A program made the position numbers and the translations under genes. DNA of 64,000 nt from Kiritimatiellia bacterium (GTDB taxonomy: Bacteria; Verrucomicrobiota; Kiritimatiellia; RFP12; UBA1067), in contig JAFWKK010000038.1 of NCBI GenBank assembly GCA_017514235.1, positions 62,001 to 126,000 of the forward strand, in the 5' to 3' direction. The notes under the pieces are model-generated. The model did not search any database, had not been told where the DNA came from, and saw only the letters and a program-made list of their open reading frames with translations. Below, in pieces: positions 1-64,000 of the stretch (its first letter is position 1; each line of letters starts with the position of its first letter).

Positions 1-39
1 AATCGAAACGTTCCTAGCCGCCGCCGACTGACGGCCTTC

Positions 40-585
40 CTAACGCACTCCGCCGTTCGCCTTGGAGAGCTTCTTAAGCTTCGCCGCGAAAGACAGGCGT
101 TCGACCGCCGACATGTGATCGACATAGAGGATGCCGTCAAGATGATCTATCTCGTGCTGGAGTGCCCTTGCAAGATATCCGCGAGCAGTAATCATCTGCG
201 GTCTGTTGTCATCGTCAAGATATTGGCAAACCACCTGCGCGGCACGGGTAATCGATCCGCCTACGCCGGGAAAGCTGAGGCAGCCCTCCTTGTCGCGCTG
301 GCTGCCCTCGCGGGCTACGATCTCCGGATTGAAGAGCTTAAGCGGCATTGGAATCGGGGCGTTGAACGCCTCGTCTTCCGGACTGTCGCAACCGTCCGGT
401 ATGTCGATGACGCACATCCTTTCCGTGCGCCCGACCTGCTCTGCGGCAAGACCGACACCTCCGGCGGAGTGCATTGTCTCGATCATGTCGTCCGCCAGGC
501 TGCGAAGCCCGTCATCGACAACCGTGATGGGAGTGGCCTTTTCGCGCAAGACCTTGGAACCGTATCTGTAGACCTTTAGCGTCAC
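40..585 (-). CDS. def: Peptide deformylase
   Basis: Removes the N-formyl group from nascent proteins in the cytoplasm, using a metal ion. All three family motifs are visible: GVGLAAEQ (residues 43-50), EGCLS with the metal-ligand cysteine at 102, and HEIDH (144-148). The 181-residue length is normal. In the first motif the usual proline or alanine before Q is glutamate. The start is GTG (583-585) with no clear Shine-Dalgarno sequence. The downstream neighbour lies outside the window, so a def-fmt pairing cannot be tested. dut lies 33 bases upstream on the same strand, so co-transcription is likely. Confidence 0.95.
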   Translation of the reverse strand: MTLKVYRYGSKVLREKATPITVVDDGLRSLADDMIETMHSAGGVGLAAEQVGRTERMCVIDIPDGCDSPEDEAFNAPIPMPLKLFNPEIVAREGSQRDKEGCLSFPGVGGSITRAAQVVCQYLDDDNRPQMITARGYLARALQHEIDHLDGILYVDHMSAVERLSFAAKLKKLSKANGGVR

Positions 586-618
586 CGGTGGAAGTGAAAT
601 TGCTTGGCGCTAACTACC

Positions 619-1047
619 TCAGACGCCGGTGGAGCCGAATCCGCCCGAACCGCGGTCCGTGTCATCGATCTCGTCCGTTTCGACCACAGTCGGCTGGGTC
701 ACTGGCGCGATGACGAGCTGTGCAATCCTGTCGCCCTTATTCACAGCGAAATCGGTGTCACCGAAGTTCGCAAGTATAACCCCTATCTCACCGCGATAGC
801 CGGAGTCAATCGTGCCGGGTGCGTTAAGCACGGTCACGCCATGCTTGAGCGCAAGTCCCGAGCGCGGCCGTACCTGTGCCTCGGTAAACGGCGGCAGATT
901 GACCACTAGCCCCGTATGGACGAGAGCGCGGCCGCCAGAATTGATTACAACGTCCTCCACGCTACACAAGTCCATGCCTGCATCGCTAGGATGAGCGTAG
1001 GCGGGAAGAACCGCGCCAGGACGAATGCGTCTGAAGGCGAGCGTCAT
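619..1047 (-). CDS. dut: Deoxyuridine 5'-triphosphate nucleotidohydrolase (dUTPase)
   Basis: Hydrolyses dUTP to dUMP and pyrophosphate, keeping uracil out of DNA and supplying the dTMP pathway. The five trimeric-dUTPase motifs appear in order: DAGMDL (22-27), PRSGL (61-65), GTIDSGYRGE (78-87, with the catalytic Asp and the substrate-stacking Tyr), GDRIAQLVI (105-113) and the glycine-rich RGSGGFGSTG tail (132-141). The length of 142 residues is typical. Its ATG overlaps the stop of the upstream chaperone gene as ATGA, so the two are translationally coupled. Confidence 0.97.
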   Translation of the reverse strand: MTLAFRRIRPGAVLPAYAHPSDAGMDLCSVEDVVINSGGRALVHTGLVVNLPPFTEAQVRPRSGLALKHGVTVLNAPGTIDSGYRGEIGVILANFGDTDFAVNKGDRIAQLVIAPVTQPTVVETDEIDDTDRGSGGFGSTGV

Positions 1048-2711
1048 TCCGCCTCGTCGTCCTCCTGATTCTCGACGGACGAAATCTCGCCCGGCTCGAA
1101 GCCGAGACGCTCAAGGTTCCACTTCTTCCACGCCTCGGGAATCTGGCGAAGCTGAAGCATGGCGAGGTCATCGCGAACCTGCGAGCGCAGGACCATCGCC
1201 TTCGCCGCATCGCCGGCAACGCGATCCTTGCAGACTACAAGCAAGGCTCTTCCAGGGTTGACGAGCGTGAAATCGGACACTTCACCCTTCTTCAGGCGCA
1301 TTGCCGCACGTGCGACAGCCATCGCATCCTCAAACGAACCATTCCCCTGGCGAAGATCGGCAACGGAGAAGGTGATGTTCGTGGAGATGCCCTTTTCCGC
1401 CTCGACGGCTGCAGCGCCCTTCTTGGCAATCGCCTCGATCTTCGCCTTGAAGGCGTTGGCCCTTGCGCTGCGGAGCGCTTGCGGACGTATCGCATTTTTA
1501 GCCTCGTCAAAGGTCGGCGTGTGCTTGGCGCTAGTCTCGGCCTTCTCGATAAGCCATACCGCACTGTCGGAGCTAACGACGGCGTAGCGAAGGTCCTCGC
1601 TGTCAGGATCCAGCTCCGCCACAGCCTCCGCAAAGCCTTGTGCGCCGGGGCATATCTGCGATGCGTGCTTCATGAAGCCTTCCTTGTAGGTTCCGTCATT
1701 CGAGAACCAGTCGCTGGTCGCGACCTTGAGCCCCTCCTCCTTGGCGATCTCGTCAAGCCTTGAAGAGCCCTTTGCGGCTTTCACGGCGTAGGCACGGAAG
1801 TTCAGGTTAGTCTCAAAGAACTGTATTGCAGCGATCTTACGGACCTCCTTTTCGACAGTGTCCTTGACTTCCTCGAACTTCTTCACTGTCTCGACGCCGT
1901 TCGTGTCGGTCGAAGTGTAGCGGTCCACCGTAGCGTCGTAGTGATCGCGAAGCTCATCCTCGGTGACAGTCATCTTCGCCAGCACGTTCGTGGCGGTCGC
2001 GTCAAAGCGCACGTAACGGATCTTGACACGCTCAGGCAGCTCAAGCGACTTGACGTTATCGTCATACCATTTGCGGAGCCCGGCGTCGTCGAGACTGACG
2101 GCATCAGCATCCTTCTTCGACTGGCTGAAGTGCGCGACCCGTACCGTGAAGGTGTCGGTCATGTCCGCAAGAGCCTGGTCCAGTTCCATCGGCGAAGCCC
2201 ATGTCGCCGACGACAGGACAGCCTGGCCGATGCGCATCAGCGTCAACCGCCGCTTGAGAAACGTCTCGAAGCGCTCCGGAGTGAGCGAGTTCTCGCGGAG
2301 GAGGCGCTGATAAAGCGTGAAACTGAAGCTGCCGTTAGCCTGGAAGGAACGGTCGTTCCTGATCATCGCCTGCACTTCGGCGTCGGTCGCCACGATGCCG
2401 TCGCGCTCCGCCACCTGAATTGCAGCGTAGTTCTCCCACGCCTGCCTGTTGACGTCGGCAGACTTCATCTGCCAGTCGCGCTGGCGGCCGAAACCACGGA
2501 TTTCCTCCGCCATCTCGAGGAACGTGCTCTCGCTCACCGGTTCGCCGGCCAGCGTCCCGGCCCTGCCGGACGAGCGTTCCTCTCCACCGCGCCCGTCGCG
2601 CAGGATGTCGTCTACCAGAAAATCGAACGCAAACGCACCGCCGACTATGACTGCGAACACACCCCACAACCACTTGTTGCGGATCAGCTTGTTGAACTGA
2701 TGAATTACCAT
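1044..2711 (-). CDS. PpiD/SurA-like periplasmic peptidyl-prolyl isomerase or chaperone
   Basis: A 555-residue membrane-anchored protein. A short cytoplasmic start is followed by one membrane segment at about residues 13-32, then a SurA_N-like helical region (about 45-220) and a long periplasmic part with alternating helices. This is the PpiD layout: an inner-membrane anchor with chaperone domains facing the periplasm, helping outer-membrane proteins fold. I do not see an unambiguous parvulin active-site block, so the isomerase activity may be absent and the role purely chaperone. The acidic tail (EDDEAE) is low complexity. Coupled to dut downstream by an ATGA overlap; the FecR-like gene lies 24 bases upstream. 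Confidence 0.75.
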   Translation of the reverse strand: MVIHQFNKLIRNKWLWGVFAVIVGGAFAFDFLVDDILRDGRGGEERSSGRAGTLAGEPVSESTFLEMAEEIRGFGRQRDWQMKSADVNRQAWENYAAIQVAERDGIVATDAEVQAMIRNDRSFQANGSFSFTLYQRLLRENSLTPERFETFLKRRLTLMRIGQAVLSSATWASPMELDQALADMTDTFTVRVAHFSQSKKDADAVSLDDAGLRKWYDDNVKSLELPERVKIRYVRFDATATNVLAKMTVTEDELRDHYDATVDRYTSTDTNGVETVKKFEEVKDTVEKEVRKIAAIQFFETNLNFRAYAVKAAKGSSRLDEIAKEEGLKVATSDWFSNDGTYKEGFMKHASQICPGAQGFAEAVAELDPDSEDLRYAVVSSDSAVWLIEKAETSAKHTPTFDEAKNAIRPQALRSARANAFKAKIEAIAKKGAAAVEAEKGISTNITFSVADLRQGNGSFEDAMAVARAAMRLKKGEVSDFTLVNPGRALLVVCKDRVAGDAAKAMVLRSQVRDDLAMLQLRQIPEAWKKWNLERLGFEPGEISSVENQEDDEAE

Positions 2712-2735
2712 ATCGTACTGCTCTTGTCCTGTTGC

Positions 2736-3815
2736 TTATTCGGCTTCCGTGTCGGAGCCGTCGTTTCCATTGTTGTTATTGCCGCTGCCGGCGTCAGAAT
2801 CGCCCGAGTCGGACTCGTCGGCATCGGCGGAAACCTCCGTCGTTGCCTCTGCCGCACGCCTGGCAAGCTCTTCACCGCTCAGCTTGTCTTTCGCAACGAG
2901 TTCGCCGGAATTTATCTCGGCGCGCCCCTCGCAGAAATAGCACTCGCTCTGGCGCTCGCCAGCCGCGTCGAACGCCATGGTGTGGACGCTCATGCGCTCG
3001 CCGATCGAAGGCAGGCAACGGCTGATGATGACCTTGGTCTTCGGCGACAGGTGCCAGTCAGTGGTCTTCTTCTCGACCGTAGAGACAATCTGGCCGTCAT
3101 CACCGACTTCGTCCCTGGCGCGCACGCCCTGGTCCAACCGAACCACGTAATCGCCACTGGTACCGTACAGGAACGTCACGAGATGGTCGTGGCTCGTACG
3201 GATTATGACCTCGTCGGCAGCACGCATCGCCGGAATGCTGAAGTGCTGGCCGTCGATCGCGAGAGATCCCGTCACGCATCGCACGGTCGCCTTGTCGCCG
3301 TCACCCAAGGACTCGTAAACGAACTTGGAATCGCCCGCGGGGTTCTTGACTGTGAAGCCTGGCGCCGTAACGAAGAAAGCTCCTTCACGCAGGTTGCTCG
3401 CCAGGGCCAGCTCGACGGTGCCGTAGGCCAGCACGATGCCGCGCGTCTGCTCGCCGACCGGCTGCTGGCGCGTTCCGAACGACGACTCTCCTGAAATCGT
3501 CGCCAAGGAATCGATTCCGAACGCCAACACGAGCTTGCCGCCCAGTTTCGTGCGGTACGCAGCGCCCAGCGGATAAAAGCGCCCCTCCTCTACCGGCACC
3601 CATTCAGCAGAACCGGGACGAAGGACTTCGGCCGTTCCCTCTGCGAAACGGCAGTACGGCAGCGTCGAGAACACCGCAGCGGGCGCGGCAGCCTTCGGCA
3701 CGGCGGCCTCATCGGTTGCAGAGGCGGCTTCTTTCGTCGTCTCCTCTTCCTGTGCAAAAGCCGTCGCAGCCAGAAGCGCGGCTGCGAACGCGGACATTGT
3801 CTTCTTGATCGTCAT
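2736..3815 (-). CDS. FecR-domain-like secreted protein
   Basis: A 359-residue exported protein. An N-terminal signal peptide (hydrophobic core about 8-21, ending ATAFA) is followed by an acidic/alanine linker and then a beta-rich region in which phrases such as GTAEVLRPG, PLGAAYRT and FFVTAPGFTVKNP fit the FecR fold. The tail (about 320-359) is Ser/Asp/Asn/Gly low complexity with an NNNN run. No partner anti-sigma or TonB gene is adjacent, so a signalling role is not supported. It sits between galK (upstream) and the PpiD-like gene. The function is unknown beyond a secreted FecR-like domain. Confidence 0.6.
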   Translation of the reverse strand: MTIKKTMSAFAAALLAATAFAQEEETTKEAASATDEAAVPKAAAPAAVFSTLPYCRFAEGTAEVLRPGSAEWVPVEEGRFYPLGAAYRTKLGGKLVLAFGIDSLATISGESSFGTRQQPVGEQTRGIVLAYGTVELALASNLREGAFFVTAPGFTVKNPAGDSKFVYESLGDGDKATVRCVTGSLAIDGQHFSIPAMRAADEVIIRTSHDHLVTFLYGTSGDYVVRLDQGVRARDEVGDDGQIVSTVEKKTTDWHLSPKTKVIISRCLPSIGERMSVHTMAFDAAGERQSECYFCEGRAEINSGELVAKDKLSGEELARRAAEATTEVSADADESDSGDSDAGSGNNNNGNDGSDTEAE

Positions 3816-3836
3816 ACGGTCTCCGTTTTTGTAATG

Positions 3837-5015
3837 TCAGACAAGACTGGCGCCGTCGGACGGCTTGATGAGCGAGCAGACCGGCTCGTCGCCGAACTTA
3901 GCCTTGTACGCCGCTGAAATCTTGGCAGCGATCGCGTCCGCCGCCGCCGGATCCACAAGCAGGCAGCAGCTGCCGCCGAACCCGCCGCCGGAAAGGCGCG
4001 CCCCGTAGACCTCGGGAATGGCCTTCGCGGCGTCGACGATCGCGTCGAGCTCCTCGCAGGAGTTCTCGAACCAGCGCCGGCTCGACTCGTGCGAATCGAA
4101 CATCAGCGCGCCGAAGCCCTTCAAGTCGCCCTTCTTGAGCAGCGCCGCGCCCTGCAGGACGCGCTCGTCCTCGCCGATCGGATGCACGGCGCGGCGCGCG
4201 GTCGTCTCGTCGAGCCCGTCGCGGTAAAGGACCCACTCGGCCATCGTAACGTCACGCAGGTGGGTCACCTTCTTGCGGAGGACGCCCGCGAAGTGCGCGG
4301 CCGCGTCTTCGCATGCCTTCCGCCTGGAGGCGTAGGCACCGTCGACGAGCGCATGGTGGGCGTTCGACTTCACCATCATGAACGCGACGCCGTCGCCGAG
4401 CGGGACGTTCTCGAAGGAGCAGAACCGGAAGTCGCTCTTCACGAGCGCCCCGGCCCTGCCGTAGAGCGAGGACGCCTGGTCCAGCAGGCCGCACGGGCAG
4501 CCGGCGAACGTGTGCTCCGCCTTCTGGCCGATCTTGGCGAGCGTAGTCTTGTCCTTCTCGATTCCGTAGATCTTTGCGAGCGCGAGGACGGTCGCCATCT
4601 CAAGCGCGGCGGACGAGCTGAGGCCCGCGCCAAGCGGTATGTTGCCGCCGAACACCGCATTGAAGCCCTTTCCGGCTGCAGCGGGATTCCCGTCGAAGAG
4701 CCAGTTGAACGTGCCGAGCGGGTAGTTGGCCCACGTCGCGCCCGACACCACCTTGGCCACCGCTCCGAGCGTGGTCTCGTAAGTCTCGCCGCCCATGTCA
4801 AGGGCGACAAGCGTCACCTTGTCGTCGGCAGCCGGCGACACGGCGAAGAACGTGCCCTTGTCGATGGCCGCCGAGAAGACGTAGCCCTCATTGTAGTCGG
4901 TGTGGTTGCCAAGCACCTCGATGCGCCCCGGCGCATAGGCGACGGCGGCAGGCTGCGCGCCGAACTTCGCCGCGAACGCCGCGACGACCTTGTCGTAGAC
5001 TTCCTTGTTGATCAT
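3837..5015 (-). CDS. galK: Galactokinase
   Basis: Phosphorylates alpha-D-galactose at C1 using ATP, the first committed step of the Leloir pathway. A GHMP kinase of 392 residues: the substrate motif GRIEVLGNHTDYNEG (30-44), the ATP loop PLGAGLSSSAALE (127-139) and the C-terminal glycine-rich LSGGGFGGS (about 352-360). In the signature the usual Glu/Asp before H-x-D-Y is Asn (GNHTDY). The start is ATG at 5015, three bases after the stop of the MFS transporter gene, so the pair forms a transport-plus-kinase operon. No galT, galE or galM is present in the window. Confidence 0.95.
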   Translation of the reverse strand: MINKEVYDKVVAAFAAKFGAQPAAVAYAPGRIEVLGNHTDYNEGYVFSAAIDKGTFFAVSPAADDKVTLVALDMGGETYETTLGAVAKVVSGATWANYPLGTFNWLFDGNPAAAGKGFNAVFGGNIPLGAGLSSSAALEMATVLALAKIYGIEKDKTTLAKIGQKAEHTFAGCPCGLLDQASSLYGRAGALVKSDFRFCSFENVPLGDGVAFMMVKSNAHHALVDGAYASRRKACEDAAAHFAGVLRKKVTHLRDVTMAEWVLYRDGLDETTARRAVHPIGEDERVLQGAALLKKGDLKGFGALMFDSHESSRRWFENSCEELDAIVDAAKAIPEVYGARLSGGGFGGSCCLLVDPAAADAIAAKISAAYKAKFGDEPVCSLIKPSDGASLV

Positions 5016-5018
5016 GGA

Positions 5019-6287
5019 TCAGGCCCTCTTTGCAGGTATGGAGAGAACGAGCGAGTAGAAAAGCACATACGCGAGAAGCGCGATCGACAGCCAGTAGCTG
5101 CTGAGAATGCCGACCTTGTCAGCCAGGAAACCCTGCACTGGAATGAGTATTCCGCCGAACACCATCGCCATGAAGATGCCGGAACCCATCGGCACGTACT
5201 TGCCGAGGCCCTCGGCGGCCATGTTGAAGATGCCGCCCCACATCACCGACGTGCAGAGGCCGACAGCGACCATGAACGCCATCGACAGCGGGAACTCGCG
5301 CCCGAACAGCGTAATCATCTTGACGGGCACGAACATCGCCGCCAGCAGGAGGCAGATGCCGAGCGTCGCGAGGAAGGAGACCTGCACACGCGAAGAGACC
5401 TTGCCGCCGACAACGCCGCCTAGGATACGCCCGCACATCATCAGGAACCAGTATGCGCCGCAGACCGCACCGGCGACCGCGCCGCCCACGTACCACGGCT
5501 TGCCGACTTCCGTCATGTAGTTGAAGCCCATCGCAGGAACGCCAACCTCGATCACGATGTAGAAGAATATCGCCAGCGCGCCGAACGTGAAATGGCGGAA
5601 CTTGAGCGTCTCGACTATGTCCTTGACGACGGAAGTCTGACCCGACAGGCGAGCCGCCTTCTCCTCGGCCGTCTCCATGTGGGGCTCGGGAATCCGCGAA
5701 AACGCCACGATCACGAACGCGACCGCGAAGATCCCCATCGCGATCATAAGCGCCGGAGCCGCCTTGATGAAGGCGGTGTCCTTGGTGATCTCGCCGATGA
5801 GCCAGCCAAGGACGATCGGCGAGAGCGTCGCACCCACGGAATTGAGCGAGCAACCGAACTGGACGAGCTGGTTGCCCTTCTTGCCGCCGCCGCCGAGCGT
5901 ATTGAGGAGCGGGTTGGTGACGAGGTTAAGCATGCACATCGAGAAGCCCGCGATGAACGCGCCCGCGACATACACGGGGAACGAGCCGATGTAGCCGGAA
6001 AGGAGCTGCACCCCGACGCCCGTGAAGCCGACAGCAACCGCCGTGAGCGCCGTGAACTTGTAGCCCTTGCGCTTCAATATGAGGCCGCCGGGAATTCCCA
6101 TGAAGAGATAGGCGATGAAGTTGGCCGCGTTGCCCAGCTGCGATAGCGCGTTAGACGCATTGAACTGGTTCTTCGCTATGACGCCCATCGGCGTAGCGAA
6201 GTTCGTGACGAACGCAATCATGAAAAACAGCGCAAACATCGTCGCGATTGCGAAGATGTTGCCGGCGGAAGCCTCATTCTTTTCCAT
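5019..6287 (-). CDS. MFS sugar:H+ symporter, FucP/glucose-galactose type
   Basis: A 422-residue, 12-segment major facilitator protein. The FucP/GluP subfamily is suggested by the N-terminal FALFFMIAFVTNF region, LGNAANFIAYLFMGIPGG in segment 2, and the gap between segments 6 and 7 carrying a charged cytoplasmic loop (about 205-225). It most probably imports galactose or glucose, given that galK follows by three bases, although fucose cannot be excluded from sequence alone. Its ATG has an AGGAG Shine-Dalgarno sequence about 11 bases upstream and a TATACT -10 box at 6330-6335. Confidence 0.85.
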   Translation of the reverse strand: MEKNEASAGNIFAIATMFALFFMIAFVTNFATPMGVIAKNQFNASNALSQLGNAANFIAYLFMGIPGGLILKRKGYKFTALTAVAVGFTGVGVQLLSGYIGSFPVYVAGAFIAGFSMCMLNLVTNPLLNTLGGGGKKGNQLVQFGCSLNSVGATLSPIVLGWLIGEITKDTAFIKAAPALMIAMGIFAVAFVIVAFSRIPEPHMETAEEKAARLSGQTSVVKDIVETLKFRHFTFGALAIFFYIVIEVGVPAMGFNYMTEVGKPWYVGGAVAGAVCGAYWFLMMCGRILGGVVGGKVSSRVQVSFLATLGICLLLAAMFVPVKMITLFGREFPLSMAFMVAVGLCTSVMWGGIFNMAAEGLGKYVPMGSGIFMAMVFGGILIPVQGFLADKVGILSSYWLSIALLAYVLFYSLVLSIPAKRA

Positions 6288-6329
6288 ATTAGGGAACTCC
6301 TAATGACCTGTTGTGTGTGTTATGTGAGA

Positions 6330-6335
6330 AGTATA
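6330..6335 (-). promoter_or_regulatory. -10 box for the MFS transporter-galK operon
   Basis: TATACT on the minus strand, 42 bases before the ATG of the transporter. No convincing -35 box. The leader of about 35 bases contains an AGGAG ribosome site. Confidence 0.45.
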
Positions 6336-6372
6336 CCGCAAAACCGCCGAATAGTCAATGCGCCATCATGCC

Positions 6373-6404
6373 AAAACCGCGCCCCGCGACGGCCGTCGCG
6401 GGGC
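6373..6404 (-). terminator. Rho-independent terminator of the ABC/DUF4340 operon
   Basis: A perfect 10-bp GC stem (6381-6390 with 6395-6404, loop GGCC) lies 46 bases past the stop of the DUF4340 gene. On the minus strand it is followed by GCGCGGTTTT, so the U-tract is short. It also lies just upstream of the MFS promoter and separates the two transcription units. Confidence 0.6.
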
Positions 6405-6450
6405 AGGGCAGAGTGACGCCCGAAATCCGGGATAACGGCGAGGGACACGC

Positions 6451-7503
6451 CTACTTCTTCGCGTCGTCCTTCTTGGGGGCGTCCTTCTTCGTCTCAGCCT
6501 TCTTGGACTCTTCCTTCTTAGAATCGTCCTTCTTCGCTTCGTCTTTCTTCGGCTCTTCCTTGACCTTGACAAGATCCTTGCGGGTCTTCATCATGCTCTC
6601 GGCGGAATAAGACGAGATCACGAACACCCATTTCCCGTCATCAAGCTTGAAGTAGCGGTCGGAGCCGCCTTTCACCTTGTTGCCGACGGTAGCTACGTGG
6701 CTGACGGTATTGGAGCCCTCCTTGACCGTGACGGTGTAGACAGCGCCTGTGGCGAAGCCAAGCTCAGCCTCGGTGAGCTTGGGGTCGGCAACGGAGTTGA
6801 AGTCGAGGTACGAGAGCGCAGAATCGAGCGAATAGGTCTTGGAGGTGTCCAGCTCCTCCTTCGGCCCGAGCCCCTTCAGCACCCATGTCGAGTTCGTTCC
6901 CTTCTCCAGCTCCACCAGTTCCTTGCCCTGACGGTATGACACGGCGGTGACGTCGGACGACGGTATGGACGCGATGCGCGGATTGCACCACTTCTTCGCA
7001 TCGCCGTCGAAGGCGTCAAGCTCGTCCTTGACGAGCACCGTCTCACCCTCGAACGCGGCGTAGCGTCCGTCGGGATAGCCGCCCCCGCCGTACGCCGCCG
7101 CCTGGCCGGACGGCTTCTTCATGTGCTTGTCGCCAAGCTTCAGCGCGGCAAGCTCCTTGCCGGCGGAGTCCTTGAGGACGACCGACGTCTCTGCCCCAAG
7201 CTTGCGCCCGCGCGCGACCTGCCCGACCTTGAGCTCGGCGAGCTTCATCAGGTTCTCCACGATCTTCTCGCGGTCGGCCGGGTATCCGTATAGGGACTCC
7301 ACCTTCCAGCCGTCGGCTGCGGCGGCGAGCGTCAGCTTCCCGCCTATCTCGACGCGGGCGACGTCCGCCACGCTCAGTCCCGGCAGGACTACCTTGCCGT
7401 TGAGCTTCGCCGCGGAGGGCCGCGAACCGCTGTTCAGGAAATATGCCGCACAGCCAAGGACGACCGCCACGACGACAAGCACGATCAGGTTTTTCGTTTT
7501 CAT
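6451..7503 (-). CDS. DUF4340 domain protein
   Basis: A 350-residue protein with an N-terminal membrane anchor (about 6-22) and an extracytoplasmic DUF4340-type body built of repeated beta units (LVELEKGTNSTWVLKG, YTVTVKEGSNTVSH). The last 40 or so residues are a Lys/Glu/Asp low-complexity tail (repeats of KKDE/KKEE type). DUF4340 proteins habitually sit after GldF/GldG-like ABC components, as here, and are thought to be accessory parts of that exporter; the substrate is unknown. It ends the operon at a GC-rich terminator. Confidence 0.8.
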   Translation of the reverse strand: MKTKNLIVLVVVAVVLGCAAYFLNSGSRPSAAKLNGKVVLPGLSVADVARVEIGGKLTLAAAADGWKVESLYGYPADREKIVENLMKLAELKVGQVARGRKLGAETSVVLKDSAGKELAALKLGDKHMKKPSGQAAAYGGGGYPDGRYAAFEGETVLVKDELDAFDGDAKKWCNPRIASIPSSDVTAVSYRQGKELVELEKGTNSTWVLKGLGPKEELDTSKTYSLDSALSYLDFNSVADPKLTEAELGFATGAVYTVTVKEGSNTVSHVATVGNKVKGGSDRYFKLDDGKWVFVISSYSAESMMKTRKDLVKVKEEPKKDEAKKDDSKKEESKKAETKKDAPKKDDAKK

Positions 7504-7541
7504 TCCTTATTCTCCCAATCTTCGTTATGCAGTTGCATGCC

Positions 7542-10127
7542 TTACTTCCGGTTTCTCCTAAGGAACCCGCGCAACAGCCCGAACAGCACCACCAGCGCAG
7601 GGACAAGCGCGATGTTGATGCACTTGAGCCTAAGCCCCAGCGAGTCGATGTCGGCAGTGAGTTCCTTGCGGACGTTCTTGAGCTGCTTGCGCGTCTCGGC
7701 CTGCGCCTTGCGGAGCTTGACGATCTCCTCCTGCTGCTCGCGGGAGAGGATGTAGCGCTCGTCGCCGCTCTTCTGCTTCTGCAGGGCCTGCAAGCGCTGC
7801 TGTGTCATCTGAAGCTCGGCCTCGAAGTCGGCCTCGCGGCGCTGCCACTTTCGCATCGCCTGGGCCTCCAGCTCGTTCACCACGGTGAACGGACGGTCGG
7901 AGACGCCGCGCGACCTCACGCCAATGAGCTCCTCGCGCCCGGCGAACTGCTCGATAACGTTGGAGAAGAGCGTAAGGTTGTCGTTTATGAGCTGCGGGAT
8001 GTTGCCGAACGGAGTCTTCATCATTCGCACGCAGAAGTCGTCCGCCAGGAAGTCTGTGTCGGCAAAGAGGATTACGGATCCCTTGCCCTCGGAGAGCGCC
8101 TTCGAGACGTCGTTGGTCCCGTCGGGCCCCTTCGGATACGCCGTCTTGAACGTGCCGGAGAGACGGGCGGCGAGTATGCGCTCGTGGCCGTCGGGAATCA
8201 TGTCCTTCACGCCGCCGCCGAACTGCACGGACATCTTGTCAACCGAGCAGGAGTTGTCTTTGGAGGTCTTGATGACCGGCGTAAAGACGAGGTCCATGTC
8301 CTTCTTCTCGTACACGAACGCGCCGGCGAACGGGAACATCACCTGCGAGAGGCGCGAGACGAGCAAGTCGCCCTTGTCCATGTTGTCCGTGGCGAGCGAG
8401 AGGAACGCCGGGTTGTCGTCAACGCCGCCCTGCCCGTTGTTGAGCTTGGTCGCGGCGGCGAGGTCGCCGGTTATCTTCGACGTGTCGAACTTGACGCCCC
8501 ATGCGTCGAAGAGCTTGCCGAGCGTCGACGGACCGTCTCCGCCGCCGCCCATCTGCATCATCATCGGATTCTGCTTCTGGCGGCTGGCGATCATGTCTTT
8601 GATGCTGAACGGGTCGACGCACGCGATGAGCTTGCCGCCGCGCAGCACGAACTGGTCGATGGCGTAGAGCGTCTTGTCGGAAAGATCCTTCGCGTGCAGC
8701 AGAACGAGCGTCTTGACGTCGGCGTCTATCGAGTCCGCGTCCGTCGCGACCGTGCGCACCTCGTAGTCCTTGCCGAGCTCCGAGAACGCGGCCCAGCCCT
8801 CTGGCGGACGCTGGCCCATCTGCATCATCATCGGGTTCATCTGCCCGCCAAGGACATCGCCAAGCGATGTCATCACCCCTATGACCGGACGCTCCGGCCA
8901 CGCCACGCGCGTTACAAGACGGGTGATGTCGTACTCCAGCGTCGACTCGGTGCGCGGGGAAAGCGTACCAAGCGTCTGCTCGTTGTCGCCGCAGACGGCT
9001 ACGACGCCGAAATAGATCGGAGAACCGAACGGGTTCACGGTCTGCGGCTCGACGCCGTAGCGCTGCGCCCATTCCTCGGCATCGGAATCTGGCTTCGGAT
9101 CATAGGCCTCGAGGACGATGTGCCCGCCCCCTGCGCGTTCGTATTCCTTGAGCAGGTTCTGCACGCGGCTGGCGTAGGTCTTCAGCTGCATCGGCATGTC
9201 GGCCGCGGACGTGCTGACGTAGTACTTGAGCGTCACGTCCTCCTCCAGCTTGGAGAGCACTGTCTTGGACCCGTCGGAAAGCGTGTAGAAGCGCTCGGCG
9301 GTGAGGTCGATCCGGAGCGGAAGGTTCGCAAGGATCACGTCGAAGGCCACGACGATTGCGGCAAGGGCGACGAGGCCGACCGCCCCCCTGGATGCGCCGC
9401 GACGGCCGTCGGTGACGGTCTTGGCAAGCGCCAGGGCAAGCACGACGACGCCGACGTAGAACCCGACGTCCGAGAAGTCAAGGACGCCACGCCGCATCGA
9501 CTCGAAGTGCGTGAGCAGCGAGCAGGACGCCACGCCGTTCACTATCGCGCTCGGCACACCCCAGTTCGCCACGGCGGTCGTCACGGGATCGAAACCGACG
9601 ATCATCAGAACGAACACCATCGCCAGCGACACGACGAAGCCGATCACGCTGGAGCGGGAAAGCGTCGAGGCGAACACGCCGATCGCCGCCGCCGCGCCGG
9701 ACATCAGCACGGAGCCGAGGTAGCCGCAGAACACGGAGCCCCAGTCGGGCGAACCGAGGTAGCCTGCCGTCAGCGCCACCGGGAACGTAAGACCGAGGGC
9801 TATCGCCAGGAATGACCACGCCGCGAGGAACTTGCCTATCAGCGCCTCCCACACGGTCATCGGCAGGGTGAGCAGCAACTCGGCGGTGCCGTTGCGGCGC
9901 TCGTCGGCCCAAAGGCCCATCGTGGCCGCAGGCACGAGCAGCAGGTACACCCACGGGTGCCAGAAGAAGAACGGCGTGAGATCCGCCTGGCGGCGCTCGT
10001 AGAACATCGCCACGCCGAAGGTCAAGAACCCGATCAGCACGAGGAACGCGGTGAGAAACACGTACGCGACGGGCGCGTCAAAGTACGCCTTGAACTCCCG
10101 CTTGAACACAGCCTTTATGTTTTTCAT
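7542..10127 (-). CDS. Fused ABC-2 permease and GldG-like auxiliary protein
   Basis: An 861-residue fusion. Residues about 1-245 are an ABC-2 type permease with six membrane segments (GldF/NosY-like). Residues about 255-740 match the GldG / ABC-type auxiliary domain, including PERPVIGVMTSLGD and a segment resembling the putative nucleotide-hydrolase-like fold. Residues about 760-830 form a charged coiled coil and a final membrane anchor follows (about 837-855, ending FLRRNRK). GldF and GldG are separate in Bacteroidota gliding operons; here they are one polypeptide. The ATPase partner lies immediately upstream (stop and ATG separated by one base). The motif PMMMQMG occurs twice (about 428 and 533). 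Confidence 0.85.
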   Translation of the reverse strand: MKNIKAVFKREFKAYFDAPVAYVFLTAFLVLIGFLTFGVAMFYERRQADLTPFFFWHPWVYLLLVPAATMGLWADERRNGTAELLLTLPMTVWEALIGKFLAAWSFLAIALGLTFPVALTAGYLGSPDWGSVFCGYLGSVLMSGAAAAIGVFASTLSRSSVIGFVVSLAMVFVLMIVGFDPVTTAVANWGVPSAIVNGVASCSLLTHFESMRRGVLDFSDVGFYVGVVVLALALAKTVTDGRRGASRGAVGLVALAAIVVAFDVILANLPLRIDLTAERFYTLSDGSKTVLSKLEEDVTLKYYVSTSAADMPMQLKTYASRVQNLLKEYERAGGGHIVLEAYDPKPDSDAEEWAQRYGVEPQTVNPFGSPIYFGVVAVCGDNEQTLGTLSPRTESTLEYDITRLVTRVAWPERPVIGVMTSLGDVLGGQMNPMMMQMGQRPPEGWAAFSELGKDYEVRTVATDADSIDADVKTLVLLHAKDLSDKTLYAIDQFVLRGGKLIACVDPFSIKDMIASRQKQNPMMMQMGGGGDGPSTLGKLFDAWGVKFDTSKITGDLAAATKLNNGQGGVDDNPAFLSLATDNMDKGDLLVSRLSQVMFPFAGAFVYEKKDMDLVFTPVIKTSKDNSCSVDKMSVQFGGGVKDMIPDGHERILAARLSGTFKTAYPKGPDGTNDVSKALSEGKGSVILFADTDFLADDFCVRMMKTPFGNIPQLINDNLTLFSNVIEQFAGREELIGVRSRGVSDRPFTVVNELEAQAMRKWQRREADFEAELQMTQQRLQALQKQKSGDERYILSREQQEEIVKLRKAQAETRKQLKNVRKELTADIDSLGLRLKCINIALVPALVVLFGLLRGFLRRNRK

Positions 10128-10128
10128 G

Positions 10129-10869
10129 CTACTTCGCCTCCCCCATCGTCAGGTTGCGGAAGATGACGTCCAGGTCGCCGCTCGGATCAAGCTTCTTCAG
10201 CTCTGCGACGGATATCTTCGCATCCGTCTCGGATCCGGTCTTCGCCACGCCGTCGGAAATGATCACCGCGTGAGTGCAGACCGCATCTACCTCCTCAAGG
10301 ATATGAGTCGAGATGATGACAGCCTTGCCTTCCTCCTCGGCCATGCGGCGGATCATCTTGCGGACCTCGAATTTCTGGTTCGGGTCGAGACCGTCGGTCG
10401 GCTCGTCCATGATCAGGACCTTCGGGTCATTGATTATCGCCGCCGCGAACGCGGTGCGCTGGCGGTAGCCCTTGGAGAGCGTCTCTATCGTCTGGTTGGC
10501 CCGTGCGCCCAGCTTCGCCTTCTCGATTGCGCCGGACACGGCCTTCTTCACGTCGGCGCAGCCGCGTATCTCGGCCACGAAGGCGAGGTAGTCGCCAACC
10601 GTCATCGCACGATAGCTCGGAGCAGACTCCGGCAGGTAGCCGAGGGCGCTCTTCGCCGCGATCGGATCGGACGAGATGTCATGACCCTCTATGACGGCGG
10701 TGCCTGACGTCGGCGGCAGGAAGCCGGTTATCATACGCATGGTCGTTGACTTTCCGGCGCCGTTCGGCCCCAAGAAACCGAGCACCTCGCCTTCCGAAAC
10801 CGTGAAGGAGACCCCCTTCACAGCCTCGAAGTCGCCGAAGCGCTTCTTTAGGCATTTCACTTCAAGCAT
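10129..10869 (-). CDS. ABC transporter ATP-binding protein, GldA/CcmA-like
   Basis: A 246-residue cytoplasmic ATPase that drives the fused permease encoded next. It has Walker A GPNGAGKST (about 34-42), a Q-loop, signature LSKGYRQR (a variant of LSGGQ, typical of the ABC-2 exporter group), Walker B VLIMDEPTDGLDP and the H-loop STHIL. The start is ATG at 10869 with an AAAGGAC ribosome site and an extended -10 promoter about 30 bases upstream. First gene of a three-gene operon (ATPase, permease/GldG, DUF4340). Confidence 0.9.
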   Translation of the reverse strand: MLEVKCLKKRFGDFEAVKGVSFTVSEGEVLGFLGPNGAGKSTTMRMITGFLPPTSGTAVIEGHDISSDPIAAKSALGYLPESAPSYRAMTVGDYLAFVAEIRGCADVKKAVSGAIEKAKLGARANQTIETLSKGYRQRTAFAAAIINDPKVLIMDEPTDGLDPNQKFEVRKMIRRMAEEEGKAVIISTHILEEVDAVCTHAVIISDGVAKTGSETDAKISVAELKKLDPSGDLDVIFRNLTMGEAK

Positions 10870-10899
10870 GTCAGTTGTCCTTTCAGCAATTGAGGTGAT

Positions 10900-10905
10900 A
10901 TTATA
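10900..10905 (-). promoter_or_regulatory. Extended -10 promoter of the ABC ATPase operon
   Basis: TGATATAAT on the minus strand (-10 hexamer at these bases), 30 bases before the ATG. No -35 box at the right distance. Confidence 0.6.
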
Positions 10906-10985
10906 TCACATTCCTTAACTCAACTGCACGGGGAAAGTGTAGCAGACGAATGTAAACAGATTGTAAACGGAATGAATTTCGCCAT

Positions 10986-11062
10986 TGGTCGGAGCGGAGG
11001 GATTTGAACCCTCGGCCTTTTGCTCCCGAAGCAAACGCGCTACCAGGCTGCGCTACGCTCCG
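10986..11062 (-). tRNA. tRNA-Pro (anticodon CGG)
   Basis: A complete cloverleaf on the minus strand: acceptor CGGAGCG/CGCTCCG, discriminator A and an encoded CCA; T arm GAGGG-TTCAAAT-CCCTC; anticodon stem TTTGC/GCAAA around the loop TTCGGGA, which places CGG at positions 34-36. Confidence 0.96.
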
Positions 11063-11082
11063 ACATGGCCGAACGGATGCGT

Positions 11083-11088
11083 ATTATA
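11083..11088 (-). promoter_or_regulatory. Extended -10 promoter of tRNA-Pro
   Basis: TGCTATAAT on the minus strand; the hexamer ends 20 bases before the tRNA 5' end. Confidence 0.6.
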
Positions 11089-11118
11089 GCAAAGGTTGCG
11101 CGGAGGCGCAAGTGGGCT

Positions 11119-11481
11119 TCACATCTGAGCGCGATTGACGAAGTATACGGCGCCGATTACGCAGAGAATCGCCCAGAGATAGTCCCACCGCCACCTCTCG
11201 CCCATGAAAAGGATCATGAACGGGACGAAGACCGAGAGCGCGACCACCTCCTGGACGATCTTCAGCTGCGCCACGTTCAACCCGGCCGACGCCCCTATCC
11301 TGTTAGCCGGCACGGCGATGGAATACTCTACGAGCGCGATCAGCCAGCTGACCAGGACAATGGCGACAATCGGCCATCGCGCCGCGCCCGGCCTCTGAAG
11401 TTTCAGATGCCAGTACCACGCGAAAGTCATGAACAGGTTGCTGCATACGAGCATCGATACAGCGATAACGACTTTGCCCAC
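11119..11481 (-). CDS. DUF486 small membrane protein (DMT superfamily)
   Basis: A 120-residue protein with four predicted membrane segments, of the DUF486 family, a short relative of the drug/metabolite transporter superfamily. Family-typical stretches are FMTFAWYWHLK near the N terminus, VEYSIAVPANRIG in the middle and the helix that ends GAVYFVNRA. The substrate is unknown. The start is GTG at 11481 with a strong AAAGGAGG ribosome site; an extended -10 (TGCTATAAT) lies at 11528-11533. A single-gene unit between tRNA genes. Confidence 0.88.
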   Translation of the reverse strand: MGKVVIAVSMLVCSNLFMTFAWYWHLKLQRPGAARWPIVAIVLVSWLIALVEYSIAVPANRIGASAGLNVAQLKIVQEVVALSVFVPFMILFMGERWRWDYLWAILCVIGAVYFVNRAQM

Positions 11482-11527
11482 AAACCCTCCTTTTGCACCG
11501 GGCGGATGCGCCTGACTTTAAATGATT

Positions 11528-11533
11528 ATTATA
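11528..11533 (-). promoter_or_regulatory. Extended -10 promoter of the DUF486 gene
   Basis: TGCTATAAT on the minus strand, 46 bases before the GTG start. Confidence 0.6.
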
Positions 11534-11570
11534 GCAAAACGCCGCGGACTTGTCTGCGGCATCGGCACAC

Positions 11571-11600
11571 TTGACTTCGACTGGGGTTTTTCGGTATAAT
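11571..11600 (+). promoter_or_regulatory. Promoter of the Gly-Leu-Ser tRNA cluster
   Basis: TTGACT (11571-11576) and TATAAT (11595-11600) with an 18-base spacer, 22 bases before tRNA-Gly. It is the only promoter here with an obvious -35 box, which fits a strong stable-RNA promoter. Confidence 0.8.
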
Positions 11601-11622
11601 TTCCGCCGTTCGTCTGGAGAAA

Positions 11623-11696
11623 GCGGGCGTAGCTCAATGGCAGAGCTCCAGCCTTCCAAGCTGGCTACGAGGGTTCGATTCCCTTCGCCCGCTCCA
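11623..11696 (+). tRNA. tRNA-Gly (anticodon TCC)
   Basis: Acceptor GCGGGCG/CGCCCGC, discriminator T, encoded CCA; anticodon stem CCAGC/GCTGG around CTTCCAA (TCC at 34-36); T loop TTCGATT. Confidence 0.96.
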
Positions 11697-11707
11697 AGGC
11701 AGATTCA

Positions 11708-11793
11708 GCCAGGGTGGCGTAATGGCAGCCGCGGCAGACTCAAAATCTGCTGTTCGCGAGAACGTGCGGGTTCGAGTCCCGCCTCTGGCACCA
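11708..11793 (+). tRNA. tRNA-Leu (anticodon CAA)
   Basis: Acceptor GCCAGGG/CTCTGGC, discriminator A, encoded CCA; anticodon stem GCAGA/TCTGC around CTCAAAA (CAA at 34-36); a long class II variable arm; T arm GCGGG-TTCGAGT-CCCGC. Confidence 0.96.
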
Positions 11794-11809
11794 GATGGGC
11801 GTGGCGACT

Positions 11810-11899
11810 GGAGGGGTGTCCGAGTGGTCGATGGTGCAACCTTGGAAAGGTTGTGTGGGCGCAAGTCCACCGGGGGTTCGAATCCCCCCCCCTCCGCCA
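11810..11899 (+). tRNA. tRNA-Ser (anticodon GGA)
   Basis: Acceptor GGAGGGG/CCCCTCC, discriminator G, encoded CCA; anticodon loop TTGGAAA (GGA at 34-36); a long variable arm (GTGGGCGCAAGTCCAC) typical of tRNA-Ser. It ends 11 bases before the convergent permease stop. Confidence 0.96.
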
Positions 11900-11910
11900 A
11901 TTGCTTTAAT

Positions 11911-12864
11911 TTACCTTTTCCCGGCGAGCCGCACGCGGGGGTCGAGCAACCCGTACAGCAGGTCCGTCACCAGGTTGACGAACTGGTAGAGCAATGCACC
12001 CAGCACTACCACCGCGCGAACGACTGCCATGTCAGAGGAATGGATCGCGTTGATGGAAACGGAACCGAGCCCCGGTATGCCGAAGAAGCTCTCAAGAAGA
12101 AGCGACCCCGCGAAGAGGCCGGGTATCGACAGCGAAACGTAGGTAGCTATCGGTATCAGCGCATTGGGCAGAACGTGCCGCAGCATTACCGCCGTGCGCG
12201 AAAGGCCCTTGGCGCGCGCGGTGAGCACATACGGACGGTAAAGCTCGTCAAGAATCGCGGTGCGGAAGAAGCGCACGTCTGTGCCGAGCGAAGAGAGAAT
12301 GCCTATCAAGACCGGCAGCACGAGGTAGAACGCGTTCTCGTAGCCCCATACAGGGAATAGCCCCGCCTTGTAGGAGAGAAAGAACTGCCCCGCCAGCACC
12401 CATACGACGTAGTTGACGCTCATGAGCACAGTGGAGCCGACGAGAATCGCCTTGTCTGCCGCACCGCTGCGGAAACGGGCCGCCAGCATCGCCAGCATGA
12501 GCCCAAGCGCGACACAGCCTGCGAGGATAGGCACAGTGAGGGAGAGGGACGGGCCTACGCCGCGCCGCAGGACGTCAATCACCGGCTCTTGATTCTCGAT
12601 GGAATACCCGAAGTCGCCGCGGCACAGGTCGCCGACGAAGCGGAACAGCTGACTGTCGAACGGATTGTCGCGACCGATTATCAGCGGCTTGTCGTAACCC
12701 CACTTGCGGTTGAACGCGGCTATCGACTCGGCGGTCGCGTTCTTGCCCAGTATCGCTTCCGCCGGAGAACCGCCGACAACGTTGAAAAGAACGAACGCAA
12801 CGAGCACTATGCCGGCCGTGGTCGGAACAGTCTCCAGCAGCCTTCTCAGGACATAGCGCAGCAT
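11911..12864 (-). CDS. OppB/DppB-type ABC transporter permease
   Basis: A 317-residue inner-membrane permease of the peptide/nickel importer class. The N terminus MLRYVLRRLLETVPTTAG is typical of OppB/DppB/YejB; a large periplasmic loop (about 30-95) precedes five membrane segments, and the EAA-like cytoplasmic loop YVLTARAKGLSRTAVMLRHV couples to an ATPase. No OppC, ATPase or binding-protein gene is adjacent, so this subunit is orphaned here: it follows ptsI by six bases and ends at the tRNA cluster. Partners are presumably encoded elsewhere. Confidence 0.85.
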   Translation of the reverse strand: MLRYVLRRLLETVPTTAGIVLVAFVLFNVVGGSPAEAILGKNATAESIAAFNRKWGYDKPLIIGRDNPFDSQLFRFVGDLCRGDFGYSIENQEPVIDVLRRGVGPSLSLTVPILAGCVALGLMLAMLAARFRSGAADKAILVGSTVLMSVNYVVWVLAGQFFLSYKAGLFPVWGYENAFYLVLPVLIGILSSLGTDVRFFRTAILDELYRPYVLTARAKGLSRTAVMLRHVLPNALIPIATYVSLSIPGLFAGSLLLESFFGIPGLGSVSINAIHSSDMAVVRAVVVLGALLYQFVNLVTDLLYGLLDPRVRLAGKR

Positions 12865-12870
12865 GGCCGG

Positions 12871-14661
12871 TCAGAGCGCGATGTTGTCAAGGTCGGGGAT
12901 GTGTGCGAGCATCCACCGCCGGCAGCATTCCATGATCTCGCGACCAGTCGCCCCGTCGCCCATCGCTTCGACCGCACCAAGGTAGTCGTTGAGGTCGTCG
13001 CGCGTCAGCCTGGAAAGCAGCTTCGAGATTACGGGTATGTACGTGGCGGACATCGACAGGTGATCGGCTCCCATTGCCGCCCACAGCACGCCGACAAGCG
13101 GGTCTGCTGCAGATTCTCCGCATACGCCGACGGATATCTCATGCCGCTTCGCCGCGTCTATCACGCCTCGCATGAGCTTCAGCACTGCTGGATTCGTCGG
13201 CTGGTATAGCGAAGCGACCGCATCGTTGCCGCGGTCCGCAGCCATCGTGTACTGTATGAGGTCGTTCGTGCCTATCGAGAAAAAGTCGGCGAGAGCGGCG
13301 AACGCATCGGCATTGACTGCAGCAGCGGGAACCTCGATCATCGTCCCGACCTTCATGTCGCGGTCATAGGCGACGCCCTCGCCGTCCAGCTCGCGCCGCA
13401 CGTCGTCTAAGATACGAGCTGACGCCTGGAGCTCTTCCACGCAAGAGACCATCGGATACATCAGGCGCACGTTGCCGGCGGCCGACGCGCGGAGAACCGC
13501 CCGCAGCTGCGTGCGAAACACGGCGGGGTTCGACAGGAGATACCTAATGGAACGGTTGCCGAGAAAAGGGTTCGGCTCGCGGCGGGGGGCGTCCTGGCGC
13601 GAAAGGAGGCTGAACATCTTGTCTCCGCCGATGTCGAGCGCGCGTATGGTAACGAACCCGCCCGAAGAGAGCGTTGCCGCGAAGTCTGCAGCCTCGCGGT
13701 ATGCGGAGGCCTGTTCGTCTTCCGTCGGCTCACGCTCGGCGTTGAGCCACAGGTATTCGCTGCGGTACAGGCCGATGCCGCGCGCGCCGAGCCCGCGAAT
13801 GTCGTCGAACGGCACTCCCGGATGTACGTTGGCGAAGAGCGGCACGTCTCCTCCGCTGCGGAGCGTGCCTGACGGATGCCGACTGGCGACTGACACCTCT
13901 TCTGACAGCTCGCGCTGCCGCTCCACGAGGTCATGGAACCGCAGAATGGCTTCGCGGTCCGGCGCAACCGTGACCGTGCCTGAGGTGCCGTCCAGCAGCA
14001 CCGTTTCCCCGGCACGGACTGCGGACGTGATACTGCCCAGACCCGTGACGGCCGGGATGCCCATCGCGCGCGCCAGCAGCGCGACGTGGCTCGTCGTCGA
14101 CCCGCCGTTGGTGGCGAAGCCGAGCACGAGGTCTCGCGGCAGCTGCACGGTCTCGGACGGGGTCAGATCGTCAGCGACGACTATCGCAGGCGTCTTTAGT
14201 TCAAGATGAGGATTGGAAGCAAAGCCGACCAGCGCCTTCAGGAGACGCCGCTCCACGTCGTCCAGGTCGCGGACACGTTCGCGGAAATACGGGTCGTTCA
14301 TGCGGGAGAACCGCTCGCGCGCCTCGGCGACCGTCTGCTTGACCGCAGACTCGGCGTTCAGGCGTTTTTCGGTCACGCGGCGAACAATCTCATTGGCGAG
14401 CATCGGGTCCTGCAGGATCATCAGGTGCCCCTCAAAAATCTTGGCCTCGTCCTTGCCAGAGCGCTCGCTTAGCACGGCAATCAGCCCCTCAAGGTCGCGC
14501 GCCGCCTCGGTCGTCGCCCGCCTCAGGCGCAAGCGCTCGTCTTCCTCGCGCCCCGGCTCGACGACATATTCGGGAACAGGCATGTCACCGTCGCCGCGGT
14601 ATATGAAGACGGGGCCGATAGCGAAACCGCGCGCCGTAGGCAGGCCCGTCAGAGTCCTCAT
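12871..14661 (-). CDS. ptsI: PTS enzyme I (phosphoenolpyruvate-protein phosphotransferase)
   Basis: Transfers phosphate from phosphoenolpyruvate to HPr. A 596-residue protein starting MRTLTGLPTARG (ATG 14659-14661), chosen because it lies seven bases after the ptsH stop; a longer reading from 14724 would overlap ptsH. The active His is 192 in GGSTTSHVALLARAMGIPAV; the PEP-binding barrel includes GIGLYRSEYLW and the C-terminal SIGTNDLIQYTMAADR and CGESAADP blocks. No enzyme II gene is in the window, and HPr kinase lies two genes upstream, which points to a regulatory rather than sugar-transporting phosphorelay. Confidence 0.95.
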   Translation of the reverse strand: MRTLTGLPTARGFAIGPVFIYRGDGDMPVPEYVVEPGREEDERLRLRRATTEAARDLEGLIAVLSERSGKDEAKIFEGHLMILQDPMLANEIVRRVTEKRLNAESAVKQTVAEARERFSRMNDPYFRERVRDLDDVERRLLKALVGFASNPHLELKTPAIVVADDLTPSETVQLPRDLVLGFATNGGSTTSHVALLARAMGIPAVTGLGSITSAVRAGETVLLDGTSGTVTVAPDREAILRFHDLVERQRELSEEVSVASRHPSGTLRSGGDVPLFANVHPGVPFDDIRGLGARGIGLYRSEYLWLNAEREPTEDEQASAYREAADFAATLSSGGFVTIRALDIGGDKMFSLLSRQDAPRREPNPFLGNRSIRYLLSNPAVFRTQLRAVLRASAAGNVRLMYPMVSCVEELQASARILDDVRRELDGEGVAYDRDMKVGTMIEVPAAAVNADAFAALADFFSIGTNDLIQYTMAADRGNDAVASLYQPTNPAVLKLMRGVIDAAKRHEISVGVCGESAADPLVGVLWAAMGADHLSMSATYIPVISKLLSRLTRDDLNDYLGAVEAMGDGATGREIMECCRRWMLAHIPDLDNIAL

Positions 14662-14668
14662 GGGACAG

Positions 14669-14956
14669 TCACTGCTCATCAGGTATGTCGAACTTGCGCT
14701 GCACCAGCGCCTCCAGCTCGTCAAGCGCCTCCGACGCCTGCGGCCCGGACGCCGTAACGCGCAACACTGTTCCGCACACTGCCTCGAGCGTCATCAGCGC
14801 CATGATCGACTTGCCCGAGACGACGTTGCCGTCCTTCTCGACCTCGACATCGGCGTCAAAGCGACTCGCGCATTTGGCGAAGAGCCCGGCCGGCCGCACG
14901 TGCATGCCATACTTGTTCAGGAGCCGAAGCTCCCTCGTGATCTTATCCGTACTCAT
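14669..14956 (-). CDS. ptsH: Phosphocarrier protein HPr
   Basis: A 95-residue phosphocarrier. His19 in GMHVRPAGLF accepts phosphate from enzyme I, and Ser50 in SGKSIMALM corresponds to the regulatory serine (Ser46 of Bacillus subtilis HPr) phosphorylated by HPr kinase. The N terminus is about four residues longer than classical HPr. Its ATG overlaps the hprK stop as ATGA. Presence of both phosphorylation sites together with hprK and ptsI in one operon supports a complete regulatory loop. Confidence 0.97.
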   Translation of the reverse strand: MSTDKITRELRLLNKYGMHVRPAGLFAKCASRFDADVEVEKDGNVVSGKSIMALMTLEAVCGTVLRVTASGPQASEALDELEALVQRKFDIPDEQ

Positions 14957-15957
14957 CGTCTCCCCCTCTTTTTCGCAGTCTTAGCCTGCATTGCGTCGGC
15001 GCGCTTCCGCAGGCGTTCGGAAAGCCCGTCGACTGGATCCACCCCGGACATCAGCAGTTTCTGCTGCATGGCAGCGGTCTCGACGAGATTCACAAGGTCA
15101 CGTCCCTCGGACACAGGTATCATGACGTTCGGCACGTCAACTCCGAGAATGGTCTTCACGCGGCGCGTCTGGCCGATGCGGTCGACCTCGCCCTTCACGT
15201 CCTGCAGGCGCCTGAACGTGATCACGAGCTCCAACTGCTTCTCCCCGCGCACCGCCGCCACCCCGAAGATGCTCGGGATGTGCATTATGCCTATGCCGCG
15301 TATCTCCATGTAGCCGGCAGTCGATTCGGACGCCGACCCGAACAACAGGCCATTGCCGACCTCCTTGCGCACGCAAGTGAGATCATCGGCTATGAGCGAG
15401 CAGCCGCGCTTGATCAGCCCGAGCGCCGTTTCCGACTTGCCGAGCCCCGGCTCGCCCTCGATCAGCACGCCAAGCCCGCAGACCTCGACCATCGTGCCAT
15501 AGATCGACGCCGTAGGCGCACTGAGCCTCTCCAGCACAAACGCGCTCAGGTGGGCGAAGATGCGGGTCTTCAGCGGCGACGTCATGATCACCGCGCCGGA
15601 CTTCTCGCCAAGCGCGATCTCGTCGTCGCTCGGCTTCTGCCCGTTGGTGAATATGAAGCAGAACGCGCGCCGGTCGATCAGGGCCTGGAAGCGCTGGCGC
15701 CGGGTCTCTTCGTCGAGAGTGCGCAGATACGCCATCTCGGCGTTGCCTATCAGCTGCAGCCGCCGCCATGCGAAGTGGTCGTAGAACCCCGTCAACGCCA
15801 GCCCGGGCCGGTTGACGATCGGCTCCTCCACGGTGCGCTGCAGATTCGCGCCCCCGGAAACGAGCGTGAGGGAAAGCTCGTCGCGCCCGGCCTCGTAGAA
15901 GTCGGACACGGTAAGCGTACGCCCCTTCGCGCTCGCTCTAGTGGGCAGCGTTTCCAT
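14953..15957 (-). CDS. hprK: HPr kinase/phosphorylase
   Basis: Phosphorylates HPr on its regulatory serine and reverses the reaction. I take METLPTRASAK (ATG 15955-15957) as the start because a longer reading would overlap hpf; this gives 334 residues. The Walker A loop is GEPGLGKSETA (168-178), followed by GCSLIADDLTCV and the HPrK signature around EIRGIGIMHIPSIFG. The histidine that precedes the P-loop domain in Firmicutes enzymes (SIHG or SMHG) is Tyr153 here (SIYG), which could shift the kinase/phosphorylase balance. A basic tail (KTAKKRGRR) ends the protein. Confidence 0.93.
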   Translation of the reverse strand: METLPTRASAKGRTLTVSDFYEAGRDELSLTLVSGGANLQRTVEEPIVNRPGLALTGFYDHFAWRRLQLIGNAEMAYLRTLDEETRRQRFQALIDRRAFCFIFTNGQKPSDDEIALGEKSGAVIMTSPLKTRIFAHLSAFVLERLSAPTASIYGTMVEVCGLGVLIEGEPGLGKSETALGLIKRGCSLIADDLTCVRKEVGNGLLFGSASESTAGYMEIRGIGIMHIPSIFGVAAVRGEKQLELVITFRRLQDVKGEVDRIGQTRRVKTILGVDVPNVMIPVSEGRDLVNLVETAAMQQKLLMSGVDPVDGLSERLRKRADAMQAKTAKKRGRR

Positions 15958-15964
15958 AGGTTGC

Positions 15965-16300
15965 TCAGTTCTTCGCGGACGCCGCACGCTGGCGGCGGAC
16001 CGTTCCCTTGCGGGCCTTGACGCGCATCTTCAGCAACTGCCGCTCCGCACGGGCTGCGGCCGTGTCGATCACGCTCTTCGCCGACTCGGAGAACTCCTTC
16101 GCACCGACAGCCGTCTCGCCGAGGCGGTTCGCCACGACTTCAGCCATGTACATGTGCTTCTTCACGTCGACGTCTATCACGATGGAGACCTTAGTCACCT
16201 TCGGAAAGCGCTCCTTGAGCTGCGTCATCCGCTTCTCCGCATACTCCTTCAGCGACTCTATGCGCACGTCGCTGTGCCTCATCGTCACTTCTATGCTCAT
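15965..16300 (-). CDS. hpf: Ribosome hibernation promoting factor, short form
   Basis: A 111-residue HPF/RaiA-family protein that binds the 30S decoding site and helps inactivate ribosomes in stationary phase. The start MSIEVTMRHSDVRIE (ATG 16298-16300) has an AAAGGAG ribosome site 8 bases upstream; the longer reading from 16429 runs into lptB. Typical features are the beta strand KVSIVIDVDVKK and the helix ESAKSVIDTAAARAERQL. It lacks the C-terminal dimerisation domain of long HPF; instead there is a basic tail. It sits between lptB and hprK, like the lptB-rpoN-hpf-ptsN order of Proteobacteria but without rpoN. Confidence 0.92.
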   Translation of the reverse strand: MSIEVTMRHSDVRIESLKEYAEKRMTQLKERFPKVTKVSIVIDVDVKKHMYMAEVVANRLGETAVGAKEFSESAKSVIDTAAARAERQLLKMRVKARKGTVRRQRAASAKN

Positions 16301-16319
16301 CTCTTTTTTCTCCTTTCCT

Positions 16320-17102
16320 TTACATCCGGAAGTTCTCGCCGAGATACTTCTCGCGCACCTCCGGATCGTTGACAAGTTCTTCGCTGGACCCCTCGCGCAG
16401 GAGCCGCCCGTCATAGACAAGATACGCACGGTTCACGACCGAAAGCGTCTCACGGACGTTGTGGTCGGTTATCACGATGCCGAGCCCCTTCTCCGCCAGG
16501 CTGCGGACGATGTCCTGTATCTCGTTCACGCTTAACGGATCCACCCCGGCGAACGGCTCGTCGAGCATCAGTATGGCCGGACGCCGCACCAGCGCCCGGG
16601 CGATTTCGAGCTTGCGGCGCTCGCCGCCCGACAGCGTGTAGGCCGGCTGCTTCGCCACCTTCATCAAGTCGAACGGCGCAAGCAGCTCCTCGGCGCGAGC
16701 AGCGCGCTCCTTGCGTCCGAGCGGCAGAGTCTCAAGGATCGCCATGACGTTCTCCCACACCGTGAGCCGCCTGAAGACGCTCGCCTCCTGCGCAAGATAC
16801 CCGAGACCCATACGGGCGCGCCGGTAGACCGGCAGGCGCGTGATGTCCTCGCCGCGGAACTCGACCTTGCCGGACTCCGGCCGGACAAGACCTACAATCA
16901 TATAGAACGTCGTGGTCTTGCCGGCCCCATTGGGACCGAGTATGCCGACGATCTCCCCGCACGAGCACTGCATGCTGATTCCGCTCACGACCGTGCGGTC
17001 GCCATAGACCTTCACAAGCCCGGTCGCCGACAGGTCAGGACGCGCCGCTGCCGCCTTCTCGTCCGCCATGGCGCGCATGGCGTCCATCACCGGATCGCTC
17101 AT
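16320..17102 (-). CDS. lptB: LPS export ABC transporter ATP-binding protein LptB
   Basis: The ATPase of the LptBFGC complex that extracts lipopolysaccharide from the inner membrane. A 260-residue protein with a 24-residue N-terminal extension, Walker A GPNGAGKTTTFYMIVGL, signature LSGGERRK, Walker B ILMLDEPFAGVDPLSV and the H-loop ITDHNVRETL. The LAQEASVFRRLTV stretch is characteristic of LptB. Its ATG overlaps the lptA-like stop as ATGA. lptF and lptG are not in the window. Confidence 0.95.
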   Translation of the reverse strand: MSDPVMDAMRAMADEKAAAARPDLSATGLVKVYGDRTVVSGISMQCSCGEIVGILGPNGAGKTTTFYMIVGLVRPESGKVEFRGEDITRLPVYRRARMGLGYLAQEASVFRRLTVWENVMAILETLPLGRKERAARAEELLAPFDLMKVAKQPAYTLSGGERRKLEIARALVRRPAILMLDEPFAGVDPLSVNEIQDIVRSLAEKGLGIVITDHNVRETLSVVNRAYLVYDGRLLREGSSEELVNDPEVREKYLGENFRM

Positions 17103-17596
17103 CTGGCAACCTCCTTCCCGATCCTGCCGACCGTGATGCGCGGCCCGTCGACCTCAACCTGCTCCACATCCAGCCAGAAGCGGATCCGACGGCCCTCCAG
17201 CTCGCGCTTGTCCGCACCGGATTCCACAAGCCTCGCATACTTCCCGTCGCCGTCGCCAAACATCTCCACCTCGCGCCGAAGCCGCCGGTAAACCGCCAGC
17301 GGACAAGTCGCGGTGCGCGAAGCGTTGGTCAGCACAACGTTCCCGGAAGCCACCACACGCGAAAGCTCGTTCGACGCCGTCATGAACAGGTAGACCTTGT
17401 CGGCACGCAACCCGTAGCCGTCGCTGTGCTCGACTTCGACGTTCCCTTCGAGCAACACCACCCCGGCGTTGCGGTCGATGTCGCTCGCGTCGCTCCTGAT
17501 GCGAATGTTCTGCGGCACGTCAGGCGTCTTGGCAGGAGCACCGCCGCCAGCCGCCGCCACAACGGCGGAAAAGAGGATTGGCAAAAGTCCGATCAC
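17099..17596 (-). CDS. lptA: LptA/OstA-like periplasmic LPS transport protein
   Basis: A 165-residue exported protein with a signal peptide ending about AVVAAAGG and an OstA/LptA beta-jellyroll core: RIRSDASDIDRNAGVVLLEGNVEVEHSDG followed by ASGNVVLTNASRTA is the classic alternating LptA pattern. In the Lpt pathway it bridges inner and outer membrane. The start is GTG at 17596, overlapping the upstream stop as GTGA. Its position directly before lptB supports the assignment; the sequence is short and divergent, so the name is by family and context. Confidence 0.8.
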   Translation of the reverse strand: MIGLLPILFSAVVAAAGGGAPAKTPDVPQNIRIRSDASDIDRNAGVVLLEGNVEVEHSDGYGLRADKVYLFMTASNELSRVVASGNVVLTNASRTATCPLAVYRRLRREVEMFGDGDGKYARLVESGADKRELEGRRIRFWLDVEQVEVDGPRITVGRIGKEVAR

Positions 17597-18108
17597 AGCG
17601 CGATCCCCCCCCCTGACGAAAAGTCGCTCGACTCGATCTCGGAATCGCGGAAGACCCGCACGTACGATTCAAGCGACGAGAAATACACGCCCTTGCCGCA
17701 AAACGTCGTTTTCCCATGCCGGACCCGCGCAGGTCCCTCGGCCCACCCGCTCTTCATGGCGCGGTCGACAACGCAACTCGCCGCGTCTATGCGAGACTCC
17801 TCGGAACCGTCGGGGGCGAACTTCCTGATCACCACGCCCTCGGCCCAGATCAGACCCTCCCGAAGGAAGAACCTGGCCCGCCTCGCCGACACAACCGTCT
17901 TGACAGACCCGTCTGGAAAAGTCTCCACCGGAACGGTTATGCTCTCGGCCGGCTCGTGCACGTTCTGCAGGCAGTTGGAATAGGCCGCCTGAAGACGCTC
18001 CGCCTCGCGAAGCAGAAGCTCTCGCTTCTCGTGCCACTCGGCCGAGTCGAACGCCTGCGCCGACGCTGCGGCGAAAAGGCAGAGCGCAATGCTAGCTAAC
18101 GTCCGCAT
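17593..18108 (-). CDS. Exported LptC-position protein
   Basis: A 171-residue protein starting MRTLASIALCLFAAASAQA (ATG 18106-18108) with a clear signal peptide cleaved near AQA. The mature part begins with a charged helix and then a beta-rich region (VSARRARFFLREGLIWAEGVV, SCVVDRAMKSGWAEGPARV) resembling the OstA/LptC-type repeats. Located between kdsA (17-base overlap) and lptA, it occupies the place of lptC in Proteobacteria, but LptC is normally membrane-anchored and this looks secreted, so I leave it unnamed. A second LptA-type protein is the main alternative. Confidence 0.65.
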   Translation of the reverse strand: MRTLASIALCLFAAASAQAFDSAEWHEKRELLLREAERLQAAYSNCLQNVHEPAESITVPVETFPDGSVKTVVSARRARFFLREGLIWAEGVVIRKFAPDGSEESRIDAASCVVDRAMKSGWAEGPARVRHGKTTFCGKGVYFSSLESYVRVFRDSEIESSDFSSGGGIAL

Positions 18109-18907
18109 GAATCTTAAGAAGCACCTTCCAGAGTTTCTCCAGTTCAGAAAACCTGATTGCGTTCGCCGCATCGCTCTTCGCCTTGCTCGGATTGACGTGC
18201 GTCTCCATGAAGACGCCGTCGACGCCAGTCGCGACCGCCGCGCGGGCGAGCGCCGGCGCATAGCGGCCGTCGCCGCCGGACCCGGTACCCAGGCCGCCCG
18301 GCCTCTGCACGGCATGAGTCGCATCCATCACTACGGGATACCCAAGCTCGCGCATCACGAGCAGCGAACGCATGTCAGCGACGAGATTGTGATAGCCAAA
18401 GGAGCTGCCGCGCTCGCAGAGCACGATGCGCCGGTTTCCGGTAGACTCTATCTTGCGAATCACCTGCGCCATGTCCTCAGGAGCCATAAACTGGCCCTTC
18501 TTCACGTTGACGACCGCGCCGGTCTTGCCAGCCGCGACGAGAAGGTCGGTCTGCCGCGCCAGGAACGCCGGTATCTGCAGCACGTCGCATACTTCCGCGA
18601 CTGGCTTCGCCTGCCACGGCTCGTGAATGTCGGTAAGGACGGGCACCCCGAACTTGGACCGCACCTCTGCCAGAACGTCGAGTCCCTTGTCGATGCCGGG
18701 GCCGCGGAAAGCGTCCACGCTAGTACGGTTTGCCTTGTCAAAACTCGCCTTGAAGACAAGGCCGGCCTTCAGGCGACGGGCAAGCGCGACCAAGCGCGAA
18801 GCGAGGTCCAGCGCCATCGCACGCGACTCGATTACGCACGGCCCTGCGATGAACACAAGTTCCCCGCCTCCGAAAGCCACGCCCTTGTCGACCGATATTT
18901 TCCTCAT
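18092..18907 (-). CDS. kdsA: 3-deoxy-8-phosphooctulonate synthase
   Basis: Condenses arabinose 5-phosphate with phosphoenolpyruvate to Kdo-8-phosphate, the first step of Kdo synthesis for lipopolysaccharide. A 271-residue barrel enzyme with FIAGPCVIESR near the N terminus, FKASFDKANRTS, RGPGIDKGL, PVLTDIHEPWQA and LCERGSSFGYHNLV, all diagnostic. It is the first gene of the lpt/hpf/pts run. The -10 box TATAAT lies only seven bases before the ATG, with no ribosome site, which predicts a leaderless mRNA. Confidence 0.97.
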   Translation of the reverse strand: MRKISVDKGVAFGGGELVFIAGPCVIESRAMALDLASRLVALARRLKAGLVFKASFDKANRTSVDAFRGPGIDKGLDVLAEVRSKFGVPVLTDIHEPWQAKPVAEVCDVLQIPAFLARQTDLLVAAGKTGAVVNVKKGQFMAPEDMAQVIRKIESTGNRRIVLCERGSSFGYHNLVADMRSLLVMRELGYPVVMDATHAVQRPGGLGTGSGGDGRYAPALARAAVATGVDGVFMETHVNPSKAKSDAANAIRFSELEKLWKVLLKIHADVS

Positions 18908-18914
18908 GACTGCT

Positions 18915-18920
18915 ATTATA
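18915..18920 (-). promoter_or_regulatory. -10 box of kdsA, predicted leaderless start
   Basis: TATAAT on the minus strand followed by seven bases and the kdsA ATG, so transcription should begin at or next to the A of the start codon. Confidence 0.6.
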
Positions 18921-18950
18921 CTAAAAAAGCACCGTGATGTCTAACGCCAC

Positions 18951-19706
18951 CTACGACGCGCTTACCTTCGGGAGCGCGAACTTGAGTCCCCACAAAAGAA
19001 CGAGCATCGCAACGCCTGCAACAAGCAACGGCGCTAGCGACGGATTGGCAGCAGTGCACGCGGCAAGCACGGCAAGCTGCAGATAGACGACCGCGCCGAT
19101 GAGAACGCCCACGCGACGCTTCCTCACCGGGTCGCTCTCTTCGCCTTCCGAATATTTCGTCACGGCGGCGATGAAAGCGAACCAGACCAATGGCAATGCG
19201 ATCTCCGACAGCCATGACGGAAGAACGCAAGCAGAGGGGGCGGCAGAAGCCTGCTGCACGGCAGCCATTCCGCACACAACGTTGAGCGCACGGCAAAGCC
19301 CCATCAATACAGGCTTCTTCGTACGGTTGTAGGCCACGCAGTACAGCGCCAGCACAAGCGCAACGATCCACCAAGAAGGAGGAAGATTCGCCGCGGCCCC
19401 TGCGACCAGTACGGCGAAAAGACACAGTCCGCGGGCAATCCGCACCGCACCAAGCGATATCTCACCGTCGGGAATCGGACGCCCCCTGTCATGCGTCACC
19501 CCGACGATATCGTTGTCCGCAAGGCCGAACATGTACATGAACACGGACGCAAGGCCGGCCGCAAGCGCGCAACGCACCCCAAGCGAGACGTCATGCCGGC
19601 CGGCACGCCCAAGCACCCATATCCAATATGCCGCGCCGGCAAACACGTCGCCCGGCACCGTAGGCAGGTTGACGACGCGGAACAGCCTGAGCCATGGCAT
19701 CAGCAT
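18951..19706 (-). CDS. UbiA-family prenyltransferase
   Basis: A 251-residue integral membrane protein with seven or eight hydrophobic segments. The first aspartate-rich motif reads ADNDIVGVTHDRGRPIPDGEIS, which fits the N-D-x-x-D...RP pattern used by UbiA enzymes to bind prenyl diphosphate. Known family members prenylate quinone heads, haem or lipids; which substrate applies here cannot be told. It starts at ATG 19706, overlapping the end of rdgB by seven bases, so the two are co-translated. No menaquinone genes are adjacent. Confidence 0.78.
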   Translation of the reverse strand: MLMPWLRLFRVVNLPTVPGDVFAGAAYWIWVLGRAGRHDVSLGVRCALAAGLASVFMYMFGLADNDIVGVTHDRGRPIPDGEISLGAVRIARGLCLFAVLVAGAAANLPPSWWIVALVLALYCVAYNRTKKPVLMGLCRALNVVCGMAAVQQASAAPSACVLPSWLSEIALPLVWFAFIAAVTKYSEGEESDPVRKRRVGVLIGAVVYLQLAVLAACTAANPSLAPLLVAGVAMLVLLWGLKFALPKVSAS

Positions 19707-20263
19707 CCGATGATCCTCTTCGCCTCCACAAGAGCCCGTCCGCGGTGTGAAATCGCATTCTTCTCTTCGGCGGAAAGCTCCGCGAACGAACGATCGTATC
19801 CGTCGGGCACGAACAGCGGATCGTATCCGAAACCCTCTTCACCGCTCGGCGCGAGCGCAATCCGTCCGAAACACCTGCCGACGGCGGAGTGTTCGCGCCC
19901 GTCTGGACCGACGAGCGCAATCGAGCAAGTGAAGTTCGCTCGGCGGTCCGTGAAGCCGACGAGGTTCTTCAGCAGCAACGCGTTGTTAGCGGGAGTGTTC
20001 GACGGCTCGCCTGCGTACCTTGCGCTCCGCACTCCCGGCGCACCGCCCAGCGCCGCGACCTCCAGTCCCGAATCGTCGGCCATGCACCATTCGCCGCGAT
20101 GGCGTCCAGCTATGGCGCGGACCTTTATCAGCGCATTCCCCGCAAAATCCGGCGCATCCTCCACGACGTCCGCCGGATCGTCAGCGACAATCTCAAACTT
20201 CGGAAATATCTGCGAGATTTCCCGCAGCTTGTGGACGTTGTGAGTGGCGACAAATATTCTCAT
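19700..20263 (-). CDS. rdgB: RdgB/HAM1-type non-canonical purine NTP pyrophosphatase
   Basis: Hydrolyses XTP, ITP and dITP to monophosphates, cleaning the nucleotide pool. A 187-residue protein starting MRIFVATHNVHKLREI (ATG 20261-20263), with the family motifs ATHNxxK, MADDSGLEV, GVRSARYAGE and the C-terminal SHRGRAL. The longer reading from 20320 would include the promoter. A TGGTATAAT box sits seven bases before the ATG and there is no ribosome site: predicted leaderless. Divergent from the Fe-S aldo/keto reductase gene 50 bases away. Confidence 0.95.
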   Translation of the reverse strand: MRIFVATHNVHKLREISQIFPKFEIVADDPADVVEDAPDFAGNALIKVRAIAGRHRGEWCMADDSGLEVAALGGAPGVRSARYAGEPSNTPANNALLLKNLVGFTDRRANFTCSIALVGPDGREHSAVGRCFGRIALAPSGEEGFGYDPLFVPDGYDRSFAELSAEEKNAISHRGRALVEAKRIIGC

Positions 20264-20270
20264 ATGGCGG

Positions 20271-20276
20271 ATTATA
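20271..20276 (-). promoter_or_regulatory. Extended -10 promoter of rdgB, predicted leaderless start
   Basis: TGGTATAAT on the minus strand, hexamer seven bases before the ATG. Faces the aldo/keto reductase promoter at 20299-20304, with 22 bases between the two hexamers. Confidence 0.7.
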
Positions 20277-20298
20277 CCAAAATCTTGCGGAACTATGG

Positions 20299-20304
20299 TA
20301 TAAT
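20299..20304 (+). promoter_or_regulatory. Extended -10 promoter of the aldo/keto reductase, near-leaderless
   Basis: TGGTATAAT on the plus strand, nine bases before the ATG at 20314, leaving at most two or three leader bases and no room for a Shine-Dalgarno sequence. Confidence 0.7.
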
Positions 20305-20313
20305 GTCCGTGCC

Positions 20314-21558
20314 ATGACATACAGATTCACCGCAGACGGACAGAAAGTCTCACTGCTCGGTTACGGCGCGATGCGACTAGCGACCGTGGACGGCAAGCAC
20401 GCCAACGGATGGGCGGCAGGCTCCTCAGCCGCCCAAATCGACCAGGAGCTGATGAACCGCCAGGTAAAGGCGCTGCTCGACGGCGGCGTAAATTACTTCG
20501 ACACGTCGCCAGCCTATTGTCGCGGCGAATCAGAACGCCGCCTCGGCGAGGCCCTGACAAAAAGCGGTTATGCCAGGAAAGACTATTTCATAGCCACGAA
20601 ACTCTCGAACTTCGCCCCACGTCAGTATCCGCTCGACGAAGCGAAGAAGATGTTCGCCGAGTCCCTCAAGTTCCTTCGCACGGACTACGTGGACTTCTAT
20701 CTTCTTCACGCAATCGGCAACGGGGGTTTTGAGACTTTCTCCAAACGTTACCTGGAGAACGGTGCGCTCGACTGGTGCTGCGAGCAGCGCGAAAAGCGCG
20801 TCATCCGCCACCTCGGCTTCTCCTTCCACGGCGATCCGAAGGCGTTCGAGTGGTGCATGGAGAACCACGACAAGTACAAATGGGACTTCTGCCAGATTCA
20901 GATGAACTACGTCGACTGGCGCCACGCAAAGGAAGTTAACGAGCGGAACCTCAACGCGGAGCACCTTTACAAGACGTTGACCGACCTCAAGATTCCCGTT
21001 GTCATAATGGAGCCCCTGCTCGGCGGACGTCTCGCGCGGTACAACTGGGCGCTGGCTCACGAACTGAAACCGCGCGACCCCGACGCGTCGCTCGCAAGAT
21101 GGGCGTTCCGCTTCTGCGGCACATATCCGAACGTCCTGACAATCCTTTCAGGCATGACGCGAAATTCGGACATCACGGAGAACCTAACCACGTTCTCGCC
21201 GCTCAAGCCATGCGGCGGCGAGGAGCTGACCGCGCTGGAAAACGCGGCACAGGCGCTCCTTTCGCTTAACACGATACCCTGCAACAACTGCAACTACTGC
21301 ATGCCGTGCCCGTACGGTCTCGACATACCGGCGATACTCACGTTCAAGAACACGCTGCTGGCGAACAAGACCAAGATGTCCGCGAAGGAATCCCTGTCGC
21401 TGTACCGCAAGGCCATCCCCAACGGACTTCGCCGTGCAGACCGCTGCACCGGTTGTCGCCGCTGCAATCCGCACTGCCCGCAGCAGATCGACATTCCGAA
21501 GGAAATCGCCGAGATAGACAGAATGATTGACGGCTTCAAGGGGGAGGCGTTTCGATGA
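20314..21558 (+). CDS. Aldo/keto reductase with C-terminal 4Fe-4S ferredoxin domain
   Basis: A 414-residue fusion. Residues about 1-290 are an aldo/keto reductase barrel (LGYGAMRLA, GGVNYFDTSPAY with catalytic Asp and Tyr, DYVDFYLLHA). The C-terminal part carries two cysteine clusters: CNNCNYCMPCPYG (about 326-338) and CTGCRRCNPHCPQ, suited to two [4Fe-4S] centres. Such fusions are common in anaerobes and couple NAD(P)H oxidoreduction to ferredoxin-type electron transfer; the substrate is unknown. The start MTYRF is set by the promoter. Its stop overlaps the ATG of the polyferredoxin gene (ATGA), suggesting a shared electron pathway. Confidence 0.88.
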   Translation: MTYRFTADGQKVSLLGYGAMRLATVDGKHANGWAAGSSAAQIDQELMNRQVKALLDGGVNYFDTSPAYCRGESERRLGEALTKSGYARKDYFIATKLSNFAPRQYPLDEAKKMFAESLKFLRTDYVDFYLLHAIGNGGFETFSKRYLENGALDWCCEQREKRVIRHLGFSFHGDPKAFEWCMENHDKYKWDFCQIQMNYVDWRHAKEVNERNLNAEHLYKTLTDLKIPVVIMEPLLGGRLARYNWALAHELKPRDPDASLARWAFRFCGTYPNVLTILSGMTRNSDITENLTTFSPLKPCGGEELTALENAAQALLSLNTIPCNNCNYCMPCPYGLDIPAILTFKNTLLANKTKMSAKESLSLYRKAIPNGLRRADRCTGCRRCNPHCPQQIDIPKEIAEIDRMIDGFKGEAFR

Positions 21559-22904
21559 AAGCATCAAGGTTAATCGTGCCGTTCGTGGCACTCGTCTTCC
21601 TGTCCGCGACGACAGCGGCGTTCCTCGGCGTGCACAAACTGGCGTTCGTAGCCGGGCTTCAGCTTTTTCCCGCGATCCTCGCCAAAGCGTGGGTCATCTT
21701 TGCGGCGATCGCTGTGATCACATTGCTGTTCGGCCGGTTCTTCTGCCGGGCGATGTGCCCGCTCGGCATTCTCCAGAGCGTTGCGAACCATATCTTTCAT
21801 CCGAAGACCGCCGTTCGCCGCGTCTGCACGCGACTGTCGGAGACGGTGACGCAGCGCGCCGTGCGCTGGACCGTTTTCGCTGCGGCAGTTCTCTGCATCG
21901 CGCTCGGCTATGGCGCATGGGCAGGGCTGCTCGATCCGTATGCGATATACGGACGTCTCCTGTCGCTCATCCCATCCAGCGACGGCGAGGCCGGCCCTGT
22001 GCGGCTAAACTTTGCCGTTGTCGCAGTCGCCACGTTTGCGACAATCATCGTAACAGCTGCCGCAGGCAAGGGACGCATCTGGTGCAACTGGATATGCCCC
22101 GCCGGCACGCTCTTCAATCTCGTCGCTCGCTTCTCGTGGCGGAAAGACTCGGTCATCCGCAGCTGCGGCAACTGCAGACGCTGCTTTCCGCAGACGCCCG
22201 CTGCGGCGAAAGCGACGGACAACGGGGTGACGCGGCGCGACGCTATCCGGACGATGGCAACCGCCGTCGCCGCCGAAAAGCTGACGGACGGTGGGTTCGC
22301 CGACGTATCGCTCCCCGGCAGCCCTGAACGAAAGCTAAGCGTGCTGCCGCCCGGCGCAGGGAAACGCGAAGACTTTTTCCGAAAGTGCATTGGCTGCCAG
22401 CTGTGCGTCAAGAACTGTCCGGCACACTGCCTGTCGGCCTCGGTTACGCTCACGCACTTCGGTCAGCCGGAGATGGACTTCCGCTTCGGTCACTGCGTCC
22501 TCGACTGCACGCGATGCTCGGAAGTCTGCCCGACCGGAGCGATAATCCGTCTCGCGAAAGACGAAAAGCGCACGGCCCATGTCGGACGCGCCATCTGGCG
22601 GAAGGACCTCTGCATACGCACTGCGGAAGGCGTCAGCTGCACGGCATGCGAACGTAAATGCCCTGTCGGCGCAATTCATGTCGTTGAGAACGTGCCTGTC
22701 GTAGACGCCGACGCATGTCTCGGCTGCGGCGCCTGCGAACACGTCTGCCCGGCGCGTCCGATGCCAGCAATCGCTGTCGAGGGGCTGGAAACGCAGCGGT
22801 GGACCGCTCCGTCGGACGGAACCGCATTCATCGGTCCGCCGAACGCCCTCGACGCCACGCTCGCAAAAATCGCCAGCGAAACACGGGCCGAGCTGCAAAT
22901 ATGA
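21555..22904 (+). CDS. NapH/MauN-like membrane polyferredoxin
   Basis: A 449-residue iron-sulfur membrane protein. The N-terminal half has four or five membrane segments separated by Cys motifs typical of NapH/CcoG-type proteins (FGRFFCRAMCPLGIL, WCNWICPAGTLF, CGNCRRCFP). The C-terminal half is a soluble polyferredoxin with CIGCQLCVKNCPA, CTRCSEVCPTGAI, CTACERKCPVGAI and CLGCGACEHVCPA. It probably passes electrons between the membrane and soluble donors such as the preceding Fe-S aldo/keto reductase, with which it is coupled by ATGA. Between the halves is a basic-Arg segment (VTRRDAIRTMATAVAAEK) that resembles a Tat-signal remnant. Confidence 0.85.
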   Translation: MKASRLIVPFVALVFLSATTAAFLGVHKLAFVAGLQLFPAILAKAWVIFAAIAVITLLFGRFFCRAMCPLGILQSVANHIFHPKTAVRRVCTRLSETVTQRAVRWTVFAAAVLCIALGYGAWAGLLDPYAIYGRLLSLIPSSDGEAGPVRLNFAVVAVATFATIIVTAAAGKGRIWCNWICPAGTLFNLVARFSWRKDSVIRSCGNCRRCFPQTPAAAKATDNGVTRRDAIRTMATAVAAEKLTDGGFADVSLPGSPERKLSVLPPGAGKREDFFRKCIGCQLCVKNCPAHCLSASVTLTHFGQPEMDFRFGHCVLDCTRCSEVCPTGAIIRLAKDEKRTAHVGRAIWRKDLCIRTAEGVSCTACERKCPVGAIHVVENVPVVDADACLGCGACEHVCPARPMPAIAVEGLETQRWTAPSDGTAFIGPPNALDATLAKIASETRAELQI

Positions 22905-22910
22905 TATAAT
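22905..22910 (+). promoter_or_regulatory. Extended -10 promoter overlapping the polyferredoxin stop codon
   Basis: TGATATAAT, where the TGA of the extended element is the stop codon of the preceding gene. It precedes the 116-residue membrane protein by 37 bases, with an AGGGAGA ribosome site in between. Confidence 0.6.
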
Positions 22911-22947
22911 ACATCGCACGAAAACACAAACCTAGGGAGAATGACAC

Positions 22948-23298
22948 ATGGCTTGCTTTACAGTTCCGCTCGCAGGTGCAGTTGCCGCCGGCGTTGCGCA
23001 AAAGACACTCGGAAAGGCAAAGGCGAATCCGTTCGTCGCCCGTCTGCCGTGGCTCGTCAAGATGTCGCTCGGCGGTTCGTTCCTTCTTGCAATAGAACAC
23101 ATCTACCATGGCGAGATCATCTTCACGCCTCCGTTCCTGACAGCGGCCAAGGAAGGTCCTGAGGCCGTTGCGGAAATGCTGCACGAGATGGCGACGGTCG
23201 GGGTTTCCATGGCGGTTCTGTTGCTCGTCACATGGGTCGGCATGGTGATTGCTTCAGAAGCAATGGCCAAACGCGCGAAGGAACTCTCCCATGTGTGA
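22948..23298 (+). CDS. Small membrane protein of unknown function
   Basis: A 116-residue protein I do not recognise. Hydrophobic segments lie at about 5-20, 38-54 and 89-105, with a short loop (HIYHGEIIFTPPFLTAAKEG) between the second and third that contains two His. The ATG has an AGGGAGA site nine bases upstream and its own extended -10 promoter. It overlaps the next small membrane gene by eight bases. The pair lies between a membrane polyferredoxin and larC, so they may be subunits of the same membrane redox assembly; this is context only. Confidence 0.7.
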   Translation: MACFTVPLAGAVAAGVAQKTLGKAKANPFVARLPWLVKMSLGGSFLLAIEHIYHGEIIFTPPFLTAAKEGPEAVAEMLHEMATVGVSMAVLLLVTWVGMVIASEAMAKRAKELSHV

Positions 23299-23566
23299 AC
23301 TTATGACCATATCCGCCGCGATCGTATTTACCGTCCTCTACTTCTTCACGCGCTTCCGCACGCACGCAGTATTTACGACGATGCTCATGTTCTGGGGCGC
23401 GGCGATCATGTGGAGCGTAGACTGCGCGCACTCGCTGATGGAAGGCGATGGCCTTCTTGACTTGAGCCGCGAAGACACTGTCCTCGGCGCGATAATCCTT
23501 GCGACGGGGCTTGCTGTCTTTTTCGTGCTGTCCGTCCGCGAACGCCTGCTTGCCAGGCAAGCCTGA
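23291..23566 (+). CDS. Small membrane protein of unknown function
   Basis: A 91-residue protein, MCELMTISAAIV..., with three predicted membrane segments (about 5-20, 25-42, 62-82) and the acidic loop DCAHSLMEGDGLLDLSRED between the second and third. The start at 23291 is chosen because it overlaps the upstream gene by eight bases; an earlier in-frame start would overlap it by 50. No family recognised. Followed after 14 bases by larC. Confidence 0.68.
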   Translation: MCELMTISAAIVFTVLYFFTRFRTHAVFTTMLMFWGAAIMWSVDCAHSLMEGDGLLDLSREDTVLGAIILATGLAVFFVLSVRERLLARQA

Positions 23567-23580
23567 CGCGCCTCAGTCCG

Positions 23581-24762
23581 ATGCGCACCCTCTACATCGA
23601 CTGCCGCATGGGCGCAGCCGGCGACATGCTGACGGCCGCCCTTCTTGAGCTTCAGCAAGACAAGGCCGCTGCGCTAAGGCGACTTAACTCCATCGGGCTT
23701 GACGGTGTTTCCGTGTCCGCACAACCGTGCGTCCGGTGCGGGCTTGCCGGAACTGTCGTCGACGTCTCCGTGAACGGCGAGGTCGAGGGCGCTGCACATG
23801 ACCACGACAGCGGACACGGCACGCATCACCACCACCATCACCACGCTACACTGGAAACGATCGAGGCGCAAATCGCCGCACTCGATGCGACAGAATCGGT
23901 GAAATGCCATGCGCGCGACGTCTACCGCCTGATTGCCGACGCCGAAGCTGAGGCGCACGGAAAACCTGTCGCTGAAATCCACTTTCACGAGGTCGGGGCA
24001 AAAGACGCGATATGCGACATAGCGTCCGTAGCGACGCTCCTTGAAATGCTCGGACCGATTCGCATCGCGGCAAGCGTCCCCGAAGTCGGCGGCGGATTCG
24101 TCCGTTGCGCGCACGGCGTACTGCCGGTCCCGGCGCCGGCCACGGTCAACGTGCTGAAGGGAATCGCGTTCTCAAGCGGCGCGGCAGACTATGAACTGCT
24201 CACGCCGACCGGAGCCGCCCTTCTCCGCCATTTCGCCACGGAATTCGGCCCTATGCCGACCATGTCCGTAGAGCGCATCGGCATCGGGTGCGGACACCGG
24301 GAACTGGACGGACGCGCAAATGCAGTACGCGTTTTTCTCGGCGAGACACGCGACGCGGCTAACGACGCCATTGTCGAACTGAAGGCAACTATCGACGACA
24401 TGACAGGTGAAGAGCTGGCCTTCGCCTGTGACCGCCTTCGAGACGCTGGCGCGAAAGACGTTTCGCTCGTCCCTCTGACGATGAAGCAAGGCAGGCCCGG
24501 ACATCTTCTCGTTGTTCTTGCGGCGGAAGGAGACGCAGACCGCATTGCCGCCGCGATACTGCACGAAACCTCTACTTTCGGCGTGCGGCGCACGGACTGC
24601 ACCCGCTATGCGCTTTGCCGGAAAATCGACGACGGGACTGACGGCATTCGCATCAAGACCGGCGAAGGCTACGGCACGACAAAGTCAAAGCGCGAGTTCG
24701 CCGACAGGGCCGCCGCCGCGCAACACACAGGCAAACCGATTTGCTCTGTCGTGCGTGGCTAG
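23581..24762 (+). CDS. larC: Nickel-pincer cofactor biosynthesis protein LarC
   Basis: Inserts nickel into the pyridinium bis-thioacid mononucleotide, the last step of the nickel-pincer cofactor of lactate racemase-type enzymes; the CTP-dependent insertase acts in the cytoplasm. A 393-residue protein with the family N terminus TLYIDCRMGAAGDMLTAALLEL, a histidine-rich loop at about 78-92 (HDHDSGHGTHHHHHHH) suited to nickel binding, IHFHEVGAKDAICDI, and the C-terminal KATIDDMTGEELA. larA, larB and larE are not in the window. It ends 24 bases before a convergent ABC-F gene. Confidence 0.93.
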   Translation: MRTLYIDCRMGAAGDMLTAALLELQQDKAAALRRLNSIGLDGVSVSAQPCVRCGLAGTVVDVSVNGEVEGAAHDHDSGHGTHHHHHHHATLETIEAQIAALDATESVKCHARDVYRLIADAEAEAHGKPVAEIHFHEVGAKDAICDIASVATLLEMLGPIRIAASVPEVGGGFVRCAHGVLPVPAPATVNVLKGIAFSSGAADYELLTPTGAALLRHFATEFGPMPTMSVERIGIGCGHRELDGRANAVRVFLGETRDAANDAIVELKATIDDMTGEELAFACDRLRDAGAKDVSLVPLTMKQGRPGHLLVVLAAEGDADRIAAAILHETSTFGVRRTDCTRYALCRKIDDGTDGIRIKTGEGYGTTKSKREFADRAAAAQHTGKPICSVVRG

Positions 24763-24786
24763 GCAGCGGCCTGCTTCGCCGTTGAT

Positions 24787-26790
24787 TCAGCCGTTCTCCC
24801 GCCCCGAAGTGCTGGCTGAGAGCTCCTCCAGTTCGGTCGCAGCTTCTTCCCAATCGGCAGTGTAGCGATCAATTTCGAACTGGAGAGTGCGGACCTTGCG
24901 GTTCGCTTCCGCGAAATCGGTAGTCGGCTTCGGATTGAACAGTTCCGCGGATACCTCTTCAAGCTGCTTCTGAAGCTCGTCTATCTTGTGTTCCGCCGTC
25001 TCCACCCTTTTTTTCAGCTCCTTCACGCGCGGCGCGATCTTCGCCCGCTCCGCAGCACGCTGCTGGCGCAACTCCTTCTTGGAAAGAGTCTGTTCGGAGG
25101 AAGGCCGTGAAAGCTCCGAAGGCTTGGAAGGCTCCAAAACGCCTGTCCTGCCCATCTCCTCCTTCTTCTCGCAGTAGTAGTCGTAACCGCCGGGGAACTG
25201 GCGAATGCCATTGCGGGTGATTTCTAGCACGCTGGTGGCAACGGCGCGGACGAAGTCAATGTCGTGAGAGACAAGAAGAATCGTGCCCCGGTACTTGCTC
25301 AATGCGTCCTGCAACAGGCGGCGTCCGTCAAGGTCGAGGTGAGTCGTCGGCTCGTCCAGAAGCAGGAAATTAGGCGCAGAAAGGAAGAGCCGCAGGAATG
25401 CGAGTCGAATCTTCTCGCCGCCAGAAAGCACGCCCGCCGGTTTCTCCACGTCATTCTCGTCAAACCCGAATGCGCCCAGCTGGTTGCGAAACGCCTTCTC
25501 CGGGCCGCCGCCGTGCGCGTCCCATGCGTTCTTTGCGTTGCGGTACACGGTGAGGTCAGGCGGAACCGTCTCGGCGAATTCCTGACTCAGGTAGCCGACA
25601 ACGACGTTGTGCCCCAGCACAGCCTTGCCCTCCGTCGGAAGACGCGTTCCTGCGATGATGCGCATGAGCGTGGTCTTGCCGAGGCCGTTGTAGCCGATGA
25701 GCGCGACCTTGTCGCCACGCGATATGTTGAACTCAAGACCCTTGAACACAAAGCGGGGGGACGGCGACTCTCCGGCCTCGTAGCTGAAGCCGAGGTTCTC
25801 GCAACGGAACATCTCGATGCCGGACGGCGGCGGCTCGGCGAGGCGAAGACGGCCGGAGTTAGTATATCGCTTCGGCAGCACGATGCGCTCGGCGTCGATC
25901 TTGTCGATGAGCTTCTGCCGCGACTGCGCCTGCGCGGCCTTGGTCGCCTGCGCACGGAACCGGTCCACGAACCGTTGCAACTGCTCGCGGCGGTGGTCTT
26001 GATTCTCCTTCGCCGCCTTCAGGTGTCCGTAGCGGACTTCACGTTCGCGCAGGTACCAGTCGAGGTCGCCCTCGTAGCGTGTCACAGTTCCGGCGTCCAC
26101 CTCGACGATTATGCTTGTGAGCGTGCGCAGTAGATAGCGGTCGTGGGAGATGAGCATCAGAGTGCCGTCATACGCCCGGAGGAACTTCTGAAGCCAGTCC
26201 ACGGCAGGCAGGTCAAGGTAGTTAGACGGCTCGTCGAGAAGCAGCAGGTCGGGCTTGGACGCCAGCACCCTGGACAGTTCAGCGCGCATCCGCCAGCCGC
26301 CGGAGAAGGAGGCGAACGGCTTAGCGAACTCCTCAGTCGTGAAACCGAGCCCGCCCAGCGCAACCTTTACACGCGTTTCGATATCGTAACCGCCGAGATG
26401 CTCGAACTTAGTCTGGAGATCGCCCAGTTCCCTGAGGAGTCCGACGTTCTGCTGCTCGCCTTCCTGCCCGAGACGGTCCTCCAGCTCGTGCATGCGCGAT
26501 TCCATCTCCGAGAGGCCAGGAATGCCTCGCAACGCGTATTCTAGCAGCGTTTCGCCGGGAGAATCCGGCTCGGGGTTCTGCCGTGTGAAGCCGATGCGCG
26601 GCGACCCTTCGATCACTAGTTCGCCCTTGTCGGCAGACATCTCGCCGAGGACAATCTTGAAAAGCGTCGACTTTCCGCTTCCGTTCGGACCGACGACGCC
26701 CACGCGGTCGCCCTTGTTGACGCGGAACGTGACGTCCGAAAGAACGTCCTGATGTCCGTAGTGTACCGAAATCTCCCTGAAATCCAACAT
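24787..26790 (-). CDS. ABC-F family ATPase (ABCF3/Uup-like)
   Basis: A soluble 667-residue protein with two ABC domains on one chain and no membrane segments; ABC-F proteins act on the ribosome. First Walker A GPNGSGKST (about 35-43), signature FSGGWRMR, Walker B LLLDEPSNYLD; a charged linker (about 235-310); second Walker A GYNGLGKTT, signature LSGGEKIR, Walker B LLLDEPTTHLD. The last 120 or so residues are a coiled-coil C-terminal domain rich in Lys/Glu, as in Uup. Starts at ATG 26790, ten bases after the murE-like stop. The exact subfamily (translation factor or resistance) is not decidable here. Confidence 0.93.
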   Translation of the reverse strand: MLDFREISVHYGHQDVLSDVTFRVNKGDRVGVVGPNGSGKSTLFKIVLGEMSADKGELVIEGSPRIGFTRQNPEPDSPGETLLEYALRGIPGLSEMESRMHELEDRLGQEGEQQNVGLLRELGDLQTKFEHLGGYDIETRVKVALGGLGFTTEEFAKPFASFSGGWRMRAELSRVLASKPDLLLLDEPSNYLDLPAVDWLQKFLRAYDGTLMLISHDRYLLRTLTSIIVEVDAGTVTRYEGDLDWYLREREVRYGHLKAAKENQDHRREQLQRFVDRFRAQATKAAQAQSRQKLIDKIDAERIVLPKRYTNSGRLRLAEPPPSGIEMFRCENLGFSYEAGESPSPRFVFKGLEFNISRGDKVALIGYNGLGKTTLMRIIAGTRLPTEGKAVLGHNVVVGYLSQEFAETVPPDLTVYRNAKNAWDAHGGGPEKAFRNQLGAFGFDENDVEKPAGVLSGGEKIRLAFLRLFLSAPNFLLLDEPTTHLDLDGRRLLQDALSKYRGTILLVSHDIDFVRAVATSVLEITRNGIRQFPGGYDYYCEKKEEMGRTGVLEPSKPSELSRPSSEQTLSKKELRQQRAAERAKIAPRVKELKKRVETAEHKIDELQKQLEEVSAELFNPKPTTDFAEANRKVRTLQFEIDRYTADWEEAATELEELSASTSGRENG

Positions 26791-26800
26791 GATCGTACGG

Positions 26801-27967
26801 TCACAAGGGGTGGAATGCGCGAATGATCTCGCGGTCGTCGAACGGGTGCTTCACGCCGGCTATCTCCTGCGTCGTCTCATGGCCCTTGCCGGCCACGATG
26901 ACCACGTCGCAGCGATCGGCATTCACGAGCGCACGCTCTATGGCCTTGCGCCTGTCGGGCTCTGCGCAAACCCGTCCGGAGTCCACCGCGCCGGACGGCA
27001 TGCCGCCAAGTATCTGCGCGATTATAGACTCGGGCGCCTCGCTTCGCGGATTGTCGCTTGTTACAACGACGCAGTCGGCGAGCCTAGCCGCCGCCTCGCC
27101 CATCAACGGCCTCTTCATCGGGTCGCGGTCGCCGCCCGCTCCGAACACCACCCAAAGCTTGGAACCCGCAGGCGTAAAGCCCCGCGCCGCGGTCAAGACC
27201 TTCTCCAGCCCGTCAGGCGTGTGTGCGAAATCCACGTAGACGTCCGCCGCGACAGCCGGGTTGCGAACGCGCTCAAGGCGCCCCCAGCGGGGAGTCAGCG
27301 ACGGTACCGCCGCCTGGATCGCTTCACGCGGCACGTCAGCCGCCTCGGCGAGCGCTGCGGCAACGAGTACGTTCGACTTGTTGTAGTCGCCGACAAGCGG
27401 CAATGACGAGAGATCGAGACCTGGAGTGCGGAAGGAGACTGGCAGCACGTTCAGTGCAAGTCTGCCGCACGCGGCAAGCATCTCACGTCCGTAACCTCCG
27501 TCAAGACATACGACATACGGAGGGAAGTCGCGACGCCCTGCTGAGGCCGGAACGCCCGTCTCCCATCCGTGCGCACGCATGCCGTCGCGCGCGATCCGCT
27601 CCGCGAACAAGAGCTTCACACGGAAGTATTCCTCCATAGTCTTGTGATAGTCGAGATGGTCTTCCGAAAGGTTGGTGAACGCGCCGCCGGCAAAGACGGT
27701 GTCACCGGTACGGTTCTGGTGGATTGCGTGGCTCGACACCTCCATCACGCAGTCGGTGCAGCCGTTCGCTTCCATTGCGGCATATATCTCCTTCAGCTTC
27801 GCCAGAGGCGGCGTCGTGTAGCCCGTGTAGAACCGCCGCGCCCCGTCGTACACCTCGACGGTAGTCACGTAACCGGTCTTCCGCGCCGGGTCAGCGTTCA
27901 GGAACGCAGTCAGGATCCACGCCGTCGTGGTCTTGCCGTTAGTGCCCGTTATGCCCCAGAACTTCAC
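26801..27967 (-). CDS. murE: UDP-MurNAc-tripeptide synthetase (MurE) lacking the N-terminal domain
   Basis: Adds the third amino acid to the peptidoglycan stem peptide. The 388-residue protein begins directly at the ATP loop (KFWGITGTNGKTTTAW), so the roughly 100-residue N-terminal UDP-sugar-binding domain of standard MurE is missing. The rest is recognisable: VMEVSSHAIHQNR, FTNLSEDHLDYH, VDFAHTPDGLEKVL, FGAGGDRDPMKRPLMG, the diaminopimelate-type DNPRSE and VIVAGKGHE. The start is GTG at 27967 and potC ends nine bases upstream, so no room for the missing domain exists. It may be a paralogue with another amide-ligase role; a full-length murE could lie elsewhere. Confidence 0.8.
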   Translation of the reverse strand: MKFWGITGTNGKTTTAWILTAFLNADPARKTGYVTTVEVYDGARRFYTGYTTPPLAKLKEIYAAMEANGCTDCVMEVSSHAIHQNRTGDTVFAGGAFTNLSEDHLDYHKTMEEYFRVKLLFAERIARDGMRAHGWETGVPASAGRRDFPPYVVCLDGGYGREMLAACGRLALNVLPVSFRTPGLDLSSLPLVGDYNKSNVLVAAALAEAADVPREAIQAAVPSLTPRWGRLERVRNPAVAADVYVDFAHTPDGLEKVLTAARGFTPAGSKLWVVFGAGGDRDPMKRPLMGEAAARLADCVVVTSDNPRSEAPESIIAQILGGMPSGAVDSGRVCAEPDRRKAIERALVNADRCDVVIVAGKGHETTQEIAGVKHPFDDREIIRAFHPL

Positions 27968-27975
27968 CGTCGCGC

Positions 27976-28797
27976 CTATTTCTTCTTCTGCGACTGACTG
28001 TTGGCCGTGAGAAGCTTCGACACGCCGACGAGCGCGCAGGTGAAGATCAGCATGAGCGTCGAGAGCGCGAAGACGCTAGGCAGGTTGCGCGAATGCTTCG
28101 TCATGGAGCTTACGTACGTCGGGAAGGTGTTCGTGCCTGCTCCGTTTACAAAAGACGTGATAACCACGTCGTCGATCGAGAGGGTGAACGCGAGAAGTCC
28201 GCCCGCGACTATGCCCGGCATCAGGATCGGCAGCTCAACCTTGAAGAACGTGTACCACGGGCCGGCACCGAGATCGTAGGCGGCCTCCACGATGCGGTCG
28301 TCGAAGTCCTGCAAACGCGCAAGCACCGTCATCACAACGTAGGAGACGCAGAACGTCACGTGCGCGATGAGAATAGTCCAGAACCCGCAGTCCACGCCCA
28401 GTGCCACGAAGAGCATCAGCAGCGATATGCCTATCAGGATGTCTGGCATGATGAGCGGCGTATAGACAAGCGCGTAGTGCACCGACTGAAGGCGTCCGCG
28501 CCAGCGGTGCAGCGCGAGGGCGGCGGTCGTACCCACGACGCTTGATATGAGCGTAGCCAGGCTGGCGATCGTAAGCGAGAGCCAGAAGCTCTCAAGAAGC
28601 GGCCTCGCCGCCTTCTCGCCTCCGAATATCTGGGCGTACCATTTCGTGGTGAAGCCGATGAACTCGCCCTTCGCGTTGAAGAAGCTCATGGATATTCCAT
28701 CGGGTATGAAACCGTAGACGACCACCAAAATGATCGGCACGTACAGGAACGCCAGCACAAAGCCGAGCACCGCAACCGAGAAGAACGAGCGCTTCAT
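27976..28797 (-). CDS. potC: Spermidine/putrescine ABC transporter permease PotC
   Basis: The second permease of a polyamine importer, 273 residues with six membrane segments. The start MKRSFFSVAVLG (ATG 28795-28797) overlaps the potB stop as ATGA. The coupling loop reads AYDLGAGPWYTFFKVELPILMPGI, typical of PotC, and STKWYAQIFG-like text (TTKWYAQIFGGEKA) follows the first segment. Together with potA and potB it forms a compact operon; the binding protein gene is 30 kb away at 60454-61617. Confidence 0.92.
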   Translation of the reverse strand: MKRSFFSVAVLGFVLAFLYVPIILVVVYGFIPDGISMSFFNAKGEFIGFTTKWYAQIFGGEKAARPLLESFWLSLTIASLATLISSVVGTTAALALHRWRGRLQSVHYALVYTPLIMPDILIGISLLMLFVALGVDCGFWTILIAHVTFCVSYVVMTVLARLQDFDDRIVEAAYDLGAGPWYTFFKVELPILMPGIVAGGLLAFTLSIDDVVITSFVNGAGTNTFPTYVSSMTKHSRNLPSVFALSTLMLIFTCALVGVSKLLTANSQSQKKK

Positions 28798-29786
28798 GCC
28801 CCCCTCCCCGCGAGCATCATCCGCTCGGTCTGCGACTCCAGCCGCCTTCTGTCGCGCGCGTTCTGCCGCCTCTTCCACCACATCGCGAACGCAAGCGGCA
28901 CCAGCACCGACACCGCCATCAGAGTCGCCAGCGCCGACGCGTGCGGAATATTGCGGTTCTGTATCGCGCGCATGAATATCTTGTTGCCGATCAGCACGCA
29001 GTTCGTGCCGCCTAGCATTTGCGGTATGACGTAGCTGCCGATCGCGGGAATGAAGACCATGAGAATCGCGGATATCACCCCCTGCTTGACGCCGGGAATG
29101 AAGATCGCACGGAAGGCGTAGAAGTTTCTGGCCCCGAGGTCGCGGGCCGCCTCAAGGAGCGAGAAGTCAAACTTCTCGGCAGCTGAGTAGATGGGCATTA
29201 TCGCAAACGGCAGGAACGAGTATACGGACACCAAAACCACCGCCGCCTCTGAATCGAGCAATGTAGCCGCCCCTGGATCCACCGGACCTGCTGAAGCCAG
29301 CCCGATCCAGACGAAGAAGTGCTGCAGGAAGCCTGGCAGCCAGTCGAACAGCCAGCCCCGCATATGCACCCACGCGAGATAGCACGCCTGCAGCCAGCTG
29401 TCAGGGTGGAGCATCGTCTTCCACGCGAAGACGCGCACCACGAAGCTAGTCCAGAACGGCAGCATTATGGCACCGGCTATGATCGGCCTCATGCGAGACT
29501 TCATGCGTGCGATCGCATAGCCGCACGGCAGCGCGAGCAGCACCGACCAGAGCGTGACCTCGAACGAGATGCGCAAAGTGTTCCAAACTATCGCCGGATA
29601 GTCGGGGTCGACGATCTCCCGCCACGTGTCCATGCCCCATTCGCCGACACCGCCAGAGGCGTCGTGTCCGTGGAACGTGAACGCCAGCACGATTACCGCA
29701 GGAACGGCGAAGAACAGGGCCAGCCAGACGAAGCTAGGCAACGTCACCAGCCATTCCGCCTTGCGCGAACGAAGAGGGTTGTTCAC
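28794..29786 (-). CDS. potB: Spermidine/putrescine ABC transporter permease PotB
   Basis: The first permease of the polyamine importer, about 330 residues with six membrane segments. GTG at 29786 is preferred because it overlaps the potA stop as GTGA and gives the short charged N terminus NNPLRSRKAEWLV; an in-frame ATG at 29822 lies 40 bases inside potA. The coupling loop reads AARDLGARNFYAFRAIFIPGV. The periplasmic loop between the second and third segments is longer than usual (about 125-175, Trp-rich), which may matter for docking of the binding protein. Confidence 0.9.
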   Translation of the reverse strand: MNNPLRSRKAEWLVTLPSFVWLALFFAVPAVIVLAFTFHGHDASGGVGEWGMDTWREIVDPDYPAIVWNTLRISFEVTLWSVLLALPCGYAIARMKSRMRPIIAGAIMLPFWTSFVVRVFAWKTMLHPDSWLQACYLAWVHMRGWLFDWLPGFLQHFFVWIGLASAGPVDPGAATLLDSEAAVVLVSVYSFLPFAIMPIYSAAEKFDFSLLEAARDLGARNFYAFRAIFIPGVKQGVISAILMVFIPAIGSYVIPQMLGGTNCVLIGNKIFMRAIQNRNIPHASALATLMAVSVLVPLAFAMWWKRRQNARDRRRLESQTERMMLAGRGA

Positions 29787-30886
29787 TGCATCTCCACCAT
29801 GTAGCCGTCGTCCGGATGCCACCAGACGAACACGTCATCGTTCCAGGTGATCGGATCCTGATCGAGCAGGAACCGGGAGTGAGGCTTAAGAGCCGCGATC
29901 TGGAGACCGCTGGACTTCAGCCAGTACTTCGTGTAGACACCCTGATAGACGATGTCGCGCACCGTCGAGGGGAAGACGTTGATCGATGCGCCCTTCTCCG
30001 GCGGAGGAGGCGTCTTAGTGACGCGGATCTTCTCGGGACGGACCGAGAGGTCGACCTTCTGACCGACCTTAAGCGACTTGTCGTTGAACGCCTTGATCTG
30101 CGGGAAGCCATCGACAGCGATGAGGCAGTAATCGCCGTCCACCGAGACGATCTCGCCGGAGAAGAAGTTGGTGTCGCCGATGAACGAGGCCACGAACCTG
30201 GTCTTGGGTGCCTCGTATATCTTGGCGGGGCCGTCAAGCTGCTCCACCCGGCCACGGTTGATCACAGCGATGCGGTCAGACAGCGACATCGCCTCGCCCT
30301 GATCATGCGTGACGTAGAGGAAGGTGATGCCGACTTGGTCGTGAATAGTATCGAGCTCCAGGAGCATGTGCTGGCGGAGCTTGAGATCGAGCGCCGCCAA
30401 CGGCTCGTCAAGGAGCAGTACCTGCGGACGGTCCACCAAGGCGCGCGCGATAGCGACACGCTGCTTCTGTCCGCCCGACAGCTGGTTCGGGTACTTCCAC
30501 GCCTGGTCCGAGAGTTGGATCATTCCAAGTATCTCGTCGACCCGCTCCTCAATCTCCGCCTTCGGACGCTTCGCGAGCTTCAGCGAAAAGGCGATGTTGT
30601 CCCACACCGTCATCGTCGGGAAGAGCGCGTAGTTCTGGAACACCGTGTGGACGCGCCGCTGGTTCGGCGGCAGATCCGTGATGTCCTGCCCTTCCAGGTA
30701 TATGCGCCCGGAGTCGGGACGCTCGAAGCCGCCCAGCATCCTGAGCAGCGTCGTCTTGCCGCAGCCGGACGGCCCCAGGAGCGAGAAGAACTCGCCCTTG
30801 CTGACCGTGAGCGACACGTCGTTTACGGCCGTAAGCGCGCCAAAGCGCTTCGTCACCCGGTCGAAGACTAGGAAGTCGTTGTTCAT
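29783..30886 (-). CDS. potA: Spermidine/putrescine ABC transporter ATP-binding protein PotA
   Basis: The ATPase of the polyamine importer, 367 residues. Walker A GPSGCGKTT (about 38-46), signature LSGGQKQR, Walker B LLLDEPLAALD and H-loop THDQGEAM; residues about 250-360 are the C-terminal TOBE regulatory domain (DLSVRPEKIRV). ATG at 30886 is preceded by a TGGTATAAT box with only eight bases in between and no ribosome site, predicting a leaderless mRNA. Divergent from gph. Confidence 0.93.
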   Translation of the reverse strand: MNNDFLVFDRVTKRFGALTAVNDVSLTVSKGEFFSLLGPSGCGKTTLLRMLGGFERPDSGRIYLEGQDITDLPPNQRRVHTVFQNYALFPTMTVWDNIAFSLKLAKRPKAEIEERVDEILGMIQLSDQAWKYPNQLSGGQKQRVAIARALVDRPQVLLLDEPLAALDLKLRQHMLLELDTIHDQVGITFLYVTHDQGEAMSLSDRIAVINRGRVEQLDGPAKIYEAPKTRFVASFIGDTNFFSGEIVSVDGDYCLIAVDGFPQIKAFNDKSLKVGQKVDLSVRPEKIRVTKTPPPPEKGASINVFPSTVRDIVYQGVYTKYWLKSSGLQIAALKPHSRFLLDQDPITWNDDVFVWWHPDDGYMVEMQ

Positions 30887-30894
30887 TGGCGCGA

Positions 30895-30900
30895 ATTATA
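30895..30900 (-). promoter_or_regulatory. Extended -10 promoter of potABC, predicted leaderless start
   Basis: TGGTATAAT on the minus strand, hexamer eight bases before the potA ATG. Back to back with the gph promoter, 27 bases between hexamers. Confidence 0.7.
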
Positions 30901-30927
30901 CCATAAAAATGCCCCGCTGGAATATGG

Positions 30928-30933
30928 TATAAT
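30928..30933 (+). promoter_or_regulatory. Extended -10 promoter of gph, predicted leaderless start
   Basis: TGGTATAAT on the plus strand, hexamer seven bases before the gph ATG at 30941. Confidence 0.7.
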
Positions 30934-30940
30934 CGCACAC

Positions 30941-31597
30941 ATGAATGCAGTATTCTTCGACATGGACGGAACGCTCTTCGATTCAAGGGCGGACCTTGCG
31001 AGCGCCGTGAACTACACGCGCTGCGATCTCGGGCTTAAGCCGCTGCCACAAGATGTCGTCGTGGGCTTTGTCGGCAGGGGCGCGCGCTATCTCCTCGAGA
31101 ATGCGATTCCGGAAGTGTCAGGCAAGTTTGACGAGCTGTGGCCGCAGTTCAGCGCGAACTACAGGGCGCACATGCTGGACGAGACGGAACTCTACCCTGG
31201 CGTGCGCGACACGCTCGACGAGCTTGCTGCTCGCGGATGGATCATGGGCATCAACACTAACAAGCCGAACTTCGCCGCCAGGGACATGCTTGAGTACTTT
31301 GGCATACTTCACCATTTCGGTAACGCAATCATTGCCGGCGGAGACTGCACGGAGATGAAGCCGTCGGGGCTACCCATCCGCGAATGCGCAATGCGGATGC
31401 AAGGACACGCGCTTTCACAAAACGACTGGATGGTCGGCGACAACTGGACCGACATGGAGTCAGGTCTCAACGCCGGCGTGAAAACGGCCTTCTGCTCATT
31501 CGGCTTCGGGCATCTGAACGACAGCTACTACACCGTCAAGATCGACAGCTTCCCCGAACTGCTCTGTTGTCTTGTGACTTCTCCGTTCAAATCATGA
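30941..31597 (+). CDS. gph: HAD-family phosphoglycolate phosphatase-like hydrolase
   Basis: A 218-residue HAD hydrolase. Motif I FFDMDGTLFDS (5-15) supplies the nucleophile and acid/base Asp residues; motif II is GINTNKP; motif III Lys lies in EMKPSGLPI; motif IV is GDNWTDMESGLNAG. The helical cap follows motif I. Gph-type enzymes remove phosphate from 2-phosphoglycolate, but the family is broad and the substrate is inferred. Predicted leaderless. Confidence 0.85.
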   Translation: MNAVFFDMDGTLFDSRADLASAVNYTRCDLGLKPLPQDVVVGFVGRGARYLLENAIPEVSGKFDELWPQFSANYRAHMLDETELYPGVRDTLDELAARGWIMGINTNKPNFAARDMLEYFGILHHFGNAIIAGGDCTEMKPSGLPIRECAMRMQGHALSQNDWMVGDNWTDMESGLNAGVKTAFCSFGFGHLNDSYYTVKIDSFPELLCCLVTSPFKS

Positions 31598-31663
31598 TGC
31601 ACGGCATCATCCATCGCAAAGACGCCTAATTCGGCACAACACCGCAATGCATCGACATAATCC

Positions 31664-32254
31664 ATGACACCTGACACATCCACCACGCTTCTGCGAGAGA
31701 TATCGTCAGACGCGGACAACGCGCGCTGGCCCGAATTCGTCGCGCGGTATCGTCCAATGATGCTCGCATACCTCAAGTCGCACTTCCCGGCGGTAGACGC
31801 GGGCGACGTTGTCCAGGAAACGCTGATCGCGCTGTCAAAGGCCCTTCCCAACTATCGCTACGATCCAGGCGAGAACGGACGCTTCAAGAACTACCTGACC
31901 GGCATCCTCCGCAACAAATCACTGAAATGGTGCAAGCAGGCCAACCGGGACCGTGCATTGAAGAACGACCTTATCTCCGGCGTGGTTCCGCCACCGCCGT
32001 CCACAGCGGAGATGAATGAGGCCGCTTGGCGCGAGTCACTTCTCGAAATCGCAATGTATCAGCTTCTTGCCAACGAACGCATACCCGACAAGTCAAAGCA
32101 GATATTTCAGCGACTGACTGTTGATGGCGCATCGCCAGACGAAGTGGCTATCGCATACGGCACAAGCCGAAACAACATTGACAAGACAAAAAGCCGCATA
32201 ATGGCGCGGCTTCGCGAAATCGTGCGGGCGCTGGAGGCCGCCGGAGATGCCTGA
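31664..32254 (+). CDS. ECF-type RNA polymerase sigma factor
   Basis: A 196-residue sigma-70-family factor with only regions 2 and 4. Region 2: FVARYRPMMLAYLKSHFPAVD and DAGDVVQETLIALSKAL (core binding and -10 recognition). Region 4 is the helix-turn-helix GASPDEVAIAYGTSRNNIDKTKSRIMARL. The last eight bases overlap the start of the Ser/Thr kinase gene, so both are co-translated. ECF factors paired with a Ser/Thr kinase are a known theme in PVC bacteria, where the kinase takes the place of an anti-sigma factor. Its targets may include the downstream zinc-ribbon genes (inference). Confidence 0.88.
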   Translation: MTPDTSTTLLREISSDADNARWPEFVARYRPMMLAYLKSHFPAVDAGDVVQETLIALSKALPNYRYDPGENGRFKNYLTGILRNKSLKWCKQANRDRALKNDLISGVVPPPPSTAEMNEAAWRESLLEIAMYQLLANERIPDKSKQIFQRLTVDGASPDEVAIAYGTSRNNIDKTKSRIMARLREIVRALEAAGDA

Positions 32255-33764
32255 CAAGACGGAGAGCGAGATCACGAGTTTCCTCAGTGCGCATGGCCCG
32301 TTTGAGGATCCCCCGCTTTTCAGCAATGGCGACAGCATGGGCGAATGGATGATTCGCGCCTTTCTCGGGCGCGGCGGAAGCGCAGAGGTCTATCGCGCAG
32401 AGAACATGACCACGGGCTTAATCGCCGCATTAAAGATCCTTTGCAAATCAGACGACAGAACCCGCGAACGATTCAAACGCGAGACTCGTCTTCTTGCCGA
32501 AATCCAAAGCTCAACGTTTCCGAAGTTCTACGGGGCCGGATGTGCCGACGGACGTTTCTACATCGCAGAAGAACTATTGGGACCGATGCAAACGCCAAAA
32601 GCTGACGCAGAGGTCGCACGATTCGTGCTCGCAGTGGCGGCAGGAGTCGAGGAACTACATCGCCGAGGATTCGTCCATCGGGACATAAAGCCACAGAACG
32701 TGATGATACGCCCCGCAACAGGCGAAAGCGTTCTAATTGATATGGGGCTTGCGAAAGAAGACGACGAGGTACCGCTGCCGAGCAACGACAGAGTGTCTGT
32801 TGTCAATGGACGCGCCGTTGGCGTCGGCACACCGGGCTTCTCCGCTCCAGAGCAATTTACTGGCGGCAAAATCGGGCCGGCGACAGACATCCATGCACTC
32901 GGAATGCTGGCTAACGTCTGTTTTGACGGCAAGCCACCAAAGGCATGGACGAAGATCATCCGCCGTTCAACAAGCTCCATACCGGAACAGCGATATGCAA
33001 CCATCTCAGAATTTGCAAAGGCTATCCACCACCGCCATGCCACCAACTGGTGGCTCATCGGAATCATCTCATCATTCACCATAGCTACTGTCATGGCATA
33101 TGTCGCAATGTTCTGCAAGATTTCCGATGGGGACAATCCCCAGAAAGACAGCGAGGAGGCTACAAAAAATATTGATAAAGAACAAAAAATCGTAAAGAAA
33201 GAATTAGTGAACGCGATTCTGGATGTTGTATATCAAGGAGAGGGAGATGGCGGAGCACCTGTGGAAAAGGCCATAACGAATGGTACGATTAACGCTGAAA
33301 GCCTCTTCTGTCTTGGAGAAACTAAATACGACCATAATGTTATGGTAACACGAATTGCACTGAACGGACGGGATGTGTCGATTCCTAAGGAGGTTAGATT
33401 AGATGGAAAACAAAGAATTATGATTTCCGGTCCTGGACGTCTGACTGCTTCAATTACTGGCACACGCGATGTGAGTCTCGACCTTGGCGAACAGGCGACG
33501 CTCATAAACCTCACCTCAATACCTTATCCTGAATCCAGCATGAAGTATGTTCTTTGCGGAGCCTGCTATCTGAACTTCAAGAATCTTGATTGGCCAGCCG
33601 ATGGCGACATAAAGAATATTTGGGTAGCCGATTCTATCAGTCTTGGCGACAAAGGCATGCCGTCATTTCGTTTCCGCGGTCCGGACTCCTACGAAGAAGC
33701 CAGAAAGATTGATCAAGAGACGGACATGGAAGCAATGCGGAAAGGCATATTGCCATCATATTAA
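32247..33764 (+). CDS. Transmembrane Ser/Thr protein kinase
   Basis: A 505-residue membrane kinase. Kinase domain about 34-262: glycine loop LGRGGSAEVYRAE (40-52), Lys63 in AALKIL, HRDIKPQN (144-151, catalytic Asp145), DMG in place of DFG (165-167) and SAPEQF (199-204). One membrane segment at about 268-290, then an extracytoplasmic domain of about 205 residues that I do not recognise; it is beta-rich with VSIPKEVRLDGKQRIMISG-like strands. Catalytic residues are intact. Base composition drops from GC-rich to AT-rich just after the membrane segment (about 33150), suggesting a composite gene. A near-palindrome GGGGACAATCCCC sits at that boundary. Confidence 0.88.
   Translation: MPDKTESEITSFLSAHGPFEDPPLFSNGDSMGEWMIRAFLGRGGSAEVYRAENMTTGLIAALKILCKSDDRTRERFKRETRLLAEIQSSTFPKFYGAGCADGRFYIAEELLGPMQTPKADAEVARFVLAVAAGVEELHRRGFVHRDIKPQNVMIRPATGESVLIDMGLAKEDDEVPLPSNDRVSVVNGRAVGVGTPGFSAPEQFTGGKIGPATDIHALGMLANVCFDGKPPKAWTKIIRRSTSSIPEQRYATISEFAKAIHHRHATNWWLIGIISSFTIATVMAYVAMFCKISDGDNPQKDSEEATKNIDKEQKIVKKELVNAILDVVYQGEGDGGAPVEKAITNGTINAESLFCLGETKYDHNVMVTRIALNGRDVSIPKEVRLDGKQRIMISGPGRLTASITGTRDVSLDLGEQATLINLTSIPYPESSMKYVLCGACYLNFKNLDWPADGDIKNIWVADSISLGDKGMPSFRFRGPDSYEEARKIDQETDMEAMRKGILPSY
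33129..33141. repeat. Near-palindrome GGGGACAATCCCC
   Basis: One mismatch from the 13-base palindrome GGGGACAGTCCCC found three times in the queH-birA gene. It encodes GDNP just after the kinase membrane segment. Confidence 0.4.
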
Positions 33765-33873
33765 AACAATTCCGACATTCTCACCTGTCAGATTTTCACC
33801 TTGACGGGAAATATCCATGTGGAGGAAACTTCACATGGGGAAAGTCATTTTATCAAGAAGAACAATAATTTGC

Positions 33874-33879
33874 TATAAT
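33874..33879 (+). promoter_or_regulatory. Extended -10 promoter of the candidate RNA
   Basis: TTTGCTATAAT: TGC extended element with a perfect hexamer. Nothing coding starts within the next 400 bases. Confidence 0.55.
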
Positions 33880-33885
33880 ACGCCT

Positions 33886-34199
33886 GTCCTACGCAAGCGG
33901 GGCGAGTTGATCTTTGACATCGGCGGGAGGCAGATCGTTGCTCCCGCCACCGGCCCGAAGCCAGCAGTGGCAGACGGCAAAACCTCAGGTGATACGGCAG
34001 CACACATCTCATGCGCCAACCGCCCTGAGGAGTTGCGGAAACGCATCCGACGCCCGCAGCATGTACGCTACATCAGCGTATTGGGTTTCGTGGTAAAGCC
34101 TCTAACTTTCCAAAACGAAAAACCGAATACGATGGTGCGTCGCGTGTATCACACGCGGCGTACCTTCTTTTCTCGTTTTTCGTTAAGGTTCTTAGAGGC
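33886..34199 (+). ncRNA. Candidate structured RNA of about 310 bases
   Basis: From the predicted start near 33886 there are: a perfect 8-bp hairpin GGCGGGAG/CTCCCGCC (33922-33929 with 33941-33948); a 7-bp pairing CCTCAGG/CCTGAGG (33983-33989 with 34024-34030); and a nested element made of GCCTCTAA/TTAGAGGC (34098-34105 with 34192-34199), AACGAAAAAC/GTTTTTCGTT (34114-34123 with 34175-34184) and a 13-bp stem 34135-34147 with 34151-34163 (two G-U pairs, loop ATC). The inner stem is followed by CTTCTTTTCTCGTTTTT, which could terminate transcription, making the RNA about 290 bases. It does not match tmRNA, RNase P, 6S or SRP RNA by eye. It may equally be a leader for the zinc-ribbon genes. Confidence 0.45.
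34098..34199. repeat. 102-base imperfect palindrome
   Basis: Three nested stems of 8, 10 and 13 base pairs, as detailed for the candidate RNA. Only one copy is seen in the window. Confidence 0.75.
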
Positions 34200-34295
34200 A
34201 CCTTCCACGAGACGGGATTCAGAGGGTGCGCCGCTTTTCATTTCCGCGTCGAAGCAGCAGCATCCAGTATGGTAGACGCGAAAGGAGAACCGGCA

Positions 34296-34916
34296 ATGAA
34301 CATCAAATGCCCGCATTGCGGAACAGAATATGAGATAACACAAGCCGAGTATGGCAGAGTTGTTAGGTGTGAAGTCTGCCGCAATGAGTTTGTTGCGGGG
34401 ATTTCAAAAACCTCAAATATTCTTGGATTACACTCAGAACAAGAATGTAAACTTGGACAAAGAAAAAATACGTCACGGCAAGAAACTCAGCCGACAAAAA
34501 CCGATATTCATCAACATACGACTGGACACCGAAGGATATCCAGTAGTGGAGGCTTACGAGCGCCTGTACGTATTACTGGACACCGAAGGATATGTACGCA
34601 CTGTGGAGAGATTGCAGACGCGCCAAAAGCAGGACAAGAAACAGCCATAAAAGCCATAGTAGTAGGTACGGGTGTAACCTTTTTCCTAGTATTCCTAGTG
34701 CTTCTCATAGCCAGCATTCTTATGATGAACTTGATCTTATTATTAATCTCCTTCATATTACCCATGATTATATCTGTTCTCACTCGGCCAATGGTCAAGA
34801 ACCTACATGATGCAATAACAACTTGTCCCCATTGTAAATGCAATAACTGTCTTGTGGATTTAAATAGTCCAATGGGTAAAAAGGTATTTAATGAAACACA
34901 TCCCAATGGCTTCTGA
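34296..34916 (+). CDS. Zinc-ribbon membrane protein, paralogue 1
   Basis: A 206-residue protein starting MNIKCPHCGTEYE. The zinc ribbon uses CPHC (5-8) and CEVC (25-28). A Ser/Thr/His/Arg-rich linker follows, with two copies of TGHRRI and a second CTHCG motif (about 102-106); then two membrane segments (about 117-136 and 138-160), and a C-terminal CPHCKCNNC. The gene has an AAAGGAGA ribosome site. First of five tandem paralogues sharing the same N-terminal cassette. No function is known; CxxC ribbons of this MJ0042-like kind are often placed at the start of bacterial membrane proteins. Confidence 0.75.
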   Translation: MNIKCPHCGTEYEITQAEYGRVVRCEVCRNEFVAGISKTSNILGLHSEQECKLGQRKNTSRQETQPTKTDIHQHTTGHRRISSSGGLRAPVRITGHRRICTHCGEIADAPKAGQETAIKAIVVGTGVTFFLVFLVLLIASILMMNLILLLISFILPMIISVLTRPMVKNLHDAITTCPHCKCNNCLVDLNSPMGKKVFNETHPNGF

Positions 34917-34966
34917 AACGAAAATTCAACAACAAGCAATATGCTATTGTCAAGGAGATATAGTAA

Positions 34967-35701
34967 ATGAATATCAAATGCCCGCATTGCGGAACGGAGT
35001 ACGAAGTCGAGAAGATAGACATGTACCACTATACGAAATGTGGTGTGTGCAGCAAGGGTTTTGTCATCGGAGCCGAAACGAGCATGCAGGATTCGGCCAA
35101 AAACCATTCTTCATCCGATTCCCGCCAACGAGCACCAGCAAATCGCAATACGATGAAGAAAATGTCGATGATTTCAGACGTGGCTTTAGCTTTAGGCGTT
35201 CTCCTTGTCCTTGTCGTGAGTGCTGCCGCAGTTGGCGGGTTTTGCTTATTGGTAGGCAACACATACAACCATTTAGATCCAACAACAGTCATAGTTGAGG
35301 GAGTAAAAATCAGCACCCCAAAAAACGTAGGTTCCGGGTTCGAGAAAGCAGGGGATGGTCTTTATACCGTGACTATGTATGACTCCAGCAGTAAGGTCAT
35401 ATGGCCTGATACAATAGATATCATGAGCAGAAAAGAAAAATGGCCAATGCGTTCCATGGATGACTATGTCTCTGATTTCATTGCTTATGTTAAGAAAGAG
35501 GGGAAGCGTGCGCAGGTGATTTCTGTTGATGAGAACTATGCATATATCGAGCATGAGACGAGCACACAACGATGCTACAAGAAAATTCTTAGGGATGTGA
35601 AAAATGAGCGGTTTGTCCTCGTGTCAGCATATTATAACAAGGAGAGCACAAATGAAGATTCCATGCGGAAATGTGTTCAAGGTGCTAAGTTGGCACTGTA
35701 G
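34967..35701 (+). CDS. Zinc-ribbon membrane protein, paralogue 2
   Basis: A 244-residue protein: MNIKCPHCGTEYEVE ribbon (C5, C8, C25, C28), a polar linker, one membrane segment (about 69-93, LALGVLLVLVVSAAAVGGFCLLV), and a C-terminal domain of about 150 residues. That domain ends KKILRDVKNERFVLVSAYYN...RKCVQGAKLAL, which matches the end of paralogue 4 (IRDVKKNRFVVITG...RCVRSAQLE). It should lie on the other side of the membrane from the ribbon. Its general look (short beta strands, final helix) recalls PsbP/DUF1795-type folds, with low confidence. Ribosome site CAAGGAGA. Confidence 0.75.
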   Translation: MNIKCPHCGTEYEVEKIDMYHYTKCGVCSKGFVIGAETSMQDSAKNHSSSDSRQRAPANRNTMKKMSMISDVALALGVLLVLVVSAAAVGGFCLLVGNTYNHLDPTTVIVEGVKISTPKNVGSGFEKAGDGLYTVTMYDSSSKVIWPDTIDIMSRKEKWPMRSMDDYVSDFIAYVKKEGKRAQVISVDENYAYIEHETSTQRCYKKILRDVKNERFVLVSAYYNKESTNEDSMRKCVQGAKLAL

Positions 35702-35784
35702 ACGTAATCGTAGGGATGCTTAAAAATACGAGAGATGCAAAATGCGAGGCAACATCTAACAAAAACAAGAAATGAATCACAACA

Positions 35785-37899
35785 ATGAACATCAAATGTC
35801 CACACTGTAGTGCCGAGTACAATGTCGATGAATCGGCAAGATATCACTACACAAAATGCAAATCGTGCGGAAATGGTTTCGTAGTTGGCGCAACAGATAT
35901 CCAAAAACGGACAAAACACGCATCATTTGTACAATCACATACGACAACATCAACGAACCGGACGTTCAAATTCAAGTGTGTTGAGTGCAAGAGATGGATG
36001 TATGCAGATGAAACTGCGAAAGGCCGCATACAAGGCTGTCCATATTGTGGGGCAAGACTGGCCATTCCGAAAACCATTCCGCCGATGCTGGGTGACACGT
36101 CAGTCCCAAAAGATGTAAGGGTTCGTGTTGCTACAAATACATTCTGGCAACTGTTCACGGCTGCGCCGTGGCAAATTCGAATTTGCGCCATATGGCTTGC
36201 GATTGGTGGTTTGTCCACACTGCCCATCACCATCTACAAAGGACTTACAATACTTCTGATTTTCGTATGTATCGGCATTCCGTTTTCGCTACTATGGGCA
36301 TGGATGCTTACAAAGTGGAATTGGTCTCGCTGGATTACTATAATTGGCTCGTTCTTAAACGTGTTTTGGCTTATGGTATTACTGCTCTTTTGGGAAAGGA
36401 TGAACTTCGGCCCTAACGAGCTTATTGCGCAGATTTTCGGATCGATCATAGGAATTCCCATGGCAGTATGGCTTCTTGCACGACCTTGCGCCGCTTGGTA
36501 CAAATACCGACATGTTGGCGTGCTACAACCACCACCTGGCAAACGCCGTCCCATGTTCCTGTTCGTCATTGCCTACATAATCGCGATTGTCACAGCACAG
36601 ATTGTTGCAGGTCCGCTTTGGTTTAAGCTCGAGCATGTCGACGAGAACACTTGCCCGATAGTCACTGACATGTTGTACACAGAATCCTCGCAATCCCCAC
36701 AGGTGGGAACTGCGTATGCATTAGGCTGTAGTTTCGGCATTCAAAACTGCCACACGTGGAGTTTTGAAATCAGCAAATCACATAAATCATATTGGAGAAT
36801 CGGGAGCTTCGCAAAGTTCATTCCAGACCCTGGCTCTTCCCATGTTCCGATATCTGGATTCGATGCATTCCTAAAGACGACACAGAGTTTTTCGCATGGT
36901 ACACATACATGCACTGGAGTGTATGTCTGTTGCGGCACGGTAGAGATTGACCACAACGAATATCCAGTCCTGTGCTATATGGACGGCAAGATTGCACATA
37001 AACGTATTTCTGAGATAGAGGAGGCTGAGAGAATAGCGACGGAGACAAAAGAAAAAGAGGCGAGAATAAAAAAGATTGTCGAAACGCGCGACAAAGTCGC
37101 ATTACGGGTGAATCGGATCAACAATGTCTTGCATGGTTTAGTATATGTCGGGTTTAACGCGCAGATTGCAAGTAAAGTCAATGTTTCGATAGATACAAAA
37201 ACGGAAACGACAATAAACCTCAATCACACATTAACAATATCAAACAGCGTTGAAGAAATTGATGCCGAGCAAATGAGATTGGATAAAGAATTGAAACGAT
37301 TGGATAAAAAAGAAGGTTCACTTGAAGCATGCTATAATGTCCATAAACGCCATATCGAAGAAGCGGAGGCTGCGGAAAGGAAACGCCGAGCGGAGAAAGA
37401 AAAGGAGGCAGCAAAACGTCGCGCAGAGGAGGAAGCCCGTGAACTTGAATCCCGAAAGGAGAATTGTGTACCATGTGGTGGATCTGGCCATGTTGCTTGC
37501 ACATGTTGTAATGGCACTGGATCCATTGAGACAAGCGACTCTTATACATGTTCATCTTGTTCAGGCAATGGCACAGTCTTTAGAAATGTAAAATGCAACA
37601 GGTGTAGTGGCAAAGGTTCAACAACACAAAAGTGCTCATATTGTTGGAGGTCAGGCGGCATACGGAAAAAGAACTGTCTCTGGTGCGGAGGGAGTGGATA
37701 TAAGAACGAAGAATACTGTACTGCTTGTGGCGGTGCGGGTTCGCGCTATGCATCTGTATGTTGCAGAAGGTGCGGAGGCAGGGGAGAAATATCATCCTCA
37801 GAGAAAGTCATCTGTCCAATCTGCAGTGGCAAATGCAGACTAAAGTGTAGCCGTTGCGGTGGAAACGGCTTTACCTACAGGCCGAAAGGGATACAATGA
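35785..37899 (+). CDS. Zinc-ribbon membrane protein with coiled coil and DnaJ-like Cys repeats, paralogue 3
   Basis: A 704-residue multidomain protein. Order: N-terminal ribbon MNIKCPHCSAEYN; a second ribbon CVECKRWMYADE...CPYCGARL (about 65-90); a membrane module of four segments beginning FWQLFTAAPWQIR (about 116-240) that parallels paralogues 4 and 5; another segment about 255-273; an extracytoplasmic stretch to about 415; a long charged coiled coil (about 415-555, rich in Arg/Glu/Lys/Ala); and a C-terminal Cys-rich domain (about 560-700) with at least eight CxxCxGxG-type units, like the DnaJ zinc domain but longer. No Shine-Dalgarno sequence is evident. Its stop overlaps the next start as ATGA. 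Confidence 0.78.
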   Translation: MNIKCPHCSAEYNVDESARYHYTKCKSCGNGFVVGATDIQKRTKHASFVQSHTTTSTNRTFKFKCVECKRWMYADETAKGRIQGCPYCGARLAIPKTIPPMLGDTSVPKDVRVRVATNTFWQLFTAAPWQIRICAIWLAIGGLSTLPITIYKGLTILLIFVCIGIPFSLLWAWMLTKWNWSRWITIIGSFLNVFWLMVLLLFWERMNFGPNELIAQIFGSIIGIPMAVWLLARPCAAWYKYRHVGVLQPPPGKRRPMFLFVIAYIIAIVTAQIVAGPLWFKLEHVDENTCPIVTDMLYTESSQSPQVGTAYALGCSFGIQNCHTWSFEISKSHKSYWRIGSFAKFIPDPGSSHVPISGFDAFLKTTQSFSHGTHTCTGVYVCCGTVEIDHNEYPVLCYMDGKIAHKRISEIEEAERIATETKEKEARIKKIVETRDKVALRVNRINNVLHGLVYVGFNAQIASKVNVSIDTKTETTINLNHTLTISNSVEEIDAEQMRLDKELKRLDKKEGSLEACYNVHKRHIEEAEAAERKRRAEKEKEAAKRRAEEEARELESRKENCVPCGGSGHVACTCCNGTGSIETSDSYTCSSCSGNGTVFRNVKCNRCSGKGSTTQKCSYCWRSGGIRKKNCLWCGGSGYKNEEYCTACGGAGSRYASVCCRRCGGRGEISSSEKVICPICSGKCRLKCSRCGGNGFTYRPKGIQ

Positions 37900-39140
37900 A
37901 CATCAAATGCCCGCATTGCGGAACTGAATATGATGCCGAAGAAAACGAATACGGCAGATTTGTGAAATGTGCAGCATGCGGCAAGGGTTTTGTTGCCGGG
38001 ACATCGATTGCCAAGAAACTTGGCGAAGCGGCTGGCGCTGTAAAGGACGCGGCTAAAACCGCCACGAATGCGGCTTATGAAAAGGCGCGAAACATTGATT
38101 GGAAGGCACATGGAGAACGTGCCAAAGCTGCGGCTGACGCGGCATACGACACTGGGAAAAGGCTATACAGGTCTGCGTTGGATAAATTCGAGGAGTGGGG
38201 CTTGCGTCATAAGTTTGCACAATTCTGGCAGTTGCTATCCTCGACACCATGGCCACTACAGTTTTCCTCGGTGTACATATCTGTGTTTGGATGTGCTCTT
38301 GCTGTTTGCAACTTTATGACGACAAAGTCACTTTCTTCATTAGTCCAAGCCTCTCTAATAGTCGCAATCGCAATTGCAATTGCGCTTACGCTTGTACGTC
38401 ATAACTTCGTGCGTTGGGTACTCATCGCGTGGGGTGGATTCAACGTGATATTGTTACTCTGCGGATCACGTGACTTCGCGTTCCTTTGGCCGTTCAACAT
38501 CTGTTTTATTGTGATTGCGATCCTACTCATGATACCATCCGCTCAGCAGTGGTACAGTATCCGAAATAGAGTTTCCAATCAAGAAGCAAATATGCTTTCT
38601 AGTCGCCGAGTGTTTGCCTGTGCCACTGCTTTGGCGCTAGTCATGGGGATTTTCCTCTATACAGGCCACAGTTCGGAACGAAAAAAAACACTAGAATCTC
38701 TTGACGGCATCTTGATTGAGAAGCTTGACGGACAAACCTTCAACAAGCAGACATTCCTCGGAAAAGATATATATGTCTCCTCCATGTCTCCTTCCGACGG
38801 CCTTGCTCCGAATGTGAATATTCTCATGGACAAAATTGTCTCGGGGCAGTTGCCGACTCTTGCCGAATATGTCAAGCTGACATTCACCCAGTATAAAGCA
38901 ATGGGGTGCAATCCTTCACTTTTGGAAGAGGATGACGATTATGTGACTATGGGGGCGTCGGGCAATGGCTTTACTTTTGCCGTGAAGATAATACGGGATG
39001 TCAAAAAAAACAGATTTGTGGTCATAACTGGGACTATAAGGACAGATACGGCTGTCAGCGCCGCTAGACAAACGGATTCTTCGGCACAGCGCATTACCCA
39101 TGAAATAATACGTTGTGTACGCAGCGCTCAATTGGAGTAG
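37896..39140 (+). CDS. Zinc-ribbon membrane protein, paralogue 4
   Basis: A 414-residue protein. Ribbon MNIKCPHCGTEYDAEENEYG with C5, C8, C25, C28; an Ala/Lys amphipathic helix region (about 37-98); the FWQL...PW membrane module of about five segments (about 110-245); and a C-terminal domain (about 255-414) related to that of paralogue 2 by its final IRDVKKNRFVVITG and RCVRSAQLE blocks. The start ATG 37896 is set by the ATGA overlap with paralogue 3. Its membrane module is nearly duplicated in paralogue 5 at DNA level. Confidence 0.78.
   Translation: MNIKCPHCGTEYDAEENEYGRFVKCAACGKGFVAGTSIAKKLGEAAGAVKDAAKTATNAAYEKARNIDWKAHGERAKAAADAAYDTGKRLYRSALDKFEEWGLRHKFAQFWQLLSSTPWPLQFSSVYISVFGCALAVCNFMTTKSLSSLVQASLIVAIAIAIALTLVRHNFVRWVLIAWGGFNVILLLCGSRDFAFLWPFNICFIVIAILLMIPSAQQWYSIRNRVSNQEANMLSSRRVFACATALALVMGIFLYTGHSSERKKTLESLDGILIEKLDGQTFNKQTFLGKDIYVSSMSPSDGLAPNVNILMDKIVSGQLPTLAEYVKLTFTQYKAMGCNPSLLEEDDDYVTMGASGNGFTFAVKIIRDVKKNRFVVITGTIRTDTAVSAARQTDSSAQRITHEIIRCVRSAQLE
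38282..38680 (+). repeat. Tandem duplicate, copy 1 (membrane module of paralogue 4)
   Basis: Aligns to 39431-39829 at a constant offset of 1149 bases, with no gap noticed at the ends; long runs are identical, for example TGTGTTTGGATGTGCTCTTG in both. Confidence 0.75.
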
Positions 39141-39164
39141 GCAACACCGTAAAGGACAAGTATA

Positions 39165-40211
39165 ATGAACATCAAATGCCCGCATTGCGGAACAGGATAT
39201 GACGCTGAAGAGAGCGAATACGGCAGATTCGTAAAATGTGCGGCATGCGGCAAAGGCTTTGTTGCTGGGACTTCAGTCGCGCCATGGTCTGGCAAATCAA
39301 CAAGCACTATAAAGAATACCGCAAGAATTGCGACGAATACGATTTGTGTAAAAACGGACAGTCTGACACAATCCTTGCTATTGTATGAGTCCTCGCCATG
39401 GACAATCCGATTCTCGACAGTATACACATTTGTGTTTGGATGTGCTCTTGCTGTTTGTAACTTACTGACGGCAAAGTCACTTTCTTCATTAGTCCAATCC
39501 CTCTTCATATTCACAATCGCAATTGCAATTGCATTCGCGCTTGTACGTTATAACTTTGTGCGCTGGTTGCTTATCGTGTGGGGTGGATTCAACGCAATAT
39601 TGCTTTTCTGTGGGTCACGCGACTTCGCATTCCTTTGGCCGTTTCACATCTGCTTTATTGTGATTGCGATTCTGCTCATAACACCATCCGCTCGGCAATG
39701 GTACAATATCCAAGGTAGAGCTCATAATTTCAAAGCAAATCCGCTTTCTACTTATCGAGTATCTGCCTGTGCCACTGTTTTGGCGCTAGTCATGGGGATT
39801 TTCCTCTATGCAGGCTACAGTTTAGAACGAAAGCGGATAATAGAGTCACGGAATAACAATTATGCATACCGAGACAGCGATTCATCATCGTTAACTCTGT
39901 CGCATACAGCATCACCTCCAAGTTCGCATACAAACGCGAAGAATGCGATACGCGAAGCACTATCAAATGTCAAAAACAGGTACAGGCTAAACCTCACACG
40001 CCTTGGACTTACTGAATCATACTATGACGAGACAAATGGCATCTGCGACCTCATGCTTCTGGACATCAACAGCTGGACAAAGTATCAAATTGTCTATTAC
40101 AGAGGCTCAGAACAACTTGAGTGGCCGCGTTTGATGCAAAAGGACATGGCGGAACTTCTCATGCACGACAGGATGCTGATAGATACATACGAAAAAACGT
40201 CAAGCAGATGA
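39165..40211 (+). CDS. Zinc-ribbon membrane protein, paralogue 5
   Basis: A 348-residue protein with the ribbon MNIKCPHCGTGYDAEESEYG, a shorter linker than paralogue 4, the same membrane module (about 75-220; LSSLVQS, VRWLLIVWGGFNAILLFCGSRDFAFLWPF), and then an unrelated Ser/Thr-rich stretch and C-terminal domain (about 235-348, ending MLIDTYEKTSSR) in which NYAYRDSDSSSL starts the new part. So the membrane module is shared and the C-terminal domain exchanged. Ribosome site AAAGGAC. Last gene of the island; 147 bases with nothing recognisable follow. Confidence 0.77.
   Translation: MNIKCPHCGTGYDAEESEYGRFVKCAACGKGFVAGTSVAPWSGKSTSTIKNTARIATNTICVKTDSLTQSLLLYESSPWTIRFSTVYTFVFGCALAVCNLLTAKSLSSLVQSLFIFTIAIAIAFALVRYNFVRWLLIVWGGFNAILLFCGSRDFAFLWPFHICFIVIAILLITPSARQWYNIQGRAHNFKANPLSTYRVSACATVLALVMGIFLYAGYSLERKRIIESRNNNYAYRDSDSSSLTLSHTASPPSSHTNAKNAIREALSNVKNRYRLNLTRLGLTESYYDETNGICDLMLLDINSWTKYQIVYYRGSEQLEWPRLMQKDMAELLMHDRMLIDTYEKTSSR
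39431..39829 (+). repeat. Tandem duplicate, copy 2 (membrane module of paralogue 5)
   Basis: Second copy of the unit at 38282-38680. Sequences outside the unit, apart from the 5' ribbon cassette, are unrelated. Confidence 0.75.
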
Positions 40212-40358
40212 GTTGTCCTTTCCGCCCTCGTAGTTAATTGGCATACGAAAAGAACAGAGGAAAACTACTTAAGCGTCCGTAGCACCGATCATTGAGATGA
40301 TCATAGCAACTTAACATCTGTGATTTCTAGGATATTGAATCCGCAGGAACAAGCCGAT

Positions 40359-41000
40359 TCAGCAAGAATAGACGATGTCAGGAGGAGGTGGTGAGGTGAA
40401 CGTGACGCGCTCGCCGGTCGTAGGATGCAGGAACGAAAGCGTCACGGCGTGAAGCAGCTGCCGTGTCGGCTTGCGAGGAAGCCTGCGGTCCTTTTCAGCA
40501 TTTCCGTACGTCCTGTCGCCCACCACCGGACAGCCGAGCGCGGCGGCGTGAATTCGTATCTGATGCATGCGGCCGGTATCAATCCTGAACTCCACAAGAG
40601 CAAGGCCGTTTCGCTTGCCGAGCACTGTCCAGTGCGTGACCGCAGAGAGGCGGTCGCGGCCAACAGGCGTGTCGATGGTGCCGGTTGACGTGCGCGGTGC
40701 GCCATGCAGCACCGCAAGATACGTCTTGGCAACGCCCTCATGCGATTCGAACTGGTGGCGGAGGGATAGATACGACTGGCGGTTCTTCGCGAACACCATC
40801 ACGCCGCTCGTCTCGACATCCAGGCGATGCACGACCCCAGGGCGCTCCGCCGATCCCACGGACTTCATCTGCGGAAAACGCTGCGCCAACAAGTCCGCAA
40901 GCACAGGCTCATTCCGCCCCGGCGCGGAATGAACAATCATTCCGGCCGGCTTGTCAACTACCACAATGTCTTCGTCGTCGTATATGACGTCGGGACTCAT
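40359..41000 (-). CDS. RluA-family 23S rRNA or tRNA pseudouridine synthase
   Basis: A 213-residue pseudouridine synthase of the RluA family. The catalytic Asp lies in VVHRLDVETSGVMVFAKN; the family start VVVDKPAGMIVH and the later TGRMHQIRIHAAALGCPVVGD are clear. It lacks the N-terminal S4 domain of RluD and is short, resembling RluA/TruC types. The uridine it modifies cannot be told. ATG at 41000, 26 bases after the yebC stop; probably the last gene of a yebC-led unit. Confidence 0.9.
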   Translation of the reverse strand: MSPDVIYDDEDIVVVDKPAGMIVHSAPGRNEPVLADLLAQRFPQMKSVGSAERPGVVHRLDVETSGVMVFAKNRQSYLSLRHQFESHEGVAKTYLAVLHGAPRTSTGTIDTPVGRDRLSAVTHWTVLGKRNGLALVEFRIDTGRMHQIRIHAAALGCPVVGDRTYGNAEKDRRLPRKPTRQLLHAVTLSFLHPTTGERVTFTSPPPPDIVYSC

Positions 41001-41026
41001 GGCGGAGAAAACCGCCTCGGTCCGGC

Positions 41027-41791
41027 TCAGCCCTCAGCCGCAAGCGCGGCATCGACTTCGTCGGTCGTCTCCATGTTGTTGTAGACGTCCTGCACATCCT
41101 CAAGGTCCTCGAGCATGTCAAGGAACTTGTTGATTGCCTTGGCAACCGCAACGTCGGACACGGGGTTCGTCATGTTCGGCACGAGACCAACCGAGCTGCT
41201 CTCCTCGTCGACTGCGATGCCGCCGGCTTTGATCGCCTCGAGCACGGCATTGTAGTCGTTCGGCTGGCACTTGACGGTGAAGCCGCCGTCCTCGCTCAAG
41301 ACGTCTTCGGCACCCGCCTCAAGGGCGACTTCCATCACGCGGTCCTCGGTGACACCATCGGCCGCAGGAATCATGATCTGGCCCATGCGATCGAAAAGAC
41401 GCGAAGCACTGCCCGGCTTGGCCAGCTCGATGCCGTTCTTCTTGAAGACATTGGACACCTCTGCCGCCGCGCGGTTCTTGTTGTCGGTCAGGACGCGGAC
41501 GACGACGGCTGTTCCGTTCTTGATGCCCTCGTACTGCGCGTCGACCATTTCGGCCGACTCAAGCTCGCCCGTGCCTTTCTTGATCGCGCGATCGATGTTG
41601 TCGTTGGGCATCTGCGCGGCCTTCGCCTTCGCAATGAGCGTGCGCAACGTCGGGTTGTTGTCGGGGTTGCCGCCCTTCGCCTTGACGACGATGGTGATCT
41701 CCTTGCCAAGCTTGGAGAATATCTTGCCCTTCTTCGCATCCGCCGCGCCCTTCGCGCGCTTGATTGTCGCCCAGTGGCTGTGACCTGACAT
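41027..41791 (-). CDS. yebC: YebC/PmpR family protein
   Basis: A 254-residue member of the YebC family, reported both as DNA-binding regulators and as factors easing translation of proline-rich stretches. N terminus MSGHSHWATIKRAKGAADAKKGKIFSKLGKEI is diagnostic, followed by AKAAQMPNDNIDRAIKKGTGE and DNKNRAAAEV. The ribosome site AAGGAG lies 13 bases before the ATG. Flanked by infA upstream and rluA-like downstream. Confidence 0.96.
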   Translation of the reverse strand: MSGHSHWATIKRAKGAADAKKGKIFSKLGKEITIVVKAKGGNPDNNPTLRTLIAKAKAAQMPNDNIDRAIKKGTGELESAEMVDAQYEGIKNGTAVVVRVLTDNKNRAAAEVSNVFKKNGIELAKPGSASRLFDRMGQIMIPAADGVTEDRVMEVALEAGAEDVLSEDGGFTVKCQPNDYNAVLEAIKAGGIAVDEESSSVGLVPNMTNPVSDVAVAKAINKFLDMLEDLEDVQDVYNNMETTDEVDAALAAEG

Positions 41792-41818
41792 TTCTCGAAT
41801 CTCCTTCGGTTTTGTTTG

Positions 41819-42046
41819 TTAGACTTTGTGACGGTACGTTATGCGGCCTTTGCCGAGATCATAAGGAGAGATCTCGACGGTGACCTTGTCGCCGATCGCG
41901 ATCTTGATGAAGAACTTCCTCATCTTGCCGGATATGTGAGCCAGCACCTCATGCCCGTTTTCGAGCTGAACCTTGTACATCGTTGCCGGCAGAACCTTTG
42001 TGACGGTCCCGACGACCTCGATAGCCTGATCCTCTTCTTTCGCCAT
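41819..42046 (-). CDS. infA: Translation initiation factor IF-1
   Basis: A 75-residue OB-fold protein that binds the 30S A site. [20 protein letters not shown], the [14 protein letters not shown] core and [13 protein letters not shown] end are all standard IF-1. A TGGTAGAAT extended -10 lies upstream at 42081-42086, inside the end of the queH-birA gene on the same strand. The number of predicted leaderless genes nearby makes IF-1 availability of some interest. Confidence 0.97.
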
Positions 42047-42080
42047 TAGCCGTTGCCTTGTTTAAGGTAAAAACGTGCGT

Positions 42081-42086
42081 ATTCTA
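42081..42086 (-). promoter_or_regulatory. Extended -10 promoter of infA
   Basis: TGGTAGAAT on the minus strand, overlapping the stop codon of queH-birA, 34 bases before the infA ATG. Confidence 0.5.
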
Positions 42087-43364
42087 CCATTTCTCGGCCA
42101 ACAAGGCAACCCGTCGCGGAACCGCATGAAGAACGTGAGCCTCGCCGGCATAGATTTTCGCACCGCCAACATCAAGGGAACCATCAGGCTGGATGCCGCC
42201 GCAGATACCAATGACAGGGACTGCATCATCGTCCGTCTGAACGATCGAAATGGTCTGTCTCTTCAGGAAGTCTATCGCGGCAATCTCTGGGTAGGCGGCT
42301 TCGAAGCCTCTTTCTTTCCAGATGTCATACCACTTGCCAAGTTGCCCCAGAATGGCATTGCGCACTTTGGGGACAGTCCCCGTGAAATTCTGGAGAGACC
42401 CCAAGGAAATCGCTTTTTCTCGCAGATCTTCGGGAAAGATCTGCGGTTTTACGTTTATCCCTATGCCTGCAATGACTTTGTCGCAGTTCAGCTCACATAG
42501 AATTCCGGCGACTTTTCTTCCCCCTATCAGTATGTCATTCGGCCACTTTATCATGGGGACAGTCCCCGCAAGCAATGGGGACAGTCCCCGTGAGACTGCA
42601 AGGCCAACGACGAGCGGCAGGGTTGAAACAGCCTCTGGTGACAATCCCTCCACAGAAAGAACTGCCGACATCAGGAGATTTGCTCCGGGCGGCGAATGCC
42701 ATTTGTGGTCAAGGCGTCCACGCCCCGCCGTCTGATAATCGGCCGTGAAGACATCGCCATGGGTTCCGACACGGGCATCGACATTCGTCGATTCCGTCTC
42801 AAGCTTGTGATGCAAGGTCCATCTCGCCTTGGAGAACTCGCAGCCGCAATAATTCTGCCTGTAAAGGCCAAGTGCCTTTGCCCGTTCCACGGAACGCACG
42901 AAACCACCATGCGCCTTGAAGTTCCACGGATCCCACCTGACACCTGTCACTGACTCTGCCGCGTCAACCGCTGCGGCAAAGACCATCGACGTAGGCTTGT
43001 GCGGCGAGACGGTTAGCGAAGTCGTGAACGAATCGAATCCGTGCGCCCTGGCGTATTCCGCCGCCTTTGCGAGGTTGTAACGGAAGCACCTAGCGCAGCG
43101 CTCACCCTTCTCCGGTTCATGCTCGTAGCCTGCGGCGACTTCTCGCAACCATTCATCATGGTCATATGGAAGCGCGACAATCGGAACGCCGTCCGCCGCC
43201 GCCAGCCTCTCTGCCGAACGCAGGCGCTTCTCGAACTCCTCTCGCGTGTCGATGTTCGAGTTGGCGAAGAGCATCGTGACGTTCTTGCCGCTTCCCTTCA
43301 GCGCAGGCACACATGCGCTTGCGCAGGGGCCGCAGCAGACATGGAGCAGCATGCGGTTCACCAT
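42084..43364 (-). CDS. QueH-BirA fusion: epoxyqueuosine reductase plus biotin protein ligase
   Basis: A 426-residue fusion of two unrelated enzymes. Residues 5-181 are QueH (epoxyqueuosine reductase, last step of queuosine synthesis in tRNA): LLHVCCGPC (7-14), CARCFRYNL (90-98), TTSLTVSPHK and NYCGCEFSK (171-179) provide the Fe-S and metal cysteines. Residues about 184-426 are biotin protein ligase: QTAGRGRLDHKWHSPPG (211-227) binds biotinyl-AMP, then KWPNDI (273-278) and GIGINV. No DNA-binding domain is present. Three copies of a 13-base palindrome lie within the ligase part. The start overlaps the SDR gene stop by seven bases. Confidence 0.9.
   Translation of the reverse strand: MVNRMLLHVCCGPCASACVPALKGSGKNVTMLFANSNIDTREEFEKRLRSAERLAAADGVPIVALPYDHDEWLREVAAGYEHEPEKGERCARCFRYNLAKAAEYARAHGFDSFTTSLTVSPHKPTSMVFAAAVDAAESVTGVRWDPWNFKAHGGFVRSVERAKALGLYRQNYCGCEFSKARWTLHHKLETESTNVDARVGTHGDVFTADYQTAGRGRLDHKWHSPPGANLLMSAVLSVEGLSPEAVSTLPLVVGLAVSRGLSPLLAGTVPMIKWPNDILIGGRKVAGILCELNCDKVIAGIGINVKPQIFPEDLREKAISLGSLQNFTGTVPKVRNAILGQLGKWYDIWKERGFEAAYPEIAAIDFLKRQTISIVQTDDDAVPVIGICGGIQPDGSLDVGGAKIYAGEAHVLHAVPRRVALLAEKW
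42369..42381. repeat. Palindrome GGGGACAGTCCCC, copy 1
   Basis: Perfect odd palindrome inside the biotin ligase coding region; encodes TGTVPK (residues 328-333). Confidence 0.85.
42555..42567. repeat. Palindrome GGGGACAGTCCCC, copy 2
   Basis: Encodes AGTVPM (266-271), directly before the KWPND motif. Copy 3 starts 22 bases later. Confidence 0.85.
42577..42589. repeat. Palindrome GGGGACAGTCCCC, copy 3
   Basis: Encodes RGLSP (259-263). Copies 2 and 3 both read ATGGGGACAGTCCCCG, a 16-base direct repeat. Confidence 0.85.
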
Positions 43365-44008
43365 GCCTCCAGCAAATGCTGCCCGCCGTCCACAGGAATC
43401 GTGCAGCCGGTCGTCGATTCAGCAGAAAGCAAGAACGCGACAGCGTCGGCGACGCTCGCAGCCGACGGACGCCCCAGCAACGTCGCCGCCGCCTTCTCAT
43501 GCATTCCTTCCGGCACAAATACCGGGCCAGGAGCAACGGCATTCACACGCAGAGTATCGGCAAAAAGTGCGGCGGACTTCGCGGTAAACTCGTAGAGAGA
43601 GCGCTTGGTCTCCATGTAGCGGGGAGAGGCTTGGGACGGACTAGCCTGCCGAGACAAGACTGCCGCGTCGAGAATGTTCACGACCGCGCCGCGTCCGCTC
43701 TCACGACCAGCCATCAGCATGGTCAGCTTCTTCGGCGCTTCAAGGTTGACGGCCTCGACTGCGCAATCCTCGCCGGCGAACAGCCCGGCGTTGTTGACCA
43801 ATGCATCCGGTGGGACTCCGCCCAAGATGCGCAACGCTTCGGAAAAGAGTCTCGCCGCGCCGACAGGCGCGGCGAGATCCGCAACGATGTCGGCGCCTGC
43901 GCCGCCACGATGCGAACTTGTGACAACCTGCCAGCCGTCCGCCCTCAGCCTGTCAGAGATGGCGCGGCCCAGCCGCGCCGTTCCCCCGGTGACAAGCACG
44001 GACTTCAC
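43358..44008 (-). CDS. Short-chain dehydrogenase, FolM/pteridine reductase-like
   Basis: A 216-residue NAD(P)-dependent SDR. The cofactor motif is TGGTARLG (7-14), fitting the TGxxxRxG form that marks pteridine reductases and FolM rather than TGxxxGxG of most SDRs; NNAG and the catalytic YMETK are present, as is VNAVAPGPVFVPEG. A role in reducing dihydromonapterin or dihydrofolate is an inference from that motif. The start is GTG at 44008, overlapping the rhaA stop as GTGA. Next gene is queH-birA. Confidence 0.78.
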   Translation of the reverse strand: MKSVLVTGGTARLGRAISDRLRADGWQVVTSSHRGGAGADIVADLAAPVGAARLFSEALRILGGVPPDALVNNAGLFAGEDCAVEAVNLEAPKKLTMLMAGRESGRGAVVNILDAAVLSRQASPSQASPRYMETKRSLYEFTAKSAALFADTLRVNAVAPGPVFVPEGMHEKAAATLLGRPSAASVADAVAFLLSAESTTGCTIPVDGGQHLLEAW

Positions 44009-45240
44009 CGCTTCAGGAGCACGTCCTTCTCATACTTGCGGACGGCGTCAAACCACGACTCGTCGGCGACACGACCGTTGCGGCGGCAGAACTCAGACCA
44101 GACCTCTTCGACGGGATAGTTCTTGTACTCCTCCTGAAGGACGAGCTGCGCCGTGAAGTCGCCGGACTCCTGGAGCTTCGTAAGGTTCTTCCAGGGCACG
44201 AGCATCGCCTTCAGCAACTCCTTCTGCATGTTGCGCATGCCGAGCACCCACGCCGCAACGCGATTGATGGAGGCATCGAAGTAGTCAAGCGCGACGATGA
44301 AGTTCTGCGGACCCATCTTCACGATCTCCTGCGCAGCGGCGCGGAGGTCGTCGTTCTGGCGGATGACGTGGTCAGAGTCCCAGCGGACGGGGCGCGAGAT
44401 GTGGAACGCGACCTTGCCAAACGTCATGAGGAACGCGCTGATCTTGTCCGCCACCGACTCGCTCAGGTGGAAGTGGCCCATGTCGAGGAGCGCGAGGATA
44501 TTGCGCGTCGCCGCGTAGCCCATCACGAACTCGTGCGAACCGACCGTATAGCTTTCGACGCCAATGCCGAACAGCTTCGACTCGAGCGTCGGCACCACGG
44601 CCTTCTTGTCATACTTGCACTTGAAGATCCTGTCAAGCGAATCGGCCATGCGTTGGCGCGGGCCAAGACGATCGGACGGCTCGTCCTTGTAGCCGTCAGG
44701 CATCCAGAAGTTGATTGCGCACGGGCTCTTGAGTTCCTTCGCGAAGTACTCCGCGATCTTGATGCAGGCAATGCCGTGGTTTATCCAGAACTTGCGAATC
44801 TTCGGGTCGGGCGAGGAGAGCGTAAGGCCGTCCTTGACGTTGCCGTGAGAGAAGAACGTGGGGTTGAAGTCGAGCTTCACGCCAGCCTTCTTCGCCCACT
44901 TCACCCACGGCGCGAAATTCGCCGGGGAGAGCTTGTCGCGGTCGGTCACCTTTCCCTCATGAATGCCATAGCACGCATGCAGGTTTACGCGATGGCTGCC
45001 GGGAATGAGCGAAAGCGCAAACTCGAGGTCGGACATCAGCTCCTGCGGTGTGCGCGCCTTGCCGGGGTAGTTGCCGGTGGTGGCGATGCCGCCAGAGGCG
45101 CCTCCGGTTGACTCAAACCCGCCGACATCGTCGCCCTGCCAGCAATGCAGGGATATCGCTATCTTGCCCAGGTCGCGGATTGCCTTCTCGGTGTCGATCC
45201 CGATTTTCGCATACTTCCTACTCGCTTCGCGGTAGCTCAT
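44005..45240 (-). CDS. rhaA: L-rhamnose isomerase
   Basis: Converts L-rhamnose to L-rhamnulose, with Mn or Zn. A 411-residue protein very similar to Escherichia coli RhaA throughout: SLHCWQGDDVGGFE, GGIATTGNYPGKART, LDFNPTFFSHG, ESKLFGIGVESYTVGSHEF, LLDMGHFHLSE, ISRPVRWDSDHV and LDYFDASINRVAAWVLGMRNM. The start MSYREASRK (ATG 45238-45240) has an AAGGAG ribosome site; the longer reading from 45306 is less likely. A TGGTATAAT box lies at 45328-45333. rhaB, rhaD and a regulator are absent nearby. Confidence 0.96.
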   Translation of the reverse strand: MSYREASRKYAKIGIDTEKAIRDLGKIAISLHCWQGDDVGGFESTGGASGGIATTGNYPGKARTPQELMSDLEFALSLIPGSHRVNLHACYGIHEGKVTDRDKLSPANFAPWVKWAKKAGVKLDFNPTFFSHGNVKDGLTLSSPDPKIRKFWINHGIACIKIAEYFAKELKSPCAINFWMPDGYKDEPSDRLGPRQRMADSLDRIFKCKYDKKAVVPTLESKLFGIGVESYTVGSHEFVMGYAATRNILALLDMGHFHLSESVADKISAFLMTFGKVAFHISRPVRWDSDHVIRQNDDLRAAAQEIVKMGPQNFIVALDYFDASINRVAAWVLGMRNMQKELLKAMLVPWKNLTKLQESGDFTAQLVLQEEYKNYPVEEVWSEFCRRNGRVADESWFDAVRKYEKDVLLKR

Positions 45241-45327
45241 CGTCTTTCTCCTTATGTTGACGTATCTCGTTTCGCCGTGTCCGGCCCCGGCGGCAGCCGA
45301 CGCCATTCAGTCGCCTCCGTGGCGCAT

Positions 45328-45333
45328 ATTATA
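45328..45333 (-). promoter_or_regulatory. Extended -10 promoter of rhaA
   Basis: TGGTATAAT on the minus strand, about 88 bases before the rhaA ATG, leaving a leader of about 80 bases. Confidence 0.6.
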
Positions 45334-45350
45334 CCAAAATTCCAGTGGCG

Positions 45351-46724
45351 TCAGAACTTGAAGTCCACCTGCCAGCGGAAGAACCACGCCGGCTTGTCCG
45401 TCTCGTAATAGTCGCCGGGGTTGAAAAGCTCCGCATACAGGTGGCCGAAAATCTCGAAACGCTCGCCCTTCTCCTTGTCCGCAAGCATGATCGGGAAGTC
45501 GTAGCGCACCTGGCTGAGCAGGCCCTTGAAGAAGCCGTTGCCACCGCCCAGGTCGTCCTGCGCCGCAGCGAACATAGGACCCGTTGCGGCCACGAGCGTG
45601 TGGCGGCGGCCGAAGTCGATGCCGGCGGTCAGCTTCAGGTAGTGCATGTTGCTCCACCACGCTGCGCCGTAGTGCGTGCCGTACAGGAATAGCTCGGAGT
45701 CATTGACGCCGCGCGACCACATCGGATCCCAGGCGTGGTGGCCGCCGTCCTCGTCGGCCGCGTCCTTGTCGCCCGACATGAAGTGGTAGCCAAGCTTGCC
45801 GAGCGGACGCACGGAAGACTGAGCCGAGCTCTTCCAGTTGACGCCGGCGTATGAGCTCCAGCCGGAAAGTGTCGCGCCGTCGCCGTTGCGCCCGACCTGC
45901 CCCATCGCCTCCAGCTGGAGTGACCACTCCTCGTTCAGCTGCGGCATCAGCTTGCCGCCAACCATCTCACGCAACGTCCACGGGCGCAACTCGCCGCCAC
46001 GGCGGAACGCACGCGTGTACTTCTGCATCACGAACAGCTGGTACGGAAGTGCCTTGCCGAGATCGGAATTCCAGATCGCACCGACGCCCCAGTCGTCCAT
46101 GTCGGGCTCCGCCCCGCCGCCCAGACCGGAAAGCGACCTGTGCTTGCCGCGGTCTGTGCCCCACCTGACGTCACTGTCGTCGAAGTTATAGAGCGTGAAC
46201 AGGTCGAGCGACGACACCTCAGTGAAGTGCATCCTCGTGCGAAGCATGTCGCCGTAGACCGTGCGCGAGCCATCGCCTGGGGTGCCGTCCACGAAGATGT
46301 GATCAAGGCCGTAGAGATTGTAGATGTCCTGCCGCCCGAACGTGAAGTCGAGGAATCCGTCGAACAGCCCCAGCCCTTCCAGGTAGAGGTTGTCGAGGAT
46401 CAGCTCGTCAGGGAATGTATATTTGTTGGAATACGGTTCGGGGCACCAGCGAAACTCGTCCGTAAGGCGCGTGTAGAGGCGGAACTGCCCGATACTTTCG
46501 CTGCCGAACGAAACCTCGCCCCAGACACGTGGACGGAAACGCATGTGCTGGCGGAAGTCGCCGCAAGGAGCCTTTAGCAACAATCCTCCGCCAGGAAGGC
46601 CTGGGACGTTGTCCATCAGCTCCTGTCTGATTCTCAAGTCAGCTCCAACGTCAAAATCGAAGCCGTCGCCATGAGCAAGCAGTGCGCCAACAGCGACGAA
46701 AATACCTACAACGGTTCTTTTCAT
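45351..46724 (-). CDS. Outer-membrane beta-barrel protein, alginate-export-like
   Basis: A 457-residue exported protein. MKRTVVGIFVAVGALLAHG (ATG 46722-46724) is a good signal peptide; earlier in-frame starts exist up to 46808 but would bury it. The mature part shows alternating aromatic/hydrophobic beta strands (RFRPRVWGEVSFGS, QFRLYTRLTDEFRW, FLDFTFGRQDIYNLYG) and ends FFRWQVDFKF, with the terminal Phe typical of BAM substrates. The pattern resembles the alginate-export porin family. It may carry sugars across the outer membrane, next to rhaA in position but in a different transcript direction order (both minus). Confidence 0.72.
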   Translation of the reverse strand: MKRTVVGIFVAVGALLAHGDGFDFDVGADLRIRQELMDNVPGLPGGGLLLKAPCGDFRQHMRFRPRVWGEVSFGSESIGQFRLYTRLTDEFRWCPEPYSNKYTFPDELILDNLYLEGLGLFDGFLDFTFGRQDIYNLYGLDHIFVDGTPGDGSRTVYGDMLRTRMHFTEVSSLDLFTLYNFDDSDVRWGTDRGKHRSLSGLGGGAEPDMDDWGVGAIWNSDLGKALPYQLFVMQKYTRAFRRGGELRPWTLREMVGGKLMPQLNEEWSLQLEAMGQVGRNGDGATLSGWSSYAGVNWKSSAQSSVRPLGKLGYHFMSGDKDAADEDGGHHAWDPMWSRGVNDSELFLYGTHYGAAWWSNMHYLKLTAGIDFGRRHTLVAATGPMFAAAQDDLGGGNGFFKGLLSQVRYDFPIMLADKEKGERFEIFGHLYAELFNPGDYYETDKPAWFFRWQVDFKF

Positions 46725-46821
46725 AAGCCTCTTGCCCGAAAGTCGGGCTGGTTCGCATACTTTCGCGTTCATGTAGGACATTATCGCAAATTTGCCGCCA
46801 CCGCGCAAGGGGGATTTATGG

Positions 46822-46827
46822 TATAAT
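46822..46827 (+). promoter_or_regulatory. Extended -10 promoter of ileS
   Basis: TGGTATAAT on the plus strand; the ATG follows after 32 bases with a CGGAG ribosome site, so this gene has a normal leader. Confidence 0.65.
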
Positions 46828-46859
46828 AATTATTCACTTGAAAGGTGGATCGGAGAACT

Positions 46860-49800
46860 ATGTTCAAGGCTGTATCTAATAAGGTCGCATTTCCGGAAAT
46901 GGAAAAGACCGTCCTGGCGAAATGGGAGCGGAACAGGACGTTCGAGAAGTCCCTCGCGCGAAACGCGGGAAGGGAACGTTATACTTTCTACGACGGGCCC
47001 CCGTTTGCGACGGGCCTGCCGCACTACGGCCATCTGCTGGCCGGAGTCATCAAGGACATCGTGCCGCGCTACCAGACGATGCGCGGCAAGTACGTGGAGC
47101 GCAGGTTCGGCTGGGACACACACGGGCTTCCCATCGAGGCCCTCGCGCAGGACGCGCTTGGCGTGGCCGGTGCTCCCGAAATCAAGAGACTCGGCGTCGA
47201 CAAGTTCAACGAGCAGTGCCGCTCGATGGTCCTCAAGTACGTGTCCGAATGGCGCAAGACCGTGACGCGCATAGGCCGCTGGGTCGACTTCGACAACGAC
47301 TACAAGACCATGGACCCGAGCTTCATGGAGTCCGTCTGGTGGGTGTTCAAGCAGCTTTGGAACCAGGGGCGCGTCTACCGCTCGCATCGGATCATGCCAT
47401 ATTCATGGAAGCTCTCGACGCCACTCTCAAACTTCGAGGCCGGGTCGAACTACAAGGACGTGCAGGACCCGACGGTTACGGTAAGGGTGAAGGCGATTCC
47501 CGATTCGATTTCAATCGACAGCCTTCGCGGGCGGTCGACCGCGGTCTATCTCCTGATCTGGACGACTACGCCATGGACCCTACCCGAGAACCTCGCGATC
47601 TGCGCGGGCGCAGGCATCGACTACGTGGCCGTGCGCGACCTTACGGACGATGCGCGGCCGATTTACGTGATGGCGAAGGCGCGACTCTCGACAATCTTCA
47701 AAAATCCCGCAAAGGCGGAGAAAACCGGCACGGACAGAGCCACGTTTGAAGTCGTGACCGAGTTCAAGGGATCCGAGCTAAAGGGGTGGCGCTACGAGCC
47801 GATGTTCCCGTACTTCGCCGACAAGGCAGCCGAGGGCGCGTTCGTCGTCCTTAACGACGACTACGTGACAACCGACGACGGCACGGGACTGGTTCACATC
47901 GCGCCGGCATACGGCGAGGACGACTTCCGCGTCTGCCGCGAGAACGGCATGAACGCATTCGCCGATCCGCTTGACGACGCATGCGCGTTCACCGACACCG
48001 TTCCGGAATACACCGGACGCTTCTGCAAGGACTGCGACAAGGACATCATCAAGCGCCTCAAGGCCGAGGGCAAGCTCGTCCACCAGGCGACAATCGTCCA
48101 CTCGTATCCGTTCTGCGACCGCACCGACACGCCGCTCATCTACCGGGCGATCGACGCCTGGTACGTGCGCGTGGAAGACCTGCACGAGCGCCTTGCGAAG
48201 AACAACGCCGCCGTGCACTGGACGCCCGGCTACGTCGGCGAGAAGCGCTTCGGCAACTGGCTCGAGGAGGCACGCGACTGGAACATCTCCAGAAACCGCT
48301 TCTGGGGCAGCTGCATACCGGTCTGGGTGAACGACGACGACCCGTCCGACATGATCTGCGTGGGTTCCGTGAAGGAACTGGAAGAACTTTCCGGCGAAAA
48401 GGTTACCGACCTGCACAAGCACTTCGTGGACAAAGTAGTCATAAGGCGGGACGGCAAGACGTACCACCGCACGCCCGAAGTGCTGGACTGCTGGTTCGAA
48501 TCGGGTTCGATGCCGTACGCGCAACAGCACTACATGGGCGAGGGCGACGCGTCTGCGTTCTTCCCTGCCGAATTCATCGCCGAAGGACTGGACCAGACGC
48601 GCGGATGGTTCTACACGCTTATGGTGCTCGGCACCTGCCTCTTTGACAAGTCTCCCTACAAGAACGTCATAGTCAACGGGCTGATCCTTGCCGAAGACGG
48701 CAAGAAGATGTCGAAGCGGCTGAAGAACTATCCCGACCCGAACCTGATGCTCGACACATACGGGGCGGACGCCATACGGCTCTACATGATCTACTCGCCT
48801 GTCGTGAAGGCGGAAAGCCTGAAGTTCTCCGAAAACGGCGTCAAGCAGCTGATGCGCGACCTGCTGATTCCCTGGTGGAACGCCTACTCGTTCTTCGTAA
48901 CTTATGCGAACGTGGACGGCTTCCACGACCCCGACGTTGCCGTGCCGGACTCCGCGAACGTGCTTGACCGCTGGATCGTCTCGTCAATGGAGACGCTGGT
49001 CGCCGACGTGACTGCGGCAATGGACGACTACGACCTGCAGAAGGCGGTGCGCCCGTTCGTGAAGTTCATCGAGGACCTGACGAACTGGTACATTCGCCGC
49101 AGCCGCCGTCGCTTCTGGAAGTCAACGAACGACGGCGACAAGCTCGACGCATACCGCACGCTGCGCTACGCGCTCGTGCAGCTGGCGAAGGTGGCCGCGC
49201 CGTTCACGCCCTTCATCGCGGAAGAGATATACGGGAACCTGAAGGGTGCGAGCGACCCTGAGTCGGTGCATCTCTGCGATTTCCCGTCCGCAAACGCGGC
49301 CGCGCGCGACCGAGACCTGGAGCGGCGCATGGCCGACGTCCAGGCCGTCGTAGAGCTGGGCCGGCGTCTCCGCGCCGACAACGACCTCAAGGTACGCCAG
49401 CCGCTGAGCGCACTCAAGGTGACCGGGGCCGACGTCAAGGGACTGGAGCCGCTCATCGCCGACGAACTGAACGTCCGCCGCGTCATGTTCATCGCCGACG
49501 AGACGGAACTATGCGACATGACGTACAAGGCGAACTTCAAGACGCTCGGCAGGAAGTGCGGCCCGAAGATGAAGGCCGTCGCGGCGGCGATATCCCGGCT
49601 CGGCGCGGACGGAGCCGCGGTGACGTGGCCCATGGAGATCGAGGGCGTCGAAGTCACCCTCGAGGACGTACTGGCGACGCGCTCGCCGAAGCCCGGCCTT
49701 GTCGTAGCCTCGCAGGGCAAGGTTGTAGTCGGCCTAGAGACCGCACTTACGCCGGAGCTGGTCGCGGAGGGCGACGCGCGAGAGTTCGTAAGCCGCGTGC

Positions 49801-50006
49801 AGGCGATGCGCAAGGCGGCGGACCTGGAGGTCGTGCAGCGCATCAGGCTGTCCGTCGCGGCCGACGCAGAGTTCAGGGCCGCGCTTGCCGCACACCTCGA
49901 CTACGTGAAGAACGAGACGCTAACAGTGGAGATTGCGCTATCCGACGGTTCCGGCGACATCGAACTCAACGGGCACCGGCTGGCGATAGCCATGGAGGCA
50001 GTGTAG
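46860..50006 (+). CDS. ileS: Isoleucyl-tRNA synthetase
   Basis: Charges tRNA-Ile. A 1048-residue class I synthetase, longer than the 930-940 of typical bacterial IleRS and resembling the eukaryote-like type 2 group. HIGH motif as HYGH (55-58), KMSKR at 616-620, editing (CP1) domain with WTTTPWTLPENLAIC, tryptophan-rich anticodon-domain LTNWYIRRSRRRFW. The C-terminal region (about 850-1048) lacks an obvious zinc-finger, as expected for type 2. Start MFKAVSNKVAFPEMEK is standard. It heads the operon ileS, mcsA/B-like, clpC. Confidence 0.96.
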   Translation: MFKAVSNKVAFPEMEKTVLAKWERNRTFEKSLARNAGRERYTFYDGPPFATGLPHYGHLLAGVIKDIVPRYQTMRGKYVERRFGWDTHGLPIEALAQDALGVAGAPEIKRLGVDKFNEQCRSMVLKYVSEWRKTVTRIGRWVDFDNDYKTMDPSFMESVWWVFKQLWNQGRVYRSHRIMPYSWKLSTPLSNFEAGSNYKDVQDPTVTVRVKAIPDSISIDSLRGRSTAVYLLIWTTTPWTLPENLAICAGAGIDYVAVRDLTDDARPIYVMAKARLSTIFKNPAKAEKTGTDRATFEVVTEFKGSELKGWRYEPMFPYFADKAAEGAFVVLNDDYVTTDDGTGLVHIAPAYGEDDFRVCRENGMNAFADPLDDACAFTDTVPEYTGRFCKDCDKDIIKRLKAEGKLVHQATIVHSYPFCDRTDTPLIYRAIDAWYVRVEDLHERLAKNNAAVHWTPGYVGEKRFGNWLEEARDWNISRNRFWGSCIPVWVNDDDPSDMICVGSVKELEELSGEKVTDLHKHFVDKVVIRRDGKTYHRTPEVLDCWFESGSMPYAQQHYMGEGDASAFFPAEFIAEGLDQTRGWFYTLMVLGTCLFDKSPYKNVIVNGLILAEDGKKMSKRLKNYPDPNLMLDTYGADAIRLYMIYSPVVKAESLKFSENGVKQLMRDLLIPWWNAYSFFVTYANVDGFHDPDVAVPDSANVLDRWIVSSMETLVADVTAAMDDYDLQKAVRPFVKFIEDLTNWYIRRSRRRFWKSTNDGDKLDAYRTLRYALVQLAKVAAPFTPFIAEEIYGNLKGASDPESVHLCDFPSANAAARDRDLERRMADVQAVVELGRRLRADNDLKVRQPLSALKVTGADVKGLEPLIADELNVRRVMFIADETELCDMTYKANFKTLGRKCGPKMKAVAAAISRLGADGAAVTWPMEIEGVEVTLEDVLATRSPKPGLVVASQGKVVVGLETALTPELVAEGDAREFVSRVQAMRKAADLEVVQRIRLSVAADAEFRAALAAHLDYVKNETLTVEIALSDGSGDIELNGHRLAIAMEAV

Positions 50007-50010
50007 TGCG

Positions 50011-50904
50011 ATGAAGTGCGAACTGTGCCACAAGGCCGACGCAGAGACGGCGATCAGACGCGGCGAAGGCGATGACGCCGACGAGCTGTACGTTTGCAAT
50101 GCCTGCGCAAAGTCGGAGCGGCAGCGTCGACAAAAAAAGAGCTTGCGCACGCGTAAGGTGTCCGGCCTTCCGCCGGACATGTCTATGTCGGTGACCGAGA
50201 TTTCCGGCGACGGCAACGGAGACGGTCCGCCGCCCATCATCAGCGCTATCATGGACGCCTTCCACGACATGGTCTCCGACATCGAGAAAGCGGAAAAATC
50301 GGCCAAGTCGAAGAAAGAGCCGAAGATGCACGACTTCCCGTCGTCCCGCGTCGACGCCGCCTACAGGATCGGCGGGCGGTTGCATCTGGAGGCCCTCCAC
50401 CTGATTGGAGAAATGGACGCTGTCAAGCGCGCCATACGTGCGCTGGGCATGGAGCTGGCCGGGGTGAATGCCGACGGCGTGTCCGACGCCGGTCACGTCT
50501 ACGCCCTGCGCTATTCCGGAACTGCCGAGCGCGCCAAGCGCATCGTCTCCGCCCTTCTGCGAGAGGAGCGCAACGCGCGCGTCCGCCTTTTCGAAGAGAT
50601 GCCGCGGGTGTTCGGCGACTCGCTCTGCCGCGCCCTTGCGGTCATGAAGAACTGCCGCCTGCTTTCGCCCGGGGAGTGCTTCGACCTGCTATCCCCGCTC
50701 CGTCTCGCAGCGAAGGAAGGGATGCTGGACGGAATCACTACGGACGAGATAGAGAAACTGCTCCTTGCTACGGACCTCTCGAACTCCGAGGACAGGCTCG
50801 AGCAGGAAGAACGCGACAGGGTCGATGCGGAACGCGCCGACGAGATGAACAGCCTTTTCGAGGACGTGGTACTGAACGAGCGTGCGGAGGAAAAGTTCCT
50901 ATGA
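50011..50904 (+). CDS. McsA-McsB fusion without the kinase core
   Basis: A 297-residue protein. Residues 1-35 are an McsA-type zinc motif (C3, C6, C29, C32). A basic, then Pro/Gly-rich linker follows to about 110. Residues about 112-258 align by eye with the C-terminal part of the arginine kinase Mcs[20 protein letters not shown] corresponds to HLPALVLTRQIN...AI, then [14 protein letters not shown] to IEQERSAREAI, and [29 protein letters not shown] to VLSNCRMIESKET...DVRLGIDLGII. The N-terminal ATP:guanido catalytic region is absent and the YGEGSE loop is NADGVSD, so no kinase activity is expected. The tail is acidic and coiled. Overlaps clpC as ATGA. Confidence 0.78.
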
Positions 50905-53348
50905 ACCTCAAGTTTTCCAAGCATGCGGTCGACGCGCTCAATGCGGCGGCAAGTTGCGCACGTCAGTTAGGGCATGACCACATCGGCGCCGAGCACATAT
51001 TCCTTTCCATAATCGCAATCCCGCAGTGCCAGGCGGCGAAGCGGTTCGTCACGCTCGGGCTTTCGCTCGACGATCTCGCCGAGTCGATGAAAACGATGGT
51101 GTCGAGCGGCGGCGATGGCACGATGCAGCGCGGACAGCTGCCGCTTTCGGCACGCACGCGCAAGATACTCGAGATGGCCGGCCTTGAAGCCGGCGAAGGC
51201 AACGCCGTAGGCACGGAGCACCTTGTCCTCGCAATGCTGCGAGAAGGAGAGAATGCGGCGGCCCAGCTCCTTTTCAACGCCGGCGTCACAGTGGACAAGT
51301 TCGTGTCGGCAGGAACGCAGAGCCAATCCGCAGATTCGACAGAAGCCGATGCGGCGGAACCAGCCGAGAACGCCGGAGAGACGGCGACGGGAGCAAACGG
51401 CAAGGCGCAGAAGACGCCGACCATCAACGCCTACGGACGCGACCTTACGGACCTGGCGCGCCAAGGCGCGCTCGACCCGGTCATCGGCCGTGCGCAGGAG
51501 CTGCGACGCATCGTGCAGATACTTTCGCGCCGCACGAAGAACAACGCGGTGCTGATCGGCGAGGCGGGTGTCGGCAAGACGGCGGTCGTAGAGGGCCTGG
51601 CCCAGGCGATCCACCGAGGCGAGGTTCCTGAAAAGATGCAGCACAAGCGAGTCATAGCGCTCGACATGGCGCGTGTCGTCGCAGGCACTCAGTACCGCGG
51701 CCAGTTCGAGGAACGCCTGAAACGCATAGTGGACGAGACGAAGCGCGCGGGCAACATCATACTCTTCCTGGACGAGATCCACACGATGGTAGGAGCCGGC
51801 GGTGCAGAAGGTGCAATGGACGCGGCGAACATCTTGAAGCCGGCCCTTGCGCGCGGCGAGCTGCAGTGCGTGGGCGCAACGACTCTCAAAGAATACCACA
51901 AGTCGATAGAAAAGGACGCCGCGCTCGAGCGACGCTTCCAGTCCGTTCAGGTAGACGAGCCATCCGTAGCCGACACGGTGGAGATTCTGGAAGGGCTGGT
52001 GCCGAAATACGCCGAGTTCCACACCGTGCGCTATTCGCCGGCTGCAATACGCGCGGCGGCCGAGCTCACCGCCCGCTACCTGCCGGCCAGACAGCTGCCG
52101 GACAAGGCGATAGACGCCCTTGACGAAACTGGCGCACGACTGCGCGCAAGCGCAAGTGCGCGGCCGAAGCGCCTCACGGACATGCAGGCGCGCATTGACG
52201 AGCTGCGTGGACGCAAGGACTCGGTCGTGGCCAAGGGAGATTTCGACGCTGCCGCACAATACCGCGAAGCGCTGCGACAGGCCGGCGTCGAGTTCCAGAC
52301 AGCGCTTGCGAAATGGCGTGAGACGCATGCCGAGGAGCCTATCGACGTCTCCGAGGAAGACGTGGCGGTGACCGTGTCGTCCATCAGCGGAGTACCGGTC
52401 GAAAAAATGAACGCCACCACCGCAGAAAAGCTGCTTGGCATGGAAAGGGCCCTCAACGAGGTGGTCGTCGGGCAAGCGCCAGCAGTGCAGGCGATCGCTC
52501 GCGCCCTCCGACGCAGCCGCGCCTTGATGGCCGACCCGAAACGCCCGATAGGCTCATTCCTCTTCCTTGGACCTACCGGCGTAGGCAAGACGCACCTTGC
52601 GAAGATGCTAGCCGACCGCGTATACGGCGACGACAAGGCGCTGATCGCGCTCGACATGTCGGAATTCCAGGAGAAGTACTCGTCCTCCCGGCTCGTCGGC
52701 GCACCACCCGGATATGTCGGCTACGACGAAGGCGGGCAGCTCACCGAGAAGGTGCGGCGCCGTCCGTATTCGGTAATCCTCTTCGATGAATTCGAGAAGG
52801 CAAACTCAGACGTCTGCAACATGCTGCTGCAGATTCTCGACGAAGGCCGCCTTACCGACGGGCAGGGGCGCATAGTCGACTTCCGCAACACAATCGTCAT
52901 CTGCACGGCGAACCTCGGGTTCGACTTCGCGCGCGAAGGCCACTCGCTCGGATTCGCGAAAGACACCGCAGAGACCAGCTACGACGTCCTGCGCGAAAAG
53001 CTGCTGGCAGAGGCCAAGCGCACGTTCCGTCCCGAACTGCTGAACCGCTTTGACGAGACGGTCGTATTCAGGAAGCTCGAGCGTCCGGACATGGCGCGCA
53101 TCCTCGAACTTGAGATCGCCCGGCTCAGGTCGCGTCTTGCGGACGCGCACATCGCGTTGTCGCTCGACAAGAAAGCCGTCGACTTCCTAGTTGAGAAAGG
53201 CTATGATCCGGCGCTAGGCGCCCGCCCCCTGCGGCGCGTGGTGCAGACGTACGTGGAAGACCCTCTTGCCGACCTCGTGCTGTCCGGCAAGACCCGTCCG
53301 CGAATGCGCGCACGGCTCGCCAAGGACGGCCAGTCGCTCAAGTTCTGA
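50901..53348 (+). CDS. clpC: AAA+ unfoldase ClpC
   Basis: The 815-residue ATPase ring that unfolds substrates for ClpP. N-terminal repeat domain (about 1-145; [33 protein letters not shown]), first AAA module with Walker A GEAGVGKT (about 220-227), an M-domain/UVR-like helical hairpin (about 420-465), second AAA module with GPTGVGKT (about 557-564), [11 protein letters not shown] pore loop and a C-terminal domain. The start [10 protein letters not shown] is fixed by the ATGA overlap with the McsA/B-like gene, the same neighbour order as mcsA-mcsB-clpC in Firmicutes. An Ala/Glu/Thr linker separates N and D1. Ends four bases before a convergent gene. Confidence 0.95.
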
Positions 53349-53352
53349 CCAG

Positions 53353-54837
53353 TCAGTTCCGGAATGTCACGGTCTTGACGACAGCCTGGGCCTGCGCGGA
53401 CGGCTTGCGCACGAACACGATCGAATTGCCCTCCGGAAGCGTAACGTCCGCTACCGGAATGCCTGAACCTGAAAGGACAAACCGCCCGTCGGCAGGACGC
53501 GGCACCCGCATCGCGTATACCTTCTTCGGAAGGCCCGTCCAGTTTCTGAGGTCCGCCTGAGTCACCGATGCAGCCCATGTCGCCGCAGCGACCTGCGAAG
53601 CCCTGAGAGCAATGCGCGTGTAGTTGTCGCTGCAGTTCTCCGCCACTACTCCGAGCGCAACCTGCACGCCGGCCTTGACCACTGTCCTGGTGATTTCGCG
53701 CGTCAGCGCTCCCCGGAAATAGACGTCGAACTCCGTCTTCAAGAGCTCGTCGACATTCTGCAGCTCGACAAGCGGCATGGTCTGTCCGCCAGCCGCCACC
53801 GAATACGAGGCGCAGGCCGCATCACGATACCTCAGATAAGGCAGCGCCATGCCGGCATAGAGAATGTAGCGGTTGAGATACGGTATAAGCACCGTGGGCA
53901 AGTCAAGCCGCCATTCCTCGCGCACCGGACCAAGACCATCCTCAACATACACCCACACCTGATTCCTCGGCTTGGCACCGCTTGCTGCAGCGGCGAAATC
54001 TGCACTGAGAAGCGCATTGCCGGGATCGATCTCGGACAGCTCCCGGAAAAAACCGGCCGCATCACCGTCACCGCTGACCCAGCGGAATACGCCCGTCACG
54101 TGCTGGGCGTAGCGGTTGAGCCAGTCTTTGCGAGCAATAATTTCGACGTTTCCGCTTCTCGCAGTGTCGAACCCACACTTCTCCCTGATCTGCGCGGAGA
54201 AGTCGGCGTCTGCAAACGCGCTATTCACCGCCTGATCGGACTTCGCTTCATCAGCGCCGCCGGACGACTCGCTGCCGCCCTTCTCCTTCGCGTAAGCGTC
54301 AGAGTCTTCCTTCAGCTTGCTTGCTGCGTCGGCAATCTCTTTCTTCCGCTCCCAAAGCCAGTTGTCCTGATGCTGCGCCGCACGGTTAAGCTCCGTGCGG
54401 GCCGCATCAGTCTGGTTGCTTCTCATGTAGTCGATGGCCTTGTAAAGGCATGTGAAGATGCGATCCTCGCCTCCGCCGGAGTAAGGAAAGGCACGATCGT
54501 TCGACAGCATCGCGAACGCGCCGTCAGAGCCCTGCCGGAACACGCTGGTCTGATCGTTGCGCAGGAATACGTCCTCCGCCTTGTCGAACTGCGCAACCGA
54601 CGCCTCGAAATCGTTCAGCAGATAGCGCGACCCGCCGGCGTGAAGACGCCAGAGAAGCTCGTCCACGCCGCCATCATCGGCTTTCGCCTCAACCTCGGCT
54701 ACTGGCGCGGCATAGTCGCCAGCTACCATCGCCTTCTCGTAGTCGTTGAGTATGTCCTTGTTCGTGCGGCAACCAACAACCGTAGCAAAAGCAACGGCGG
54801 CGAACAGTCCCGTAAGTGCGCGATTGTATGTTTTCAT
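53353..54837 (-). CDS. COG3014-family lipoprotein
   Basis: A 494-residue lipoprotein. Signal peptide with lipobox VVGC (Cys23). The first half is TPR-like helical (ELLWRLHAGGSRYLLNDFEASVAQFDKAE), followed by the COG3014 core with NQVWVYVEDGLGPVREEWRLDLP and LPYLRYRDAACASYSV, then an N-terminal-facing helix pair and a beta tail. COG3014 genes commonly lie with lpoB-like and ycfL-like genes, as here, which ties them to peptidoglycan synthase regulation or surface assembly, but no activity is established. Overlaps the CsgG-like gene by one base (TGATG). Confidence 0.8.
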   Translation of the reverse strand: MKTYNRALTGLFAAVAFATVVGCRTNKDILNDYEKAMVAGDYAAPVAEVEAKADDGGVDELLWRLHAGGSRYLLNDFEASVAQFDKAEDVFLRNDQTSVFRQGSDGAFAMLSNDRAFPYSGGGEDRIFTCLYKAIDYMRSNQTDAARTELNRAAQHQDNWLWERKKEIADAASKLKEDSDAYAKEKGGSESSGGADEAKSDQAVNSAFADADFSAQIREKCGFDTARSGNVEIIARKDWLNRYAQHVTGVFRWVSGDGDAAGFFRELSEIDPGNALLSADFAAAASGAKPRNQVWVYVEDGLGPVREEWRLDLPTVLIPYLNRYILYAGMALPYLRYRDAACASYSVAAGGQTMPLVELQNVDELLKTEFDVYFRGALTREITRTVVKAGVQVALGVVAENCSDNYTRIALRASQVAAATWAASVTQADLRNWTGLPKKVYAMRVPRPADGRFVLSGSGIPVADVTLPEGNSIVFVRKPSAQAQAVVKTVTFRN

Positions 54838-57083
54838 CAGAATCCGAGATTGACGCCCTGGGACGGAGGAGGCGCAGGCGCCGGTGCGGGAGCTGCTGCT
54901 GCGGCGGCGGCAGCCTCAGCCGCGGCCTTCCGCTCGGCCTGAACACGCTCAAATCCTGCCGGATCGATCTTGGACTGGATAATGGCTGCGATGTTCGCCG
55001 CTGTCCACTCCGTCGAACCGGTCGTGAATATCTCGGCCGTACCATAGAAGTTCCTGGAGTCGACGCGCACGATGTCGGAGACAACGATCTCAGTAGTAGG
55101 CGCGTGTACGCAACGGAACCTGACCTCGGCAAACTGAGCCGACGCAGGCGGGAGCGGAAGACCTGTCACATAGTCCGTTCCAGGAGACGCGACGTCCGAA
55201 AACATTACCTCGGCGACGACAAGGTAATCTGTGGCCAGCTTCTTCGAAAGCCGGCAGACATCGTTCGGGTTTGCGTTCGGATCGTTCACAATGCGATCCA
55301 GTTCCCGGTCTATCTCCGGCCCGAACGACCGGTCAAGCGTCTTGAAGCTGCCTGTGTTCGTAAGCTGGATGCTCATGTGATCTACGAGCGTATCGAGCCA
55401 GTCGCGTGCCGAAATCGCCATCCCCCAGACGCTGACCGTCTGAGACTTCGTGATGAACGGCGCCACCGCAATGCGCGGCTTCTTGACAGGAAACACTCCG
55501 GCCGGGGCCGTCGCCTTGGCTGAGATCTCGCCCGTCTGAGCCGGCATTGGCGGAGCCGCGCCCTCGTCGTTGTCGTAGAACCGAAGCACATCCTTAAGCT
55601 TCGCCTTGCCGGAGACAAGCTTCGCCTCAGAGGTGTTCTTTCCGACATCCGTCACCTCGCATACGCCAACGGTCTTCTCCTTATAGACCGTTTCTCCGGT
55701 GTCGTCGTCGACGATGGCCTTGCGGCGGCGGACCTCGTACTGCTCCCCAACCTCAAGGAAGTCGGCGCCGTAGCTGAGCGTCAGCGCGCCGTCGTCCTCG
55801 TCATAGTCCATTATGTACATCGGATAGTCGCGCATGAGGATCGCAAGCGCAACGCGCTTTACGACGTACACGAGCATGTCCCTAGGCGTCTGGCAGTACG
55901 CGACAACGCGCAATGTCTCTGCCTCGTAAGGCTGCTGCGTGCGCAAGTCGTTCGCACGGATAGACACCGTGGCGATGTACTCGGCCTTGACCGTTCCGCC
56001 TATGCTGCGCGACTTGCCGCTCTGCAGGAGCTGCACAATCTCACCGCTCATCGCATAGCCTGCGGGTATAAGGTCGGCTTTGCCGCCGAAGCCCTCCTCC
56101 CGTGCGGCGGTGACGTACATGTCGCGGTCGAGGCACTTGTACTTCTTCGCCTGCACGAGCTTCGTCAGGAGAAGCTTGTCTATGCCCTCGAAGACCGACT
56201 GGCTGACGCCGGACTGGTACGTCATCTTGTCGAGGACGAGCCACTTCGCCTTCCCGGGGCGACGCTCCAGGACAGGCGCATCCGTCTGGCCGCCACCAGC
56301 GGTCGCGACCGCCAGTTCGCCGCGGCAGGCGGCGAATATCTTGGAGGCTACCTGACGGCAGACGTCTTCGATGAGCTTGCGCTGCGGATCGGCCGTCGTC
56401 GTCGAGACCACGCTGTTGGCCGCTTCCGAACACTCGCCAACGCCGCTGAAGGCGAGCAGCGTGTTGCCGGAGAGGTCACGCACCTTGCCGGCGTACGGCT
56501 GGCGGTAGATCCTGGTACCGGCCTTGGTGCCGGAGTCATTTACGGTCACGACCTTAGTCTCCTCCTCGCGGTCGCCAAGCGACACAGTGACAAGACGCGT
56601 GTTGGCGTCGGCCTTTTCCAGGGAGACGAGGCGGACAGCGCCTCCGGACTCCGAGAAAAGCGCCGACTCAAGATAGTCGCCGGCAAGCGGAACATAACGC
56701 CGAGACGGATCATTGAGCACCTTCAGACGGATCTCGTTGAGAAGCCTGCGGTTACGCTGGTTCTCGGCTTGTATCATGTCCGTCTCGTGCGTCACCTCAA
56801 GCTTGGCGGTGGACCATTCTATCTTGACGGAACCGGCATTATGCTCCTTGTTCTCTCCAAGCTGCGGGAGGGAAGGAAGCCCGGCGGCATATTGCCCGGG
56901 ATGAATCGTCTTGCCCAGCCACTCCTCGACCGGAGTCATTGTCTCGGCCGTGCCGAAAGCGCATATCGCGAGACGTACCTCACGCTGCTCCGGCTCCTTC
57001 TCCGACTCTGCGGACGCCTCCTGCGCCGACGCGGCGAATCCAAGCGCAGCGGCGGCGACGGCGAAAAGACCTGTCAATTTCAT
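54837..57083 (-). CDS. Large CsgG-like exported protein
   Basis: A 748-residue exported protein with a signal peptide (AALGFAASAQ). It seems to carry two CsgG/LpoB-type domains: one around 290-420 (KWLVLDKMTYQSGVSQ...GYAMSGEIVQLL) and one around 545-690 (KKPRIAVAPFITKSQTVSVWG...LSKKLATDYLVVAEVMF), each with the pattern of an opening strand, a low-conserved loop and a helix. No lipobox Cys is seen. A tail of Ala and Pro repeats (AAAAAAAAPAPAPAPPP) ends the protein. Middle of a lipoprotein cluster with COG3014, LpoB-like and YcfL-like genes. Confidence 0.68.
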   Translation of the reverse strand: MKLTGLFAVAAAALGFAASAQEASAESEKEPEQREVRLAICAFGTAETMTPVEEWLGKTIHPGQYAAGLPSLPQLGENKEHNAGSVKIEWSTAKLEVTHETDMIQAENQRNRRLLNEIRLKVLNDPSRRYVPLAGDYLESALFSESGGAVRLVSLEKADANTRLVTVSLGDREEETKVVTVNDSGTKAGTRIYRQPYAGKVRDLSGNTLLAFSGVGECSEAANSVVSTTTADPQRKLIEDVCRQVASKIFAACRGELAVATAGGGQTDAPVLERRPGKAKWLVLDKMTYQSGVSQSVFEGIDKLLLTKLVQAKKYKCLDRDMYVTAAREEGFGGKADLIPAGYAMSGEIVQLLQSGKSRSIGGTVKAEYIATVSIRANDLRTQQPYEAETLRVVAYCQTPRDMLVYVVKRVALAILMRDYPMYIMDYDEDDGALTLSYGADFLEVGEQYEVRRRKAIVDDDTGETVYKEKTVGVCEVTDVGKNTSEAKLVSGKAKLKDVLRFYDNDEGAAPPMPAQTGEISAKATAPAGVFPVKKPRIAVAPFITKSQTVSVWGMAISARDWLDTLVDHMSIQLTNTGSFKTLDRSFGPEIDRELDRIVNDPNANPNDVCRLSKKLATDYLVVAEVMFSDVASPGTDYVTGLPLPPASAQFAEVRFRCVHAPTTEIVVSDIVRVDSRNFYGTAEIFTTGSTEWTAANIAAIIQSKIDPAGFERVQAERKAAAEAAAAAAAAPAPAPAPPPSQGVNLGF

Positions 57084-57102
57084 CTCGCGACTCCCTTCCC
57101 GC

Positions 57103-57666
57103 TCAGTTCAGGACGTTCGTCTTGTCTACCGCCTTCTGTAGCGGCACGCGCTTCTGCCAGAAATCGAGACCCGTCGCCACGTCGGTAAGTCTCAAGATCA
57201 GCGAGTTCTCCTTGTAGAAGTTGCCGTTGTCACGGCGCACGTTCTGCTCGCGCAGCTTGCCGGTTAGGATGAATTCAGGCCTGACCGCCGCAGTGCCTGT
57301 CCGAGCCACGAAATCCTCGTTGTAAACGATGAAACTGCCCCCTTCGCCGTCCCAGCCCATCAGAGCCTCCTCGAACATGCTCTTGAGCGAATCCGCAAGA
57401 TATCCAGCCTGAGAGCCTCTGGCCGTCGTATCGACGGTGAACGGTTTCACATTTACAACGCGACGACTCCCCGGCTTCGCATAACGCATTGCCGCAGTGT
57501 TAATGCCCTGCATAGCCTTTGATACTACGTACCTAAGATCGGCCTCAGCAAACCCAGCCGTGACCTCGGTATCTTCCCCCTCAACAATACGATGGGTCCG
57601 TTCGGTGACACAACCTGTCATCGCGACCGCCGCCACAACCATCATTCCATAGACTATTCTGCTCAT
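57103..57666 (-). CDS. LpoB-like penicillin-binding protein activator
   Basis: A 187-residue lipoprotein with lipobox AMTGC (Cys19). Then ADLRYVVSKAMQGI, RRVVNVKPFTVDTTARG, and EFILTGKLREQNVRRDNGNFYKE...LILRLTDVATGLDFWQKRV, matching LpoB, the outer-membrane activator of the peptidoglycan synthase PBP1b. LpoB is mainly known from Enterobacterales; related proteins with the same fold occur more widely. The ribosome site AGAGGAG is 10 bases before the ATG. No PBP gene is nearby. Confidence 0.8.
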   Translation of the reverse strand: MSRIVYGMMVVAAVAMTGCVTERTHRIVEGEDTEVTAGFAEADLRYVVSKAMQGINTAAMRYAKPGSRRVVNVKPFTVDTTARGSQAGYLADSLKSMFEEALMGWDGEGGSFIVYNEDFVARTGTAAVRPEFILTGKLREQNVRRDNGNFYKENSLILRLTDVATGLDFWQKRVPLQKAVDKTNVLN

Positions 57667-57699
57667 TTTCCCACTCCTCTTCTTTTAGTTTTACATTTC

Positions 57700-58242
57700 T
57701 TAGAATCCAACGTTGATTATCGGAAAGCACCTGATGCCGGTGTTATTGAAGTTAAGCCCGCCGATCTGCACACCGTGCAAGTCTTCGGCGAAATTCACGA
57801 AAGCTATCTGCAGACCATAGGCACGGCCACGCACTACGTTAACGGCTCCGACCTGGATTCCGCCCATCGTCTCCCCGACGACATTGCCGCAGAAGTTCGC
57901 CGCGATGCCGCCGAAGTCGTGCGTCACTGACGAAAATGCGCCGGCGTCAATGCCGTAGGTGTTGGCGTACGCACCCCAACCCAGGTTCAGGCGCAGTCCG
58001 TAAACGTTGCTCTCGTCGTTGGGAACCGACCACGGCAGAATCGTCCCGCCGATGGCGAGGTCCCACCCGCGCCAGCCGAATTCGTTGCCGTTGCCGCGCG
58101 TCACGAACGTGACGTCGTTCGGACCTGCTCCCGTGGCGCGATCGTTCGCGATGCCCCTGCCGGCCTCGAAACGTGCGGCGTGGACGCTTGCGCAGAGCAC
58201 GACTGCGACGCCCACGATCAATGATGCCTTCGCTAAGTTCAT
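57700..58242 (-). CDS. LA_2272-type surface repeat protein
   Basis: A 180-residue exported protein with a signal peptide (VVLCASVHA). The C-terminal half is a beta-structured repeat: units such as GIQVGAVNVVRGRAYGLQIAFVNF and GVQIGGLNFNNTG alternate Gly, hydrophobic and Asn, like the LA_2272/LA_2273 surface repeats described in Leptospira. The N-terminal half (GWRGWDLAIGGTILPWS) is also barrel-like. Ends INVGF. The ribosome site is AAAGGAG. Function unknown. Confidence 0.6.
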   Translation of the reverse strand: MNLAKASLIVGVAVVLCASVHAARFEAGRGIANDRATGAGPNDVTFVTRGNGNEFGWRGWDLAIGGTILPWSVPNDESNVYGLRLNLGWGAYANTYGIDAGAFSSVTHDFGGIAANFCGNVVGETMGGIQVGAVNVVRGRAYGLQIAFVNFAEDLHGVQIGGLNFNNTGIRCFPIINVGF

Positions 58243-58284
58243 CTTGGTTCTCCTTTCATGCGTTTGAAACTTGTTAGTACGTCC

Positions 58285-58680
58285 TTATCTCACGCTTCTC
58301 CTTGCATAGAAGCGCATGTCTGCGGCGGCAGTGGTCGGAGCCACCGCCTTCAGCCCGCAGATTTCATAGGGCTGCAGCATCCTGGCATTCCAAGTAGAGA
58401 CTACAGAATCAATCTCCACTCCGTCGGCGTCGAGCCACTGCACCTTCCAGTCGACCGCCAGGGGCACGTCGCAGTTGTTGACGAGGTTGGCCTGGAGCGT
58501 AAGGTGGCCGACCGTGCTCTTCGTACACCGGACGTCCGTAACCACCACGTGGCTGTAGAGGTCTGGCGCAAGGGTTATGCGCGTGTCCATCGGAGGCACT
58601 GACACTTTCTGCGGCGGAGCAATACACCCGGAGAACGCGCAAGCCGCAACCGCAATCGCCGCAATAATCGGTTTTTTCAT
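58285..58680 (-). CDS. YcfL-like (DUF1425) lipoprotein
   Basis: A 131-residue lipoprotein with lipobox FSGC (Cys19). The core HLTLQANLVNNCDVPLAVDWKVQWLDADGVEID matches DUF1425/YcfL, a small immunoglobulin-like fold. In Escherichia coli ycfL lies next to lpoB; the same pairing exists here with two genes in between in the cluster. The ribosome site AAAGGAG precedes ATG 58680. It is the first gene of the lipoprotein cluster and follows panB by four bases (overlap at 58677-58680). Confidence 0.78.
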   Translation of the reverse strand: MKKPIIAAIAVAACAFSGCIAPPQKVSVPPMDTRITLAPDLYSHVVVTDVRCTKSTVGHLTLQANLVNNCDVPLAVDWKVQWLDADGVEIDSVVSTWNARMLQPYEICGLKAVAPTTAAADMRFYARRSVR

Positions 58681-59450
58681 TGTGGGAACTCTCCTTTCCT
58701 TACTTCATTGACGTAAGCTGAAAACGCACCGCGCACGACCGACGCAAGATCGGCGTACTTCTTCACGAAGGACGGCACCTTCTCGTTCAGCCCGAGAAGG
58801 TCGTGCATTACGAGCCATTGCGCATCGCATACCGGCCCCGCGCCGATGCCGATCGTGACGATCTTGAGCGCGGCGGTGATTTCCGCCGCAAGCTCAGCAG
58901 GAATGCATTCAAGGGTGACCGCGAACGCGCCCGCCTCCTCTACGGCCTTCGCGTCGGCAAGCACCTTCTCGGCCGCCTCGCGCGTCTTGCCCTGCATCTT
59001 GAACCCGCCGTACTCGTTTACGCTCTGAGGAGTCATGCCGACATGGGCCAGGACCGGAATGCCGGCCGCCGTGAGACGCCTGATGAGCCCGCAGACAGAC
59101 GCACCGCCCTCCAGCTTCACAGCCTCAGCGCCGGCCTTGACCATCTCAACCGCGTTTTTCATGGCCTCGTCGTCGCCGCACTGGTACGAGCCGAACGGCA
59201 TGTCTCCCACGACCATCGCATCCTTCACCGCGCGCGAGACCGACGACACCGCCGCAAGCATATCGGACATGCCGACCGGCAGCGTCGTAGAGTGACCGAG
59301 AACATTCATACCTAGGGAGTCGCCTATTAGAACGACCGGCACGCCGGCCTCGTCGGCCAGACGCGCGAAGCATGCATCGTATGCCGTGCAGCAGCCAAGC
59401 TTTTCGCGGCCCTTTGCCGCCTTCACCGTCGCCACGTTCCACTTCTTCAT
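58677..59450 (-). CDS. panB: 3-methyl-2-oxobutanoate hydroxymethyltransferase
   Basis: Makes ketopantoate from alpha-ketoisovalerate, using methylenetetrahydrofolate, for pantothenate and coenzyme A. A 257-residue barrel: CCTAYDACFARLADEAGVPVVLIGDSLGMN, STTLPVGMSDM, VGDMPFGSYQ, EGGASVCGLIRRLTAAGIPVLAHVGMTPQS and GIGAGPVCDAQWLVMHDLLGL are all family motifs. Its stop overlaps the YcfL-like start. A TGGTATAAT box lies at 59474-59479, about 23 bases before the ATG. Confidence 0.96.
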   Translation of the reverse strand: MKKWNVATVKAAKGREKLGCCTAYDACFARLADEAGVPVVLIGDSLGMNVLGHSTTLPVGMSDMLAAVSSVSRAVKDAMVVGDMPFGSYQCGDDEAMKNAVEMVKAGAEAVKLEGGASVCGLIRRLTAAGIPVLAHVGMTPQSVNEYGGFKMQGKTREAAEKVLADAKAVEEAGAFAVTLECIPAELAAEITAALKIVTIGIGAGPVCDAQWLVMHDLLGLNEKVPSFVKKYADLASVVRGAFSAYVNEVRKGEFPQ

Positions 59451-59473
59451 GACACAATTCCCCGTTGGACGGT

Positions 59474-59479
59474 ATTATA
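59474..59479 (-). promoter_or_regulatory. Extended -10 promoter of panB and the lipoprotein cluster
   Basis: TGGTATAAT on the minus strand; the predicted leader is about 17 bases and includes GGGGAA. Confidence 0.6.
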
Positions 59480-59488
59480 CCAAAAAAC

Positions 59489-60454
59489 TTACTTCACGGA
59501 CATCACCAAGATGTTGGAGTCCGCCTCGCCGGCCCCATCCGAAACGAGCACGAGGGTTCGCGTTCCGTTGGCAAGCGTCGGCCCCTGGCAAATTCCCTCG
59601 TAGTTGGCGAACATGGTGTTCTCGTCCCACAGCAACCGCTTCGGCGCCGTCTTTGACGTGGTGTTGAGATCGACTTCATAGAGACGGCCGCGCAACGTCG
59701 GCAGAAGCACTTTCTTCTTGCTCATCTCGCGCTCCAGGACGAGCAGCCTCCCTTTGTCGAGTACACACATTGCCGATATGCCTGACAGCGCCATGCCGTT
59801 GTAGGGCGAACCTTCCACGGGGTCGGTCGCGTACCTCAGCTGCCGGGACGGACGCCACAGGTCAGCGGAGTCGCTGCGCACGAACTCCTGAATCCTCACG
59901 ATGCCGCCCACCCCGGGACCGGCCGGCTCCCCGTCGCAGTCAAGCGTGTCCTCGTTGGCCGCATACATGTGCAGCCCATCCGGCGATATCGCCAGGGCTT
60001 CCAGAGAGCGGTTCTTCCTGGCGTGCTTCAGGTAAACGTCGGGGACGGCGGCCTTGGCGACCATGCGCCCCGTCTTGGGATCGTAGGCGCGGATCGAGGA
60101 GTCGTGTTCGTCCGAGACCCACACCCAGTGCGTCAGCGGATCGTAGGCGCATCCCTCGAGGTCCATGCGACCGTCGAGCTGTACGCTCCGCAGGACTGAA
60201 AAAGAGCCGTCCGATCCATCGGCGGCGACGCGTATCTCGACCTCGTGCAGCAGTCCGCCCCGGTCGTCGACGCAATAGTAGACGTCGCCGCCGACGCGGG
60301 TTATGTCCGACAGTCCATCCGGTCCGCTCTCGCGGGCGAACTCGCAGAGATCCTCAACTGTCTCCGTGGGGCCTGGCGCGACGGTCGCGCACCCGGCGGC
60401 AAGGCACGCCGCCAGGGCACAGGCCAGCCGCGCCAGAGCTGAGGCATCGGCCAC
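59489..60454 (-). CDS. Phytase-like/esterase-like lipoprotein
   Basis: A 321-residue lipoprotein. GTG at 60454 is preferred because it overlaps the potD stop as TAGTG; the lipobox LAAGC (Cys22) then sits normally. The mature part looks like the beta-propeller of the esterase-like activity of phytase family: GPDGLSDITRVGGDVYYCVDDRGG, DLEGCAYDPLTHWVWVSDEHDSSIRAYDPKTG, NRSLEALAISPDGLHMYAANED and ANYEGICQGP. Substrate unknown. Probably co-transcribed with potD but no functional link is known. Confidence 0.72.
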   Translation of the reverse strand: MADASALARLACALAACLAAGCATVAPGPTETVEDLCEFARESGPDGLSDITRVGGDVYYCVDDRGGLLHEVEIRVAADGSDGSFSVLRSVQLDGRMDLEGCAYDPLTHWVWVSDEHDSSIRAYDPKTGRMVAKAAVPDVYLKHARKNRSLEALAISPDGLHMYAANEDTLDCDGEPAGPGVGGIVRIQEFVRSDSADLWRPSRQLRYATDPVEGSPYNGMALSGISAMCVLDKGRLLVLEREMSKKKVLLPTLRGRLYEVDLNTTSKTAPKRLLWDENTMFANYEGICQGPTLANGTRTLVLVSDGAGEADSNILVMSVK

Positions 60455-61617
60455 TACCTGGCCTCCGTCGCCTTGATCCTGTCCCAAGCTTTGTTATAGA
60501 GGTCCATCACGGCCTGCTGTCCGTCAAAGCTCTTTATCAGCTGACCGCGCTTGAGCTGCTCAGGATTGAGAACGATCAGGTCGCGGTATTCCGGGTCGAG
60601 CTGATCGATGCCGGGCTTGACCGGGTTCGGTCCGCAGATGTACTCCATGTTGACCTTGGCCACGTCGCCGTCGTAAATGTAGTTGATGAACGCATAGGCA
60701 AGGTCCTTGCGCTTGGCGGACTTCGCGACGACCATCTCGTCGAACGCGATCGCGAAGCCCTCCTTGGGCAGGGCGAAGCCGACGTCATCGCGCGCTGGCG
60801 CACCGGCCTCCTCGTCGCCGACGATGACCTGCGTCACGTCGGTTGAATACCCATGGCCGATCCACGTGGCGCCGCTGGCAACCTCGGTCTTGTAGCTCTC
60901 GGCGTCGAACTTGCGCACGTTGACGCGCCACTTCAGGACCTGCTCGACAGCAGCGTTGATCTCGGCGGCACTCGTGGAGTTCACGGAATAGCCGAGGTAC
61001 ATGAGTCCGGCTCCGATCACCTCGCGTATGTCGTCCAGCAGCGAGACGCGCCCCTTCATCGCCGGATTGCCTATGATCGCCCACGAGGCGACCTCGGCAC
61101 CCTCGGGCATCTTGTCCTTGCGGTAGGCGAGGCCCGTGTATGTGACGGCATAAGGCGCGCTGTACGTGAAGGAGGGATCGAGCACCTGGGCGGAGAACGA
61201 CGGGTCGAAGTTCTTCTTCACGTTCGGGATCTTCGAGTGGTCAAGCTTGTCGATCATGCCCTCGCGAGCCATCGTCGCAATCTGGTAGGAGCTGGGCATT
61301 ATGATGTCGTAGCCCGTGCCGCCCGCCTTGAGCTTGGCGTACATCGCCTCGTTGGAGTCGAATGTGTCTATGACGACCTTCACCTTGAGGGCCACCTCGA
61401 AGCTCGACAGCACGTCCGGCGCGATGTAGTCGCTCCACGTATAGATGTGAAGCGTTCCGCCGTCTCCGGAGTCGGGGGGGCGAAACCCTGCGGCCTCGGC
61501 TGCGGCGAGCGCCTGCGCGGTGAGGTCTTCGCCCTCCGGCTTGTTGTCGGTGCAGCCCGCGATGAACGCGACGGACGCAAGCGCCGCCGCGACAGATGTC
61601 ACTTTGCGATGGTTCAT
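60454..61617 (-). CDS. potD: Spermidine/putrescine-binding lipoprotein PotD
   Basis: The substrate-binding component of a polyamine importer, 387 residues. Lipobox IAGC (Cys22), a 30-residue linker, then LHIYTWSDYIAPDVLSSFE, YDIIMPSSYQIATMAREGMIDKLDHSKIPN, PYAVTYTGLAYRKDKM, DDIREVIGAGLMYLGYSVNS and FAIAFDEMVVAKSAKRKDLAYAFINYI, all typical of PotD/PotF. The permease and ATPase genes lie 30 kb away (27976-30886). Ribosome site AAAGGAAA; extended -10 TGGTATAAT at 61658-61663. Confidence 0.92.
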   Translation of the reverse strand: MNHRKVTSVAAALASVAFIAGCTDNKPEGEDLTAQALAAAEAAGFRPPDSGDGGTLHIYTWSDYIAPDVLSSFEVALKVKVVIDTFDSNEAMYAKLKAGGTGYDIIMPSSYQIATMAREGMIDKLDHSKIPNVKKNFDPSFSAQVLDPSFTYSAPYAVTYTGLAYRKDKMPEGAEVASWAIIGNPAMKGRVSLLDDIREVIGAGLMYLGYSVNSTSAAEINAAVEQVLKWRVNVRKFDAESYKTEVASGATWIGHGYSTDVTQVIVGDEEAGAPARDDVGFALPKEGFAIAFDEMVVAKSAKRKDLAYAFINYIYDGDVAKVNMEYICGPNPVKPGIDQLDPEYRDLIVLNPEQLKRGQLIKSFDGQQAVMDLYNKAWDRIKATEAR

Positions 61618-61657
61618 TTTTTCCTTTCTTTTTTTGCCGCAGAAGCGCGACGCGCGA

Positions 61658-61663
61658 ATTATA
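61658..61663 (-). promoter_or_regulatory. Extended -10 promoter of potD
   Basis: TGGTATAAT on the minus strand, 40 bases before the potD ATG. Confidence 0.65.
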
Positions 61664-61719
61664 CCATACTTTGACTGGCAAAAACCAAAGAACGGAAACG
61701 AAATTTCACATGGTCTCCG

Positions 61720-63765
61720 TCAGGTCACGGGCGCACCCGGCCCGGCGGCGGACGTCGGCGACACCGCACCTCCTCCTGCACCAGGCTCGCCGGCGAAAAG
61801 TATCATGCCCTCTGAGACGCCGACGGACATCTTGCGCGGTGCAAGATTCGCCACGAACACGACCTCCTTGCCGACGAGCTTCTCGGGCTCGGGATACGCC
61901 TGGCGTATGCCGGAGAAGATCGTGCGTTTCCCGAGGCTCCCGGCGTCCAGCACAAACTTCAGGAGCTTCGAGCTCTTCGGTACGATCTCGCAGCTTTCGA
62001 CGACGCCGACACGCAGGTCGAGCTTGTCGAAGTCTGGGAATGCGATCTCCTCCTTGATCGGAACTGCCGCCCGCGTCTTGTTCTTGCTGGCGCGCGACTC
62101 GTGCGCGACCTCGCCGGAGTCCGCCGGCTTCACCGTAGCCGCCGCAACCATCGCCTCGACCTGCTTCGACTCGATGCGAGAGGCCAAGTACTCGTATTCG
62201 CCGAGCGTCACGCCTTCCACCGCCGTCTCGAGAGACTCCCACGTCCATTCGCTCTCGCCGAAAAGCCTCATCGCCCTGTCGGCATAAGCCGGCAGTATCG
62301 GCTTCAGGTAGATGGCCAGTATGCGGAAAGCATTGAGAGCAGCGGTGAGCGTCACTCTCGCGGCCTCCGCGTCGGTCTTCACAGTCTTCCACGGCTCCTT
62401 GCGGTCGAAATACTCGTTGGCGGCATCTGCAAGGCGGCATGTCTCGACCACGACCTGACTGAAGCGGCGGTCCTCGTAGTTGCGGGCGATCGTCTTGCCG
62501 CCGTCGCGGAGCTTCGAGAGAAGTTCAAGCTCCTCGTCGTGTCCGGCAAGGGAGGCGAGCGTCCCGCCGAGCCTCTTGTGGAGCATCTGGGCGGAGCGCG
62601 AGGCAATGTTAGTGATCTTGCCGACGAGATCGGAGTTGACACGCTGCACGAAGTCCGCAAGATTCAGGTCCATGTCGTCAGTGGTCGGACCGAGCTTCGC
62701 CGCGTAATAGTAGCGGAGGGCCTCTGGCGGCAAGTGGTCCAGGTACGTGCGCGCATTCACGAACGTACCCTTCGACTTAGACATCTTTTCGCCGTTCACC
62801 GTCAGGAAGCCATGCACGAATATCTTGTTCGGCTGCTCAAAGCCGGCCACGTGCAGCATTCCAGGCCAGAACAAGCAGTGAAAGCGTATGATGTCCTTGC
62901 CGATGAAATGGTAGCGCTCGGCATTAGGGTCCTGCCACCAGTCCTCGAACTTCTGCCCGTTCTTCTCGCACCAGTTCTTGAGGGAAGCCAGATAGCCAAT
63001 GGGCGCATCAACCCAGACGTAGAAGAACTTTCCCGGATGACCCGGTATCTCGAAACCGAAGTACGGCGCATCCCTGGAGATGCACCAGCCCCTCAGCGGC
63101 TCCGAGAACCATTCCAGGAGCTTGTTCGACACGTCGCTGGTGGTGTGCGCAGGAATCCACTTCTCAAGATAACCGTGCTGAGGCTCAAGCTCGAAATACA
63201 GGTGTTCGGAGTCTCTCACTACGGGCGTGGAACCGCACGTCGTGCACTTGGGGCTGCCTAGCTCCTCAGCCCCATACGTAGAGCCGCAATGGTCGCAGCT
63301 GTCGCCGTACTGGCCCTCTGCGCCGCACTTCGGACAAGTACCCTTCACGAAGCGGTCGGGCAGGAACATGCGGCAGTTCTCGCAATAGAGCTGCGGCGAC
63401 GTCTTCCTGGTGATGCCGCCGGACTTCCCCATGGCCGCAAAAACCTGCTCGGAAAATGCCTTGTTCTCCGGTGAATTCGTGGTGTAGTAGTTGTCGAAGC
63501 TCACCTGAAAGTCGGTGAAGTCCTTCAGGTGGATTGCGTGCATGCGCGCGATGAGATCCTCCGGCGAGATCCCTTCTTTCCGCGCACGGATCATCACGGG
63601 CGTACCGTGGGTGTCATCCGCGCACACATACACGCAGTCGTTTCCGCGCAGCTTCTGGTATCTCACCCAGAAGTCGGTCTGAACGTATTCGACGAGATGG
63701 CCGAGGTGTATGTCGCCGTTCGCATACGGCAACGCGCTCGTTACGATTATCTTTCTCTTGCTCAT
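61720..63765 (-). CDS. metG: Methionyl-tRNA synthetase
   Basis: Charges tRNA-Met. A 681-residue class I synthetase of the long type. HIGH region PYANGDIHLGHL (14-25), a four-knuckle zinc insert (CENCRMF, CPKCGAEG, CDHCGS, CTTCGS), KMSKSKG near residue 335, and a C-terminal dimerisation/tRNA-binding domain (about 575-680; FDKLDLRVGVVESCE, GKRTIFSGIRQAYPEPE). The C terminus ends in a Gly/Ala/Pro tail. TGCTATAAT lies eight bases before the ATG with no ribosome site: predicted leaderless. Confidence 0.97.
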   Translation of the reverse strand: MSKRKIIVTSALPYANGDIHLGHLVEYVQTDFWVRYQKLRGNDCVYVCADDTHGTPVMIRARKEGISPEDLIARMHAIHLKDFTDFQVSFDNYYTTNSPENKAFSEQVFAAMGKSGGITRKTSPQLYCENCRMFLPDRFVKGTCPKCGAEGQYGDSCDHCGSTYGAEELGSPKCTTCGSTPVVRDSEHLYFELEPQHGYLEKWIPAHTTSDVSNKLLEWFSEPLRGWCISRDAPYFGFEIPGHPGKFFYVWVDAPIGYLASLKNWCEKNGQKFEDWWQDPNAERYHFIGKDIIRFHCLFWPGMLHVAGFEQPNKIFVHGFLTVNGEKMSKSKGTFVNARTYLDHLPPEALRYYYAAKLGPTTDDMDLNLADFVQRVNSDLVGKITNIASRSAQMLHKRLGGTLASLAGHDEELELLSKLRDGGKTIARNYEDRRFSQVVVETCRLADAANEYFDRKEPWKTVKTDAEAARVTLTAALNAFRILAIYLKPILPAYADRAMRLFGESEWTWESLETAVEGVTLGEYEYLASRIESKQVEAMVAAATVKPADSGEVAHESRASKNKTRAAVPIKEEIAFPDFDKLDLRVGVVESCEIVPKSSKLLKFVLDAGSLGKRTIFSGIRQAYPEPEKLVGKEVVFVANLAPRKMSVGVSEGMILFAGEPGAGGGAVSPTSAAGPGAPVT

Positions 63766-63773
63766 TGCCGTGA

Positions 63774-63779
63774 ATTATA
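63774..63779 (-). promoter_or_regulatory. Extended -10 promoter of metG, predicted leaderless start
   Basis: TGCTATAAT on the minus strand, hexamer eight bases before the metG ATG. Confidence 0.65.
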
Positions 63780-63809
63780 GCATAATTCGGCGGCACACAT
63801 GACGCGCGC

Positions 63810-64000
63810 TCAAGGCAGCACCTTGAAGTCGGGCATGTAGCCGTGTATGCGGTGCGCGCGGAAAGCCTCGGCGTACTTGCAACCGTTCTGGATGCCGCGG
63901 AACCGCGCCCAGACGCGAGCCTCCTCCGCGAAGTCAGTGCAGCCAAACTCCGCCATGTAGGGGAACTGGCTCTTGTGGAAGTAGATTCCCTTCAGCTTCT
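63810..64000 (-). CDS. 3' end of an unidentified gene
   Basis: The last 62 codons of a minus-strand gene cut by the window edge. The readable C terminus contains KLKGIYFHKSQFPYMAEFG, two Cys, and ends HIHGYMPDFKVLP before TGA; it is aromatic-rich and soluble-looking. No family recognised. metG starts 44 bases downstream with its own promoter. Confidence 0.6.
   Translation of the reverse strand, partial: KLKGIYFHKSQFPYMAEFGCTDFAEEARVWARFRGIQNGCKYAEAFRAHRIHGYMPDFKVLP

Follow-up and report, generated by a model that had tools for sequence, protein, structure and literature searches.

A covarying leader RNA precedes a tandem zinc-ribbon gene array and other accessory operons in Kiritimatiellia and may act as a transcription switch

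The window analyzed here, a 64,000-nt stretch of DNA from a member of the Kiritimatiellia, carries on its plus strand five consecutive genes whose products begin with MNIKCPHC (ORF starts at 34296, 34967, 35785, 37896, and 39165), as a preliminary description of the locus had stated. Gene 1 (34296–34916; 206 aa) encodes an MJ0042 zinc ribbon, additional CxxC pairs, and a hydrophobic stretch, while gene 2 (34967–35701; 244 aa) combines the ribbon with a single hydrophobic stretch and a C-terminal domain that recurs in gene 4. The product of gene 3 (35785–37899; 704 aa) contains the ribbon, a second ribbon-like part, a membrane module, a charged stretch that by eye resembles a coiled coil, and a Cys-rich C-terminus; its DnaJ_CXXCXGXG match is sub-threshold. 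Gene 4 (37896–39140; 414 aa) joins the ribbon, a PW membrane module, and the gene-2-type C-terminal domain, and gene 5 (39165–40211; 348 aa) has a gene-4-type ribbon and membrane module followed by a C-terminal domain of its own. Upstream on the same strand lie genes for an ECF-type sigma factor (31664–32254; 196 aa) and a Ser/Thr protein kinase (32247–33764; 505 aa; Pkinase E 1.8e-26) with, by eye, one long hydrophobic stretch, followed by a leader RNA (33871–34287). The identities of the sigma factor and kinase were confirmed, as was the low G/C content of the block: it is 0.43–0.48 in the seven 1-kb intervals of 33–40 kb and 0.55–0.67 in the other 57.

The first 27 bases of genes 1, 2, 4, and 5 agree pairwise at 26–27 positions, and gene 3 shares 20–21 with each of them, a likeness for which gene conversion and constraint cannot be told apart. 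With up to two mismatches, ATGAAYATHAARTGYCCNCAYTGYG occurs five times in the 3.96-Mb assembly, every time at this locus (reversed control, 0). A genome search with TIGR02098 (MJ0042) placed all five genes above the cut-off and returned no other match at E≤0.1; by hmmscan, genes 1, 4, and 5 exceed 20.9 bits and genes 2 (18.7) and 3 (20.6) fall slightly below. The membrane module common to genes 3, 4, and 5 is reflected in 69% amino acid identity across 162 residues between genes 4 and 5, and in 26% across 249 aa, ribbon included, between genes 3 and 4 (E 1e-16). Across 137 aa, the C-terminal domains of genes 2 and 4 share 23% identity (E 2e-6, valid for one comparison). Profile searches against the PDB yielded only ribbon-level LysW-type matches and one ribosomal protein (E 0.19) for genes 2 and 4, and zero matches for gene 3.

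The exchange of modules proposed in the preliminary description is supported by a sharp-edged DNA identity profile between genes 4 and 5, with identity of 77–92% across the greater part of the ribbon and membrane module and far lower values elsewhere, as well as by other combinations in relatives. The C-terminal domain of gene 5 is a separate, ribbon-less protein adjoining ribbon genes in genomes G009 and G055 (L040 9517–10272, L045 6152–6919), and in G012 and G004 the C-terminus of gene 3 is fused to another middle part, Sel1-like by its letters. Likewise, gene 1 relatives in G009 and G011 carry a C-terminal SHOCT-like domain which the window's gene 1 lacks. Of 62 genus genomes, 12 contain TIGR02098 matches (E≤0.01), one apiece except for the window's own genome (five) and G009 (a tandem pair), and phmmer added a second nearby ribbon gene in G055 and G004. 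The relatives thus differ from a pattern of single copies with conserved full-length architecture; their architectures vary. Together, these comparisons support a tandem, apparently module-shuffled set of zinc-ribbon membrane proteins, which may be envelope stress sensors or effectors. Of the earlier overall interpretation, module exchange and linkage to the sigma factor and kinase are supported; the suggested defence role derives from neighbors and other cargo of the leader and not from the five proteins.

The order sigma factor, kinase, RNA, cargo also occurs in G009 and G055, where homologs of the sigma factor lie at the equivalent place. Among an initial set of 24 leader loci, the pair precedes the leader in only these two and the window (a further 46 loci lie outside this count). 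In G004, the block is absent on the rlu side, with a single edge readable and the contig ending 242 bases past it, and G055 has a partial leader remnant in front of an FRG gene. Probably, the sigma factor and kinase belong to the same transferable block as the leader and its cargo. Adjacent ECF sigma and Ser/Thr kinase genes are also described for the EcfP–PknT and EcfK–PknS pairs of ECF43, and STK-linked ECF sigma factors are a known type (PMC8999054). ECF43 members lack the DAED motif in region 2.2, whereas the window's sigma factor retains acidic residues there (DAGD; DADD in homologs), so that we rejected ECF43 membership.

The more far-reaching result concerns the leader RNA, which is the element shared between loci and which the preliminary description mentions in passing, as a candidate RNA; it proved to be a real, covarying RNA. 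It begins with an extended −10 promoter element, TGCTATAAT (33871–33879), matching TGNTATAAT at 8 of 8 positions. A boxA-like motif, TGATCTTTGACAT (33908–33920), is directly followed, at a boxB-like place, by a hairpin (33922–33948; GGCGGGA/TCCCGCC). Further downstream are a hairpin with covarying pairs (34027–34060; TTGCGG/CCGCAG) and a covarying core (34062–34243; model R1, 145.8 bits) comprising long-range helices H1–H3, hairpin H4, an alternative helix T, and a U-rich tail. Within the core, H4, a proposed antiterminator, spans 34134–34164; its 3′ strand overlaps the 5′ strand of T (34155–34167), and the 3′ strand of T (34222–34234) together with the tail forms a proposed intrinsic terminator (34222–34243). 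The last segment (34245–34287) contains, by eye, a final hairpin (CGCGTC/GACGCG) and the Shine-Dalgarno sequence AAAGGAG. All of these features lie on the plus strand. An Rfam search of the window detected only tRNAs at gathering score; for the leader, the best sub-threshold hit was a group II intron at E 0.16 and 18.8 bits, and we rejected an intron remnant on these values. A phage origin was likewise rejected, as one exact pattern had 0 matches in viral contigs.

Related leaders were detected in 118 of 192 related genomes, with a best E≤1e-20 in 68. As the leader RNA is nearly palindromic, some of the weak R1 matches (about 30–45 bits) are real copies matched in antisense, and the low-scoring order- and class-level ones are not all trusted. 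Leader length, about 400 nt in the window, is roughly 350–550 nt in other copies as judged from the place of boxA. Of 62 genome stretches we dropped 16 whose first 130 bases repeat an earlier copy, as well as L147 as a chance match. Alignment A1 holds 23 of 24 leader copies (L083, with a diverged 3′ part, was left out), and alignment A3 holds 53 of 63 references after removal of 10 by hand; the reference set left out L083, L103, L125, L151, L129, L139, and L147.

Structure and covariation thus mark the leader as an RNA element, and its copies are oriented like the accessory operons they precede, about 50 nt ahead of the first gene; these operons are otherwise unrelated. In 69 of 72 copies the longest downstream ORF is on the plus strand (upstream control, 26:22), and the distance from the core end to the first Shine-Dalgarno sequence with start codon, found in 68 of 76 copies, has a median of 50 nt (IQR 45–59), compared to an IQR of 53–142 at random positions (found in 217 of 385). 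Starting from 69 copies and leaving out four without an ORF and five more, we surveyed 60 cargo proteins; the cargo comprises restriction systems, MZA/FRG defence, BspA surface proteins, acyltransferases, and the ribbon membrane proteins.

Motif scoring covered the 73 copies that have 330 nt or more upstream; as leader copies are related to each other, neither these counts nor the others given here are independent. The extended −10 reaches 7–8 of 8 positions in 36 copies (3.3% of shuffles), is weak (≤6 of 8) in 36, and could not be scored in one that was too short; a plain promoter scan of 33600–34400 returned two sites compared to 0.9 in shuffles. An ECF-dependent leader promoter was rejected, since conservation falls on an extended −10 of the sigma70-like kind. 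boxA matches at least 8 of 10 positions in 64 copies (7.7% of mononucleotide shuffles), at least 9 of 10 in 51 (0.6%), and at most 7 of 10 in nine, while TGATCTTTGA occurs once in the window with both strands searched. Similar motifs are present in 16S leaders of kin (TGATCTTTGA in G116 and G176, GGATCTTTGA in G068); RF00177 found 16S in four of 14 genomes, one of which, G055, has just 34 nt upstream, and none in the window's own genome. At the level of sequence, the leader has a boxA motif like that of rRNA leaders early in the predicted transcript. The hairpin after boxA has a mean z of −1.32 in 51 copies (z<−1 in 24).

Pairing in the core is supported by double changes in 19 of 33 H1–H4 pairs and five of 13 T pairs; the double-change cells number 295 for H1–H4 (shuffled mean, 84) and 76 for T (17). 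Helix T, named after viewing the same sequences that test it, has 13 bp with 96.4% of cells paired (slid versions, 31–62%), and its pair types show no excess (16 vs 16.0 in shuffles). H4 is 97.6–100% paired although T takes its 3′ strand, which suggests that the two alternate, and its variation is nearly confined to one side, as expected if the 3′ strand must fit two partners. The tail has a mean of 5.96 U in 8 nt and at least five in 50 of 53 copies, compared to 2.23 and 7.8% for other 8-mers of the same cores; it is interrupted, and when located by a crude anchor its T count falls to 3.61 of 8 (1.53 at random). An alternative pairing of TTAGCGG with the terminal strand as a local hairpin was rejected, as in A3 its register, by eye, is not kept between two copy classes, whereas that of the helix between the H4 strand and the terminal strand is. 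Energy models do not settle between H4 and T: when the helices are enforced, 42 of 53 copies favor the T fold in stability, and free MFE structures contain at least eight T pairs in only 10, at least seven H4 pairs in only 10, and at least five H2 pairs in 39. The T loop of about 55–60 nt is long for a terminator.

Taken together, we consider it reasonably likely that the leader is an attenuation/antitermination leader common to accessory operons, of which the ribbon genes are one cargo operon here. Transcription would start at the extended −10, and the nascent boxA and its hairpin would load an antitermination complex of Nus factors, in the manner of rRNA leaders, or, with lower probability, of the genome's NusG paralog. 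The decision point would be helix T: polymerase would read on as long as H4 and the long-range helices H1–H3 hold, whereas pairing of the H4 3′ strand with the terminal strand would form the 13-bp helix followed by the U-rich tail and stop transcription before the cargo. The structure and cis position of the leader are well shown; its switching and use of Nus factors are predictions.

T and H1–H3 cross, and both covary, so that they could coexist in a pseudoknot in which T would be no plain terminator. The leader might accordingly fold into a single large pseudoknot (H1–H3 plus T) which, by binding a ligand or protein, affects how the cargo mRNA is translated or how stable it is instead of termination, and the additional hairpin before the Shine-Dalgarno site (placed with a crude anchor 42 nt past the tail in other copies, where z averages −1.10 and lies below −1 in 34 of 69) would fit such a role. 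The near-complete pairing of H4 despite the use of its 3′ strand by T, and the U-rich strand 3′ of T, make this unlikely compared to attenuation.

Less likely still is a leader that serves mainly as a recombination landing site, with homologous recombination between copies swapping cargo and RNA structure being secondary. The same leader before unrelated cargo, the remnant in G055, and the missing block in G004 are in line with it; against it, compensatory changes in several helices require selection on RNA pairing, and the spacing to the start codon is narrow. Finally, the ribbon genes could be an ordinary tandem envelope-stress family under the upstream sigma factor and kinase alone, with the leader incidental. 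The equal gene order in G009 and G055 and the existence of STK-linked ECF sigma factors agree with this; against it, the pair precedes only three of the initial 24 leader loci and a consensus-like extended −10 belongs to the leader itself, so that we regard it as very improbable.

Riboswitch-type transcription attenuators use mutually exclusive hairpins, one of which is followed by a U tract. The favored attenuation model resembles them in having two mutually exclusive helices, one of them a candidate terminator with U tract, as judged from sequence and alignment; it differs in that the leader carries boxA, is not known to bind a ligand, and has cargo other than a single metabolic pathway. Harmless expression of freshly acquired operons is an old question, to which few answers are known: RfaH/ops, LoaP, and Nus antitermination at CRISPR arrays, the last of these named in PMC12691694. 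boxA leaders read by NusB/NusE are known from rRNA operons and the suhB leader, and as here carry the motif near the transcript 5′ end, with targets beyond rRNA (PMC5725501); in our case, the motif comes together with a putative switch, large, conserved, and folded, in front of many unrelated accessory operons. Like the Kiritimatiellia leader with its putative terminator, the dfn leader controlled by LoaP in Bacillus velezensis (PMC12691694) has a hairpin and terminator region before long, costly operons, but the RNA here is larger, with many copies and kinds of cargo. RfaH/ops control of xenogeneic operons (PMC7593976, PMC2871177) similarly places one leader element before many accessory or surface operons; ops is a short DNA element, in contrast to the ∼200-nt covarying RNA core.

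The window's own genome encodes a second NusG-family protein of 178 aa, the kind of specialized paralog expected for RfaH-, LoaP-, or UpxY-type leaders. Of the 62 genus genomes, 33 have at least two NusG matches (29 among the 49 RNA-positive and four among the 13 RNA-negative genomes), counts confounded by incomplete genomes; NusG paralogs do not clearly track with the RNA.

Many related bacteria carry related leaders before unrelated accessory genes, those for virus defence and surface proteins among them, which suggests that acquired genes share an on/off switch. If true, a multi-copy, strongly conserved switch leader of operons for defence, surface, and membrane proteins would add a new example, one with an RNA fold of its own, its covariance model would provide a means to find such operons, and a puzzling paralog array would become a testable regulon. 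More speculatively, Kiritimatiellia, a largely uncultured class, might control accessory, probably foreign genes through an RNA-based layer that spans the genome, with one mobile boxA-armed switch leader fitted before acquired operons, which could be jointly released or silenced depending on how the antitermination machinery stands or on one signal, e.g., infection or ribosome stress. The relatives of the window bacterium are animal-gut dwellers.

The five tandem plus-strand zinc-ribbon genes opening with MNIKCPHC (genes 1–5, starting at 34296, 34967, 35785, 37896 and 39165) were found as the preliminary description reported them, as was the AT-rich character of the block (GC 0.43–0.48, whereas the remaining 57 1-kb windows have 0.55–0.67). 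Within the organism's own 3.96 Mb assembly (estimated completeness 92%), the start pattern at up to two mismatches has five matches, all of them these genes, which are also the only ones to match the zinc-ribbon model TIGR02098 at E≤0.1. Of the first 27 bases, 26–27 are identical in any two of genes 1, 2, 4 and 5, and 20–21 between gene 3 and each of these; over the first 100 bases, compared ungapped, gene pairs have 50–89 identical positions. The identity of the 27-base starts is compatible with both conversion and constraint.

The proposed exchange of modules was borne out. In 60-base steps, DNA identity between genes 4 and 5 is 90 and 77% in the ribbon, falls to 56–67% or gaps in the linker, reaches 67–92% across seven steps of the membrane module, followed by one of 62%, and is 33–52% beyond it. 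The C-terminal domain of gene 5 exists as a stand-alone, ribbon-less protein adjoining ribbon genes in two related genomes (G009 and G055), the C-terminus of gene 3 is attached to a different middle part in G004 and G012, and relatives of gene 1, which itself lacks such a domain, carry a C-terminal SHOCT-like domain (26.3 bits in L040 and 22.8 bits in L041, neither reaching the Pfam cut-off of 27). Moreover, genes 2 and 4 have a C-terminal domain in common (23% over 137 aa). Thus, the identity profile, the domain combinations in relatives and the domain shared by genes 2 and 4 establish module exchange at this locus.

The order ECF sigma factor (31664–32254, +), Ser/Thr kinase (32247–33764, +), leader RNA (33871–34287, +; core 34062–34243) and cargo genes is the same in G009 and G055, with different cargo. 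In G009 the cargo comprises an FRG-CBS protein, a ribbon-SHOCT protein, a ribbon protein and a gene-5-domain protein; in G055, after ∼1.3 kb without a clear gene, it comprises an FRG protein, a small ribbon protein, an AAA protein, a ribbon protein and a gene-5-domain protein. A remnant of a second leader 3′ end, 82% identical to window positions 34224–34280, lies right before the FRG gene in the G055 block (L045 11783–11839, −), as if leader-cargo units were stacked. In the closest relative found, G004 (rlu 92% and yebC 99% at the amino acid level), homology to the window begins at 40358, and at E 1e-5 the 242 bases beyond this edge have no match to the window, so that G004 lacks the block there, at the sole edge visible. 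Further DNA matches to the sigma/kinase region in G004 (C90:220316–221647, C84:47897, C43:164049 and C58:49572) suggest that such pairs may form a multi-copy family in the genus. The window pair resembles STK-linked ECF systems. Membership of the sigma factor in ECF43 was rejected, since acidic residues are kept in the DAED place, by the definition in PMC8999054. Upstream of the leader promoter, window positions 33781–33923 are conserved in G055 (72% over 147 columns) and include, by eye, an inverted repeat, CCATGTG...CACATGG, at ∼33814–33839.

The leader is widespread. The 431 bases upstream of gene 1 have blastn matches in 25 of 62 genus genomes, and a covariance model (R1; 53 copies, 181 positions) matched 118 of 192 genomes at E≤0.001, with best matches of E≤1e-20 in 68 (by hand count, 38 of the genus, 27 of the family and three of the order). 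Since 14 candidates were scored in each genome, the per-genome copy numbers are minimum values; the two strong copies of the own genome score 164.8 and 145.8 bits, and it has a further copy at 89 bits and three weaker matches, among them the antisense of the window copy. Downstream of its second strong copy lies a gene for a 1353-aa BspA-type LRR/Listeria-Bacteroides repeat protein (L210 3890–7948, −). An exact pattern of 20 specified bases retrieved 62 stretches from GTDB contigs, labeled Kiritimatiellae/-ia (20), Verrucomicrobia (10), Lentisphaerae (6), 'uncultured bacterium' (23), Clostridia (1), 'bacterium' (1) and Bryobacteraceae (1, taken for a chance match), and none from viral contigs. 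Rfam gave only tRNAs above gathering in the window, the best sub-gathering match in the leader having E 0.16. In the open-access literature we found no paper on a Kiritimatiellae riboswitch, a Kiritimatiellota noncoding RNA or a Verrucomicrobia/Lentisphaerae structured RNA motif, and among the antitermination papers listed no title or abstract opening describes such a leader.

The leader is conserved, covarying and codirectional, with two alternative helices. Double changes occur in 30 of 51 predicted pairs on 23 copies and in 19 of 42 on 53 copies. The long-range helices H1–H3 and hairpin H4 (33 pairs) are 94.9% paired, compared to 35–51% in slid controls, and T, which joins the 3′ strand of H4 with the strand preceding the U-rich tail, is 96.4% paired, compared to 31–62% in slid controls that favor T, as it was defined after inspecting the same sequences. 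Double-change cells number 295 for H1–H4 (shuffled mean 84) and 76 for T (shuffled mean 17), in each case reached by 0 of 500 shuffles, which do not preserve relatedness among copies. T does not exceed shuffles in its number of pair types (16 versus 16.0; reached by 459 of 500), and its pair 130–189 is unpaired in 19 of 53 copies. H4 is 97.6–100% paired with variation almost confined to one side, as expected if one strand has to fit two partners. On the 53-copy alignment, RNAalifold alone gave neither T nor a local terminator and instead had the terminal strand pair with the core's 5′ end; energy models did not decide between the folds.

In 36 of 73 copies, versus 3.3% of shuffles, the 90 nt preceding boxA contain an extended −10 (7–8 of 8 to TGNTATAAT), which in 28 of these copies starts 33–50 nt upstream of boxA. 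Of the 73 copies, 64 carry boxA itself (scored against TCTTTGACAT) at ≥8/10, as do 7.7% of shuffles, and 51 carry it at ≥9/10 (0.6% of shuffles); TGATCTTTGA occurs once in the window, both strands searched. RF00177 matched four of 14 genomes, the own genome not among them, and among the 16S leaders, the three that extend far enough upstream carry TGATCTTTGAAAA (G176), TGATCTTTGAGAA (G116) and GGATCTTTGAGAG (G068). BoxA tends to be followed by a hairpin (mean z −1.32 over 51 copies, 24 of them with z<−1). In 50 of 53 copies the tail after T includes at least five U in eight positions; elsewhere in these cores, 7.8% of 8-mers do. Downstream, 69 of 72 copies tested have their longest ORF on the leader strand (upstream, 26:22), and the first Shine-Dalgarno sequence plus start, found in 68 of 76, follows the core end at a median of 50 nt.

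These features suggest a model in which transcription would start at the extended −10, Nus factors would load at boxA, and the leader would choose between H4, the proposed antiterminator, leading to reading on, and T, leading to a stop. Outside rRNA, boxA recruits NusB/NusE, e.g., at suhB, where the effect is repression (PMC5725501), so that the sign of the boxA effect at the leader could be either. We infer that the ribbon proteins combine a cytoplasmic end bearing the metal ribbon with a membrane part and C-terminal domains that can be exchanged; in the weakest step of the mechanism, they would serve in envelope stress as sensors or effectors. At least two NusG-family hits were found in 33 of 62 genus genomes (29 of 49 RNA-positive versus four of 13 RNA-negative), with no clear tracking of the RNA; the own genome encodes a NusG-family paralogue of 178 aa (L213 4287–4823).

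Divergent leader-like RNAs (∼30 bits with R1) precede ribbon genes in G011 and G019 (L041 4348–4504, −; L047 4363–4477, −). By eye, their hairpin 3′ strand seems complementary to a terminal strand, followed by T-rich sequence; with other letters, they seem to obey the T/H4 logic and may represent a second class of this switch.
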